A DNA stretch of 64,000 nt from positions 278,743,232 to 278,807,231 of the forward strand of contig OW240913.1 in NCBI GenBank assembly GCA_933207985.1, in the 5' to 3' direction. Made by a program: the position numbers and the translations under genes. Below, in pieces: positions 1 to 64,000 of this stretch. Below the pieces are notes generated by a model. The model was not told where the DNA came from, did no database searches, and saw only the letters and a list, made by a program, of their open reading frames with translations. Source of the stretch: Pelobates cultripes. Taxonomy: Eukaryota > Chordata > Amphibia > Anura > Pelobatidae. Position 1 is the stretch's first letter. Each line of letters starts with the position of its first letter.

Positions 1-828
1 TCTGCCTACAGGAACGGGCTATGACACAACTATGTAAATACAGACATGAGTGGGTGACACCATCCATGCATTATTCTTTTCAAGACATTAATGGTGTCTG
101 GGTTCAGAAGACATTCACTTAACCTTTGGTCTCTTAATGACATTATTGGCCATCAACTGACTGAAGCGAGAGACATTATTTCATATGGTACCTTTATATT
201 GATTAATAAATAATGATATTCAAGTGAATATTTAAATTAACACACAATTGTGCATTAAGTATTTGCACATTGGGGATAGAAGGAGTGTACATCATGAATT
301 TGCTTGAGATAACAGATGCATGTCTCAAACAGAAAGACTCATGAAAGTTGTCTGACAAAGTAAATTGCCCTATTAATTATTGGCAAACACTACAGGCACT
401 ATCACAGCTGCTTAACAGAATATTGTAATTTATTCCACCATGTACAAAACTTATAATATTACTATCATTAAGCCTGTATAGATTAAATACATTGTGGAGC
501 AAATTACTGCTATGGTACTTTAGAAATCCTATATTACATACAGTAGGATGATTTGTATGTGTTTTAGCTGAATTTTGAACAAATGAATTATACTAACTAA
601 AAACAATTGTTAATTCACAAAAAAATTACCAGAGATAACCACAGATATGTCTGTATCTAATAATGTAATACTAGTTTACCATAGATTAGAATCATAGAAC
701 AACAATTCAATACCCAGAAACATATGTCAAATAATCCATTTAGAGAACCATCATGTTTTTCTAGACTCATATCATAATTGCTAAACACATGCAAAGTTCT
801 GTTCTATAATGTGAAGAATTCATATTGA
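1..828. other. AT-rich sequence, no gene recognised
   Basis: Low-complexity, AT-rich DNA with no reading frame of note and no repeat ends that I recognise. It stops where a TTAA-flanked MITE begins at 829. Confidence 0.6.
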
Positions 829-2278
829 TTAAATGGACATTATAGTCACCAGAACTACTACAGTTTAATGCAGTGGTTCTGGTTTCTATAGCTTGTCCCT
901 GCAGGCTAAGCAATGGTAATGCTGTCTTTTCATAGAACAAGCAGTGTTTTCATTGCTGTCTAGGAACTCCTCTAGAGGAACGCACTCAGACTTCATATCA
1001 CAGCGTGCAGCACCTACATTAAACTTCTCCACACTCTGCATGGAGACGCTGAATACTTTAGCGGACCCAGGGTAACCCAAACGGTTACCTCCGCTAATTC
1101 CTTTCCTTCAGCCAGTAAGGAACTGTTTACAGTATCAAGAGACCCATTACCACCCCAGTAACCGGACGATTTTATAGGCCACACACGGCTTTTATGCATA
1201 ACCCAGTGCAAGGTGTTTTCCACACAAACATACAAGGACACATCCCAAGATCCACCCCCTCCCTGGGGGTCCGAGTATGGGAAGAGACTCTGTTCCATTT
1301 GTCCCCAAATCCCGCCACTAAGTCCACAGGGCTCCCTACACCAACCACCAGGGGTCTTCTTTCCAAGAGCCTCTGTGCCTGGGTTGCTAGGTGTGGGAAA
1401 AAGGGACCTTCCCTTTGTCTCCCAGGCATAGGAAAGCCCGCCCACGGCAAAAGAGCTGGTCTCTTTGTCCCTCATGTTCAGTAGAGCCCACCAAACTCGC
1501 CAGTGCCCCAAAAATGCCCACACCAATCTCAGGAACACTAGAATGTGTTTGCAAGGTCCTGTTGTAAAACCCAGACAAGGTATGAATACTCCCCCTGGCT
1601 GGCGTTCGTCTATACGAATGGCGGACCCCCAGGGGAGCACTCATTAATTACTTCCCTTGCAGTTTTACACCTATGTTGTGAGTGCGAACGCATGGGGCAC
1701 TGGGGAGGTCCTCGTTCGGGAGACAAACAAGACGGGAATCAATCCATGAATGCTCCCTCTGGTGGCGTTCGCCTGTACGAATGGCGGCCACCCAGAGAAG
1801 CACTCATTCATTGTTTTCCTTGCTTTTTGACACTTATGTTGCGAGGTGTGCACGTTCTAACCCAGCGTTCTAAATGGGGTATTGGGGTGGATTCCCTTCG
1901 TGGAGGCACTTCCGAATGGGGAGCAGGCACATAACATGAAAATATAGGGGAAACACATGAAAAGAAAAGGGAAATCCATGAAAGGCAGCAGTTCCGCCAC
2001 ACACACTACCCATAGAGATGCACTGATTCAATGCATTTCTATGAGAAGATGCTGATTGGTGCACCATTGCATTTTGCAGCCATGTGCTATACCCTCCCAA
2101 TGCTTTCCTATGGGAAAACATTAGATTGACTGAGATAATTAAAATGGATGATCTCAGCCATGGTGGTGGTGTCAGCCACAGTGAGACCTGTGCAGAGAAG
2201 GGGGCTGGTCACCTAAACAGCCACTCCAGCACTATAGTGTTAGCAACACATTTTTTTAACACTATAGTGTTCCTTTAA
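829..2278 (+). mobile_element. T2-like TTAA MITE carrying a ~950-bp insertion
   Basis: The left end (829 onward: TTAA, then a degenerate AAAGGACA start, then 'tatagtcaccagaac') and the right end (2266-2278, tagtgttcctttaa) match the copies at 9192, 32678 and 55991. The 'ctctgcatggagac' block ends near 1057, and the 'tagagatgcactgattcaatgcat' block resumes near 2010. In the other copies these blocks are adjacent, so roughly 1057-2010 is an insertion or a copy-specific expansion. TTAA target and TTAAAGG ends are the hallmarks of T2-family MITEs described in Xenopus; the family assignment is by those ends only. No transposase is encoded. Confidence 0.7.
1583..1865. repeat. imperfect direct repeat, 165-bp period
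   Basis: Two tandem copies start at 1583 and 1748. Shared landmarks are 'ggcgttcg', 'tacgaatggcgg', 'gcactcatt' and 'acacctatgttg/acacttatgttg'. They lie inside the insertion in the 829-2278 MITE. The open frames here are not protein-like. Confidence 0.6.
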
Positions 2279-3857
2279 GTTTAAAAAGTGTGTGCCTGTT
2301 TACCCACCCCATATGTTCAACCCGCAAACAAATGAGATGGCATGCATGTATGCATACATGTACTAGGGAAACAACTAAACTTTTTTCATTATCACACACA
2401 TTTAGTCATGAGTCCTCACATTGTATTTATTTATTTATTTGTATATTTACAAGTGAAACTGGCTGGGGGCAGCAGGGGGGCAGAATTTACTTAACCTACT
2501 TCTATGGACACAAACGTCAGCATCACATTTTACAAATCACATTTCAATATATATTTCCTTGAATATATGGTGGGTCTGGCAACCATAGAAAGAGAGCAAC
2601 GTGATTTATTCTATTTAATTTGTAGGGCCAACAATGATTAACATTATGACTGTAGGAAAAAAAAATGTATTTTTGTTTTAACACATATAGACAGTGATCT
2701 AATATTAGATATGTAGATTTTTATTATTTGTGATTTCCCTACGTAATGAATTGCCTTTATAAATCGATGCACAGAGTGTTGTTTTTTTTACAGATATAAT
2801 TTACATATTGATATTCTTTTTTTAATTATTCTGTTAATTTATGACTAATCAGAATACATAAATAAGAATCAGCATGCTCATTACATTCAGGCTTTGCAAA
2901 ACAGTATCAAATAATGTAGCAATTAACATGCATGCATACTTCACTTAGACAATATATTTGACAAAAATACTATTTAAATCAGTGAGCAAGAATTAAATAG
3001 TCAGATAAAGCTCCTATACATTGCGGTATAGTTATATGTTATCTAGGTTTGGATCAGCCCTTTTTAATTAACATTGATGGGTCTTTTGGATGAGCTAGTT
3101 TGACCCTTTATTCTGTACTACACAAAAGTGATGTGTTTTGCTGCATATTCAATGCTCGACTGATTTAACTAATCACGATATGTTATTAAAAATGCTGCAA
3201 TTTATACATGCCATTTTATCATGTTTTTTGTATTTATCATTGAGTGAAATACTATTATATGCAGACCAATTTGCTTAGAAATAACCTGTCTTGCACTGTT
3301 GGAGGACAACGAACATTGTGTCTAAAGCAATATAGCCTTTGGTAAAAGGTTAAAATAAATGTATGGAGTGTGGAGCACTCCAGTTTTGTTTTTTTTCAAT
3401 ATCTGATGTTTATTGAATTTTTCAGAATAAAGTGAAATAAACGACATTTGGGATGCAGAAAATAGGAGGGGAAGAGGAAGATGACAGTTACACAACATTG
3501 TAAGGTTCCCATTAGACAGTATGGATATGGGCATTGCATCCAGCATGAGTAGTTCATGGGGTATATGAATTATCCTGTGTTTTTTTCGCTAAGTCAGCTA
3601 CATTGGTCCTAATCTTATTGCATCAGTGTAACATTATCATATAGAGCTTGCAACCTGGTCTAGTACAATGTATACATAGAGAATTTCCAATATATACAGG
3701 TCCGATGTGTGTGCTCCGTTGTAGTCACCTGCAGTGTGGTGTAGTCTCTATAGCTGAGCACTGGGAGACCGGTCATATCTGCCTTAGTCACAGTTTCTTG
3801 TTCGAGTGTCATTTATCTTGTCAGAAAACCTTGATACATTTTTACTATCAGTAGTAT
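2279..3857. other. unassigned AT-rich sequence
   Basis: About 1.6 kb with no convincing coding region and no repeat ends that I recognise. It contains short TTTA runs (near 2427) and poly-T stretches. It ends at the target duplication of the solo LTR at 3863. Confidence 0.5.
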
Positions 3858-3862
3858 CTAAC

Positions 3863-4441
3863 TGTCAGGGATCCGCGGGCGGCTAGGAGGGGAGGCTCCC
3901 CTCCTCTTACCTGTCGGCGAGCGGCGTCTCCTCTCTGCTGCTCGCCGCTTGTGTCCTCCACGCCCCCCAGTGGCAGCATGTATAACGCTGCACGCTGGGA
4001 GGTCACTGAATTATGCAAACGCCGGGGTCACGTGAGTGACCCGGCGTTAAAGAAACAGTACCACAATCACAGTGGGAGGTATAGATATCCCCCACGTGTG
4101 ATTGTTAATTCTGATTGGAAGTTATCCAACCAGAATTAAACCAAGGGTATTTATACTTACCTTTCCTGTCCCTCAGTGCCCTGTTGTGGTCTTGTGATAC
4201 CTGTAGTGCTGTTCTCTTGTGTTGCTCTCTGGTTTCCGATTATTTGGCTCGTTATTCCGATTATCCTGTCTTCTCCACTCCTTTGACCTCGGCTTGTTTC
4301 TCGTTCTCCCGTTTTCTGGCTCCCTTTACTTGGTTTGTCTCCTGACCATTCTTAGTGTGCTTAGCCCGGCCACTCTAAGGACCGGTATAGCACCCTTCCT
4401 CTCTGTGACCTGTTAGCGTGTTAGGTTCCGGAATCGTGACA
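3863..4441 (+). mobile_element. solo LTR, Ty3/Gypsy type
   Basis: A 579-bp unit begins TGTCAGGG and ends TCGTGACA (5'-TG...CA-3'). It is flanked by the perfect 5-bp duplication CTAAC at 3858-3862 and 4442-4446. No internal retroelement region adjoins either side, as expected of a solo LTR left by LTR-LTR recombination. The 3' part ('cggccactctaaggaccgg') is clearly related to the LTR of the minus-strand Gypsy element at 23354-24015 and to the LTR ending at 13390. That relationship is the basis for calling it Gypsy. Confidence 0.85.
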
Positions 4442-4699
4442 CTAACGAAGTGTCACCGGGAGGGGGGGTGGTTATAGAAGGGAAAAAGGAGTGTATGGTT
4501 CACATTATCGCTGATCCGTCACCCTTTACAGGGGTCTATGTTCCTAAGCCTGTGTGTACCCGTTAGTCCAGTAGGCTTGTGAGATCCTTCAGTTCTCAAG
4601 GTCCGTTCCTTCAGTCAGTATTCACTTTGTGGATCTGCCTGTCCCCTGACGTGGTCAGGTAGCACTTCTAGTTTACTAAGTCCCAGAGTTGTCTTGCTA
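4442..4699. other. unassigned sequence between solo LTR and LINE relic
   Basis: Short G/T-rich stretch with no recognised feature. The LINE reverse transcriptase homology at 4700-5304 does not continue into it. Confidence 0.4.
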
Positions 4700-6200
4700 C
4701 GTGGTGGGTGTTATTCTCTACCCTTGTGGACCAGCATTCCCAGCATAGGCAGATCATTTATAAATAATGTGAACAGCAGGGGGCTGAGTATAGAGCCTTG
4801 GGTAACAAAACACGTGACTGGAAGAGGGAGGGAAGCGCTATCAGAAATCGCCACGTGTTGCACTCGGTCTGAAACATACGATCAAAACCAGGTTAGCGGA
4901 CGATCACCAATGCATGAGTCAAAGGCCTTGGCAAAATCAAGGAAAATAGCTCCAGTTAATTCTCCTTGTTCCATGCCAATTTAGATGTCATTGCAAACTT
5001 TTAAGATGGCAGTCGAAGTTGAGTGATTTGGATGAAGGGGTCAGATAATTTGATCGTTGATAATATTCACATAGTTGCGTGTGGTCACATTTTTCCAAGA
5101 TTTTTGACAATACAGGGAGCAATGATATCGGCGAAAGTTAGATACCAAAGTATTGTCACCACTTTTATGGATATGTGCAACTTTTGCAGTCTTCCTAAGT
5201 TTGGGTATGTATCCTGACACCAGGGATTCATTGATAAGGGTAGTGACAGGTTTAGCAATTGCTAGCGCACTGAGCTTCAGCAACATTGGTTGGATCTGGT
5301 CCACACTGGTTTTTCATTTTTTCAATTATTAATATGTTTATTAATGACACTAACAGGCACAGATCTAAAATTACATTTCTCTATATGAGGATTTTGAAGA
5401 TTTGGCAGGGCCTAATCTTTATTTGAGGTTTGAAAATGAGTGTCATTTGTTATTTTAGCAACCAGGGTGGTAGCACACCCAACAACATAATTTTCTTTAA
5501 AGGCATTTGCTACATCTAGGGGGTGTTGCAGTGTTTGGTTGTCCATTTTGACAGTGAAGGCTTGGGAGTGGAATGTTGGGGTTTGTATGCTATTTATGAT
5601 TTTTTTTGAAGTTTATTGGGTTTGATAGGTAGATGTTAAAATTTTCACAGAAATATTGGGCCTTTGTCATTTTTTTTTGTTTTGTGCATGCATTTCACCA
5701 TTGTCTGTAAGTACAGTGATCATTCATGGAGCCAGTACACTTGAACTTTCACCACAGTGAATCTCTAAACTGGTACATTTGAATGAGGTCAGCTGTAACC
5801 CAGGACAGGTGTGTCTCTTTTAGTTGCACTTTATGCAGAGGGGCATGCAAATTCCCAACACATAAGAGCTTGGACTGAAAAAATACAATTGCAGAGTCTA
5901 GATCTGGTAATAGACCTAATCTGTGCCATGGTATGTTCATGAGACCACTTAAAAGGATTCAGGATTACATTTTTTGAAAGACCTGGTGATTATAATCTTG
6001 GGAGGAGATTTAGTGGTCTTTATTTTGCGTATGCAGTACACTAGACAGTGGTCACTGAAACTGTTAGGGGGAACGCCCGCCTCCTGAATTCTGTCAGGAC
6101 AACTGGAGAGAATCCAATCTAGCAAAGTATGGTTCTGGCTTTTAATATCAATGCCAGACTCACATTTAATAGAGCTTTAACCAGCTCTTGAATAGATGGC
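4700..6200 (-). pseudogene. decayed LINE (L2/CR1/Rex group): endonuclease to RT
   Basis: Read on the minus strand from 6200 down, the order is an endonuclease-like C-terminal part (6160-5950), the EN-RT linker with an HAPL...SWVT.DLI...RD..W pattern (5940-5749), then reverse transcriptase. In the RT, residues resembling 'AKPVTTLINESLVSGYIP' and 'HKSGDN' lie at 5304-5041, and the block QGSILSPLLFTLFIND is encoded near 4800-4750. The frame is broken by stops and shifts. The Y/F-x-DD catalytic motif that should follow is missing because homology ends near 4700. Loss of the 3' side is not the usual 5' truncation, so this is an old fragment broken by later events. The clade is inferred from motif style only. 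Confidence 0.75.
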
Positions 6201-6245
6201 GTACAGTAGTATAATCCCCACTTATAGGATATGTGAAGTGATGTA

Positions 6246-6681
6246 CTTTAGCAGATGTCGCAGCGATACAAAGACCATAGAAATAAAAATAAAAAGAAAC
6301 AGCAATAGTGTTCACTGTATATAAAAGACCAGGATAATTAAATAACAGTTGATTACTCACATTTGGTTGAGCAGGCAAGCTGCTTAATGAATAAGGCCTG
6401 ACTGGTATAATCCCCACCTTGGATTCTTTAGAGTAGTCCTCACTGGAATAGTAAAATTGCCAGGCAATAAAAAAATAAAATACTAAAATAGTAGCATTAA
6501 TAAAGGAAAGTGGCACACCCATAATTGGAAGTACCCATAATACCTTTATTTAAATTGCTAAAAATATCCACAATGCATTTCACCACACAAGGCTTTATCA
6601 AGTGGAGACAAAAAAACTACTATTACTATTGCTATTACTTGTTATTTCTATTGTCTTGTATAGCTATGACATCTGCTAAAG
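6246..6681. repeat. fold-back repeat with ~40-bp arms
   Basis: The segment at 6246-6286 (containing gcagatgtcgcagcg) is the imperfect reverse complement of 6642-6681 (containing tgacatctgctaaag). A second short pair, 'tataatccccac', occurs near 6208 and 6400. The 6570-6600 text 'catttcaccacacaaggctt' has the look of a dispersed repeat. No gene is present. Confidence 0.5.
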
Positions 6682-6805
6682 TATATTTATATTCTTCTTT
6701 TATTGTTTGTGAGGGTATCCCATTGCATAGGTGAGATGCCTCTCTCGTTTTTTGCTAGATAACGCTGACCCGTTGTTTCTCTTTCTTTTGCAGCCCACAA
6801 TGTAG

Positions 6806-7081
6806 TCAAAGCATTTTAGAATAGATTGACTTCTTACTTGATGTCTGCCAGGAGCTGCTCCTACCTCCACTACAGCCTTCAAAGAGTTGGAACGTCTCTG
6901 ACTGAGTTCAGCGCGTTGATGCAGATGGTGCTGAGCTCAATGGATGAGAGCTCTCAGCTGACATGCTCAGCCAATGAGCTGGCCCTGTACTTAACTGAGG
7001 AAAGTTAATGGTATCTCCTAAGCAGGAGCTTCTGGCTGCAGAGAGGAACCTAGGTAAGAAGTCATCCCATTCTAAAACAGT
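6806..7081. repeat. short inverted repeat flanking a ~210-bp core
   Basis: 'ttttagaatagattgacttc' near 6810 is the imperfect reverse complement of 'gaagtcatcccattctaaaa' near 7058. This is a MITE-like layout, but no target duplication can be fixed and the family is unknown. Confidence 0.45.
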
Positions 7082-7575
7082 TTGACTGTTTAGAATGGAA
7101 GGGTGCTAGTGGCTGTAGAAGTTATGCTACTTGAAATATTTCTTGAATCATGGCCTGGTGCCAGACTTTAATCTACGTAATTCAAAGCCCGTGTTCTTAG
7201 GCAAAACTTTTCATCTGGTATAAAATGTAAATCACCGTTCTATGGCCACATTATGGTTATCGACAATATAATGCTTCTTCTTTACATAATTTGTAGTTTT
7301 CAAAGATGTTAAAAAGTACTAGGTTGTGTCGACACTGGTAGCCACAGTACAAAAGTATTACTCTATAATATACACAACAGTATTGCTGCACAAACATATG
7401 TATACTTTAAGAATTAAATACGTTGGTATGATCCATTATTGTAAAAACATTTTTTTTCTGTAAAGATTTTATAGCTGTTTTCATGCTAACATGAACACTT
7501 CATCCACATCCTCTGTTTATCAGTCAATCATTATGGCACAGCTCAGGGTCTTCTTACTGGTGAAAATGGAACCCA
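7082..7575. other. unassigned sequence
   Basis: Ordinary AT-rich DNA with no recognised gene or repeat end. It supplies the 8-bp target duplicated by the hAT-like element at 7584. Confidence 0.45.
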
Positions 7576-7583
7576 GACCATTG

Positions 7584-8887
7584 CATTGGCGGATCCAGGG
7601 GGGGGGGCAACGGGGCAATTGCCCCCCCCGAGATTCTCCCCTGCCGGCTAACGCAGGGCTGGCATTGCCCAAGTGCCAGCCCTGCAATGTGCCTGCGGAC
7701 CGGGGAGGAAGATCAGAGCTCTCCCTCCCCAGTCCGCAGGCACCGTGCTGACAGCCGGCGGCGGAGGGAGGGAGTGAGAGAGGACCCAGAGCTCAGTCTG
7801 CAGCTCCTCCGGGTCCTCCAAATCTCGCGAGAGTGAACTCTAACCCGGGAGCGCGGGCTAGAGTTCACTCCAACCACTGGGACCACCAGGGAATCACCAC
7901 TGGGACCACCAGGGAAATGTCCCCCCTCCTCCTAAATAAAGGTAAGAAGGGAGGGGGGACATAGAATATTTATTTTATTAAATTAAAAAAAGATTATTAT
8001 TAAAAAGCCTCCTTCCCTCCCCCCATTACACACACTGCCCCCCCATTACACACACTGCCCCCATACACATACTGCCCCCATACACACACACTGCCCCCAT
8101 ACACATACTGCCCCCATGCACACACTGCCCCCCATACACACACTGCCCCCATACACACACTGCCCCCCATACACACACACTGCCCCCCATACACACACAC
8201 ACTGCCCCCATACACTGCCCCCCATTACACACACTGCCCCCCCATACACACACTGCCCCCATTACACACACACACTGCCCCCCATACACCACACTGCCCC
8301 CATACACACACTGCCCCCCACACACACTGCCCCCACACACACTGCACCCCCATACACACACTGCCCCACAAACACTGTCCCCATACACACACACTGCCCC
8401 CATACACACACTGCCCAACAAACACTGTCCCCCATACACACACTGCCCCAAACCACTGTCCCCATACACACACTGCCCCACAAACACACACTGCCCCACA
8501 AACACTGTCCCCATACACACACAGTGCCCCACAAACACTGTCCCCATACACACACTGTCCCCCATACACACACTGCCCCAAAAACACATACAGTGCCCCC
8601 ATACATACACTGCCCCCTAACACACACACTACAACCCTGACATACACTGCCGCACTCACACACTTCACCCTTAACACACACCACTGCTCCTATACCCTAT
8701 ATCCCAGCAGACCCAGGTAAGTTGTCAAACTGTTCTTAAACGGTATGACTACTTACTCTGGGGTGGAATCCTGGCACTACTGACACCATAACTACTACAC
8801 TGAGCTGTAGTGGTTATTGTGCCTGGATTATTTATTTAAATAATCTACAAGTGCCCCTCCCGAGATCAGGCTCTGGATCCGCCACTG
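7584..8887 (+). mobile_element. non-autonomous hAT-like element with internal minisatellite
   Basis: The left end CATTGGCGGATCCAG and right end CTGGATCCGCCACTG are inverted repeats (14 of 15 positions). The flanks GACCATTG (7576-7583) and GACCATTG (8888-8895) form a perfect 8-bp target duplication, typical of hAT transposons. The interior is GC-rich near the left end, then a (CACACTGCCCC)-type array (8022-8640), then a fold-back segment near 8713-8752 ('gtaagttgtcaaactgtt' and complement). No transposase frame is present. The reading frames of up to 194 codons in the array are repeat translations, not genes. Confidence 0.85.
8022..8640. repeat. C/A-rich minisatellite, variable 14-22 bp unit
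   Basis: About 35 imperfect copies of a CCCCCATACACACACTG-like unit, with CCCCACAAACACTGT variants grouped in the second half (8360-8590). It is confined to the hAT-like element 7584-8887. Confidence 0.9.
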
Positions 8888-9191
8888 GACCATTGGAGAT
8901 TTATTGCTTTGTGTTGCAACTCTATCAAAGAGAGATAGACATCCATGGAGTGATGGGAAGATATTGCCAAACAAAGTTATAAGGTAAGATATTGCCAAAA
9001 GACTGCCAACATTTAAAATGCCATGTAGAGCAGGAATAGGTTTTCAGTCATGCAAAATATAATCCACAATGCTGTGTACCTGGACTCTTTCCTTTTCTTA
9101 AACATAAAAGGTGATTATTTAGGAAATTTCATAATTCTAATTCATCATTCTGTAACATGTCAAAGAGACTGTTCTGTTTACCCACTTTCTC

Positions 9192-9763
9192 TTAAAAGGA
9201 CACTGTAGTCACCAGAACAACTACAGCTTATTGTACTTATTGTACCTTTTGCAGTAAACACTGTCTTTTCACGGGAAAAGACTGTGTTTACATTACAGCC
9301 TAGGGATACCTCCACTGGCCACTCCTCATATGGCTGCTAGAGGTGCTTCCTGGGACAGTGCTGCACAGCGTGGAGCACTGTCATTCAGTGTCTCCATCCT
9401 CTGCATGGAGACAATGAACATTCCTTATAGAGATGCATTAATTCAATGCATCTCTATAAGGAGATGCTAATTGGCCAGGGCTGTGTTTGGCTTGTGCTGG
9501 CTACTGATCTGCCTCTTTAACAGTCTCTGCCAATCCTATGAGAACGCAATGTGATTGGCTCAGATTACCACTTCTGATGATGTCTACCAAGCAGGCACAT
9601 CAGGGGCAGAGATGGCAGCAGCAGACAGGAACAAAAGTAAGATTTTACTATATTTAGGAGGGCAAAGGGAGGGGACTAGGTGGGGAGGGGGCAAGATGGT
9701 GTTTTGAACACAATACGGTCAGGGATACTTTATTGTGTTGCTTACCCTATAATATACCTTTAA
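9192..9763 (+). mobile_element. T2-like TTAA MITE, full length
   Basis: The element runs from TTAAAAGGACACTGTAGTC to ATACCTTTAA (572 bp), with TTAA at each end. The central palindrome 'atagagatgcattaattcaatgcatctctat' region near 9427 is shared with copies at 829, 32678 and 55991. It has no coding capacity; mobilisation would need a transposase supplied elsewhere. Confidence 0.85.
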
Positions 9764-9782
9764 GCTATTTAACGCATGGCCC

Positions 9783-10516
9783 TTGAAATGTTTAAATCCT
9801 TAAAGACCACATGATGGTTTATACTGTCATGCAGTGTTGGGCTTTAATACCCAGCTATGGCATAGATTGCCATGGCTTTAAAGGACCAGCAGGGCTAGAT
9901 CCTTGCTAGTACAAGGAAGCACAGGTCTCATTCAAAAAATAAGGCTTGCCTCTGTCAGGTGAGGTCATAATGACTGACATTGTGTGGTTTGCTCAAAGTG
10001 AGCAATGCACATAGCCCTTAAATCCGTTTAAATCACATTGGCTGAACAATCATACTCTTGCGACCCATTTTTTGCTGAACAATCATGTACTGCTGTGGTG
10101 ATTACTTTGGATCCAGGAGGATTCTGAATTTGCCTCTGGCAGAGGAAGATCCCCTTTTCAGACCGATCTGTGCTGTATAAGCTGTGATTATCTATGAGTT
10201 AGGGTTAGAGTTAGGGTTGCAATTAGATCTATGGTTAGGACTAGGGTTGGTGTTAATGTTACAGGTAGGGTTAGGAGTTAGGTTAGTTTATAGTGTAACA
10301 GATAGCTTCCCTTAACCAAACATCACCCCTAGGAAATGAGCAAAGAGGCCTATCAAAATTACAGATTGTAAGTAGTGGGACACATGTGGTCTGTAAAATT
10401 CCCTATGAAAATAAAACATGTGTGAAAAACACAAATAATAAAACTTAACCAGGAGATTTGGCTCAGGTTGGTGATAAAATGGTTAAATTTAAAGTGTTAA
10501 AATGATCTTGGAAGGG
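9783..10516 (+). repeat. dispersed repeat family A, copy 1 (with TTAGGG-like stretch)
   Basis: It contains a degenerate GGGTTA/GGATTA run (10195-10290) followed by 'gtgggacacatgtggtctgt' and 'aaaacatgtgtgaaaaacac'. The same order (GGATTA-rich run, 'gtgggacaattatggtctgt', 'aaaacttgtgtgaaaaaaac', 'gataaaatggttaaa') occurs at 43840-44225. The telomere-like text is therefore part of a dispersed family. Its boundaries are not defined. Confidence 0.6.
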
Positions 10517-10581
10517 GGTGGAGCCAGCAACCTACAGAGACGGGTTCCACAAACAACGTGGTAACCATGGGCGTCCGCAGG

Positions 10582-10681
10582 NNNNNNNNNNNNNNNNNNN
10601 NNNNNNNNNNNNNNNNNNNNNNNNNNNNNNNNNNNNNNNNNNNNNNNNNNNNNNNNNNNNNNNNNNNNNNNNNNNNNNNNN
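10582..10681. other. assembly gap (100 N)
   Basis: Exactly 100 consecutive N, the conventional placeholder for a gap of unknown size. It falls at the edge of tandem repeats, which probably caused the break. Reading frames across it are artefacts. Confidence 1.
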
Positions 10682-10905
10682 CTATAGATTAGGGAGTGAG
10701 GGTGGCATCCTATAGATTAGGGGAGTGAGGGGGGCAGCAGCCTATAGATTAGGGAGTGAGGCCTTGCGGGTGGCAGCAGCCTATAGATTAGGAGTGAGTA
10801 AAGTATCCTATAGATTAGGAGTGAGGCTGGGGCAGCAAGCCTATGGACAGGAGTGAGGCATGGGGGTAATTTTATATTAGAAGTGAGTATAGGCGCAGCA
10901 GCCTA
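10682..10905. repeat. minisatellite, ~30-35 bp unit
   Basis: Successive copies of 'cctatagattaggagtgag' plus a G-rich 'ggggcagcag' part, decaying to the right. The left edge is lost in the N gap, so the copy number is unknown. Confidence 0.85.
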
Positions 10906-10948
10906 TTGGGGTGTAATTCTAAAGCTAACAAACACACGCCATGTATAT

Positions 10949-11305
10949 AGTATGTGTGTGTGTGTGTGTATATATGAGAGGCATGTCATCACACACTGCT
11001 GTGTGTGTGTGAGGGTGCTGTTTGTGTGCTGTGTGTGAGGGAACTGGTAGTGTGCTGTGTGTGTGTGTGTGTGAGAGGGTGTTTGTGTGTGCGTGTTTGT
11101 TCGGGTCCTGTTAGTGTGCTGTGTGTGGGTGTTGTGTGTTTGTCAGGGTGCTGTTTGTGTGTGAGTGTGCTGTTTGTGTGTGGGTGCTGTGCGGGTGTTG
11201 TGTGTGGGTTTTGTGTGTTTGTGAGGATGCTGTTAGTGTGCTGTATGTGTGTGGGTGCTGTTTGTGGGCTGTGTGTGCTGTGTGTGTGTGCTGTATGTTT
11301 GGGTG
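10949..11305. repeat. GT-rich tandem array
   Basis: (TG)n followed by irregular 'gtgtgctgttgtgtgtgggtgctg' type units. The cysteine/valine-rich translations are low-complexity artefacts. Confidence 0.85.
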
Positions 11306-11639
11306 GAGGTGGGGGCAGATTAGTTAATATCCCAGTCCTGCTGCCTTCCCTGGTGGTTCAGTGGAGAGTGAACTCTAGCCCGGGTTCTCTGCTACCTCCC
11401 TCCATGCTGCTGTGGACCGGTGAGGTAGAACTTTGATCTCCCCACCGGCCCATGGAGGCTTAGACCAGAGCCGCCGCTCGGATAGCGTCGGCTCTGCATG
11501 AGCCGACTGGTGAGATCCAGAGATCTCCCCTGCCGGTCTCAGTCCATTGGCGTGCCGCGGGATTAGGGTGTGCCCAGGCACACCCGACACACCCCATGCG
11601 CACGCCTATGGAAGTGAGGGATGGGGGAGACAGCCTACA

Positions 11640-12115
11640 TGAAGAATCAGCAAGGAGCAAGAAGGTAAAGTAAGAAAAGGAGAAGGAACAGAAATGAGCA
11701 GGAAGGGACATCAAGGGGCAGCAAGGAGCTGGAAGGGACAGCAAGGAGCACAAAAGGTAAAGTAGGAGAAGGAGCACAAAGGAACAGAAATGAACAGGAA
11801 GGGTCAGCAAGGAGCTGGAATGTAAAGCAGCACAAAGGTAAAGTAGAAGGAGCAGAAAGGGTCAGAAATGAGCTGGAAGGGGCAGAAGGAGCACAAAGGT
11901 AAAATAGGAGAATGAGTGGAAAGGGCCTGCAAGGAGCAGGAAGGAGCATAAAGGTAAAGGAGCAGAAAGAATCAGAGGGAGCACAAAGGTAAAGTAGAAA
12001 AGGGAGCAGAAAGGGATCAGAATGAGAATGGAGCAGAAGGGCACTAAATAAGCAGAAAGTAGCAGAAAGGTAAAAGAGCAGAAGGGGCCAAGGATAGAAA
12101 ACAGTGTCAGAAGAA
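11640..12115. repeat. purine-rich minisatellite
   Basis: Repeated 'gcagaaagg', 'gcacaaaggtaaag' and 'aaggagctggaag' blocks in variable order, almost all A and G on the plus strand. The leucine/serine/proline-rich minus-strand frames are its shadows. Confidence 0.85.
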
Positions 12116-12189
12116 AAAAAAACACTGTCAAATGAAGGAGAGGAAAAGGAGAGGGCCCAGGCAGGGAAACGCTGGACCTTCTCATCTCC

Positions 12190-12619
12190 AAAGGTAAAAA
12201 AACATCAGTATTAATGTGTTCACTTTTATTTACTGAGTGTCAGGAAGCACAGAGTGCCATTGGGTAGGGGTGTTGCTGATTGGCTAGAGCGGTCAGCTGG
12301 CACTCTAAGCCAATCAGTAGCTCCCCATTCATAAAAAAGTAAAAATATTTTATGAACCGGGAACTAGCGATTGGCTTAGAGCGTCAACTGTCCACTCTAG
12401 CCAATCAGCGGCACCCATGCCTGACGTCAATCTGCACTTCCTGACACTCTGTTTCAGAAGCCAAATACCACTGAGCGACCTGGGGCTGGAGGAAGCCTTT
12501 GGGTTAAACCATTTGAGAGCGATTTAACCCCTTAAAGGAAAGCGAGCACCCAGGGGCTTCCTGGCATCATAGCATTTTCATTTAGGTGAAGTTGTTATGG
12601 TGACCAGAAGGTTCTTTAA
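12190..12619 (+). mobile_element. T2-like element, right part
   Basis: The right end 'gaccagaaggttctttaa' finishes in TTAA at 12616-12619, and an internal inverted pair holds 'tggctagagc' and 'ctctagccaatca'. The left terminus is not recognisable; the sequence fades into the purine-rich array. Confidence 0.45.
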
Positions 12620-12624
12620 TTTGC

Positions 12625-12700
12625 TTAAAGGAACACTATAGTGTCAGGAATACAAACATATATTCCTGACACCATAGTTGTGAAAACTCTATTCACCCTG
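12625..12700 (+). mobile_element. T2-like element, left-end fragment
   Basis: TTAAAGGAACACTATAGTG followed by the hairpin 'tcaggaatacaaac...tattcctgac' is the left end found in the 55991-56584 and 31590-32083 copies. Similarity stops after about 70 bp. Confidence 0.6.
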
Positions 12701-12775
12701 GCTTTATATAATGATAATGGTAATGGCTATGCCCCTTCCCTTTCATGACACTGTCAAAAAGGTACCAAGCATGGA

Positions 12776-13390
12776 TGTCATTACAATTATGCCCCCCCCT
12801 GGAAAAATTCCTGCGGACTCCCATGGTGGTAACCGGCAATATTACCTTTCTCCCTGGAGCCCGAGGACGAGGATGTGGCATTACTTACCTCCGCCAAGCC
12901 ACACAGACCTCCTCCTGCCACTCGGCCGCACGGCAGATGTGGACGTGATGTCACGCCAACTCTTAAAATGGCCACATCATTAATGCAATCCTAATCTGTT
13001 TTGGATCGCAGTGATGACGTGGACCTATCAGAACATAGGTAGCCTATTTAAGGCTTGTTTTAGTCTTTTCATGGTTTCTGTTAAATCCTTTTTTAGTGCT
13101 CCTAGATATTCCCTTGTGATTTCCTGTGTTTGAATTTGGCTTCATATTTGACTTGTGATTTCTGGTATCCTGACCTCGGCTTCATATTTGACTCATGATT
13201 TCTGGTATTCTGACCTGGCTTTGTCTTTACTCTGAGTGTTTTTGTTATCTTGTCCTTAATTTATCTTGACCCTGTTTCTTGTTGCATTATACATTAAGTC
13301 CAGACAATCTAAGGCTCGGTAACACGTCTTTCGAATCCAGCATTTGTTGGTTTTCTCTTTCCTGCATGTTGTTGTACAACTCCCGTGACA
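12776..13390 (+). mobile_element. Gypsy-type LTR
   Basis: A putative TGTCATTAC start and a clear CTCCCGTGACA end; the segment 'gacaatctaaggctcggtaa' corresponds to the conserved 3' part of the LTRs at 3863 and 23354. T-rich repeats of 'tttgactcatgatttctgg' lie inside (13140-13210). No matching target duplication is seen, so the 5' limit is approximate. Confidence 0.6.
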
Positions 13391-13499
13391 GAAGAGTCCA
13401 TCCCCAAAACACACAGGGAAGAAAAATAAAAACTTCAGAAACGAACCATGGTTACCAAGATATCTGGACCATCCTGCACCAACCTGTTAGGCATGAGCC

Positions 13500-14340
13500 T
13501 CCCAAAATGGCGCCGGCGGAAACCTCACCCTCAGTATCCTCAAATTAAGCAAGTCTGTCTGAAAGGCTGTCCACCTTTCCAAAGGTAACTGCAGTGCCAC
13601 AGGGACCCCTACACTAAGGGGGGCACATTCCTATCCACATTAATGCCCTACTCTAGGAGCTCAGAGCCATGTTCCAGGATGATGTAGCTGTGGTGGAGGA
13701 AGTAAATGCACTAGCCAGCAGACTATCCACAACGGAGGGAGAGGTGGGAGCTGCAAAGTTGGCACAGGCAGCCACTGATGCGGCCCTTGGCTTGCTGCAA
13801 AAGTAAAATGCAGGCATGATGCGACTCATAGCTGCCCTGGAAGACAGAACCAAGGCAGGTAATCTCAAACTCAGGGGGGTTCCTGTGACTTGTCACAACA
13901 CTGCTCCCACCGAAACAAGTTAAGCAAGTAGTGGTGGACTACTGCTTTCATTTGCATAAAACCCACCAGGGCCCCCCCACCCTTCCCCTGGACACTTCGA
14001 GGGACATTCTCATTAGGTTCGCGTGGGACTCTGACAGAGGACTCGTCATGGAGGTGACGAGAAATACTCTATGATTTTTTTAAGGCAATACGCCTTACAG
14101 AGACTTGTCTAGACATATTGTCCTGTGGAGGCAATCCCTCCGACATCTTACCCAGTATCTGCGAGACCATGATGTGCCATATCGGTGGGCTCAAATCGGC
14201 CTACAGCAGAAAAAGAAGGCATAACCTGCTCCCTTGCACACCCCACTGAAGTAACCACCCTACTTCAGGAACTGGGTTTACCGGCTGGATCATTCCCAGC
14301 AGTGTCCAGTCAGTTGTGGTCTGTAAACCAAATTACTTTT
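13500..14340 (+). pseudogene. L1-type LINE ORF1 relic
   Basis: Translations in several plus-strand frames show an acidic, alanine-rich helical stretch (13660-13800, suited to the ORF1 coiled coil). A segment reading LEDRTKAGNLKLRGVP follows (13838-13885), then RDILIRFAWDSDRG, then a 'WRQSLRHLTQYLRDHDVPYRW' -like basic segment (14130-14190). This order matches the coiled coil, RRM and C-terminal domains of L1 ORF1 proteins. In-frame stops (for example near 13805 and 13920) and frame changes show it is dead. It directly follows the LTR at 12776-13390. Confidence 0.65.
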
Positions 14341-14977
14341 TTTTTGCATCGACTTAACACCATGAAGAGGACTTTCGCAATGTGCACTATCCAATGCAGA
14401 CCTGCTGCATATATATTCTTTGTTTATCTTTAATTCACAGTCTCAGTTTTACATTTTTATATTTTAAGTTACATTAGTTAATTAATCCCCTATATGTGGC
14501 TCCGTAAGCCAACACCACACATGTTGTACACAGCGTAATTCCCCCTACCTAAGCCTACAGCACCTTGATCCATCAACTGTTTTTATTTCCCCAAGATAAC
14601 TAAGCCAGCCATCTAGGTTTAAGCTAACACACTCATCTACTTCTAGCTGATGATTCTACAGCAGACAGCTGGCTTATTTTACAGACCAAGCTATGCATCA
14701 CCTTTATTCCAACCCATAATATGTTAGGTGTAAATTTACAAGGAGTACATGTGATGCTGAAGCTAATTGCATTACAACCTGTTACGTGTTATTTAACTAT
14801 AATAATATATAAGCGTTGCTAGGACTTTTGACAAGTATTTTGCTCCTCTCACTGAATTTGTTTCTGAATGTTATTGAGGACATGTCTATGTAAAGCTTGT
14901 CAGCCTTGTTGGCAGCACACCCAAAATAAAGCATGTGAAAAAAAAAATGATCTTGGAATATACTTTTTACATATATA
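14341..14977. other. unassigned sequence, possible LINE remainder
   Basis: AT-rich DNA with no clear homology. It may be the ORF1-ORF2 spacer of the L1 relic to the left. It ends in an A-rich stretch (14939-14947) before the Tc1 fragment. Confidence 0.35.
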
Positions 14978-15740
14978 CAGGTGATACTCGAAAAATTATC
15001 ATGCAAAAGTTCATTTATTTCAGTAATGCAACGTAAAAGAGGAAACTAATATATGAGATGGATGCATTACATGCAAAGCAAGATAGTTCAAGCCGTGATT
15101 TGTCATAAGTGCGATGCTTGTGGCTTACAGCTCATGAAAACCCCAAATCCACAATCTCAGTAAATTAGAATATTACATGCAATCAATAAAACAAGGAATG
15201 TACATAGAACAATATCGGACCTCTGAAAAGTATAAGCATGCATATGGACTCAGTACTTGGTTTGGGCCTCTTTTGCAGCAATTACTGCCTCAATGCGGCA
15301 TGGCATGGAAGCTATCAGCCTGTGGCACTGCTGAGGTGTTATGGAAGACCAGGATGCTTCAATAGCGGCCTTCAGCTCTTCTGCATTGTTCGGTCTCATG
15401 TCTCTCATCTTTCTCTTGGCAATGCCCCATAGATTCTGTTTGGGGTTCAGGTCAGGCGAGTTTGTTGGCCAATCAAGCACAGTAATCCCACAGTCATGGA
15501 ACAAGGCTTTGGTGCTTTTGGCAGTGTGCCAAGTCCTGCTGGAAAATGAAGTCAGCATCCCCATAAAGCTCGTCTGCGGAAGGAAGCATGAAGTGCTCCA
15601 AAATCTCCTGGTATATGGCTGCATTGACCCTCGACTTTATGAAGCACAGCAGATGACATGGCTCCCCAAATCAACACAGACTGTGGAAACTTCACACTGG
15701 ACTTCAAGCATCTTGCAGTGTGTGCCTCTCCATTAGTTCC
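14978..15740 (-). mobile_element. Tc1-like element, one end plus transposase 3' half
   Basis: After a TA (14976-14977) the terminal repeat CAGGTGATACTCGAAAAATT begins. It is followed by the subterminal 'ctcagtaaattagaatatta' block and the C-terminal half of a minus-strand transposase. The opposite end is missing after about 15740. Confidence 0.8.
15250..15735 (-). pseudogene. Tc1-like transposase, C-terminal fragment
   Basis: Tc1 transposases are nuclear DDE enzymes that cut at TA-flanked inverted repeats. The minus-strand frame at 15624-15250 carries the C-terminal catalytic part: ITVLDWPTNSPDLNP, then KQNLWG, then a conserved RRIDAV-like tail ending TKY. In working DD34E enzymes the residue after NP-I in this motif is the catalytic Glu; here the text reads NPKQNLW, so Glu is replaced by Gln. 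Upstream coding sequence (15735-15625) continues in another frame, so at least one frameshift lies near the second Asp. The N-terminal DNA-binding half is absent. Confidence 0.85.
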
Positions 15741-15982
15741 AGTAAAATACGTAGACTTAAGAGAAATAAATATTAGTAAGAGACATTATAAGAGACACAC
15801 AAGATGGTGAAAGGGGTTTAGAGATACACAAGGTTGAAAAGGGGTATTAGGATTAACACACAAGCAGGCTTAGAAGGGATGAGTTGGTGCCGAGAGACAC
15901 ACAAATGTTTAAAATTCAGGAGCTGTGTCATCCTGAGTGCTAAGTGACCCTAGAGGGTTTTGACACATTAACATGCATCTTC

Positions 15983-15984
<2 letters not shown>
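15741..15984. other. unassigned spacer
   Basis: Short sequence between the Tc1 fragment and an (AT)n tract, with no recognised feature. Confidence 0.4.

Positions 15985-16013
<29 letters not shown>
15985..16013. repeat. (AT)n microsatellite
   Basis: Uninterrupted AT dinucleotides immediately to the left of the fold-back element. Confidence 0.95.
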
Positions 16014-16107
16014 CAAAATACAGAATCCAGCGCACTCGCTTATTCACTAAACAATGATTTCAAATCTTAGCGATTGTAATAGTTTTATTTAACCCCTTAA
16101 GGACCGA

Positions 16108-16170
16108 GGACGGTTCAGGACCGTCATCGGCATTTTTGCGTTGCCGACCGATGACGGTCCTGAACCGTCC
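16108..16170. repeat. subterminal hairpin of the TTAA element
   Basis: The arm 'ggacggttcaggaccgtcat' and its exact complement are separated by a short loop. Similar GACGG...CCGTC hairpins sit next to the right end of the element at 39113-42836. Confidence 0.9.
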
Positions 16171-16389
16171 TAACGGTCAGAGCTACTTACCTGATCGCCG
16201 TCGTTCCCCCGGCGGTGATCAGCGTGGCTCTGGTTGTGGGGAGACCGTCTGCAGCCCAGACAGTCTCCCCATGGCAGATTAGGACCCCTGGGGCCATGTG
16301 ATCGCTCAACACAGCGATCACATGGTCACAATAGGTGTCCTAGTGTCTGCCTGCAGGGGGACTGCCTGTGCTGACAGGCAGTCTCCCTG

Positions 16390-17020
16390 CTAGTGTAAAA
16401 TCAAAAAAAAAAAAAAAGTTAATGGTAATAAAAAAAATAAAAATAATTATATATGTGTATATATGATATATAGACATATATTATACCTATATACCTATTA
16501 TATACCTATATAATATATGTCTATATAGCATATATATATAATGTCATACTAAGTGTATTTTTATATTAATATGTACTTATATTAATATAAAAATACACTT
16601 ATAATTAAATTACACACGTATATATATAATATATATAATAACTATATATATTGTATATATATATTATTATAAAATATAAATAATAAGTAATTTAAATTAA
16701 ATAAAATTTTTTTTAAATAATAATAAAAAATTAAAAAAAAATTATATAGCTATATGAAATTTTATTCTAACTGTATTTTAAAATTATTATATATATATTT
16801 ATATCAAAATACACTTAGAATGAATTTGTATATATATATATATCTATGTATATAAAAATAAATAAAAATAATAAGAAATATACATACGTCCATATACAAA
16901 ATTACATAAATAATTATATAAATATACACGTAGACTTCAAATATATAAATATGCATATATATTTAAATTCTACGTGCGTATTTATGTAATATTTTTACAT
17001 AATTAAGTAATTTTATTGAT
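16390..17020. repeat. very AT-rich core of the TTAA element
   Basis: Long runs of TATATA and A/T tracts with several inverted stretches (for example around 16540-16600, 'aaaaatacactta' and complement). No coding potential. Confidence 0.8.
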
Positions 17021-17710
17021 TGCAATTTGAGGGACCTGCCTGCCAACCCAGGCCGAAAGTCCAGAGAATTTAATTTGCTAGCACTGTATTTTACCCTGTA
17101 ACGTTCTACGACACCCTAAAACCTGTACATGGGGGGTACTGTTTTACTCGGGAGACTTCGCTGAACACAAATATTAGTGATTCAAAACAGTAAAACATAT
17201 CACAGCGATGATATTGTCAGTGAAAGTGACTTTTTTTGCATTTTTCACACACAAACAGCAGTTTTACTGATGATATAATTGTTGTGATACGTTTTCCAGT
17301 TTTTAAACACTAATATTTGTGTTCAGCAAAGTCTCCTGAGTAAAACAGTACCCCCCATGTACAGGTTTTATAGCATTTTTGAACGTTACAAGGTCAAATA
17401 TATGGGTCAAATATTTTTACATTGAAAATGGCCAGGTTGGTTACGTTGCCTTTGAGAGCGTATGGTAGCCCAGGAATGAGAATTACCCCCATGATGGCAT
17501 ACCATTTGCAAAAGAAGACAACCCAAGGTATTGCAAATGGGGTATGTCCAGTCTTTTTTAGTAACCACTTGGTCACAAACACTGGCCAAAATTAGCGTTC
17601 AATTTCGTTTTTTTACTTTTTTCACACACAAACAAATATGAATGCTTACTTTGGCCAGTGTTTTCGACTAAGTGGCTACTAAAAAAGACTGGACATACCC
17701 CATATTGAAA

Positions 17711-18140
17711 ACTCCGGATCAGTAAACGTAACCCCCCCAAAAAAACTCAATGGCAAATGTAAAAAAAAAATAGAAAAACGGAGCAGTGTGTGATATCGCT
17801 TGGAGCAGTCCCCAATGTAGAGTCCAGGCTTTGCAGGGCAATCAGGTCAGTAAAAGGTGGTGTCCTTTCTCTGCCCCCTCTTGAAAGAGACTCTGCATCT
17901 TTTATATTATTGATTTTATTTTTTTATTTTTTTTTTATTTCCTATTTTATTGATTTTATTTAAGTCTTCACTGAGTGCCTCGACCCCAGGCAGAGCATCG
18001 GAAGCCTGCCCAATGGCTTCCGATGCTCTGCTACACTGCCAGGCTCCTGGGGAGCGATCACCCGGCAGTCAGGAGAAGTATTGCAGGATGCCTCGATATC
18101 GAGGCATCGCTGAAATACCCTTAGAGTCGCTGAAAGGGGT
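17711..18140 (+). repeat. 430-bp segment, copy 1
   Basis: Matches 19603-20032 base for base apart from scattered substitutions. It contains the hairpin GCAGAGCATCGGAAGCC/complement (17990-18031) and the perfect 20-bp palindrome ATGCCTCGATATCGAGGCAT (18088-18107). A more diverged relative is at 22685-22900. Confidence 0.9.
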
Positions 18141-18884
18141 TGTCTACTTTAAAAAAAATATGTACATGTGGGGTGTTATTCAGAGATTTATGACAGATAA
18201 TAGTGTTACAATGTCACTATTGATAAATTTTAAAATGTATGTTTTGAAACCGCAATATCCTACTTGTACCTATAGCCCTATAACATGCAAAAAAAAGCAA
18301 AAAAGCACGTAAACACTAGGTATTTTTAAACTCAGGACAAAATTTGGAATCTATTTAGCAGTTTTTTTCATTCGCTTTTGTAGATGAGTAAAAGATTTTT
18401 CAAGTAAAAGTCAAAAAACATGTATTTTTTTCAATTTTTCATCAGATTTTTGTATTTTTTTTAAATTAAAATACATGAGATTATATAAATAATGGTATGT
18501 AAAGAAAGCCCCTTTTGTCCTGAAAAAAACAATATATAATTTGTATGGGAACAGTAAATGAGAAAGCAGAAAATTACAGCCAAACACAAACACCACAAAA
18601 GTGTAAAAATATGCCTGGTCGCAAATGTACAACATCGCAAAAACAGTCCAGTCCTTAAGGGGTTAAAAACACCTCACCTAGGCAAAAAATGATGGGGGGT
18701 TAGTTACATTATATGATCATACATTGCATAAGCCTGTCAACTACGTCAAAGTACCCCATATTGACGTAGTTGACAGGCTTATGCAATGTATGATCATATA
18801 ATGTAACTAAACCCCCATAATTTTTTGCCTAGGTGAAGTGTTTTTAAATAAAACTATTACAATCGCTAAGATTTGAAATCATTG

Positions 18885-18999
18885 AAAATCACAGTGAGAA
18901 GCTCGGAAGCGCCTCTAGCGGCTGTCAATGAGACAGCCACTAGAGGCTGGATAAACCCTAAAGTAAACATAGCAGTTTCTCTGAATGGTGGTATTTTAA
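18885..18999 (+). repeat. T2-like fragment with CTCTAGCGGCTGTC hairpin
   Basis: 'aaaatcacagtgagaagc' and the hairpin around 18913-18946 reappear in T2-like elements at 31866-31936 and 31420-31456. It abuts the fold-back element. Confidence 0.6.
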
Positions 19000-19602
19000 C
19001 ACTTTCCATGCACTAATTCTACCACCAGTCTTTGTCAAACTATTGGGAAGTCATTTTTTTGTGTTATTTTTTATTCTCACGTTGTATTTTAGGCGTGCAT
19101 TCTCAGTTCCTGTTATGTGGTACTGACAAAGAACATCCCAATATGTGTTCAGCAACATCTCCTGAGTACAGTGATACCACATATGCATAGGTTTGTTGGG
19201 TTGCTTGGGGGGTACAATGCCAAAGCTTTGACATGTGTTTTTCAAATTTGACATATCTTCTTTGTCTATCTTCTTTTTTTGGAGACCTTTTTACATATCC
19301 CAATTTATTTTCTTGCCGTGAACGTGCATATATTTGAAAAGTTGACACCCCAAGGTATTGTATATGGAGTGTTTTGATGCCTTTGATGCAACCGTTTTAG
19401 CCCAAAAAATTGGAGGAAATATGTGGTGGTAATTTTTACATTTTCATTTTTACACACACATTGTGTGTGATTTAGGGTAGCCTGTTGTTGGTTATTGCGA
19501 GAAAACACTCCAGGTTGTTTTCTGCAAGGCCTTCTGAGTACACTCATGCCTCCATACATATGTTGAATAAAGATAGTCTGGCGCAGTAAAAGTAAAAAAA
19601 AA

Positions 19603-20032
19603 ACTCCGGTTCAGTAAACGTAACCCCCCCAAAAAAACTCAATGGCAAATGTAAAAAAAAAATAGAAAAACGGACCAGTGTGTGATATCGCTTGGAGCAG
19701 TCCCCAATGTAGAGTCCAGGCTTTGCAGGGCAATCAGGTCAGTAAAAGGTGGTGTCCTTTCTCTGCCCCCTCTTGAAAGAGACTCTGCATCTTTTATTTT
19801 ATTGATTTTTTTTTTTGATTTTTTTTTTATTTCCTATTTTATTGATTTTATTTAAGTCTTCACTGAGTGCCTCGACCCCAGGCAGAGCATCGGAAGCCTG
19901 CCCAATGGCTTCCGATGCTCTGCTACACTGCCAGGCTCCTGGGGAGCGATCACCCGGCAGTCAGGAGAAGTATTGCAGGATGCCTCGATATCGAGGCATC
20001 GCTGCAATACCCTTAGAGTCGCTGAAAGGGGT
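19603..20032 (+). repeat. 430-bp segment, copy 2
   Basis: Same length and layout as 17711-18140, 1892 bp away, including the 20-bp ATGCCTCGATATCGAGGCAT palindrome. Confidence 0.9.
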
Positions 20033-20097
20033 CCCGATTTCTTCCAGTGCTCATATTTGCGACGGACGTAATAGAAATATCCACAGTCCTTAAGGAC

Positions 20098-21659
20098 TGT
20101 TTTTTTAATTCTTTATATTTGCAGTGAATGAAGGTACCCCAACGGCATTCCTTCAATGCATTTCAGTCGATTGTAACATATAGGTACATGATGAAACTTG
20201 CACAGTTTTATATTTATGTATACTGGAACAAATTATATCTCAAGAACCGCTGAATAACAACAAGGTACATTAATAACAGAGTAAAGCTATTAAAATAATT
20301 AATTAAAATAACGGTTATTGCTGTGGAAGGTGTACAGGTTTGAGCTAAAATATTGATTAGCGTACGTTTAGGACAGGTACACCCTTATGTGGTAAAGTAG
20401 CTGGGCTCAAGATGATTATGAGCGTTCTAACATATCAAGCCTACAGGTTGTGTGGTCAGTATTGGCTATTTCTATGTGTGCCGCTATGTGTAAGCTGCAA
20501 TATGTTTCTTGCTTATGAGTCGCGTGATTTTATGAAAATTACCAGGCAGATGAGTAAGTGATCGGCTGTCTGGGCGCATGGGAGATACATGCGATGAGGC
20601 ATTACACGTGTGTGTAGAGAGTGGCGTGAGATTACAGGACTACATTGCTGGTGAGTCTCTTGTTAGGAGGCTGCAGTGAGGCACACACAGCCTCTCTTGT
20701 AGTCCTGCCAGGTGTAGTCGCTGTCAGCCTATGCCCAGCACAGGGAAAGATGGTAGGGATGCTTTACAGTCCTGCTGGGGCATGAGTAAGTGTAGCGTAG
20801 CTGATTCCAGTGGCTTGCTTGTCCGCCGTCGCTGTATAGGCCTGCCTTGATGTTGCTGGCAAGTGGAGTCCCCTTCTGGTGCTCTGGGCCCCTCCGTGAC
20901 ATCGGGAGAGTTTGGAGCCAGGAGGCATGCTTGTCTGTGGTTAGTCACTTTGTGGGTCTCGGCTTTGCACCGTATCTATATGGAGCTTGTGGGCTCCGTT
21001 GGCTTGATAGCGTTGCGCGGCTTCATCTTGCCTGTTGATGCACAGGTGATACGGGTCTTTTTTCCCGGCGCCATCTTTTAGGTCTCGTCGAGCGGAGGCC
21101 TGTGCGGCTGTGGCGTGTATGTGCAGGTTCTTCAATGGGTAAGTACGCTGTTGCTGTGGCCTGTTGCTCCCTGCTAGTTATTTTTGCCCAGAAGGCGTTG
21201 AATAGGGCATCAAGCTTTGTTTGTATATTTTGCCTCTCTGTACGGTGGTAGCGGTCCCATGTGGCGTCCGCCATTTTGTAGGTCCGTGTAGCCAAGGGCT
21301 GTCAGTGGGGTTCTGCTGTCCACTCTCTTTGTGGCTCCGCTGCCTGGGTGAGTTGGACCGGGATCACCCCCATCGGTCCTGAGGGGGGAGTGGGTAGTCA
21401 GTGGTTCGGTATCTCCGGCTTGGGGGCGAAGAGAGCGGCCATCTCCCCCCAGCTCCATCCGCCGCAGGCCACAGCCTGCCACCTTGTTTACACGATTATT
21501 GGGTATACTCAAGTTTGGTATTGGGTGATTCACCAGGGATCTCCCAGCATGGGTAGCGTGCCCCGGTATCATTACAGGCTTGAGAGCTGGAGGTATTTCC
21601 CCTGGATTTAGTTTGTTTGGGGGGAGCTCGTCCACCATGCAACTGTTCTGCAGGCCCCC
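20098..21659 (-). mobile_element. LINE-like insertion with 10-bp target duplication
   Basis: The 10-mer CCTTAAGGAC flanks the segment on both sides (20088-20097 and 21660-21669). On the minus strand it starts GGGGGGCCTGCAG and ends in an A-rich tail (AATATAAAGAATTAAAAAAAC), resembling the tail of the L1 that ends at 28342. A variable-length duplication plus an A-rich 3' end point to target-primed reverse transcription. No RT is encoded, so this is a deleted or non-autonomous copy (1562 bp). Confidence 0.65.
20724..21638 (-). pseudogene. unrecognised reading frames in the LINE-like insert
   Basis: Three successive minus-strand frames (21638-21210, 21295-21023, 20948-20724) cover most of the insert's 5' part. 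The first is 142 codons from an ATG, and the second begins MADATWDRYHRTERQNIQTK. They are basic, proline- and threonine-rich, with no domain that I recognise. If they once formed one protein, at least two frame changes separate the pieces. They could be the ORF1 or 5'-leader region of a LINE, or non-coding. Confidence 0.25.
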
Positions 21660-21815
21660 CCTTAAGGACCATTTTTTTGTCAGACATACCTAGTACGTCC
21701 GCAGTCCTTAAGGTGTTAATGTTCTTCATGTAGTTGCCTTCTACAATCAAGCATTGAGGCAGGATGCAGCACAAATAAAATCAGAGACCTCAAAATTAGC
21801 AAATTTCTTTTGAAG

Positions 21816-21888
21816 GGAAACTCAATTCTTTTGGAGAAAGTTTGAGGGGCTTCCACTGAAAAATGTCTGGGAGATTAATGGCTCTTTA
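21816..21888 (+). repeat. direct repeat copy 1 (partner at 22977-23047)
   Basis: 'gggaaactcaattcttttgg' through 'gggagattaatggctctt' is repeated almost exactly at 22977-23047. The origin is unclear. Confidence 0.85.
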
Positions 21889-22394
21889 GCGCTAACAAAG
21901 AAACCTTTTATCCCAAGCGATTATGGATGACATCTACATTAGTTAATATAAATTTTTCCATGATATTGCATGATTGAATTTTTCACTTATTTTTTTCAGT
22001 TTTGGTCAGTTGGAGACATTCAAGAATTTCCTTACAAAAGATATTAGAGATTTGGAAATTTGGATTTTAATTGGTAGAAGGAGTAAAAGGAAAATATAAA
22101 AAAAAACACAGGTTATTCAATAATCTAACAATTATAGAACCTGAGAAGGGGAAAAAAATTATGCCAGAATGGCCAAGTTAAATTGGATAATTCTTCCATT
22201 GTATTTATTAATTTATTATTAAAGCTCATATTTACTTTTTGCTGATTTACAAGCATTGAAGTAGTTTTGAGATTATGACAACAAACCTGTATAGTTTTAG
22301 GATTGTTCCAGGGTTAAATTTTGATAATTAAAAATATTTTAAAAGATTAAGGATTGTTAAATTGCACCAGTAGTTATATTTTCCATGCATAATT
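21889..22394. other. unassigned AT-rich sequence
   Basis: No gene or repeat family recognised. Confidence 0.4.
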
Positions 22395-22565
22395 AATCTC
22401 ATAGAAACAGAGAAACATAGAATGTGACGGCAGATAAGAACCATTCGGCCCATCTAGTCTGCCCAATTTTCTAAATACTTTGATTAGTCTCTAGCCTTAT
22501 CTTATAGTTAGGATAGCCTTATGCCTATCCCACGCATGCTTAAACTCCTTTACTCCCAATACACA
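22395..22565 (-). mobile_element. CR1-type LINE 3' end
   Basis: On the minus strand it reads toward 'ccgtcacattctatgtttct' and ends in short ATTCTATG/TTTCTATG repeats, the kind of terminal octamer found at CR1-group 3' ends. The 'gggcagactagatgggccga' block precedes it. Only about 170 bp of 3' UTR remain. Confidence 0.6.
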
Positions 22566-22679
22566 AACCCAACATACCACTTTGTTACATTACAATAAGT
22601 TGAAAAAAAAAAGTTATATCAATCCATTTGGGGTGATACTTTAATGAGAGCAAATAAAAGAATGTTACAATAGGTAAAG

Positions 22680-22976
22680 CGACATTAAGTCTTCACTGAG
22701 TGCCTTGATCCCTCGAGGCACTCAGTACACAGGCAGACCTTCAGACGCCTGCCCCATGGCTTCCGATGCTCTACTACACTGCCGGGCGCCACATGGGGCA
22801 ACCTGGAAGTGATCTCTCCCGGGGAGCGATCACTCAGCGGCCCGGCAGTCAGGAAAGGTATTGCAGGATACCTTGACATCCAGCAAGGATGCCTTCCAGC
22901 GCTCAGATTTGCAGCGGACATACTAGGTACGTCCCTTTTTTGTCGGATGTACCTAGTATGTCCGTGGTCCTTAAGG
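22680..22976 (+). mobile_element. TTAA-family fragment, diverged
   Basis: 'aagtcttcactgagtgcctt' and 'ggcttccgatgctct' relate it to the 430-bp segments at 17711 and 19603. The right part 'cctagtatgtccgtggtcct' plus TAAGGG matches the right end at 21690-21715. Confidence 0.6.
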
Positions 22977-23047
22977 GAAACTCAATTATTTTGGAGAAAG
23001 TTTGAGGGGCTTCCACTGAAAAATGTCTGGGAGATTAATGGCTCTTA
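22977..23047 (+). repeat. direct repeat copy 2 (partner at 21816-21888)
   Basis: Near-identical to the first copy and directly abutting a TTAAGG end. This suggests that the TTAA fragment inserted beside, or duplicated together with, this sequence. Confidence 0.85.
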
Positions 23048-23353
23048 AATAAGAGGCTTCTTATTTATTTATTTTTACATTTTTTTTTAGTTGTCCATTC
23101 CTTATGCTTGTTGCAACTTAACAATTATACTCCTCTCGTTGTAACTTGCCTTTATTTATATTTATTAGCTTATATTTATTTATTAACTTATACTTATTCC
23201 CATCTACTTCCATAATCAAACCGGGAAATAAGCTGGGCAGGTGTTATCGTTATAGATGAACAACATTATTTGGAAGATGCTAATAATATTTTAGGAGCTC
23301 AAGAAACTTAAATTATAGTAAACAAGGATTAAGACAGGGAGAGAACACTAACG
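23048..23353. other. AT-rich spacer
   Basis: TTTA-rich sequence with no recognised feature. Confidence 0.4.
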
Positions 23354-24015
23354 TGTCATGGAGTATAATCCTAACATGCAGAGTTTAGGATAGCAAGGAA
23401 CGGACTAAGGAAATATAAACGTCTTACCGGGCCTTAGAGTGGCCGGACTTAAACAGAGTAAAGCGTAGTCAAAATACAAGCCGAGGTCAGGGTAGCGGAG
23501 AGACAGCGAAAACAAAAACTAGCCAGAGTCAGGTACACGGTAATAATCAGAAGGTCAAACAATAGAGGCAAGGGTTAAAGAGAAACTCAGAGTCAGGAAA
23601 CAAAGCCAAGGTCAATACCAGAATGCAATACTATATCACAAGGAACGCACTAAAGGGTACTGGGAACAGAAACCACAAGAGGGCACAGAATCTAGGGCCA
23701 GATAGGTTTAAATATGTTTATTGTTAATTTGATTGGTCCACATCATGCCTGCACCCCAAAACGTGCGTGAATGGGGGAGCCGGAATGACGTGGGCCAATG
23801 GGAGCCGGCCGCAAGGTTAGGCTCCCATTTTCCCTTTAAGAACGTGCTCGCAATGCGAGCAGCGGTCCCAATACTGTACGGGCCAGACTATTCGGCGCGC
23901 GCTGCCTGACAGGAGCCAGGAGTGTTAGAGCCGCACACGGCTCGCCTAGAGGCAGGAGTGCTTGAGCCGCATGCAGCTCAATCGTAGGACCCCTGCTGGC
24001 ACACGGACCGTTACA
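23354..24015 (-). repeat. 3' LTR of the Gypsy element
   Basis: 662 bp. On the minus strand it starts TGTAACGGTCC and ends CTCCATGACA. It is preceded on that strand by a G-rich 'ggggctgggtaa', a plausible polypurine tract. The segment 'ccggccactctaagg' (complement, near 23430-23445) links it to the solo LTR at 3863-4441. Confidence 0.85.
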
Positions 24016-24239
24016 TTACCCAGCCCCGAAGACCCACCCATTGGGCAGGAAGGACCAGGTTTGTTGGAGAAGCGGGAATGAAATGCACGAAGAAGACGAG
24101 GAGCATGAACATCGCACGCAGAGACCCAACTATGCTCCTTAGGACCATATCCCTTCAAATGGACAAAATATTGGAGAGGGCCCTATAAGAGACAAGAATC
24201 AAGCACAGCAGCCACCTCATATCCCTCTTGGCCCTCAAC

Positions 24240-24935
24240 AGACACAGGAGGAGGAGGAATAGGAGTAGGTTTAGTGTATCTGTTACAAAGGAGTGTTTTC
24301 AATAAGGAGGTGTGGAAAACATTAGGTAAACGCATGTGCCTAGGAAGATCCAGGGCAAACAAAACGGGATTAATTTTCCATTGAAATATGGACGATGAAT
24401 CTTGGGGCCAGTTTTATAGAAGGAACCCGAAGACGAATGTTATGGGTAGAAAGCCACACCTTATCCCCCAAAACATTAAAGGGGGATAGCCATTAGAAGG
24501 CAGTAAGTCAACAATAAAGTCCATTGATGTATTGGACAAAGGTCAATCAGGTATAGACCAAGGATGCAATAACCCACAAGGAACTCCACGAGCATACTTT
24601 ACACTAGCACAAGTGATACAGGCTTCTACATACTCTTTAATATCCCTGCGCATACTGGGCCACCAGAAGTTTCGAGACAACGCAGAGAATGTTTTGAATA
24701 TACCAGGATGCCATCTTAGTATCATGAAAAAGGGAGATTAATTCATGCCTTTCAGGAGGAGCTACAAACAATTTTTTAGGAAGTGTACCTATGGGAGCAT
24801 CGTTTTGTTTGGATTGTATGTCTTTCATTACAGATGAAGAAATAGAAAGCAGGGTGGTAGCAACAATCCTCTCAGAGAGAACAATATGGGTGAGGTCAAT
24901 CTCTTGCAGTCTCAAATTGTCTGAATAAAGCATCA
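24240..24935 (-). pseudogene. Gypsy integrase remnant, catalytic core deleted
   Basis: Integrase inserts retrotransposon cDNA. The N-terminal zinc-binding region is visible (H-x-G-I-x-K-T, FWWPSM, then a C-x2-C pair in ACITCASVK at about 24690-24580). The start of the core follows ([11 protein letters not shown] near 24520-24490), but the text then jumps within a few codons to the C-terminal [12 protein letters not shown] segment (near 24460). The second Asp and the Glu of the DDE core are therefore lost. Further frameshifts affect the C-terminal part, which still shows a 'LPNVFHTSLLK' -like tail. Confidence 0.8.
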
Positions 24936-25400
24936 GCTTTAGTGTTACAGTTGCCGGGTCTATAGATTATGATAAAGTTAAAGCGGGATAAAAACAGAGA
25001 CCACCTGGCTTGTCTAGAAGATAACCTTTTAGCTTCGCTGAGATAAGACAGGTATTTATGATCCGTAAAAATGATAATAGGATCCTTAGAACCTTCCAAG
25101 AGGTATCTCTATTCTTTAAGGGCTACTATAATAGCAAGGAGTCCTCGGTTGCCGATATAGTAATTCCTTTCAGCCTTGTACAATTGTTTAGAATGAAAAC
25201 CACAAGGATGCAATGGTGAGTCAGGGGACTCTCTTTGGGATAGGCCAGCTCCCACACCCACCTCAGAGGCATCAACTTCCAATATAAATGGCAAGGAAGG
25301 GTTTGGGTGTTTCAAGATGGGAGCTGAGCAAAGCGTGTATTTTAAAAATGTGAAAGCGAAAAGTGCTTCATAGGTCCAGAAATAGGAATTGGCGTCCTTT
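24896..25400 (-). pseudogene. Gypsy RNase H domain, broken
   Basis: The RNase H start [16 protein letters not shown] (Asp of the first catalytic position) lies at about 25290-25240. It continues with [10 protein letters not shown] and then, in a second frame, [12 protein letters not shown] (Asp of TDHK, near 25070) and [12 protein letters not shown]. The split between 25109 and 25099 is a stop or frameshift. Confidence 0.85.
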
Positions 25401-25512
25401 TTTGTTAAACAGTGATAGGTGCAATGATGGAAGAAAAGTTCTTAATAAACCTTCTATAATAATTTGCAAAGCCAGCAAAGCACTGGATGGCTTTTAGACC
25501 GTGTGGAAGGGG

Positions 25513-26100
25513 CTATTCAATGACAGCAGAGAGTTTCTTACGATCCATACGAAAACCATCAGAAGAGACTAGATAACTCAGGAATTGCACCTCAGTCTGA
25601 TCAAACAAACACTTCTCGAGCTTGCAATTAAGACCATTGGCGAAAAGTGTCTGTAGTACTTGTTTGTCATGAATGTGGTGTGTATGCAGGTCAGGGGAAA
25701 AGTTTAGAATATTATCCAGGTAAACAATAACAAAAGTATGTATAAACTCCCTAAACACATCGTTGATAACATCCTGAAACACTGCTGGAGCGTTACAGAG
25801 ACCAAAGAGCATTACAGTGTATTCCACTCCTAGTGTTAAAGGCAGTTTTCCACTCATGGCCCTCTTTGATACGCACTAGATTAGAAGCACCCTTAAGATC
25901 TAACTTGGTAAAAACTGTAGCCTGTTTCAGTTCCGTGATCAAGCAATAGGTTAGGCGATCTTTATGATGATTTTGTTTAAACCCCCATAATCGAAACAAG
26001 GCCTCAAATCACCTTCTTTCTTCGATACAAAAAATAAGCCAGCCCCAGCTGGAGAAAAAGGTCTCATGATAAACCCCTTCTGTAACGATTACCTGATATA
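25513..26100 (-). pseudogene. Gypsy reverse transcriptase, broken
   Basis: RT blocks in two overlapping frames: [21 protein letters not shown] (about 25905-25850), then [16 protein letters not shown] (near 25805-25755), and VIVYLDNIL (near 25730). The catalytic box reads YLDN instead of YLDD, so one of the two metal-binding aspartates is lost. Stops interrupt the region between 26090 and 25999. Confidence 0.9.
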
Positions 26101-26702
26101 TTCCTCCATAACAAGGTTTTCTTGTGGTGACAAAGGATGCACCCTACCCTTGGGAGGAATAGTGCCAGGTAGTAAATCAATCATACAGTCATATGGTCGA
26201 TGGGGTAGTAATTTATCTGCCGCTCTTTTAACAAAAGCTTTCAACGATACATACTGAGGGGGTACAACAGTAGATAAAGGAGGAGCTGTAGGAACATTAA
26301 TAGAATTTAAAGGAGTAACCTTAGTGATACATGAGCCTTGACATATGGTACTCCATGATTCTATCTGACCTGTTTTCCAATTAATAGTAGGGTTGTGTTT
26401 GGGCAGCCAAGGAAAACCCAGCATGATTTCAGAAGAAGAAGAGATAACTTGGAACTGAATTTTTTCAGTATCTAACACTCCTGTAGACATAAGAATAGGA
26501 ACCGTTTTGTGAGCAATCTATCTATGAAATTCTTGGCCGCTCCTGAGTCGACCAAGGCTTGAATGTTCCCTATATCAGAAGTGTCATTAATAAGCAGGGA
26601 AACAGGGAGAAGCAATCTATGTAGTGGCAAATGAGGGGACTCTGAGTGCCAGCCTTTTAATATGTGTGTATATACAAGCCCTGGCTGTGCAGCACCAGGC
26701 AC
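26101..26702 (-). pseudogene. Gypsy protease and RT N-terminal region
   Basis: An aspartic-protease motif, ALVDSGAAKNFID, is encoded near 26570-26530. The overlapping frame (26490-26089) carries a GFPWLPKHNP segment and then LLPHRPYDCMIDLLPG and EEYI, the usual lead-in to the Gypsy RT domain. A frameshift separates the two. No gag nucleocapsid motif is found to the right of 26702. Confidence 0.8.
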
Positions 26703-26746
26703 AATATCACAGATTCAGCATTAGTGCAAGGACTATTTGGAAATTT

Positions 26747-26750
<4 letters not shown>

Positions 26751-26784
<34 letters not shown>
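26751..26784. repeat. (TA)n microsatellite
   Basis: Uninterrupted TA run between the Gypsy remnant and the L1 insertion. Confidence 0.95.
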
Positions 26785-26788
<4 letters not shown>

Positions 26789-26880
26789 TGGAGAAAATTT
26801 ATAGAAGCAACTTATTGTAAATTTGCCATTGAGTGTATCCCTACACTGATGCACATGTGTAGTTTAGAAAAAAAAGTTAA

Positions 26881-27511
26881 ATTATACGCACACCTTAGCG
26901 AAGAAAATAAAGAATGGGGAAAGCTAACTTACATTGACCAATGGGAGAACGATCTCGGGGAGATTTTGGAAGGGGTCGAGTGGCAGGAGATATGGGAAGC
27001 AAACGCCAAGGTCTCCATTTGTGTCACCTTTCAGGAGCAGGCATGGAAAACTATGTTCAGATGGTATACTACCCCAGTCAAACTTCATAGAATGCACAAA
27101 CGGGAGACAGACGAATGCTGGAGAGGATGTGGAGCGCGAGGGACGTACATACACATGTGGTGGGAGAGCTCGAGGCTACTGGGTTTCTGGAAGTCGGTGG
27201 AGGACCTGTTGAGACAGACGTTTGATAGACCTCTGAAAATGGACCCGTGGATATATTTGTTGAATAGATCAATTGATGGATGGACCAAACGGGAGCAGAA
27301 ATTAGTACACAAAATCACTTTGTGTGCGCGCCGAGCAATAGCGTCAGCATGGCTTACACTAGAGGGCCCAGAATTCACAGGGGTTCTATCTAGAATTAAA
27401 GAATGTAGAGTAATGGATAACCTAACGGCGAGGGTGAGAGGGAACATCACGACATTTCATAAAACCTGGGAACCATGGGACAATAGTGTAGTTGGCTCGA
27501 GAGGAGAATGA
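26881..27511 (+). pseudogene. L1 ORF2 C-terminal fragment
   Basis: About 209 codons stay open to the natural stop at 27509-27511. The Cys-rich C-terminal region typical of L1 ORF2 is present: RWYTTPVKLHRM, then CWRGCGARGT and IHMWWES (Cys-x3-Cys ... His near 27115-27165), followed by FWKSVEDLL. Endonuclease and RT are absent because of 5' truncation. The open frame suggests a young insertion; it has no function alone. Confidence 0.85.
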
Positions 27512-28342
27512 GGGCCCTCCCCCGCCCAAGTACGAATCATAAGGTAAAACATCCTCGCTAGCGGGGACTCCTGTGTCGGCAGAGTAGCTGTTTTGCCCCC
27601 CCCCCCTTGCTTCCCCCCATCTCCCCTCCCCACTTCTAAATTTCCCTCTACTTCACTGAACTCTTCTTACTATGTATCTTTGTTCCATCTTCTCTTTCCT
27701 TTCCTTTTTCTCTGTTATTTTATTTTTTCCAGGCTAGGTCATACGGTAGGAGGAATAATGTAGCAAAGATACGATAATGATTAGCACATCTAATAGTTAA
27801 TTGAAATGTTTATCTACCTATTTTTTGTTATACATAAATCCTCTTCATAGTTGGCAAGTGCCAAACATACAATAAGAAATGGGCTCACAATGATAAAGTT
27901 GAACAATATTTTATTGCACTTATATGGAACAGAAATTATTTGGCTTATACATAAGCCCAGCAGTGATTAAATACCTGATACGGTTACGGAAATTACAGAA
28001 TTTAAGATATCTCCATAACCGGCAGATGTCAATGATACAGCACGCTTAGAGTTTTTTCAATAATACCAAAGGAATTGTAACTTAATCAACTTCTTTATCA
28101 GCCCAAAAAGGGAATGGGCATAGGATATGTTTATGTGAATATAAAGTTCGTAATAGAATATAAAAATATAAAATCCTGAGTAGACGGCAAGTGCCGATGG
28201 TTTTTTTTTAAGGAAAGAGCATATATTGTATTTGTCAATCTACATTATGTTTCCAAATATTGTTAAGTTGGCTTATGCGTAAGCCCAAAAGTCGATGTTA
28301 ACTTGCTATGTCTGTTGAGAAAAAATAAAGAATTGAAAAAAA
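27512..28342 (+). other. L1 3' UTR and poly(A)
   Basis: Non-coding tail of the L1, with a C-rich stretch near 27594-27640, AATAAAG at 28324-28330 and the terminal A-run at 28336-28350. Confidence 0.7.
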
Positions 28343-28609
28343 AAAAAAAAGTTAAGAGAATTTAAGAGTGTGTGCTAGCAGAATTATCTAATGACCGGTA
28401 TGTATGTGAAAAGCAAGCATACCAGGCATGCAAAAGATGAAGATCAGCTCCCTACCTTTCCACAGCTTGAGAAATGCACCAAAAAGTCCCAAAACAACTG
28501 CAATCAATTTCCAGAATGGCTCGAAAACTCGATGCAAAAACCGCTCCAACACCTCCACACTCAACACCACATGCTACCCACAGGCTCTAGCATTCAGGGG
28601 GCGGTGCTA

Positions 28610-28755
28610 TAAACCTCCCAGGTGAAATGCATCATGGGGAAACTTGCTTTGTATTGCGAAATTTTTTTGTAAACCGAGGCATTATTTTCAATGGATTTTC
28701 ATTTGTAAAACGAAAATTATGTTAAGCGAGGCGTTTGTAAACCGAGGTCCCACTG
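28610..28755 (-). mobile_element. Tigger/pogo-like element end
   Basis: On the minus strand it begins CAGTGGGACCTCGGTTTACA next to a TA (28756-28757). The ends with 'cctcgcttaaca' are typical of Tigger-like families. The other end is not identified (perhaps near 28390). Confidence 0.55.
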
Positions 28756-28847
28756 TATATATATTTAGCAAAAAAAACAAAAAGGTATGGTGAGGAAAAA
28801 TTGTGATTGAATACCCCTTACACCTGAAGTCTGTGGATAGTTAATAC

Positions 28848-29866
28848 AATGTTAAACAAAAATCTGAACACCAGTCAAGCCATAAGACTTGCTTTTCCTG
28901 CAGAAATCACAAATTTGCAGTGATGTTACTACCGAAAAGGATTCTGGGTGGGCATATTCAAATTAGTTCAACAAAGAATCACATTTTTGCCTCATTCCAT
29001 TTTAAACATGGATTCCTTTGAGTCTGCGTTTGCTGTATACAACAGCTTTGAAACACAACTTAGGAAAAGATACAAAGCCAGTGAACCACTCATGGACAGC
29101 TGTTTCATTGTTAATGCAAATCATCAGCATGAGGTTGGTTACTGGCTTTCTAGTGAAGCTAGGCAGTGCTTGTGAAGCAAAAACCAAAATTGGTATGGAG
29201 GGGGAAAATTGTGATTGAAAACCCCTCCCACCTGAAGTCTGTGGATAGTTAATACATTGTATTAACTAAACACAGACTAATACATTGCATTAGTCAATAC
29301 ATTATATTAACTATCCACAGACTTCAGATGGAAGGGTTTGTCAATCACAATTTTTCCCCATCATACCTTATAGCCAGTAACCAACCTCATGCTGATGATT
29401 TGCATTAACAATGTAACAGCTGTCCGTGAGCAGGGCCGTATTAACATAGGGGCTGATGGAGCTGCAGCTCCAGGCCCATGGAATAGGCCCATTGATTTAA
29501 AAAAAAAAAAATTTTCACTCACTTCTCTTAGGGATTCCACCTGGCTTTTATTTTATTGGCACAGCCAGTATTTGAGGCTGCCTGGCTGGTGCCAATATTG
29601 CAGTGATACTGGCAATACAAATGCTGGTATTTTTTTCAGTATAAACAAGAGATTACTATGCAATACCAGCACTGGCCAGTAGGGGTCGCTATATGTGGAG
29701 ACAGGCAGGGATAGGAAGTTCCAGCATTTCCCTCCCTGCTTATCTATACTCACTGATCTGCAGGGGTGCAGCTACAGAGAGTCCAGACAGAAATTCCCAC
29801 CCTGTAGAGACAGCCTACAGCTCAGGGAAGTAAGGGATGGGGGGAAAGGCTGCAAGGAGACATACA
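28848..29866 (+). repeat. 1-kb inverted duplication, left arm
   Basis: Reverse complement of 33946-34966 with small differences. The left arm alone has about 20 extra bp around 28921-28945. It includes an older unidentified repeat (28848-29430) and the first ~435 bp of the hAT-like element starting at 29431. Confidence 0.9.
29094..29425. repeat. inner palindrome within the left arm
   Basis: 'ggacagctgtttcattgtta' at 29094 is the complement of 'taacaatgtaacagctgtcc' at 29406-29425. 'gaagtctgtggatagttaat' pairs with its complement around a loop near 29270. The same palindrome occurs in the right arm (34398-34730). Confidence 0.85.
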
Positions 29867-30371
29867 CTGAGACACTAAGGGACATTGGGAGACATTATGA
29901 AACAGACACATGGGGACACAGTGTCCCCATGTCTCCCAGCCAGTGTCCCTGGTGTCTCAGTGCCCCCTAGTCTCCCAGTCTGCCAGTGTCTCACTGTCCC
30001 CATGTCTCCTAGTGCCTCCATGTCTCTCAGTGCCTCAAGTGTCACAATGTCCCCATGTCTCCAAGCTAGTGTCCCTAGTGTCTGTGGCCCTGGTGTCTCA
30101 GTGTCCCCATGTCTCCCAGTGCCCCCATGTCTCAATGTCCCCATGTCCCCCAGCCAGTGTCTCTAGTGTCTGTGTCCCTGGTGTCTGTGTCCCCATGTCT
30201 TCAAGTGTCCCCTATTTTCCCATTGTCCCCATGTGTCCCATCCAGAGTCCCCTAGTCTCCCAGTGTCACTGGTCTCCCTGTCTTCCTAGTGTCCTAGTGA
30301 CATGGGGACCATGGGATACATGGGGACACAGGGAGACATGGGGCATTGAGACACTGTGATACATAGGATTA
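29866..30371. repeat. minisatellite, GACATGGGGACACTGGGA-like
   Basis: Short units with 'tgtccccatgtctcccagtg' and complement; the array resumes at 32275-32430 after the inserted hAT-like element. The proline/serine-rich frames here are artefacts. Confidence 0.85.
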
Positions 30372-30847
30372 CTGGGAGACAGTGGCGTACATACCAGGGT
30401 CGCAGGGGTCGCGGCTGCGACCGGGCCCGGCCCACCAGGGGGCCCGGCCGCCCCTGCGACCCGGTATGTACGCTCAGGGCCAGCCTCTTCCCTTGGGGGG
30501 CCCAGGAGCCGACCACCCCAGGGCCCCCCAAGGCTGGCCCTGCTGTCACCGGGTGGCCGGTCGGGAAGGCGGGCGCGCGAGGGAGCACTCAGTGCTTCCT
30601 CTTCAGCTCCCTCGCGCACCTTAATGATACCGGAGCCGGAAGATGACGTCATCTTCCGGCTCCGCCTCCGGCATCCCTATGCGGCGCGCGAGGGAGCTGA
30701 AGAGGAAGCACTGAGTGCTCCCTCGCGCGCCCGCCTTCCCGACCGGCCACCCGCCCGCCGGGGTCAGCAGCACCACTGGACCCCAGGGAATCCCCCCAGC
30801 ACTCCAAAAGGTAAGGAGGCTGGGGGGATTACATTTAAAAAAAAAAA

Positions 30848-31282
30848 CTAGTGTTAGTGTGAGAGTGAGTGTTAGTGTGAGTGTGTGTGTGTTAGTGTGT
30901 GTGTGTCTGCTAGTGAGTGTTAGTGTGTGTGTTAGTGTGTGTGTGTCTGCTAGTGAGTGTTAGTGTGTGTGTGTCTGCTAGTGAGTGTTAGTGTTAGTGT
31001 GTGTGTGTCTGCTAGTAGTGTTAGTGTGTGTGTCTGTTAGTTAGTGTTAGTGTGTGTGTGTGTTAGAGTTAGTGTGTGTGTTACTGTGTGTGTCTTACTG
31101 AGTGTGTGTGTTAGTGAGTCTGTTTGATGTCTGTTAGTGAGTGTGTGTTTGTCAATGAGGGTGTATGTTTTGTAAGTGAGTGTGTATGTATGTCTGTCGC
31201 TGACTGTGTCTCTGTCAGTAAATGTGTGTGTCTGTTAGCTAGTGTGTATGCGTCTGTAAGTGAGAGTGTGTGTGTCTTCAGC
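30848..31282. repeat. GT-rich array (TTAGTGTG-like)
   Basis: Units such as 'gtgtgtctgctagtgagtgt' repeat imperfectly; a similar array is in the element at 60693-61796. Confidence 0.9.
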
Positions 31283-31593
31283 ACTTACCTTTCTCCAGCG
31301 CCGGACTCCCTTGGCGCTGAGGATCCCTCAGCCTCTCAGCTCCGAATGCGACCGCGCACGCATTCAAACCGCCCATAGGAAAGCATTACTCAATGCTTTC
31401 CTATGGACGTTCAGTGTGCTCCTCTAGCGGCTGTCCGTGAGACAGCCACTAGAGGCTGGATTAACCCTAGTGAAACATAGCAGTTTCTCTGAAACTGCTA
31501 TGTTTTCAGCTGCAGGGTTAAAACTAGAGGGACCTGACACCCAGACAACTTCATTGAGCTGATGTGATCTGGGTGTCTGTAGTGGTCCTTTAA
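31283..31593 (+). mobile_element. T2-like element, right part
   Basis: Ends 'gtagtggtcctttaa' and contains the hairpin 'cctctagcggctgtc...gacagccactagagg' and 'aaacatagcagtttctctga'. The left end is replaced by the GT-rich array. It shares the TTAA at 31590-31593 with the next copy. Confidence 0.7.
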
Positions 31594-32083
31594 AGGACCA
31601 CTATAGTGCCAGGAAAACATACTCGTTTTCCTGGCACTATAGTGCCCTGAGGGTGCCCCCACCCTCAGGGCCCCCTCCCGCCCGGCTCTGGAAAGGGGAA
31701 AAGGGGTAAAACTTACCTTTTTCCAGCGCTGGGCGGAGAGCTCTCCTCCTCCGATCCTCTTCTCCTCCCCGTCGGCTGTATGCGCAGCGGCAAGAGCTGC
31801 GCGCATTCAGCCCGGTCACATAGGAAAGCATTCATAATGCTTTCCTATGGACGCTGGCGTGCTCTCACTGTGAAAATCACAGTGAGAAGCACGCAAGCGC
31901 CTCTAGCGGCTGTCAATGAGACAGCCGCTAGAGGAAATAGGGGAAGGCTTAACCCATTCAGAAACATAGCAGTTTCTCTGAAACTGCTATGTTTATGAAA
32001 AAATGGGTTAACCCTAGCTGGACCTGGCACCAAGACCACTTCATTAAGCTGAAGTGGTCTGGGTGCCTAGAGTGGTCCTTTAA
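31590..32083 (+). mobile_element. T2-like TTAA MITE, full length
   Basis: Runs from TTAAAGGACCACTATAGTGC to AGTGGTCCTTTAA (494 bp), with complementary ends. A subterminal hairpin is built on 'gccaggaaaacatactcg' and its complement. It carries the CTCTAGCGGCTGTC hairpin. Confidence 0.85.
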
Positions 32084-32677
32084 GTGTGTGTGCATCTGCA
32101 TGCACTGGCGTACATACCGCGATCGCAGGGGTCGCAGCCCTGTAACCTCTGCGACCAGGTGCCCACCGTCATGTGTTGCGGCCCGCGCGCGGGGGGGGAG
32201 GGAAAGGAGGGAGGGGGGGGGGCCCACGGATCAATTTTCGCACCGGGGCCCCATGGGTCCTGTGTACGCCACTGCTGGGAGACCTGGGGACACGACACTA
32301 GGGGACACTGGGAGACATGGGGCACTGAGACACTGATACATGGGAACACTGAGACTTGGAGTAATCGACACATGGGGCACTGAGTCATGAGGGCACTGGG
32401 AGACATGGGGGCACTGGGAGGAATCCATATATACAGCAGAATCAAACTAAGTAGTTTTTTGGTGATTTTACAGAATTTTCTCTTATGTCACTCCTTGTGA
32501 TTTACATCATGTGATGTCACCCATACATATTTAATTATGCAAATTAGTAAGGCCGGTATGTTTTTCCAAGAAAGGTGGCAACCCTAACTACTTTTCACAT
32601 ACTCTTACTTAAGTATGGAAACTTAAGTGGGATGTATGGGAACAAAACTTGTGTGGACTGGCTGACAATGAATATAG

Positions 32678-33277
32678 TTAAAGGGACACTATAGTCACCA
32701 GAACAACTACAGCTTATTGAATTTGTTCTGGTGAGTAGAATCATTACCGTCAGGCTTTTTGCTGTAAACACTGTCTTTTCAGAAAAAATGCAGTCTTTAC
32801 ATTACAGCCTAGTGATAACTTCACTGGCCACTCCTTAGATGGCTGTTAGAGATCCTTCCTGGGCCATGGCTGCCTAAAATGCATCCAAACATTCAGTGTC
32901 TCCTCCCTCTGCATGCAGACACTGAACTTTCCTCATAGAGATTCATTAATTCAATTCATCTCTATAAGGAGATGCTGATTGACCAGGGCTGTGTTTGAAT
33001 CATGCTGGCTCTGACCCTGATCTGCCTCTTTGTCAGTCTCAGCCAATCCTATGGGGAAGCACTGTGATTGGATCAGGCCACCACTTCTAATGATGTCAGC
33101 AGACTGCTTGTTTTTATGAGTCTAATAGCATGCAGAGTTACAGCTTCAGGTTTGAATATAGTAAGATTTTGCTATATTTATGGAGGCATGAGGGGCCCCG
33201 GGGGGCTAGATGGTAGTGTTAACACTATAGGGTCATGAATTCATGTTTGTGTTCCTGACCCTCTTGTGATCCTTTAA
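32678..33277 (+). mobile_element. T2-like TTAA MITE, full length
   Basis: TTAAAGGGACACTATAGTCA to GTGATCCTTTAA (600 bp). Same family as 829-2278, 9192-9763 and 55991-56584, with the 'tagagattcattaattcaat' palindrome in the centre. Confidence 0.9.
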
Positions 33278-33880
33278 GGTAATGCTGACTTTGGTCTCTC
33301 TAACACTGTGGCATGTTCCCTTTCTTCTACACTCACTACATACAGCTTTTCTCATTCACAGACTATATACCAGGAGCTTCTGTCTGCTAATAAGAAGGTA
33401 AGGAGACAAGTGGACCAGCGGGTGCTAGGGAACAGTCCTTAGAAAGCGTTGAGTGAGCGCATCATTAGATGCATTTATGCCAAGCTCAGGGTGCTGTCTG
33501 CATAGTATGCCCTTAGTTGGCCAGCTGCATGATTGGCAGGCAGCCTGACATGCATTCATGGGCAGACATGTCCTCTTCTAATTCCTAATTCTTTGGGCAG
33601 ACATGTCCTCTTTTTGGGCATGTTCACCCCTTTTGGCAGGTTACGTGATTTGTGTCATTGGCACACCCTTTTACCATGCCCATTGACTTCCTGCTTGACT
33701 GGACACTGCTGTTAGGGGTTATGGATTTACTTGAAAGATGAAAACATAAATTAGAGAGAGATTAACCTAGGGTATGTGTTTTCTTATAGCTGCTGTTTTC
33801 TTTCTCTCCAGCACCATCTCCATCAGATACATGACGCTTGGGAGTGTTTTACTCTTTTTGGTCGATATGATTCTGTAATT
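33278..33880. other. unassigned interior of the large hAT-like element
   Basis: No gene. It includes two copies of 'ggcagacatgtcctctt' (33560 and 33597) about 36 bp apart. Confidence 0.4.
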
Positions 33881-33945
33881 AGGCCTGTCATAATTGTCAG
33901 CACCAGGCCCACTGGGCTCTTAATCTGGCCCTGTTCATGAGTGGT

Positions 33946-34966
33946 TGTATGTCTCCTTGCAGCCTTTTCCCCATCCCTTACTTCCCTGAGCTGTAGGCTG
34001 TCTCTGCAGGGTGGGAATTGCTGTCTGGACTCTCTGTAGCTGCACCCCTCAGATCAGTGAGTATAGATAGGCAGGGAGGGAAATGCTGGAACTTCCTATC
34101 CCTGCCTGTCTCCACATATAGCGACCCCTACTGGCCAGTGCTGGTATTGCATAGTAATCTCTTGTTTATACTGAAAAAAATACCAGTATTTGTATTGCCA
34201 GTATCACTGCAATATTGGCACCAGACAGGCAGCCTCAAATACTGGCTGTGCCAATAAAATAAAAGCCAGGAGGAATCCCTAAGAGAAGTGTGTGAAAAAA
34301 TTTTTTTTTTTAAATCAATGGGCCTATTCCATGGGCCTGGGCCTGGGCCTGGGCCTGGAGCTGCAGCTCCATCAGCCCCTATGTTAATCTGGCCCTGCTC
34401 GTTGACAGCTGTTTCATTGTTAATGCAAATCATCAGCATGAGGTTGGTTACTGGCTATAAGGTATGATGGGGAAAAATTGTGATTGACAAACCCTTCCAT
34501 CTGAAGTCTGTGGATAGTTAATATAATGTATTGACTAATGCGATGTATTAGTCTTTGTTTAGTTAATACAATGTATTAACTATCCACAGACTTCAGGTGG
34601 GAGGGGTTTTCAATCACAATTTTCCCCCTCCATACCATTTTTGGTTTTTGCTTCACAAGCACTGCCTAGCTTCACTAGAAAGCCAGTAACCAACCTCATG
34701 CTGATAATTTGTATTAACAATGAAACAGCTGTCCATGAGTGGTTCACTGGCTTTGCATCTTTTCCTAAGTTGTGTTTCAAAGCTGTTGTATACAGCAAAC
34801 GCAGACTCAAAGGAATCCATGTTTAAAATGGAATGAGGCAAAAATGTGATTCTTTGTTGAACTAATTTGAATATGCCCACTTTTGCAAATTTGTGATTTC
34901 TGCAGGAAAAGCAAGTCTTATGGCTTAACTGGTGTGCAGATTTTTGTTTAACATTATATTAAAATA
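33946..34966 (-). repeat. 1-kb inverted duplication, right arm
   Basis: Reverse complement of 28848-29866. It contains a small GGGCCT expansion (about 34335-34358) absent from the left arm. The arm boundary at 33946 lies just 5 bp beyond the hAT-like target duplication. Confidence 0.9.
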
Positions 34967-35375
34967 TATTTTGACGGTACACAAAAATATTGACAGACGT
35001 TTCCTAGATAATCACTGTTTTCATAGTGGTTTTTCCTTTTTCACTTTGTTTTAAAAAGGGTAAGTCCTGAGTTCTAATGGAAGACTTTCATATGATGTTT
35101 TTTCCAGCAAAAGGATGTCTTTATAGAGAGAGTTGATCCTCTTGGCCAATGATGCTGCATCAGTTTTGCTTTGCTCTATAAAGTGACATCCAGCTTCTCC
35201 TGCGGGAGAGGACTGAGTGCGGCAGTAACCAAGAAATTGTCAAATAGTCATGCTAAAATTACTGATACCATGCTTTAGTGGTTATAGTGCATTTTTAGAA
35301 TGTTGTTTGTATATATGATATTACACCAGGCATTCCCTATTTAAGTATAATGTTTCAGTAACAGGTATATATATA
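34967..35375. other. unassigned sequence
   Basis: No feature recognised apart from a short TA run next to the Tc1 element. Confidence 0.4.
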
Positions 35376-35377
35376 TA

Positions 35378-36674
35378 CACTGCTCAAAAAAATAAAGGGA
35401 GCACTTAAACAACACAATGTAACTCCAAGTCAATCACACTTCTGTGAAATCAAACTGTCCACTTAGGAAGCAACACTGAGTGACAATCAATTTCACATGC
35501 TGTTGTGCAAATGGGATAGACAACAGGTGGAAATTATAGGTGATTGGCAAGACACCCCCAATAAAGGAGTGGTTCTGCTGGTGGTGACCACAGAACACTT
35601 CTCAGTTCCTATGCTTCCTGGCTGGTGTTTTGGTCACTTTTGAATGCTGGCGGTGCTGTCACTCTAGTGGTAGCATGAGACAGAGTCTACAACCCACACA
35701 AGTGGCTCAGGTAGTGCAGCTCATCCAGGATGGCACATCAATGCGAGCTGTGGCAAGAAGGTTTGCTGTGTCTGTCAGCGTAGTGTCGAGAGCATGCAGG
35801 CGCTACCAGGAGACAGGCCAGTACATCAGGAGATGTGGAGGAGGCCATAGGAGGGCAACAACTCAGCAGCTCTGCCTTTGTGCAAGGAGGAACAGGAAGA
35901 GCACTGCCAGAGCCCTGCAAAATGACCTCCAGCAGGCCACAAATGTGCATGTGTCTTCTCAAATGGTCAGAAACAGACTCCATGAGGGTGGTATGAGGGC
36001 CTGACCTCCACAGGTGGGGGTTGTGCTAACAGCCCAACACGTGCAGGACGTTTGGCATTTGCCAGAGAACACCAAGATTGCTGGTGCGGTTGGCCCTGGG
36101 CTCCTCCTAATGCAAGACAATGCTAGACCTCATGTGGCTGGAGTGTGTCAGCAGTTCCTGCAAGACGAAGGCATTGATGCTATGGACTGGCCCGCCCGTT
36201 CCCCAGACCTGAATCCAATTGAGCACATCAGGGACATCATGTCTTGCTCCATCCACCAATGTCACGTTGCACCACAGACTGTCCAGGAGTTGGCAGATGC
36301 TTTAGTCCAGGTCTGGGAGGAGATCCCTCAGGAGACCATCCGCCACCTCATCAGGAGCATACACAGGCATTGTAGGGAGGTCATACAGGCACGTGGAGGC
36401 CACACACACTACTGAGCCTCATTTTGACTTGTTTTAAGGACATTACATCAAAGTTGGATCAGCCTGTAGTATGTTTTTCCACTTTAATTTTGAGTGTGAA
36501 TCAAAATCCAGACCTCCATGGGTTGAAAAATTTGATTTCCATTTTTAAATTCTTGTGTGATTTTGTTGTCAGCACATTCAACTATGTAAAGAACAAAGTA
36601 TTTCAGAAGAATATTTAATTCATTCAGATCTAGGATGTGTTATTCTTGTGTTCCCTTTATTTTTTTGAGCAGTG
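35378..36674 (+). mobile_element. Tc1-like transposon with intact ends, internally deleted
   Basis: The ends CACTGCTCAAAAAAATAAAG and its complement are preserved and flanked by TA (35376-35377, 36675-36676). Length is 1297 bp. Ends of this kind should still be bindable by a matching transposase. Confidence 0.9.
35675..36415 (+). pseudogene. Tc1-like transposase, deleted
   Basis: The first frame (35675-36004, 109 codons from ATG) holds the N-terminal helix-turn-helix pair: [21 protein letters not shown] and a second basic domain ending [14 protein letters not shown]. It ends in a stop. The second frame (36014-36415) holds the C-terminal catalytic half, with MQDNARPHVAG (second Asp) and RSPDLNPIEH (Glu of DD34E) and a complete C-terminus. 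The central region with the first catalytic Asp is missing, and the frame changes near 36004-36014. This is a deletion derivative that cannot make active enzyme. Confidence 0.9.
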
Positions 36675-36676
36675 TA

Positions 36677-39108
36677 TTTTGAAAACAAAATCATTTTTGT
36701 ATGACACCAAGTGGCCAAAACAAGCTGATGAAAAAAGTGGTGGTTAACCTATTCTGCAAAGACATTGATTGAAATGTTTAATGTTCCTTTAAACACTGCA
36801 GAGTAAGAGCTCTAAATGGGAGATTTGTTCCCATAAATTACAAATCAATTTATAAAGCTTTGCTTTCTTTTATATTTTTTCCATTCAGCTATTATTTGTC
36901 TTATTCCTTTTTATCCTAGAGTAGCCTGTGAAGTATGCTTAGTTCACATCTTGGCAGCAATTGCTTTGAAAACGAGTGAGTTATAATTCTGTCTTCACTT
37001 GGCTGTCTCAATTGTCTAGTTGGCAAACTTACAAAAGTATTTTTTTGCTTTAGCAAAATGAGTTTGTGAAATGCCTCCGATATGGATATATATTTGCCTT
37101 TGACGTACTGCCTTTTGTTTCAGCGAGCAGGTGGTTTATATTTTACGGTATTCTCATTTAGTCTCCTTGAACTCATTAGTTTGATGTAAGAGGGAAACCG
37201 TATGTGCCACTCTGCATTACACAGCTAGGTACATGCCCAATTAGCTTTGTGTATCCAGTGATTTGTTTTCACACACAGACCCCCTATACTTTTATCGCTA
37301 GATTGTATCATTAGGTAGCCTGCCAGACAGTACTCCTTGGCATGGGAAGCGTGCTGCCTAATAATTTCTTATTGATCTGATTGATAATTTAAACTTCTTC
37401 ATGTTAACTGCACATTTTGTCATCTCTCTCTGATGTTTTGAAGTGCTAATCAAACAATGTATACAGTAATTGTGCCATGTTTCTATTTGTAAAAAAAAAA
37501 AAAGATACCATCTTTGCTGTCTTTCATAATGTGGCTGGGGAGATGTAATTTCTAACAATATACAAGAGAGGATAAGCTCTAGCAATACAACTTGCAATAC
37601 AAATAAGGGTAGCAAATATGTAATTTCTGCCTATTGTATTTGTCAAGTGGAAAGTATTAAAATGTACCATGATTTTTCTCATTCAAGTGGCACTGACTGC
37701 TTCTGGGGTCATTAACATATTTTGCAAAGACCCAGATGATGGCGTCACCATTTGGTGTGCGGTGGTCCAGAGATGTAGTGGAGGTCAGATATACTTACTT
37801 GATGCTGTCCCCTGCACAACCTGCCATGTTCAATCTTCCTTCGGCTCATGGTGCTCCACCTACAAGGGGGCCACAACAGTGCAGTAATCTTGCACATACA
37901 AGAGAGTATAGCACTGATTTCTATGGAGGACTGTGGTCTTCCGTAGATATTGTCCATAGATATCATCTTGTGTTGAGCGAGACAATGCCTTATTTGTCCA
38001 TACTTTGTCTTATGATATATTCTGAATTAAAATTTCAAACCCAGTGTTTATGAGCACTTCATAAAGATATTCTTTGGGAAGGGTGACAGAACTGTTGTAA
38101 GGATAGCAAAGGGGTACGTGTGCATTGTTAATTAAAATGTACTGCCTTGCTTGCTCAAATGTTCCAGACCAATAGATATATTAGTACCCATTTTTAGATT
38201 AGTGAGCTAGGTGGAAATTGTAGAGAACTCACGTAGAAATAGTACATTTTGGGCTGAACAAATCAAGTGATGAAACTATTTTGCCCATTTATTTTGGCAA
38301 TTCTACACAATTCCTTGTCTGGTGAGTGCATGTAGAGGCTCTGCATACACATGTAGGCTATTTACTAACCCTGGAATTGTGTACAAATCACAATTGAGTT
38401 AGAAATTTTAGGCCAAACTAACGAAAATGAAAAAAATAACTGAATGGCTATCCTTTCACTTGTGCACAGTGAAATATGTTGGTGCTATATATATATGCTA
38501 ATAATAATAATGCTTTAAAAATTCAATGTCTTCAATGAGGAAGAGCCTCTGCTGCCTATCTGTTTGCAAACTCTAGAGGTGTGGTTTGGGAAAAATATAA
38601 ACGTTCCCGTTTCTTAGAAATAGCAATGATTTATATTGCCAGACAAAAGAGACATAGTCTAGTCTATGTACCCAAACCCCCTCATTAAGATGAAGTGGTT
38701 TTGGTACTTGAAATATTTCTTTAAATGTTGTAAAATCTTTTGGTTTACGAACAGAAGCTTAATAACATGCATGAATGCTGAAAGGATAGCACTATAATGA
38801 ATTTAAGGCATACTTACAAATAATTTACACCAGACTGGCATGGAAACACAATGCTGAACTTGTCTCTTAGTGGCAAAGTAACACTCACTAAAAGGCTTTG
38901 AATTTAGATGGAGCTGCAAAGGCATTTAATATAGAAATCTTGATAGGGACTCACACTATACACAGGAACAATTACCAAGGAGTAGATGAAGTTCCTTCAA
39001 AGGGTTACAGCAACATCTATATATTGATAACTATTTTAAAAAGTATTTGACAATCTCAGTCGTTTTATTTGTCATCACTTCCACCCATTTTTTGCCAGTA
39101 AAATCTCT
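36677..39108. other. unassigned sequence, possible single-copy
   Basis: About 2.4 kb with no recognised repeat ends or coding region. A decayed T2-like right end may lie near 38670-38725 ('aagatgaagtggttttggta...ctttaa'). This is the longest stretch in the window without obvious element structure. Confidence 0.4.
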
Positions 39109-39845
39109 TTAACCCCTTAAGGACACAGCTTCAGAAGCTTGACTTATGCTTAATGACACAAGCAATTTTTGCATTTTCTTGCTGTTTGCGTTCAACTGCA
39201 ATTTGCATCTCTCTCATTTATTGCACCGACACATATTATATACTGTTTTTTAAAGGACAGAAAGGGCTTTAATTTGATATAACATATATATATATATATA
39301 AATGCTTACTTATTATAAAAAAAATACAGAAAAATGCAAAAAAAATGAAAAATATTGTTTTTTTTTACAGTTTTTGCAATAATAATGTGTGCATAATTAG
39401 TGCAGGTTAAGGAAAGTAATTAAAAATAAATTTATTTATTTGTTCTGATTTACAGAATATATAATGTGTCTGGGATTTTAAGTTTTTTTTGGTAGTTACA
39501 GGTCACAAAGCACAAGGAGTAAAATAAATTTTAATGTGGAGCGATTTTAGAATTTGGTATGTTTGTCTTGTAAGCTTAATAGCCATAAAAGAAAACAAAA
39601 TTGCCACACAAAAGTATATATTTATATAAAGTAGACATCACGGGCTATTTACCTAAGGTTGTTTTGACACTTTCTACGTAGCCATATTACCGCCAACCTC
39701 TGCTAAATATTGGAGTAAAATTGTGTTCTTTTTGGTTTTTGGCACACAAACTTATAACAGAGAAATTCTCGTGTATATTTTGTAAAGTTGGTGTGTGCTA
39801 TTCCTGTACAAAGTTTTATTTTGTGTTCAGTTACATCTGCTGAGT

Positions 39846-40665
39846 AAAATGACACCCCCATTGTATGTCTTTGCACTATTTCGTGAAGTTACAGTGCCAT
39901 ACAGGATACCTGTCCTTTTCAGTATTCACAGTAGAATTTTGAGAGATGAATTTAATGAGCCTTAGCTTCCATTTGGGGTATTATAACAGTTTGACTGTTC
40001 AAAAAAACCCCACAAAGGCCTACCATTTGTAAAAGTAGACACTCCAGGGTATCTCATAAGGTGCATATTGTGCCTTAACATGCCCCCATTTTTTCACCAA
40101 TATATGCCAAAGTATGTGGTAAAAAAAATTTTGTGCATTTTTTACATACGGATTGCATTTTTGCTGGGCGTTTTGTATATTTCATATGTGCCACTAAGTT
40201 CAAACCCCCCAAATTATGCTCAGCTAAGTCTTCTGAGTAAAATGACACCCCATATGAATGTCTTTGGCACTATTTCGTGAAGCTACAGTGCCATATAGGA
40301 GACCTGTCCTTTACAGTATTCACAGTAGAATTTTGAGAGATGGATTTAATGAGCCTTAGCTTCCATTTGGGGTATTATAACAGTTTGACTGTTCAAAAAA
40401 CCCCCACAAAGGCCTACCATTTGTAAAAGTAGACACTCCAGGGTATCTCATAAGGTGCATATTGTGCCTTAACATACCCCCATTTTTTCACCAATATATG
40501 CCAAAGTATGTGGTAAAAAAATTATTTTGTGCATTTTTTACATACGGATTGCATTTTTGCTGGGCGTTTTGTATATTTCATATGTGCCACTAAGTTCAAA
40601 CCTCCCAAATTATGCTCAGCTAAGTCTTTTGAGTAAAAATACACCCCCAATGAATGTCTTTGTCA
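39846..40665 (+). repeat. two tandem ~405-bp copies
   Basis: 'tgcactatttcgtgaagtta' (near 39872) and 'ggcactatttcgtgaagcta' (near 40267) start matching blocks that run through 'catttgtaaaagtagacact' and 'tgctgggcgttttgtatatt'. Identity is very high. Confidence 0.9.
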
Positions 40666-40782
40666 CTATTTTGTGAAGCTACAGTGCCATATAGGAGACC
40701 AAGCCATATCCGTTTTTACCAAACTTTGAATTTTGACGCTGGGCCTATGTGCAATTTCCAAGCATCTTCGCAGGTTTTAAAT

Positions 40783-41590
40783 TCAATCTACCCCACAAAG
40801 GCCTACCATTTCTTAAAGTAGACACCCCAGGGTGTTTCAAAAGGTATAGTTTGAACCTTAGCGTGGGATCATTTTTCCGCTAGCTTGTACCAGATGTAGT
40901 GGTAATAAGCATTTTTTCTGCCTTTTTGACATACAAAGTGAGTTTGCGCAGTATATTTTGCAAACCTTATGTGTGCTACGACTGTATAATACTTCATATG
41001 TTGCTCAGCTATGTCGGCTGAGTACAGCAATACCCCCGTATGTACCTTTGCCAGGTATGTGTGGACATCGGAGGGGCACATTTGGGACACAGCCATTCCA
41101 GTTTTTTTCAAACTTTGAATTTTTATGCTGTGCCTATGTCCCATTTTAGAGTATTTTACCAGGCTATATAATCCAAATTCCCCATAAAGCCATACCATTT
41201 CTTAAAGAAGACATCCCAGGGTATTTCAAAAAGGCATATTTTGAACCTCAGCGTGGGATCATTTTTCCGCTAGCTTGTACCAAGTGTAGTGGTAATAAGC
41301 ATTTTTCTGCCTTTTTGACATACAAAGTGAGTTTGCGCAGCATATTTTGCAAACCTTATGTGTACTATGACTGTATAATACTTCATATGTTGCTCAGCTA
41401 TGTCGGCTGAGTACAGCAATACCCCCGTATGTACCTTTGCCAGGTATATGTGGATGTTGAAGGGGCGCATTTGAGACGCAGCCATTCAGTTTTTTTCTAA
41501 CTTTGAAGTTTTACGCTGTGTCCATGTTCCAATTTGGAATAGTTTAGACGGTTGGTTATTGAAACTTCCCCACAAACACATACTATTTAT
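40783..41590 (+). repeat. two tandem ~390-bp copies, related to the preceding pair
   Basis: 'tagcttgtaccagatgtagt' (40881) and 'tagcttgtaccaagtgtagt' (41272) begin corresponding blocks, including 'gtcggctgagtacagcaata'. A more diverged third start is near 41640. Confidence 0.85.
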
Positions 41591-41844
41591 TAAAGAATAC
41601 ACCCTGGGGTAATTCAAAAGGCATATTTTGAACCTTGGCGTGGGATAATTTTTTCTCTAGTTTGTTCCAGGTGTAGTGGTAATGAGCGTTTTTAAAATGT
41701 ATTTTTTTACTTTTTATAACTTTTTTACTTTTAAAAACTAGTTTTTAAACTTTTGTTTTGCTTATAAATTTTTTTTAAACTTTCCTAAACTTTCTTAAAA
41801 CTTTTTTACAGATTTAACATTTTTCTAAGCTATTTTTTTTACTG

Positions 41845-42470
41845 TTAACCCCTAACTAGCAGTACGCAGCACTAACAGTAAATTCCCCATTTTCCCATAA
41901 CTCCCACCCACCCCAGCTAGCAAAATATATAGTTATAAAATATTTAAATTAATTAATTAAATAAATTGAACCCCTGAGGGTTAAAAAAATAAATAAAAGT
42001 TAATCCTCAGGGGTTAAAAAAAATTAGATCACAGTATAATACTGTGATCTCTATTTGATCGCTGTAGGCAGTGATCGACTGGCAGGGAAGGGGTTAATTT
42101 TTATTTGGACTAGGTAAAGTGTTTTTTTTGTTTTTATTACTTAAATGTTATTAAAACATTTTTTTAAGCTTAATTTTTAACTTTTTAAAGTTTCTTTTAA
42201 AACTTTTTTTTAACGTTAACCCCTAGTTAGCCTAACGTCAAATCCCCAATTCCCCACTAACTTCCACCTACCCCAGCTATCTAAATATATAATTTAAAAA
42301 TAATTTAATTAATTAATTTAATTAATTTAACCCCTGAGGGTTAAAAAAAAAAGAATTAACCCTCAGGGGTTAAAAAAAAAAATCAGATCATAGTAAAATG
42401 TAATCCCTGCCAATTGATCACTGTAGTCAGTGATCAATTGGCAGGGAAGGGGTTAATTTTTTATTAAAAT
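41845..42470 (+). repeat. two tandem ~365-bp copies
   Basis: Each has 'gttaacccctaactagc/gttaacccctagttagc', an AATTAATTAA run, the hairpin 'aacccctgagggttaaaaaa' with complement, and 'ggcagggaaggggttaattt'. Confidence 0.85.
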
Positions 42471-42754
42471 GGGTAAGGGGGGGGACACTTTAAATTAACT
42501 TTATTTTTTTTTACAGCAGGGGGCAGGATCAGCACTGATCCGGCTCCCTGCACTTCACACAGAACCCGGAAGTGCAGGGAGCCGGTAGGTAAGTATTCAG
42601 AGCACATGTGCTCGCTCCGACTTGTGGTCAGAGCGAGCACATGTGCTGGGCAGCTTGACCGGGTGCTCCCGGTATGCCTCCAATGCAGAGGCATACCGGG
42701 AGCACCATTAACCCCGCGATCGCCGCGATAGCGGCGATCCGGGGTTAATTTTAC

Positions 42755-42830
42755 CGCGTGACGGACGAGGTCCGTCACCCGTCGTTAAGGGTCTCCCCTG
42801 TGTGACGGACCTCGTCCGTCACCCGTCCTG
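42755..42830. repeat. terminal hairpins GTGACGGAC...GTCCGTCAC
   Basis: Two neighbouring perfect hairpins, 'gtgacggacgaggtccgtca' and 'gtgacggacctcgtccgtca', adjoin the right end. They are comparable with the subterminal hairpin at 16108-16170. Confidence 0.9.
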
Positions 42831-42840
42831 AAGGGGTTAA

Positions 42841-43099
42841 ATAGTATTCAACGTACCTGAAATCAAGCACACACACAGTCCAGAAGCTTCTCTTGCAGGC
42901 AGGAAAGTGAGTATGCCTGCAAGTGAAAAATCACATGCTTTTGTTGCCAGCATGTAGTGCGTGCTGACAGATGTTATTTTTGCACAGAATTGACATTTGG
43001 ATGTCCATAACAGAGTCCAAGGCTGCCAATGTCATAAGTGCTGGGGGTGCAACTAGCCCCTGGCACAAAAGTGCTAATATCTCTAAATGTGCAGGGTTT
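42841..43099. other. unassigned sequence
   Basis: No feature recognised. Confidence 0.4.
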
Positions 43100-43236
43100 C
43101 AAGTGTCCTCAAACTCCGGCCCCCCAGATGTTGCTAAACTACAACTCCCATGATTCTTTGAATTAGATAGATAGCCAGAGAATCATGGGAGTTGTAGTTC
43201 AGCAACATCTGGGGGGCTGGATTTTGAGGACCCCTG
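43100..43236. mobile_element. palindromic hAT-type MITE
   Basis: The two halves, 'gttgctaaactacaactccc' and 'gggagttgtagttcagcaac', form almost the entire element around a short loop (43154-43172). The outer text GTCCTCAAACTCCGGCCCCC pairs with GGGGGGCTGGATTTTGAGGAC. The CAGGGGTCCTCAAAC-like ends suggest hAT, but no 8-bp duplication is evident. Confidence 0.7.
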
Positions 43237-43839
43237 GTTTAAATCCGTTTAAATACTGCAGCTTTGTGAACGCCTTCCCACAGTTAAAAACAGGGACCCC
43301 CAATTATATTTTGTTATCTGAGGGTCCTCTCTGTCATCCTGGGCTACATTTAGTGGTCCCAGGTTGACAGGTGAGCTATGTGAGTACTGCACATGGCCTT
43401 TTAAATACTGCGACTGATTAAGCCTTCCCACAGTTAAAATCAGGGTGCCACATGTGTCTTTCGATACATAAGGGTGTCCTCTGTCAGCTAGAACTACAAT
43501 TAGTGGCCCCCATTTGACAGTAGCCATTAGGTTTGTGCTGAACATGCCCCTTTCATTTAAAGCCATTACCATGGCTGAGCAATCACACACGGCCCCCTTG
43601 ATTTTAAAAGTGTATTCAGTCTGAGGGAGACCACCAGGGTGTCCACACATGTCCCTCTGCTTGGTGATTCGTGCTGAGTATTGCCAGTTGCCCACCACTG
43701 ATCTCAGTTCCTGGAGCTGCAGCATGCTTCAGTCACACAGTACAGAGTGCTCACATAGCCCTCTGTACTGTGTGAGCTGGTAAATCCCTTTACTGATGCC
43801 TGTATTGGTGTCAGCAGAAGGAGTCCCTCTGAGGTGGGA
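43237..43839. other. unassigned sequence, possibly the left part of family A
   Basis: Contains three spaced phrases 'cttcccacagttaaaa' (43269, 43426) and 'ggcccccttgattttaaaa', suggesting a decayed internal repetition. No coding region. Confidence 0.4.
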
Positions 43840-44225
43840 TAAGGGGCAAGATTAGGACCTAGGATTGTGGATTAGATTATGGGTAGGATAGGGGTTTGAT
43901 TATGGATAGGATTAAGGGTTGGATAAAATGTAGGATTATTGGTAGTTGTATGGAAAAGATAATGGGTTGGATTAGGGAATGGAATAGGGGTAAAAATAGG
44001 TAAAATGTTATAATTTTGTTTATGACTGTAATCAAGAATAGTATCAGAATACAAATATGCTATGTTTGCAGTAGTGGGACAATTATGGTCTGTGAATTTC
44101 ACAATAAAACTTGTGTGAAAAAAACCCACAATTGATAAAATGGTTAAATGGAAATTGTCAAATAGTAATAGTTAAATAGTCTGCGGGCTGTATTTACTTA
44201 AATAAAGTGTCAAAATGGTCTTGGC
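43840..44225 (+). repeat. dispersed repeat family A, copy 2
   Basis: A GGATTA/GGGTTGGATTA-rich run, then 'gtgggacaattatggtctgt' and 'aaaacttgtgtgaaaaaaac', then 'caaaatggtcttgg', in the same order as at 9783-10516. Confidence 0.6.
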
Positions 44226-44504
44226 TAAATAGCCATAGTACTTTCTACAAATATATTTGTTTTTGTAGTGGTTTTGGATTCTGTGACTAAAATAAAAGTT
44301 TTGTGCAAAGTTTTACATTTTAAACTGTAATTCACTAAAAAAATGTATTGAAATACTAGACATATGATGCATATTTACGATCAGGACTAATTAGGGAATC
44401 TATATTGAGTCATTTTTTATTTGTTGCACTATTAAATGTAAAACTAATACTAAATGTGTTTATTTGTTTTAATATTTTATTCTTATTTAATATTGTATTA
44501 TGTA
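44226..44504. other. AT-rich spacer
   Basis: No feature recognised. Confidence 0.4.
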
Positions 44505-44617
44505 CAGTTGTGCTCAAATGTTTGCATACCCTGGCAGAAATTGTGAAATTTTGGCATTGATTTTGAAAATATGACTGATCATGCAAAAACATTTCTTTTA
44601 TTGAATGATTGTGATTA
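44505..44617 (+). mobile_element. Tc1-like element end fragment
   Basis: After TA (44503-44504) the terminal text CAGTTGTGCTCAAATGTTTG and 'ccctggcagaaattgtgaaa' is that of a Tc1 family different from the others here. It is cut at the TA (44618-44619) where the next Tc1 starts. Confidence 0.7.
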
Positions 44618-44713
44618 TACAGTGCCTGGCCAAAAAAAAAGTTGCCACCAAAAAAAAGGTCACACACTCTAATATTTTGTTGGACCGCCTTTAACTTTGA
44701 TTACAGTAGGCAT

Positions 44714-44986
44714 TCACTGTGGCATTGTTTCGATAAGCTTCTGCAATGTCACAAGATTTATTTCCGGCCAGTGTTGCATACATTTTTCACCAAGATCTTG
44801 TATTGATGATGGTAGAGTTGGACCACTGCGCAAAGCCTTCTCCAACACATCCCAAAGATGCTCAATGGGGTTAAGGTCTGAACTCTGTGGTGGCCAATCC
44901 ATGTGTGAAAATGATGTCTCATGCTCCCTGAACCACTTTTTCACAATTTGAACCCTGGCATTGTCATCTTCGAATGCCCATGCCAT
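44714..44986 (-). pseudogene. Tc1-like transposase, C-terminal part
   Basis: The minus-strand frame carries [14 protein letters not shown] (second Asp region), then [12 protein letters not shown] and IEHLWD (Glu of the DDE triad), and the terminal helix ending LIETMPQ. Upstream sequence on the same strand (45431-45000) is recognisably the same gene but with stops and frame changes. The N-terminal part, including a start region near 50300, lies on the other side of the DIRS insertion. The gene is therefore both mutated and physically interrupted. Confidence 0.85.
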
Positions 44987-45431
44987 CAGGGAAGAAAAAA
45001 ATCCATTGATGGAATAACCTGGCCATTCAGTATATTCAGGTAGTCAGTTGACTCATTCTTTGGGCACATAATGTTGCTGAACCTAAACCTGACCAACTGC
45101 AGCAACCCCAGATCATAACACTGCCCCCAAAGTCTTATACAGTAGGCACTAGGCATGATGGGTCATCTGCCTCTCTTCTGTCATCACTCTCGAACAGGGT
45201 AAATCTGTACTCATCAGACCACATGACCTTCTTCCATTACTCCAGAGTCCAATCTTTATGCTCCCTAGCAAATTAAAGCATTTTATTCCGATTAGCCTCA
45301 CTTTTTAGTGGTTTTCTTAAGGCTACACAGCTGTTCAGTCCCAATCCCTTGAGTTCCCTTTGCATGTGGAAATGCTCTTACTTTCACTATTAAACATAGC
45401 CCTGAGTTCTACTGTTGTTTTTCTACAATTT

Positions 45432-45572
45432 TATAACATGACAGGAGACTTCATATTTTGCATTAACTTTCTTTACTAGCTCCATAGCAGCAAAGAAAAA
45501 AAAACTGTTAAAGAAAGAACCAATCAGAATGAAACAGAGAACATATAAGTTCACGCATAGCCCATCATTTCC
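45432..45572 (+). repeat. DIRS left inverted terminal repeat
   Basis: Complementary to 49881-50020, with 'gcattaactttctttactag' and 'aaccaatcagaatgaaacag' as landmarks. The outermost bases (TTATAACATGACAGGAG) differ between the two ends and are both represented in the internal complementary region. Confidence 0.9.
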
Positions 45573-45832
45573 TTTTCTTTGCTGCTCCATCACAAGTCAG
45601 GTCAGAGTCAGAGCTGCTTCTTTAATTCCATGTTATAATTGTTTAATGCACTGATTAGTGCTTACATTGGGGGTGGTAGGGGCTCCCTTAATTTGTGTGG
45701 GGCAGGGTTAACTTGTGGGGGGTTTTATCAGGGCGTTGGGTTCCCCAGGGCTTTCCCTTCTGAGGCAATCTGACCGGGACCCCTCTTTACACATCTTTCC
45801 TCAGGGCTCCACCCGACCACCTTGTGAAGTTT
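45573..45832 (+). other. DIRS leader
   Basis: Non-coding sequence between the terminal repeat and the gag-like ORF, G/T-rich around 45660-45760. No ATG-initiated frame of note before 45833. Confidence 0.6.
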
Positions 45833-46876
45833 ATGCACTTCTGGATCCAGAAACCGCTAGAGAAGCACGTCCGTAAGAGGATGCGGGCAGAGTGCCCTAG
45901 ACCCTCCCTGCCAGACAAGGTGACGTTTACGCCAGAGTTCGATCAGCTCATGCTGACGTTTATGGAGAGAGGTGGTCGCGATCCACGCAAGGGGATCGAA
46001 CGGAGCTTTAAAGGGGCGCAAGACAAGCTCCTAGATGCAATGGGGCCACTAGCCCAAGTGATGTATCTGGCGGATGACGCCTATACTAGAGCGGACTCTT
46101 TTACCGCGGACATGGTCCTCAACTGGGCGCATGATATTAGAGAATGGACCCAGCGTGGCTTCTGCTTCCTGGGGAATACCAATGCGGCCCTTTCAACAGA
46201 ACGGCACCGCGCAGCACTGTTGGCCGACCTTGGGGTAAAAGAACTAGGCCCGCAGGCACAGGACAAACTTTTCGGAGAGGCTTTTATGAAGGAGCTCAAT
46301 AAACACGTCAATGTATTCACGTCCCTAAACAAAGCTCGTATCTCTATGAGAAAGGTATTCAGAGGCAACCCCTCCAGGGGTGTTTTTTCCAGGGCTGGTC
46401 GGCAAAGGGGCCGTGCCACCAGCTGCTTCTGGCCATCAGGCACCCGCACTGGACCTCCACAACAGTTCTACCCACAACTGTCCTATCCGGACTCGGGAGC
46501 GAGACAATCCTATTCCCACTTCCAAAGGGGAACGGACGTACCCGCGCAAGATTTCCCACAGGTAAGGAAACCAAACACACCTATGTCTTTACTAACCGGC
46601 CGGCCGTGTTTCTCTTTTTTCCCAGAATTGGGCAGGTCTCACCACGGGCGCGTGGGTGTTACAAACGGTCAGAGGCTACCGCATCGTACTACAATCACGC
46701 CCACTCAGCAAGGGCCTCCACGCCCCCTATGCTTCACCAACACGGACTCCCAACTTATAGAGTTGGAACTATGCGAGCTCCTCAAAAAAGGCGCAATACA
46801 ACTTGCACACACCCCTGGGGGTACTTCAGCGACATGTTCCTCGTGCGGAAAAAGACCGGAGACTGCCGACCGGTGA
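45833..46876 (+). CDS. DIRS ORF1, gag-like protein
   Basis: An open frame of 347 codons from the first ATG (45833); the frame is open slightly further upstream without an ATG. The N-terminal 180 residues are charged and helical (for example WIQKPLEKHVRKRMRAECPR and KLLDAMGPLAQVMYLADDAY), as expected of the nucleoprotein that packages DIRS RNA. A basic, Gly/Arg/Ser-rich segment follows (RAGRQRGRATS, near residue 190), consistent with RNA binding. No zinc knuckle is present. The last ~90 codons overlap the RT frame and may not be conserved. Vertebrate DIRS gag proteins are often longer at the N-terminus, so a 5' loss is possible. Confidence 0.7.
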   Translation: MHFWIQKPLEKHVRKRMRAECPRPSLPDKVTFTPEFDQLMLTFMERGGRDPRKGIERSFKGAQDKLLDAMGPLAQVMYLADDAYTRADSFTADMVLNWAHDIREWTQRGFCFLGNTNAALSTERHRAALLADLGVKELGPQAQDKLFGEAFMKELNKHVNVFTSLNKARISMRKVFRGNPSRGVFSRAGRQRGRATSCFWPSGTRTGPPQQFYPQLSYPDSGARQSYSHFQRGTDVPAQDFPQVRKPNTPMSLLTGRPCFSFFPELGRSHHGRVGVTNGQRLPHRTTITPTQQGPPRPLCFTNTDSQLIELELCELLKKGAIQLAHTPGGTSATCSSCGKRPETADR

Positions 46877-48051
46877 TCAATTTAAGGGACCTGAACGCCC
46901 ACGTTGTCTATCGCCATTTCAAGATAGAGGGCATACATCTACTAAGGAAAATACTACAAGAAAGGGACTGGTTTACGCATCTGGACCTCAAAGACGCATA
47001 CCTATCGATCCCTATTCACATAGACAGCCGACCACTCCTTCGTTTCCTATGGCACGGATCTCCGTGGCAGTTCACTTGCCTCCCTTTCGGCCTCAGCTCA
47101 GCACCTTGGTGCTTCATGAAAATGCTGAAACCGGTAGTGGCCCACATCAGGACTCGAGGAATCAGATGTATCATCTATTTAGACGATATAATCGTATTCT
47201 GCAACACAAGCAAAAGGGCTTCACGCCATACCGAATACACGATTCAACTGATAGAATCTTTGGGATTTATTGTCAACAGGGACAAATCTGCACTGAACCC
47301 CACGCGCACAATTCAATTCCTGGGCTTCGAAATAGACTCCAGATCCTGCACTCTCCACCTGCCGAAAACCAAAGTAGCGGCCATCAGAAAAGAAATACGC
47401 AACGTCCTCAAACTTGAATCCATTCCCCTCCGACAACTAGCACGGATCGTGGGTCTTCTATACTCCTCCATCCAGGCCATATTTCCGGGACCCCTACACT
47501 TTCATGCCATGCAAAGGTTGAAAGCCCGCTTCCTCAGACAAAACCCCACATACAACCAACCGGTTCCTCTGACGGACGAGGTACGCCAGGAACTCAAGTG
47601 GTGGCTCAACTGCATGCAGGCATGGAATGGTCGAGCCATCTTCGGCAATCACCCGGACTTCATTCTAGAATCGGATGCGAGCCGATGGGGATGGGGCGCC
47701 ACAGATGGATCAACATCCACAGGTGGGACCTGGACGAATCAGGAACTCACCATGCACATCAATTGTCTGGAGCTATTAGCCGGATCCTTCGCCATTCGAA
47801 GCCTGGCAAAAGGGCTATCCAATTGCTGCATCCTACTGCGGATGGACAACTTTTCTGCAGTACGTTACATCAACCACCTGGGAGGGACTCGCTCCCAAAC
47901 ACTAGCCAATTTGACGAAAGAGATCTTCGACTATTGCCTCCCGCGCAACATCTCGATCAAGGCCGAACACGTACCAGGGGAGTCGAACTTCACCGTGGAC
48001 TGGTACTCACGACATTGGAGGGACGCCAGCGATTGGCAATTAAACACATAG
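46606..48051 (+). CDS. DIRS ORF2, reverse transcriptase and RNase H
   Basis: A 481-codon open frame; the start is uncertain because the first codon of the open stretch is not ATG. RT motifs are in order: DCRPVINLRDLN (about residues 86-97), HLDLKDAYLSIPI (125-137), LPFGLSSAPW (159-168) and the intact catalytic box YLDD (191-194, bases 47176-47187). RNase H follows with candidate catalytic residues D357 (SDAS), E389 (CLEL), D414 (RMDN) and D465 (VDWYSR). The enzyme copies the DIRS RNA into circular cDNA. The frame ends at a TAG (48049-48051), after which homologous sequence continues in the same frame. It overlaps ORF1 by about 270 bp, a usual DIRS arrangement. Confidence 0.92.
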   Translation: MFLFFPRIGQVSPRARGCYKRSEATASYYNHAHSARASTPPMLHQHGLPTYRVGTMRAPQKRRNTTCTHPWGYFSDMFLVRKKTGDCRPVINLRDLNAHVVYRHFKIEGIHLLRKILQERDWFTHLDLKDAYLSIPIHIDSRPLLRFLWHGSPWQFTCLPFGLSSAPWCFMKMLKPVVAHIRTRGIRCIIYLDDIIVFCNTSKRASRHTEYTIQLIESLGFIVNRDKSALNPTRTIQFLGFEIDSRSCTLHLPKTKVAAIRKEIRNVLKLESIPLRQLARIVGLLYSSIQAIFPGPLHFHAMQRLKARFLRQNPTYNQPVPLTDEVRQELKWWLNCMQAWNGRAIFGNHPDFILESDASRWGWGATDGSTSTGGTWTNQELTMHINCLELLAGSFAIRSLAKGLSNCCILLRMDNFSAVRYINHLGGTRSQTLANLTKEIFDYCLPRNISIKAEHVPGESNFTVDWYSRHWRDASDWQLNT

Positions 48052-48615
48052 ATATTCGCTCACTTGAACGAACAGAGAGGACCATTCACCCTCGACCTCT
48101 TCGCGTCACGCAGCAACCATCAACTACCAAGATTTTACAGCTGGCTCCCGGACCCGGAGTGCGTAGCGGTGGATGCGTTCACTAAATATTGGCCCAGACA
48201 GGGGGCGTACGCCTTCCCACCATTCGCAATGATTGCGAGAGTACTTCATCACATTCGACGACGAGAAGTGACGCTAACACTACTGACACCATTATGGCAG
48301 AGTCAACCCTGGTTCCCCGACCTGCTCGAATTATCGTGCGATGATCCACTCCTCCTGCCGAGCGATCCATACCTACTCAGGGATCCACTAGGCAACACAC
48401 ACCCCATGCTTCTGGACGACCGACTAACTCTGGTAGCCTGGACTCTTTCAGGGGTGCATGGGACACCCACAAACTATCGGCTACAACTAGGGACCTCCTG
48501 TGGGATTCATGGGCCCCGGGAACTAGAAGAAGTTACCTATCGGCATGGAGAACTTGGTCCAGTTGGTGCGTGGGATGGAATTTGGATCCCTTTGCGGCTC
48601 CTGTGCCCGAGATAA
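48052..48615 (+). pseudogene. DIRS methylase-like segment after an in-frame stop
   Basis: Same frame as RT/RNase H, about 188 codons to a stop at 48613. It shows GPFTLDLFASRSNHQLPRF, DPECVAVDAFTKYW and PLWQSQPWFPDLLEL, a block that in DIRS polyproteins follows RNase H and is described as a DNA adenine-methylase-like domain. The preceding TAG separates it from the RT. It would need readthrough or is non-functional in this copy. The C-terminal part overlaps the start of the recombinase frame. Confidence 0.7.
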
Positions 48616-49378
48616 TGAATTTCCTCTCTTCCATCTTCGAAGAAGGTAAATCGTATCGCACCATCAACGTCATCAGATCGGCTATATCTGCAGCCCACGT
48701 TCCATCCCAAGGGAGAGCAATCGGCCAAGATCCTCTGATTTACTACGGGGGATTAAAATAAGACGCCCCCCGGCACCAAAATATCAGCATCTCTGGGATG
48801 TGGAAATGGTACTTAGATTCCTGAAGGAATGGCCCCCAAATGAACATCTGCCCTTGAAGCAACTGATAGTGAAACTCACCTTCCTACTGAGCCTGGTCTC
48901 ATTTCGCTGTGTCTCAGATGTTCGGGCGTTTGATTCGGATGCCTTTACTATCAGCCCGGAAGGGGTTACATTCCAAATCTCTTGGAGAACCAATACCGAT
49001 TCAACATCAATTTTTTACCCGTTCTTTACATCAGAACCTCAATTATGTGTTGTTAGGGCTTTGAGAGCATATATGGAGGCAACAGAGACGCTACGTCGAC
49101 CAAACTCCCGACAACTACTGATATACGTTAAACCTCATGGTCCAGTCTCGACCACCACACTATCCAGATGGATTAGATGGATCCTCACCCTTAAGGGGCT
49201 GGAACCGTCCTTCGGAGCTCACTCCGTGAGAGGAGCGGCGGCGTCGTCAGCCTTTTTGGCAGGCTCATCATTGGCAGATATCCTCCAAGTGGCAGACTGG
49301 TCTCGCGAATCAACATTACGGACATTTTACTTCCGACAATCTTCTAATGCCGCATTCTCTCTTCTGCCTAAGCGTTAA
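48450..49378 (+). pseudogene. DIRS tyrosine recombinase, one frameshift
   Basis: Replaces integrase in DIRS elements: it recombines the circular cDNA into the genome. The N-terminal SAM-like domain (LWDSWAPGTRRSYLSAWRTW, then LDPFAAPVPE and FLSSIFEEG) is encoded in one frame up to about 48761. The catalytic domain runs in another frame from about 48745 to the stop at 49376-49378. From the ATG at 48800, the catalytic residues appear as R36 (SFRCVSD), H141 and R144 (HSVRG), W167 (DWSRE) and the nucleophile Y177 (FYFRQ). The whole R-H-R-Y set is therefore intact, and only the indel near 48745 breaks the protein. Confidence 0.88.
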
Positions 49379-49381
49379 AAC

Positions 49382-49483
49382 TGCAAAATATGAAGCCTCC
49401 TGTCATGTTATAAAATTGAAGATTATGCTAGCGCAGTGTACTGATAATCTTCATTTTAATAATGACAGGAGGCGAATATTTTC
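49382..49483 (+). repeat. DIRS internal complementary region
   Basis: The left half ('tgcaaaatatgaagcctcct' ... 'gttataaaatt') is the complement of the element's left end. The right half ('gaagattatgctagcgcagt' ... 'aatgacaggagg') is the complement of its right end. The two are joined exactly as the ends would be in a circle. It is the template that lets DIRS restore its termini during circularisation. It begins 3 bp after the recombinase stop. Confidence 0.93.
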
Positions 49484-49880
49484 CCTCCCCTTCTTCTTGA
49501 TGTTCCCACCCAAATGATGAGGTAAGTTAAGGTTAATGGGTATAATCGTATCCGGTGCTGCACTTTAGGTTCCGAATTGATGTAGGATGGGGAGTATTGT
49601 CGTACATATATATTGTAGTTTGATTAGACCAATAGTATTTTAAATATGAATATGACAAGAGGAGAGTTTACATACATAATCAGATATTTGTTATCTATGG
49701 TCACTTCCGTATCACTGATACTAGTCTCTCTTTCCTTTCAGTTTAACAAGTTTTCTGGAGGATGGAGAAGTCGACAATCCTTACTTTTTTTCAACATTGG
49801 ATTAAGTTACATCAAGTTGGGTCGAGTTGGATCGGACACATTTGTCATTTTTCGAACTTGTGATGTCACATTAGTCAAGA
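49484..49880 (+). other. DIRS 3' non-coding region
   Basis: Between the internal complementary region and the right terminal repeat. An 80-codon frame at 49646-49888 has no recognisable features. Confidence 0.6.
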
Positions 49881-50063
49881 GGAAATGATGGGCTATGCGT
49901 GGACTTATATATACTCTGTTTCATTCTGATTGGTTCTTTCTTTAACAGTTTTTTTTTCTTTGCTGCTATGGAGCTAGTAAAGAAAGTTAATGCAAAATAT
50001 TCTCCTCCTGTCATTATTAAAATTAAGATTATCAGTACACTGCGCTAGAATAATCTTCAATTT
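49881..50063 (+). repeat. DIRS right inverted terminal repeat and extension
   Basis: 'ctgtttcattctgattggtt' and 'ctagtaaagaaagttaatgc' complement the left repeat. The outer 40 bp ('aagattatcagtacactgcg...cttcaattt') have no counterpart at the left end but match the internal complementary region. This asymmetric extension is typical of DIRS. Confidence 0.88.
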
Positions 50064-50348
50064 GATTTCACCAAACGTTTAAGTGATCATCAATCAGGAT
50101 TTTTTTCCAACCACATTTCTTCCTCAAAGATGATGGTTCCCCACTATCCTTCCAGTTTTTATAATGTGTTGGATAGTTCTTAACCCAATTTTAGTAGTTT
50201 CTGCAATCTCCTTAGATGTTTTCTCTGCTTGATGCATGCCAATAAATTTGACCCTTCTCAAACAGACTAACATCTTTTCAGCGAATGTCTTTCGACATGG
50301 TTGTTTAAGAAATGAGAAGCTACTTGTTGCATCAGTTGGGGTTAAATA

Positions 50349-53300
50349 CAGGGCTGGTGCAAGGATTTTTGCTGCTCACGCAAACAAATATTTGCTGACC
50401 CCCATATGGTCTGCCTACCATGTGACATCACAATACCCTACAAATATGATCTGCCATATGAGCCAATGCCAGTGCTGCACACAGTGTCTTTTCTCTGAAA
50501 AGGCAGTGTGTTTACATTAAAAAGCCTGCAGGGACAGGCTATAGAGTTTTGAGTCTTACACCCCCCGTTAGTGTACCTCTCACAAGCCCCATGTGTGTCT
50601 CTTATTTCCCCCCTTTTTGTATGTCTCCTACATCCTCCAAACCCCGTTGCGTGTCTTACTCCCCCAAGTCCCTTTGTGTCTTACTCTTCCCAGCCCCTTG
50701 GTATGTCTCTTTTCCCCCCAGGCCCTTCTGTGTGTCTCCCTCACAAGTGACTCTGTGTGTTTCTCTCTTGAACCTCTCTGTGTGTCTCTGTCTCCCCTAC
50801 CAGCCCTTCTGTGCTTCACTTTTACCCCTTCCTCAGCCTCTCTGTGTGTCTTACACTCCCTCCGTCCTTTAATGATCTCTACCACTTCCCCTGTCCCTTA
50901 GTGGTCTCATCTCCACTGCTCCCCCTTCTGCCCTTCCCTCCTGTCCCTTAGTGTTCTCCCCTCCTCTTCTGTCCCTTAGTGCTCTCCCATCCCCTCCTTT
51001 CCCTTAATGCTCTCCTATCCCTTAGTGATCTCCCCTCCCCACCTGTCCCTTAGTGATGTCCCTTGCCCCTTAGTGATCTCACCCGCCCCATTGCCCCTTA
51101 CTGGTCTCCACTGCCCTCCTGTCCCTTAGTGATCTCCTCTCCCATCTGTCCCTTATAGTCTTCCCCCTCCCCCACCTTTCCCTTATTGGTCTCCCCTCCA
51201 TCTTTCCCTTAGTGGTCTTTCCCACCCATCTTTCCCTTAGTGGTCTCTCCTCCCCCTCCCATCTTTCCGTAGTGGTTTCTCCCCCCCATCTTGCCCTTAG
51301 TTATCTCTCCCCTCTCAAGCTTTCCCTTAGTGGTCTCCCCCCGTCCCATCTTTTCCTTAGTGGTCTCTCCTCCCCCTCCCCCATCTTTTCCTTCAGTGGT
51401 CTCTCTCCCCCCCCAAGCTTTCCCTTAGTGGTCTCGCCTCACCTCCCATCTTTCCCTTAGCGGTGTCCCTCCCCCCACAGTGTCCCTTAGTGCTGTCTCC
51501 CATCCCCACCTGTCCCTTAGTGATGTCCCCTGCTCCTTAATGATCTCACCCGCCCCCCTGACCCTTACTGGTCTCCACTGCCCTCCTGTCCCTTAGTGAT
51601 CTCCTCTCCCCTCTGTCCCTTATAGTCTTCCCCCTCACCCACCTTTCCCATATTGGTCTCCAACTTATCTTTCCCTTAGTTGGCTCACCCCCCCATTTTT
51701 CCCTTAGTGGTCTCTCCTACTCCCCATCTTGCCCTTAGTTATCTCTACCCTCTATCTTTCCCTTAGTGGTCTCCCCCCACCCATCTTTCCCTTGGTGGTC
51801 TCTCCTCCCCCTCCTCCCCATCTTTCCTTCGGTGGTCTCTCTCCCCAGGCTTTCCCTTGGTGGTGTGGCCTCACCCCATCTTTCATGGTGGTGTCGCTCC
51901 CCCCACAGTGTCCCTTAGTGCTGTCTCCCATCCCCACCTGTCCCTTAGTGATGTCCCCTGCTCCTTAGTGATCTCACCCGCCCCCCTGTCCCTTACTGGT
52001 CTCCACTGCCCTCCTGTCCCTTAGTGATCTCCTCTCCCCTCTGTCCCTTATAGTCTTCCCCCTCACCCACCTTTCCCATATTGGTCTCCCCCCATCTTTC
52101 TCTTAGTGGTCTTTCCCACTTATCTTTCCCATGGTAGGTGCCCCCTCCCCATTTTCCATATGGTGGTCTCCTCCTCCCCATCTTTCCTTAGTGGTCTCTC
52201 CTCCCGCCTCCTCCCCCCATCTTTCCCTCAGTGGTCTCTCTCCCCCTCAAGCTTTCCCTTAGTGGTCTCCCCCCGTCCCATCTTTTCCTTAGTGGTCTCT
52301 CCTCCCCCTCCCCCATCTTTTCCTTCAGTGGTCTCTCTCCCCCCCCTAAGCTTTCCCGTAGTGGTCTCGCCTCACCCCCCACCTTTCCCTTAGCGGTGTC
52401 CCTCCCCCCACAGTGTCCCTTAGTGCTGTCTCCCATCCCCACCTGTCCCTTAGTGATGTCCCCTGCTCCTTAATGATCTCACCCGCCCCCCTGTCCCTTA
52501 CTGGTCTCCACTGCCCTCCTGTCCCTTAGTGATCTCCTCTCCCCTCTGTCCCTTATAGTCTTCCCCCTCACCCACCTTTCCCATATTGGTCTCCCCCCAT
52601 CTTTCTCTTAGTGGTCTTTCCCACTTATCTTTCCCTTAGTGGTCTCACCCCCCCATTTTTCCCTAGTGGCCTCTCCTCCCCATCTTTCACTTAGTGGTCT
52701 CTCCTCCCGCCTCCTCCCCCCATCTTTCCCTCAGTGGTCTCTCTCCCCCTCAAGCTTTCCCTTAGTGGTCTCCCCCCGTCCCATCTTTTCCTTAGTGGTC
52801 TCTCCTCCCCCTCCCCCATCTTTTCCTTCAGTGGTCTCTCTCCCCCCCCAAGCTTTCCCTTAGTGGTCTCGCCTCACCTCCCATCTTTCCCTTAGCGGTG
52901 TCCCTCCCCCCACAGTGTCCCTTAGTGCTGTCTCCCATCCCCACCTGTCCCTTAGTGATGTCCCCTGCTCCTTAATGATCTCACCCGCCCCCCTGTCCCT
53001 TACTGGTCTCCACTGCCCTCCTGTCCCTTAGTGATCTCCTCTCCCCTCTGTCCCTTATAGTCTTCCCCCTCACCCACCTTTCCCATATTGGTCTCCAACT
53101 TATCTTTCCCTTAGTTGGCTCACCCCCCCATTTTTCCCTTAGTGGTCTCTCCTACTCCCCATCTTGCCCTTAGTTATCTCTACCCTCTATCTTTCCCTTA
53201 GTGGTCTCCCCCTCAAGCTTTCCCTTAGTGGTCTCCCCCCGTCCCATCTTTTCCTTAGTGGTCTCTCCTCCCCCTCCCCCATCTTTTCCTTCAGTGGTCT

Positions 53301-53945
53301 CTCTCCCCCCCCTAAGCTTTCCCGTAGTGGTCTCGCCTCACCCCCCACCTTTCCCTTAGCGGTGTCCCTCCCCCCACAGTGTCCCTTAGTGCTGTCTCCC
53401 ATCCCCACCTGTCCCTTAGTGATGTCCCCTGCTCCTTAGTGATCTCACCCGCCCCCCTGTCCCTTACTGGTCTCCACTGCCCTCCTGTCCCTTAGTGATC
53501 TCCTATCCCCTCTGTCCCTTATAGTCTTCCCCCTCACCCACCTTTCCCATATTGGTCTCCCCCCATCTTTCTCTTAGTGGTCTTTCCCACTTATCTTTCC
53601 CTTAGTGGTCTCACCCCACCCCCATTTTTTCCCTTAGTGGTCTCTCCTCCCCCATCTTTCCTTAGTGGTCTCTCCTCCGCCTCCTCCCCATCTTTTCCTC
53701 AGTGGTCTCTCTCCCCAAGCTTTCCTTAGTGGTCTGGCCACCCCCATCATTCCCTTGGTGGTGTCCCTCCCACCACAGTGTCCTTTAGTGCTGTCTCCCC
53801 AGTGTCCCTTAGTGCTGTCTCTCCCTCCCAGTGTCCCTTAGTGCTTTCTCCTCCCATGTCCATGAGTGCTGTCTCCCCCCGTGTCCCTTAGTGCTGTCTC
53901 TCCCCCCACCAGTATTCCTTAGTGCTGTCTACCCTCCATTCCCTG
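50349..53945 (+). mobile_element. probable hAT-like element, left end plus long tandem array
   Basis: CAGGGCTGGTGCAAGGATTT abruptly replaces the Tc1 sequence at 50349 and looks like a hAT-type terminus. After about 190 bp the C/T-rich array starts. No right terminus is found; a TTAA-family fragment follows at about 53950. Confidence 0.4.
50540..53940. repeat. 3.4-kb C/T-rich array with higher-order structure
   Basis: Basic units of ~25-45 bp such as 'tgtcccttagtgatctcc' and 'tctttcccttagtggtctc'. The phrase 'cacagtgtcccttagtgctg' (first base) recurs at 51476, 51904, 52409, 52911 and 53375, with a variant at 53774. The spacings are 428, 505, 502, 464 and 399 bp, so multi-unit blocks have been copied together. 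All reading frames here are low-complexity artefacts. Confidence 0.92.
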
Positions 53946-53949
53946 ATGA

Positions 53950-54255
53950 GCCACTATAATTGTTGTGATACGTTTTACTGTTTTGAAACACTAATATTTG
54001 TGTTCAGCGAAGTCTCCCAAGTATAACAGTACCCCTCATGTACAGGTTTTATGGTGTTTTCAAAAGTTACAGAGTCAAATATAAGGCTTGCGTTTCAGTT
54101 TTTTCACATTGAAATTCGCCAGATTGGTTACGTTGCCTTTGAGACTGTATGGTAGCCCAGGAATGAAAATTACCCCCATGATGGCATACCATTTGCAATA
54201 GAAGACAACCCAAGGTATTGCAAATTAGGTATGTCCAGTCTTATTTAGTAGCCAG
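53950..54255 (+). mobile_element. TTAA-family internal fragment
   Basis: Clear similarity to 17270-17575 in the 16093-18662 element ('ttgttgtgatacgttttac', 'acactaatatttgtgttcag', 'ggtagcccaggaatgaaaat'). No ends present. Confidence 0.8.
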
Positions 54256-55372
54256 TCACCTTGGGGTGTCAACGTCCATCTGTGAGGATCTCACAGGTCA
54301 ATAGTAGCAGTGTGTAATAGGATGCGGTCCTGAGTCATCGACGTTTCTACTTTGGTGATAGGAAAAATGGCATTAACGTGCACCGGAGCACACTCGAAGG
54401 TGAGTTATGGACCACTCCTGGTAAAATGTGTGAAAATTGGCAAGATAGAATCTGTTTATCAGCCAGATCTGTGGGAGCCACAAAATAAGTGTGACGAACT
54501 GAACCTCATCACGGGTTCTTGGAGGTTCCTGCTGGCTATGGGCCCTGCGATATACCTTGCCTAATGCACTTAAAAAGGCCCTGTTCATGTTAGTTATGTA
54601 CTTTTGTACTCCAGACAGAGAGACTGACCGTTAGCTCTGATTCCTTGGAACTGTTTTGGGCACAGGACCGTGTGCACGGTCGGTCAAAAATAAGACTTCC
54701 AGAAAATTCCTGAACCCCAGAACTGATATGGATGATTTTTAGATATATTGGGCACCCAGATCAGGGCTATCATGGAAAGTAACTTTTGTGGGGGTTTTGT
54801 GTGTTTTAAAGTATTTTTTTCTGTGCTTGGAGATAATTGGATTAGATTAGTACAGTTCCTGATCCAATTATCTCCCAGGCACATAGGAGGGATTATCTGA
54901 TTTTGTATGGGAGTCTCCTGGACCTGAGAGCCAATGTAATTGTGTATATGTTTTTACTGTAGTCTACTCTCAGGTACAGGGCAGAGTGCCCCTTGCATGG
55001 GGACTGTCATAAAAGGCCAGTTGTGGCTACCATTAAAATGAGATTCGTTTTACCCTTCATGAAGTCTAGGCTCATGTTTGGGGATGGGAAAGCTATATTC
55101 AATCTCTGGGGATTGCTATAATCACAATACTCCCTTGGATCACAATACTTGTGCATCACTCTCTGGACTAGGAGAGGTCTACCCACTGGAAGCTGGATCC
55201 TGGTCTTGGGTCCAGGGTGGGTGGAGGACAGCAAGACCCCAACCAAGCTTCGGCAGTTTGTTGGGTTTACGGTGGTTATAGTGTTCCAGTGCAGTGCTTA
55301 AGGTGCTAGCAAGTACTAGGGAGCAGCGATTAACGGAGGTACCCGGTCAGGGTGCCAGGCGGTCCGTCACAA
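54256..55372 (+). mobile_element. LTR-retroelement 3' part (tentative)
   Basis: A promoter-like ATAAAAGG at about 55011 is followed by a GC-mixed region ending 'ggcggtccgtcaca', an LTR-like CA end. The stretch 54625-54700 contains the hairpin 'gaccgtgtgcacggtc'. The left limit and family cannot be set. The small frames at 54352-54588 show no domain that I recognise. Confidence 0.35.
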
Positions 55373-55990
55373 TAAGCATATACACTGGTTGGATGTTCCA
55401 CCTCTTCCTTAATACCCTAATACAATACACAATAAATTAATACCACAGTATTTAATTTATTTATATAATAAAATAATACCACAGTACATAGTTTGAGAAT
55501 GTAAAACAAAAACAGATAAAACCCCAGATGAAGTTTAGTGCTGTGTTTGCCATTTTAACAGACCTCAATAACTTTCTCTTACGATAAACTTGTACAACAG
55601 CCATATGGGTGTATTTAAGCTTATATTCAGCATTGGCTGCAAGGTATATTTGGAATAAATGCCACAGTTTAATCTTCTCAGAAAAGCATTGTAGTATAAA
55701 AAAAAATCAATAACAGAGCAAACTTGACCTATGAAATTATTTGCAACTTTTCTCTCAACTGTGTTTCTTAACTTTAAAAAAATGTTTTCAGAGTATAGGT
55801 TTTCAAACACAAATGAAATACATATCCACACAGTAGATTGTAGTTATCAAATAGTGCCCTGTTCACTGGATTTATTGAGTTGTCTCTGTTTTACAATTTT
55901 CATTTGAAACATTCTCTCAGTTCTCAGTAACAAATATTGTGTAACTTAATCTATGAACATGGGTGAACAACATATCAGACATTTAATATA
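55373..55990. other. AT-rich unassigned sequence
   Basis: No feature recognised; the minus-strand frame at 55565-55831 is not protein-like. Confidence 0.4.
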
Positions 55991-56584
55991 TTAAAGGAGC
56001 ACTATAGGGTCAGGAACACAAACATGTATTCCTGACCCTATAGGGTTAAAACCACCATCTAGCCACCCTGGTCCCCTCATGCTTCCCTAAATATAGTAAA
56101 ATCGTACTTGTATTCAAGTCTGGAGCTGCTTGCTTGTCCCTGTTTCCTTTTGACCTGACCCCTGCCTGCTGACATCAGCAGACGTGGCAGCCAGATCCAA
56201 TCACAATGCTTCCCCATGGGATTGGCTGAGACTGATAGATCAGGGGCAGAGCCAGCACAATTCAAACACAGTCCTGGCCAATCAGCATCTCCTCAGAGAT
56301 GAATTGAATCAATGAATCTCTTTGAAGAAAGTTCAGTGTCTGCAAACAGAGGGAGGAGATACTGAATGTTTGGATGCATTTTAGGCCATGACCCAGAAAG
56401 GACCTCTAACAGCCATCTGATGAGTGGCCAGTGAAGTTTTCACTAGGCTGTAATGTAAACACTGCATTTTCTCTGAAAAGACAATGCTTACAGCAAAAAG
56501 GCCCGAAGGTAATGATTCTACTCACCAGAACAAATTCAATAAGCTGTAGTTGTTCTGGTGACTCTAGAGTACCTTTTATATTAA
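55991..56584 (-). mobile_element. T2-like TTAA MITE, full length
   Basis: TTAAAGGAGCACTATAGGGT on the left; on the right 'gttctggtgactctagagta' and a decayed CCTTTTATATTAA. It is the reverse orientation of the copies at 9192 and 32678, including 'cagtgtctgcaaacagaggg' and the 'atgaattgaatcaatgaatc' centre. Confidence 0.88.
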
Positions 56585-57611
56585 CGTTCTAATAAAGTGT
56601 GCAGTAAATATTTGATTTTAAAACCGTTTCAATCCTGCTCGGAATTATGCTAAACAAGTGAAGTGGGTGTAACTGGATGCTGGACCAGTTTTCAAGAATT
56701 TAGTGCAACATATTTGTAACAGAGTTCCTGTACTCCAGCTGAGTACCTATGCCAAATTTGCTTCCTAGCTGCAATCAGAGACCTTTGAGTGCTTCAGACC
56801 CAGCTGCAGCTGGGGTCTCTGTGCAGCTCTGCCACCATGGACCAGGCTGTTGTTATAGCTCTCTGCAATAGTTATAGGTCTTTGCAGCGGACATTAGACA
56901 TGTGCAATTCGTTTCGTTCTGAATGCAAAAGTGCCGAATTTCCGAATTGCTGAATGCCGAACCTAACCGAATTGCCTTATTTCCGAAGTGCCGAATTTCA
57001 GCATGCCAAACCGAACCGAATTGCCAAAGTGCTTTGGATTTCTGAAAATAGGGCTAAGGTAGGGTTAGTGGTTGGGGTAGGGTTCCAGGTGTGTGGCTGT
57101 TTTTCCCCGGTCTTACAAAAAGGGATTCATGGGGCCCTGTGAAGCCTGGCACCCACACATGTTATATGTCCCTGGATAGCCCTCTCTGGAGCACACATGC
57201 TGGCAAAATAGCGCCCTAATCAGTGGTTTCAGGACTGAGAAATACCCAACTAAATATTTACACGATCATAGCACAGTTGAAATCTCGCAAACAGTTCTAT
57301 AGCGTTGCAGGGTATCTCCGGTACAGGCTTGTAATGTGCAGGACAGGTCCAGGCAATCCCCAGAGGCCCCAATTCCAGCTGAGAGGCAGAGTAGGAGTCC
57401 CTGGGTCTACATACCCCCTTTCCCTAACGAAAATACCTCTTTTTAGTGCATCTGGGGACCAAGCCCATGTCTAATTAAACTAACTTATATAACCATTCTG
57501 ATCAGAAATTTAATTATATATGCCAGTTTTATGAAAGCCTGTGTCTTGCTTTGATGGGTGAAAAATCTCTTTTTGTTTACACTAGACTGAAAATATTGCT
57601 AACAATCTCTC
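56585..57611. other. unassigned sequence with a CCGAATTNCCGAA-like stretch
   Basis: Around 56905-57030 short 'gccgaatttccgaattgc' and 'gccgaacctaaccgaattgc' units repeat irregularly, probably part of a dispersed element. The rest shows no gene. Confidence 0.4.
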
Positions 57612-57615
57612 TTAA

Positions 57616-57895
57616 CCCCTTAAGAACGGCATAGAACGCCCGCCGTCCTTAGGGACCCGGCTCTAAACACAGGAGGGCGCATAGAACGCCCAAGCCGTCC
57701 TTTCTACTTACCCGGTTGCCAGCGATCCCACGTCGGCAAACGCGGTATGGGGACTTACCTGGGAGCCCAGGGAGTCCCCCTCCTTTCTCTTCGGCCCCCC
57801 TGGGCCATGTGATCGCGGGGTAATAACAGGTACTCCCCCTGCTGCCTGTAAAAAGTAAAAAAAAGTTTAAAGTTACAGTTGAAAATAAAATATAT

Positions 57896-57969
<74 letters not shown>

Positions 57970-58160
57970 ATATACACATGCAATGTCTAAGGTTATTTTA
58001 ATATTAATATATATAATTATAAATATATATTATTATCAAAATACATGTACAATGATATTGATTAAATATATATATATATAAATAATTTTCATTATATATA
58101 TTTATATACAATATAAAATAAATAAATATGTAAATACATTAAAAAATACTTCTAAAAAGT
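57616..58160 (+). mobile_element. TTAA-family element, left end
   Basis: TTAA (57612-57615), then CCCCTTAAGAACGG, followed by GC-rich DNA with two 'gcatagaacgcc' hairpin parts and an AT-rich stretch. No right end is found, so it is truncated near 58160. Confidence 0.7.
57888..57968. repeat. (CA)n/(TA)n compound microsatellite
   Basis: TACACACACACA, then (TA)n, then (CA)n, inside the AT-rich part of the TTAA element. Cysteine/valine-rich minus-strand frames are artefacts. Confidence 0.95.
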
Positions 58161-58333
58161 GATTGATCTTTAATTCGATTTACAATATACATTACAAATG
58201 TGTGCTATATGTCAAGATCTCTCTGACTTCTAATCTGATAAGGCCCTAAAGTCTAGTAATAAACATTACTACACTTCAGGGATCACAGGTCGTACTCTTA
58301 AATTTGGTTTACAAACAGGATACAAAACATGCC
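58161..58333. other. unassigned spacer
   Basis: No feature recognised. Confidence 0.4.
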
Positions 58334-58745
58334 TTAAAGTGAACCTGTATTGAAAATATTAATCTACCACAAAAATACATGGTGTATTCAATGTAAAATA
58401 CATTGATTTACTCATCTTTTCTACATCCCAGTTCTTCATGTAACACTCACTTACGGGCTGTCCTCTGCTCCACCTGCAACCTACAGTCCACGTGCAGCAG
58501 GGCAAATCTCCTCAACAACATTGTTACATCACTCTGTTTCTATACCTCCGCTAGGGAGTATAGGAACAGAGACCACAGTTTCCGGCTACAGTTTCCATAG
58601 CAACCACAGCGCATGCCTATTTTGCAGTAAGTTTTTCTCCTAGTCTATACATTAGCAAGCAAAATTGTTAGCACAATGAATAGATAAAATCCTATGCTCA
58701 GTCTACTGAGCACACATTGTTTGGGGCATGACAGGTCCCCTTTAA
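58334..58745 (+). mobile_element. T2-like TTAA MITE, separate subfamily
   Basis: TTAAAGTGAACCTGTATTG at the left and 'gacaggtcccctttaa' at the right, with TTAA on both sides (412 bp). The interior differs from the other T2-like copies in the window. Confidence 0.75.
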
Positions 58746-60690
58746 TTGCTATACCATTTGGGATATTTTCCAGGCACAAACCCAAGGCATCCCAGACACA
58801 GTTCAACTAATGAGGACTTACTGTTACTGGTAACATTTGTCTTTCCTACATAGACTTTATGGTGAGGAGAGGAAGTATCTTCTGATGTCTTCTCACTTCC
58901 TCTCTCTCCTCTTAGATCTTTATATGTGTACCCTATCTTGGCTACTGCTGAGCTAATACAACTTTGCAAAATTTCAACAACCTTCCCTGCTCTTCAATGT
59001 TCACCACTAACCCATACCTCTAGCAAAAAATATAAACCTTTAACAACTTTATTGAAACAATAAAGATCTCGGATATTATTTACCTCTTTGTTGTATTTCA
59101 TAGTGTTCACGTTGAGCAAATATGCTTTGGCTTTCTTAAAAAGTAAGATCCTTAAATCGAGTTCGTGTAGATGTCATTTTTTTTTTTTTTTTTTTATTAA
59201 AAAATAAAAATGCTTCCTATGCATTTTTACCTTACAACTAGCAGATATGTATTCAAAGAAAATGTTCACCCCTGTTGGTTGTATGTAGCAATAAATCTTG
59301 GTGTCATGTTCTTCAAGGTTAGTATTGATTTCCTTTGTAACTAGCAATGCTTCTCTGCTTTGCCTGTCTGTTGCAAGCCTTGTTTCTGATTAGGAAAATA
59401 GTGTATGCCTCTCAGGCTTATGTTTGAATAACTCTTAAGATCTCTACTTAAAAACCTGAAAACGAATGCAACTGTGATGTATTTGCAAAGGTTGCACATA
59501 GGGCATAATGTATTTGTTAGTTTACCTAGAAACAGTATTTCCAAGCAAACCTGCACATTACATTTTCATCAACTGATTATGGAGTAAGCCGTCCATACCT
59601 GTGCAAATTCTGAATTAGATTTTTGATAGAGAAAAATCTCAAGGGCTTAAGATCTTCAGTACACATATATATTTGTCTCAGAGATAGACACGGTGGAGAA
59701 TTTTCTGTTTCAGCTTGTTTCTGATCTTACTAGCTCCTGGCAAGCTTGATTTCCTTGCTTAATTAATATCTCAAGTGTAATAGAGGAATGTTGTATACCG
59801 TTATTATGATTATTGCCATTGCAATGTTTATGAAAAAAAGCTTCAGATCAACTGTCAGCATTGTTTATGTATACATACATTATACACAAAGGGGGTTCTC
59901 TATTCATAGTTACACTATACACATAGGGGGTTCTCTATTCATAGTACATTGTGGTGACTTCAGAAACAGCTTGGAAACTATAGATCAAAACAACAGCAAT
60001 GAAAAAAAAAAATTTCCAAGACAAATATTCTTTTCTAATCGGCTATTTTGGCAGAAAAGATGCTAGTTGGTTCTCAAGTCAACAAAACACACCATTTTGG
60101 GAGTAGATGCCATAATTGAAAACTTTCCAGTTCTCAAATACTAGGAGCTAAATCTCTGTTTAGAGTCTGTATGTGTGCCACTGCTTCCACAGAATTATTT
60201 GTGACCAAAAAATGAAGGCTAAAAGTTGATTTAGGAAAGGAATCTGCAGTACAATGTCTGCAAAAGAAAAAAAAAATATAGCAAAATATATAAGCAAGCA
60301 AGAATTAAAGTAATATAAGTGAATGAATGAATACATAACTATACAAGTTAAATTTTGGTTCATAAAATGCAAAATGAAAAGAGGCAAAATGCCATAGTAG
60401 TTAACAAAGAACATTAAAACATGAAGCCTGCATAAATGAACATTCACCCAATCAGTGAAAAAGAGAAGACACTTGCTATGTTTACCCTATCATGAAAAAC
60501 CACTACACATGGTGACTGTGTCAAAGATATATGCTCAAAGGTACTGCCTTTTCAGGGACAGACTGACAGTGGCCTGGGCCCCAGGGCAAAATTAGTACCT
60601 GGGCCCCCAGCAGACCAATATATGTGCTGGTGTAGTTGATTGTATGCATATGTAAATTGAATTCATGTTTCTGTGTGTATATTCACTGTC
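58746..60690. other. unassigned sequence
   Basis: Nearly 2 kb of AT-rich DNA with a long poly-T (59178-59204) and a 38-bp tandem pair, 'ttacactatacacat...ggttctctattcatag' type, around 59876-59945. No coding region or repeat family recognised. Confidence 0.4.
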
Positions 60691-60692
60691 CA

Positions 60693-61796
60693 GCATTGTA
60701 TTTACTGCGAGACCGACAAGGCATTTGCCACCTCAGGGACCCCCAGAGGCTGGCAAGCTCGGATTTAGGTGGGCGGCGAGGGAGCACTCTCTCCTGAGCT
60801 TTCTCCTGCTCAGCTCCCTTGCGTGCACTGCAGTGATGCCGGAGCTGGAATATGACGTCACTCCAGCATCAGTAAGAGGTGCGCGAGGGAGCTGAGCACT
60901 AGGATCAGAGCTCCCTCGCCTTCTACCTCCACTGTGCCTGTCAGCCCGAGTGCACCACCTGTATGTCGTACTGCAGCCAGCCCACTGGACCTCTGTCAAG
61001 AATCCACCAAAAGAACACGATAATGTAAGCAAATCATTTAAAAAAATTGTGAGTGTGTTAGTGTCTGTCTGTTAGTGAGTGTTAGTGTATGTGTTAGTAA
61101 GAGTATGTGTGTATGTTAGTGAGAGATTGTCGGTTAGTGTGTGTCTAATAGTGAGAGTGTGTGTGTCTCTGTTAGTGAGAGTGTGTCTGTTAGTGAGTGT
61201 TAGTGTGTGTCTGTAAGTGAGTCTGTGTGTCTGTTAGTGAGTGTGTATCTGTATCTATCAAAGTGTGTGTGTCAGTGAGTGTGTGTCTGTTAGTTTGTGT
61301 ATGCGTGTCTGTCACTGAGAGTGTGTATCTGTCAGTCAATGTGTATGTCAGTTAGCAAATGTGTGTGTCTGTCACTGAGTGTGTGTATCTGTCAGTCAAT
61401 GCATATGTCAGTTAGCAAATGTGTGTGTCTGACACTGAGTGTATAGGTGTCTGTCAGTGAGTGTGTATGTGTTTATGTCAGTGTGTCTGTCAGTGAGTAT
61501 GTGTGTCACAGTGTGTGTGTCTGCCACTGCGTGTGTATGTGTCTTGTCAGTGAGTATGTGAATTTCTGAATGTGAGTGTGCGTGTCTGTCTGTCGGTGTA
61601 TGTTTCAGTGAATGTGTGTGACAATGACTGTGTATCTGTCAGTGAGTGTATGTCAGTGTATGCATCAGTGAAGACGTGTGTCTGTATGGCAAAGAGCGTA
61701 TTGTTTTTTTAACAGGAAGTGAAATTTAGAAGGGTGGGCGGGATGACTGAGTTTTGTCATGCCTAGGGCAGCACAAAGCCAGAATACACCACAGCT
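60693..61796 (+). mobile_element. hAT-like element with GT-rich array (tentative)
   Basis: The left text CAGCATTGTATTTACTGCGA and right text 'cagaatacaccacagctg' resemble imperfect inverted ends. The interior repeats the plan of 30380-32274: a GC-rich inverted pair around 'gcgagggagc' (60775-60920), then a GTGTTAGTGTG array, then a short unique right part. No 8-bp duplication is found. Confidence 0.4.
61046..61680. repeat. GT-rich array (GTGTGTCTGTTAGTGAGTGT-like)
   Basis: Imperfect 20-40 bp units; compositionally the counterpart of 30848-31282. Confidence 0.9.
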
Positions 61797-61838
61797 GTGA
61801 ACCCTGCTGTAAGTGAATATATGTATGTCTTGTATGTA

Positions 61839-61929
61839 CAGAGTGGCCCATAAGTCCCTACCTATCCAGCACACAGATACTCTGGATACATAAGATATAT
61901 GGATGGGTAGGGACTTATGGGCCACCCTG
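61839..61929. mobile_element. 91-bp palindromic MITE
   Basis: CAGAGTGGCCCATAAGTCCC pairs with GGGACTTATGGGCCACCCTG around a ~30-bp centre. A TA precedes the left end, suggesting a mariner-type origin, but no TA follows the right end. Confidence 0.65.
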
Positions 61930-61932
61930 AAG

Positions 61933-62473
61933 TGTCAGGATATGTGGATTCATTAGTATATTTGTGTTGTGGAAATAAGGTCTACACATATTTCCTAGTT
62001 AGTGAAAAATGTCTATTTACTCATTTCACAATATATATATATGTAGCTAAGCACACATGTTATAATCAAAATGGCTGCTAGAAGCTTCTAGCTCCTTCCC
62101 CCTCCCCTCCCTTCTTTCTTCCTAACATTGACTAACTACCTCGTGCACCAAGATGGCGCTGGGAAACCGTGGGAGACCCTCATGGCCCCGGTGACATCAC
62201 CTACAGTAGGCAGAGCATTGAAGCGGCCACTTAACACCTAACCAATTATTGATGTATTATTCCATGTTATCTCTGACAATGCTTATGATGTAATTTTGCT
62301 TTAAAAGGGACCTGCCGTCCCCTCTGAATAAACATTCCTCAAGTTATTCAACAACCTGGAACCTGTGTCTGGTGTGAATTACTTCAGGGAGCGTGCACGC
62401 ATTGTTTCATTGATTTGGCCAGGGGCAGATACACAAAGAAATAATCAATACTTTAATTGATTTTTCCATTTCA
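61933..62473 (+). repeat. 5' LTR of the endogenous retrovirus
   Basis: 541 bp from TGTCAGGATATG to CCATTTCA, two bases before the primer site. A TTAAAAGG promoter-like box lies at 62301-62308 and AATAAA at 62327-62332, a close spacing that suggests the signal lies at or near the start of R. The MITE at 61839-61929 ends 3 bp upstream. Confidence 0.8.
62327..62332 (+). promoter_or_regulatory. polyadenylation signal AATAAA in the LTR
   Basis: Hexamer AATAAA about 20 bp downstream of the TATA-like TTAAAAGG. In retroviruses with the signal in R, the same hexamer is used in the 3' LTR. Confidence 0.55.
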
Positions 62474-62475
62474 AT

Positions 62476-62493
62476 TGGCGCCCAACGTGGGGC
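62476..62493 (+). promoter_or_regulatory. primer-binding site, tRNA-Lys1,2
   Basis: TGGCGCCCAACGTGGGGC, the sequence complementary to the 3' end of tRNA-Lys1,2, starts two bases after the LTR. It primes minus-strand DNA synthesis. Confidence 0.92.
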
Positions 62494-63572
62494 CACCGGA
62501 GGGCCGGTTCGGAGGGCCGGAACCAACGGACCGGAGCGGACCTCTGGAAAGTGGGACAAGCGGAGCCTGATCACCTCCATAATACAGCCGTTGCCTGTGT
62601 TATTCTCCTGTTTTGTGTCGGTCTGCCTCCGAGTCCACTTCCGGCTTCCAGAAGGCTACTAGAGACAGGTAATTAACTCATCCGGTGTGCCTTTTTTTAG
62701 GTGAACCTGTCAATTGTCTATCTGCCTCCTGTATTCGTTTGTGTGTGTGTGTGTGTGTTTCTCATACTTCTTTTAAGTTAGCTTGACTGCCTAGCGGGCA
62801 GGGGACGCATTACAGCCGGTGGGGCTGGGATTTTACAGCCGGAGGGGCTGGGATTTTACAGCCGGTGGGGCTGGGACTTTACAGCCGGAGGGGCTGGGAT
62901 TTTACAGCCGGTGGGGCTGGGATTTTACAGCCGGTGGGGCTGGGATTTTACAGCCGGTGGGGCTGGGATTTTAAGCTAGCTTGACTGCCTAGCGGGCAGG
63001 GAATGCATTACAGCCGGTGGGGCTGGGATTTTGTTTGTTTATTACTGTGCTCCCATTAATACCTGGGGGTATACCGGGACCAGCCTGGTGGGTGGAGGCT
63101 GAGGATTGCTATACTTCGATTATTTGGCACCGGTGTCATTAACATGTACATGGCCATTTTACTCTCTGTCATTCTGTGGTTTTTGTTCAATTGTTGTTAC
63201 AGCGTGGGTACCCTTGGTGTGTGTGTGTGTATTGTGTGGTTAGTTCTGGACTCCGGAGTCTATGCTCATTTATATGTTTGTGATTTTTGCAAATGTCTTC
63301 TCATTAGCGCAGCCACGTTCATCTTTTCTTTTGTGCTTTATCTCTCCTGTGCCTGTTGCCCAGAGCTGTGTTAGTCACCCACGCTCATTCGCTCCCGTCC
63401 GTGACCACCACCCCGGGTGGGCGGATCTCCGTGACTAGTCTACGTTTGGGGAAGACGCACGGGGCTCAAGTTCTCGTGGCAGTCGAGCACTGTAGACACT
63501 CTTTTTCCCCTCCTCCTTTATACCTCCTCTATTCATCTGTCCTTAACAAGTGGCACGCTTTGATTAGTCAAG
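62494..63572 (+). other. retroviral leader
   Basis: About 1.08 kb between primer site and gag. It contains the sequence 'agcttgactgcctagcgggc' twice (62780 and 62975), bracketing the 23-bp array, and a (GT)n tract (62741-62757). Packaging or splice-donor elements would be expected here but cannot be pinpointed. Confidence 0.6.
62812..63032 (+). repeat. 23-bp tandem repeat in the retroviral leader
   Basis: Seven copies of ACAGCCGGTGGGGCTGGGAT plus TTT, starting at 62812, 62835, 62858, 62881, 62904, 62927 and 62950. An isolated eighth starts at 63010, after a second copy of the 'gcttgactgcctagcgggca' flank. Two copies (62835, 62881) have GGAGGGG in place of GGTGGGG. Confidence 0.93.
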
Positions 63573-64000
63573 ATGGGGCAGGAACATGCTAGACCTGCTA
63601 AGGGCTTGTTGGCTTGCGATATTGTGAAAGAAAGAGCAGGGGAGGATGCAATGATGAAACTTAAAAGGATTGCTAAGGTGTGTGGCTTTCCAGATGCTGC
63701 CCAGTGGGAGATTGCAGCCAGAGTTTTGGAGAAAGCTACTCATAGACAAGGAAGGTTTACTGTTGGATAACGGACTCACAAAGGTTGCAGAGGCCTGGTA
63801 TCGTGTAGCTAGAGGTTTGAAACGGGAAGGTTGGGTCGAGGAAGAGTTGGAGTTTGAGGGGCAGATTGTACATGTTTACCATAGGAATGTTCTCAATGAT
63901 AATGTCACTTCTATTGTTCCACGGCCACCACCCTATGATGGCGCCCAGAGCGCAACAGTAACCTCCCGCCCTGCTTCCCCCGTCACAGCACAGACCCCAC
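63573..64000 (+). pseudogene. retroviral gag, N-terminal part with frameshift
   Basis: The structural polyprotein of the retrovirus. The first ATG frame after the leader starts MGQ, with glycine at position 2 as needed for N-myristoylation and membrane targeting. It runs 65 codons to a stop at 63768-63770. From about 63735 a second frame stays open to the window end. It is rich in charged residues, with a PPPY motif (near 63930) of the kind that recruits budding machinery, and a Pro/Ser/Thr-rich tail. A single-base indel between about 63725 and 63750 best explains the change, so this copy is probably non-coding as it stands. The rest of gag is outside the window. Confidence 0.75.

What the first reader, a model, noticed from the sequence alone, without database searches (positions are those of the whole stretch)
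16052..18884. A TTAA transposon inserted exactly in one arm of a fold-back element, with the empty site readable in the other arm
The right arm reads '...gtgtttttaaataaaactatt...'. Its complement is the left arm with one TTAA where the left arm has TTAA, 2570 bp, TTAA. The palindrome is its own control: it gives the pre-insertion sequence in cis, the exact element limits (16093-18662) and the target duplication. It also gives a relative age (fold-back older than insert).
Basis: seen in the sequence. Interest (0 to 1): 0.75.

Follow-up and report, generated by a model that had tools for sequence, protein, structure and literature searches.

The report
piggyBac insert in a palindromic repeat
In what looks like a frog genome, a jumping DNA element of a known kind (piggyBac) landed in one half of a mirror-image repeat, and the other half still shows what the spot looked like before; it is a tidy but ordinary case of one mobile element inside another.

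Summary
16093-18662 (2570 bp) sits between two TTAA copies (16089-16092, 18663-18666). With it left out, 16052-16092 plus 18667-18749 is the reverse complement of 18761-18884 at 121 of 124 positions, with one TTAA. A scan of TTAA pairs in the window found only this case; 0 of 20 random windows gave one. The insert is a non-autonomous piggyBac element: its first 88 and last 531 bp (TTAA included) match complete piggyBac copies in the same 3.09-Gb genome at 93-96%, ending on the same base in 5 of 5. Those copies have a 557-codon open transposase frame; the end 16-mer occurs 91,297 times in the genome. 'Fold-back element' is not supported: the arm is part of a roughly 430-nt, TA-tailed, high-copy repeat; head-to-head inverted copies occur in 4 of 12 sampled loci, with other breakpoints, so this palindrome looks like a by-product of one insertion. 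The relative age (palindrome first) is supported: 34 of 34 other arm copies have the TTAA uninterrupted, and the two window arms share a variant pair found in 0 of 34 others. Ordinary nested transposition, unusually well documented.

The parts
16052..16092 (-). outer 41 nt of the left arm (unit U, family orientation on the minus strand), ending in the left TTAA copy
   Evidence: 100% reverse complement of 18844-18884; continues outward into the natural 3' tail of the repeat
16089..16092 (.). left TTAA target copy
16093..18662 (+). non-autonomous piggyBac element A, 2570 bp, ends CCCCTTAAGGAC
   Evidence: ends coincide with 5 of 5 complete autonomous piggyBac copies
16089..16176 (+). TTAA plus left 84 bp of A with a subterminal palindrome, shared with the autonomous element
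   Evidence: 93-94% over 88 nt in 5 of 5 copies
18137..18666 (+). right end of A plus TTAA, shared with the autonomous element
   Evidence: 94.7-95.7% over 531 aligned columns in 5 of 5 copies
17087..17400 (.). internal imperfect palindrome of A (arms 142 nt, 84%)
   Evidence: one half recurs at 53952-54254
17528..17712 (.). second internal imperfect palindrome of A (arms 83 nt, 83%)
17708..18140 (+). 433-bp module of A, 98.6% identical to 19600-20032 outside A
18663..18666 (.). right TTAA target copy
18667..18749 (-). inner part of the left arm
   Evidence: 80 of 83 reverse complementary to the right arm
18750..18760 (-). 11-nt loop; it is normal family sequence next to the left arm
   Evidence: the same 11 letters occur in 11 of 12 sampled loci, upstream of the arm
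18761..18884 (+). right arm: inverted partial copy of unit U (U252-375), with the empty TTAA at 18844-18847
15985..16051 (-). TA-rich 3' tail region of the repeat copy that carries the insert
   Evidence: 66 of its 67 nt align at 97% in L053; similar matches in other sampled loci; block U239-421
39113..42836 (-). second TTAA-bounded relative of A in the window (3724 bp)
   Evidence: ends CCCCTTAAGGAC and CCCCTTCAGGAC, TTAA at 39109-39112 and 42837-42840, collinear with A
57616..57900 (+). left end of a probable third relative (TTAACCCCTTAAGAAC); similarity to A's left end is weak; no TTAA right end of this type was found downstream in the window

Best explanation
A TA-tailed interspersed repeat inserted here with a head-to-head inverted partial copy of itself, which made a 259-nt near-perfect palindrome (inferred: self-priming or twin priming during reverse transcription). 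Later a non-autonomous piggyBac element (A, 2570 bp) was cut and pasted by the genome's own piggyBac transposase into one of the two TTAA sites of that palindrome, duplicating TTAA (target, ends, duplication and transposase-coding relatives shown; the enzyme's action on A inferred from shared ends). The right arm stayed empty and records the pre-insertion sequence.
For: Exact flank/arm match with one TTAA. A shares both ends, to the base, with 5 of 5 complete piggyBac copies of 7.7-9.3 kb, TTAA on both sides, each with a 557-codon open frame. 116 transposase matches scored of 6166 candidates, 105 of 116 without a stop in the match (my count of the table; only the best candidates are scored); the end 16-mer lies in the fetched 4.1-kb stretch at 27 of 30 transposase loci. 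Transposase: PF13843 E=4.2e-95 and PF13842 E=4.8e-08; PDB piggyBat 9c0f E=1.6e-70. End 16-mer 45,633 + 45,664 times genome-wide against 0 + 2 for the reversed pattern. Arm copies: TTAA uninterrupted in 34 of 34. Both window arms carry A13+G106, seen together in 0 of 34 others, which points to one template. Head-to-head inverted copies with other breakpoints in L047, L048, L049, L053 (4 of 12). The only TTAAs in the 259-nt palindrome are positions 38 and 219, the two mirror sites.
Against: A's interior (about 1.96 of 2.57 kb) matches the five autonomous copies only in short stretches (54-86 nt, 73-78%, opposite strand), so A is not a simple internal deletion of that lineage. No whole-genome census of A-type copies could be made. 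The 34 arm copies came from a search that favours uninterrupted copies. At position 59 the arms differ, and L052, L056 and L065 share A13 together with the left arm's C59, which would fit two sources for the arms. I saw no target duplication round the palindrome by eye. That the repeat is a retroelement is inferred; 11 GIY-YIG stretches showed no unit U.
Confidence: 0.92

Rival explanations
1. The palindrome is a true fold-back DNA transposon (a family whose every copy is palindromic) that was hit by the TTAA element.
For: Arms 97.6% alike, 11-nt loop, strong hairpin.
Against: 8 of 12 sampled arm loci have no head-to-head inverted block of 35 nt or more within flanks of about 300 nt (one of the 8, L055, has a 31-nt inverted piece), and the four that do differ in breakpoint; copies end in TA-runs and vary at the 5' side.
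Confidence: 0.04
2. The right arm is a separate later insertion of a second repeat copy in inverted orientation, so the order palindrome-then-insert is not fixed.
For: The arms differ at 3 sites; at position 59 the left arm shares its C with 5 of 34 other copies, three of which (L052, L056, L065) also share A13.
Against: The arms share A13 and G106 together, found in 0 of 34 other copies; the inverted copy abuts the other at an 11-nt loop, as in other loci where the blocks meet or overlap within about 10 nt (L048, L049, L053).
Confidence: 0.07
3. The insert is a Kolobok-type (T2-MITE) element, which also targets TTAA in frogs.
For: TTAA target; such elements are common in Xenopus (PMC6004289, passages read).
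Against: Kolobok/T2 termini are AG/RR (PMC6004289); these are CCCC; the autonomous relative sharing the ends codes a piggyBac transposase.
Confidence: 0.01
4. Assembly artefact or chance inverted repeat.
For: Palindromes are prone to misassembly in general (recalled).
Against: Both ends match independent copies to the base; TTAA duplication; 0 of 20 random windows.
Confidence: 0.01

Closest known systems
piggyBac superfamily, anuran piggyBac elements (Uribo1/Uribo2/Kobuta of Xenopus; piggyBac-derived protein 4-like of Rhinophrynus, Spea, Bombina)
   Same: TTAA target, DDE_Tnp_1_7 transposase with C-terminal zinc finger; nearest protein 85% (P0001, unnamed), nearest named 63% (Rhinophrynus, Spea), Uribo2 47%
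   Different: Ends CCCCTTAAGGAC; the autonomous copy carries a second, interrupted transposase copy (88% DNA identity) and a 394-bp tandem array; A itself codes for nothing recognised
piggyBac-type MITEs and non-autonomous elements (for example coral CMITE, PMC2872659; outline and abstract seen)
   Same: Non-coding element apparently moved in trans by a piggyBac transposase
   Different: A is 2.57 kb and keeps about 530 bp of the autonomous right end
Penelope-like retroelements (PMC3846280, passages read)
   Same: Partial tandems, head-to-head inverted copies and palindromes at the inverted junction, which that paper explains by self-priming; compare unit U
   Different: No reverse transcriptase or GIY-YIG gene was linked to unit U here; no hammerhead match in 12 loci
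L1 5' inversions by twin priming (PMC12016303, passages read)
   Same: Inverted 5' piece of the same element next to the non-inverted piece
   Different: Overlaps there are short (median 12 bp as reported); here 124 nt, which to me favours self-priming

Membership tests
piggyBac superfamily (element A) | TTAA target duplicated on insertion | tested here: met
   empty site in the other arm and in 34 of 34 other copies
piggyBac superfamily (element A) | ends shared with an element that codes a DDE_Tnp_1_7 transposase | tested here: met
piggyBac superfamily (element A) | terminal inverted repeats starting CCC (recalled as typical) | tested here: met
   CCCCTTAAGGAC at both ends; that CCC is typical is recalled
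piggyBac superfamily (element A) | precise excision restoring TTAA | not testable with these tools
   needs an assay or population data
non-autonomous element | no transposase of its own | tested here: met
   the one listed ORF of 80 aa or more inside A (17950-18312), scanned as the longer frame 17914-18309, gives 0 Pfam families
Kolobok / T2-MITE | RR (AG) terminal letters next to TTAA | tested here: not met
   ends are CC; definition from PMC6004289
Sola3 | Sola3 transposase and ends | not tested
   TTAA target recalled; made unnecessary by the piggyBac link
fold-back (FB) transposon (the palindrome) | every copy palindromic with fixed outer ends | tested here: not met
   4 of 12 sampled loci inverted, different breakpoints
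Penelope-like element (unit U) | RT plus GIY-YIG gene joined to the repeat | tested here: inconclusive
   24 GIY-YIG matches (150 scored of 2774 candidates); 11 of the 24 fetched, no U in them
Penelope-like element (unit U) | head-to-head inverted and partial tandem copies | tested here: met

The most novel reading that the evidence does not exclude
The CCCCTTAAGGAC elements are a piggyBac lineage of this anuran that is very recently or still active and that I did not find described (capped listings; Repbase and Dfam could not be searched): long autonomous copies with a second transposase copy and a variable 394-bp satellite array feed a very large population of short and mid-length derivatives such as A (over 90,000 exact ends), and the satellite array spreads with them.
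Probability: 0.35. Interest if true: 0.5.

Novelty: new member of a known kind. Interest (0 to 1): 0.3.

Why it matters
The locus gives a pre-insertion sequence in cis for a piggyBac insertion, fixes the ends of a very abundant transposon family, and leads to an intact-looking autonomous source in the same genome. It also shows that a palindrome that looks like a fold-back transposon can be the by-product of a repeat's own insertion. None of this overturns known biology.

Tried and rejected
Short exact-flank scan for TTAA pairs: missed the case because an arm mismatch lies 7 nt from TTAA, and counted ordinary repeats; replaced by the mismatch-tolerant scan.

A BLAST alignment of A's right end with the relative at 39.1 kb runs 25 nt past the TTAA into the flank (70%), around a shared 10-mer. 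The flank scores (150 nt) lie within the shuffles, so I take it as chance, but it is the one sign of flank similarity.

Hammerhead ribozyme in the repeat: nothing over the gathering score in the window, and in 12 loci 59 weak sub-threshold matches, mostly miRNA families in simple repeats, no hammerhead. Penelope link: none in 11 stretches fetched of 24 GIY-YIG matches. Pattern scans for the arm and the right end: 0 hits in viral contigs and genome contigs (right end only). Literature for the end sequence: CCCTTAAGGAC in 1 paper; four related strings in 29 papers, 20 listed; I judged the listed ones unrelated by title. Papers looked at by passages and not used for a claim: PMC5199201, PMC11707139, PMC6911290, PMC12822217. 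Unequal mismatch load of outer (0 of 41) and inner arm (3 of 83): Fisher p=0.55, no signal.

Full report
Observation. The window holds a 259-nt near-perfect palindrome, 16052-18884, whose left arm is split by 2570 bp plus one TTAA. Left arm 16052-16092 + 18667-18749 and right arm 18761-18884 agree at 121 of 124 positions without a gap. The insert 16093-18662 starts and ends with CCCCTTAAGGAC in inverted orientation, and TTAA stands on both sides; the right arm has one TTAA at the same place. A scan of 439 TTAA sites for pairs whose outer, but not inner, flanks match a third TTAA site found this pair alone; 0 of 20 Markov windows gave a hit. The same scan over all 256 motifs gave 157 hits; the examples printed (up to two per motif) lie in the repetitive tracts near 8 kb, 51-53 kb and 28-35 kb, apart from this one.

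What the insert is. The ORF list for 12-23 kb has one ORF of 80 aa or more inside A, and it hits no Pfam family. In the window a second TTAA-bounded relative lies at 39113-42836; its alignment with A's right end starts at TTAA, and 150 nt of flank score like shuffles, although one BLAST alignment runs 25 nt beyond the TTAA. Two further results rest on the window's own genome (G000, 3.09 Gb, unnamed; the nearest named transposases are from frogs, so I read it as an anuran). First, TTAACCCCTTAAGGAC occurs 45,633 + 45,664 times, the reversed control 0 + 2 times; two fetched examples are the paired ends of a 71-bp and an 80-bp element. Second, piggyBac transposase (PF13843) gives 116 scored matches of 6166 candidates, 105 of 116 without a stop in the matched stretch by my count of the table (only the best are scored), and at 27 of 30 fetched loci the end 16-mer lies in the fetched 4.1 kb.

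Eight loci were fetched at 10 kb; all 8 of 8 hold a 557-codon open frame. Five of the eight show both ends (7711-9263 bp between the TTAAs). Of the other three, L045 has a right end by a looser pattern only, L039 and L043 none; all three hold N runs past 5.8 kb. In the five, the first 88 and last 531 columns align with A at 93-94% and 94.7-95.7%, ending on the same bases. Their right ends are 97.2-99.4% identical to each other, so they look young. The transposase (556 aa translated) matches PF13843 (E=4.2e-95) and PF13842 and the solved piggyBat transposase; in that alignment the three blocks that hold the catalytic aspartates, by my reading and recall, are kept. The copies also carry a second, interrupted transposase copy (88% at DNA level) and a 394-bp tandem array (5.9 units in L041). 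A's interior matches them only in stretches of 54-86 nt at 73-78% on the opposite strand, many of them in that array. The relative at 39113-42836 has its own arrays of period 394 and 389.

What the palindrome is. The arm is one part (U252-375) of a roughly 430-nt unit U with very many copies: 742 candidates, 40 scored, 43 matches listed, which make 38 loci outside the window. Of these 38, twelve were fetched with flanks of about 300 nt and 20 with short flanks; six were not fetched. Three regions were taken at 5 kb. In the twelve, the arm usually continues into normal family sequence on both sides, copies end in TA-runs and vary at the 5' side. Head-to-head inverted blocks of 35 nt or more occur in L047, L048, L049 and L053 (4 of 12; L055 has a 31-nt inverted piece besides), with different breakpoints, and partial tandems occur in others. 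The window copy is U239-421 on the minus strand, with tail, next to U252-375 on the plus strand. So the palindrome most likely arose at one insertion. Penelope-like elements show such head-to-head copies with palindromes at the junction, explained by self-priming (PMC3846280, passages); L1 shows 5' inversions by twin priming (PMC12016303, passages). A search for a linked Penelope gene was negative in 11 stretches, so the class stays open.

Order of events. All 34 arm copies of at least 100 nt from the 32 fetched loci keep the TTAA uninterrupted: 31 of 34 by a strict pattern, and the other 3 differ only at a neighbouring base. This is a second, trans, empty site, with the caveat that split copies would be under-sampled. 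Both window arms carry A at aligned position 13 and G at 106; singly these occur in 5 and 2 of 34 other copies, together in none. This points to one template for both arms, and since the right arm lacks the element, the insertion would be younger than the palindrome. Against: at position 59 the left arm has C, as in 5 of 34 copies, three of which also have A13, while the right arm has the common A; a separate origin of the arms is not fully excluded. The palindrome has only two TTAAs, mirror images of each other; one was hit, which says nothing about a preference for palindromes.

Verdict. A well-documented nested insertion: a non-autonomous piggyBac in an inverted copy of a TA-tailed repeat.

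Noticed in passing
window 17708-18140 and 19600-20032: A 433-bp module is 98.6% identical between A and a neighbouring piece in the same orientation, while the sequence on either side is unrelated: recent shared origin or conversion.
   Followed up: partly
L039-L046 (genome copies): piggyBac copies carry a second, interrupted transposase copy (88%, seen in L039 and in all seven compared with it) and a 394-bp tandem array of varying length.
   Followed up: partly
window 39836-41693: The relative at 39113-42836 contains tandem arrays of period 394 and 389.
   Followed up: no
window 18885-18985, 31418-31493, 31871-31982: A repeat fragment starts at the outer edge of the right arm and recurs twice near 31 kb.
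   Followed up: partly
window 21813-21886 and 22973-23046: A 74-bp direct repeat at 98.6%, the second copy starting next to a CCTTAAGG end.
   Followed up: no
window 15253-15636 and 35588-36001: Remnants of Tc1/mariner-type transposases (DDE_3; HTH_Tnp_Tc3_2).
   Followed up: no
L004-L006 (one element), L008: An 80-bp and a 71-bp element with the same CCCCTTAAGGAC ends and TTAA flanks.
   Followed up: partly
G000, 24 places: GIY-YIG matches over the family cut-off, several in frames that look Penelope-like by eye (recalled), not linked to unit U in the 11 fetched.
   Followed up: partly
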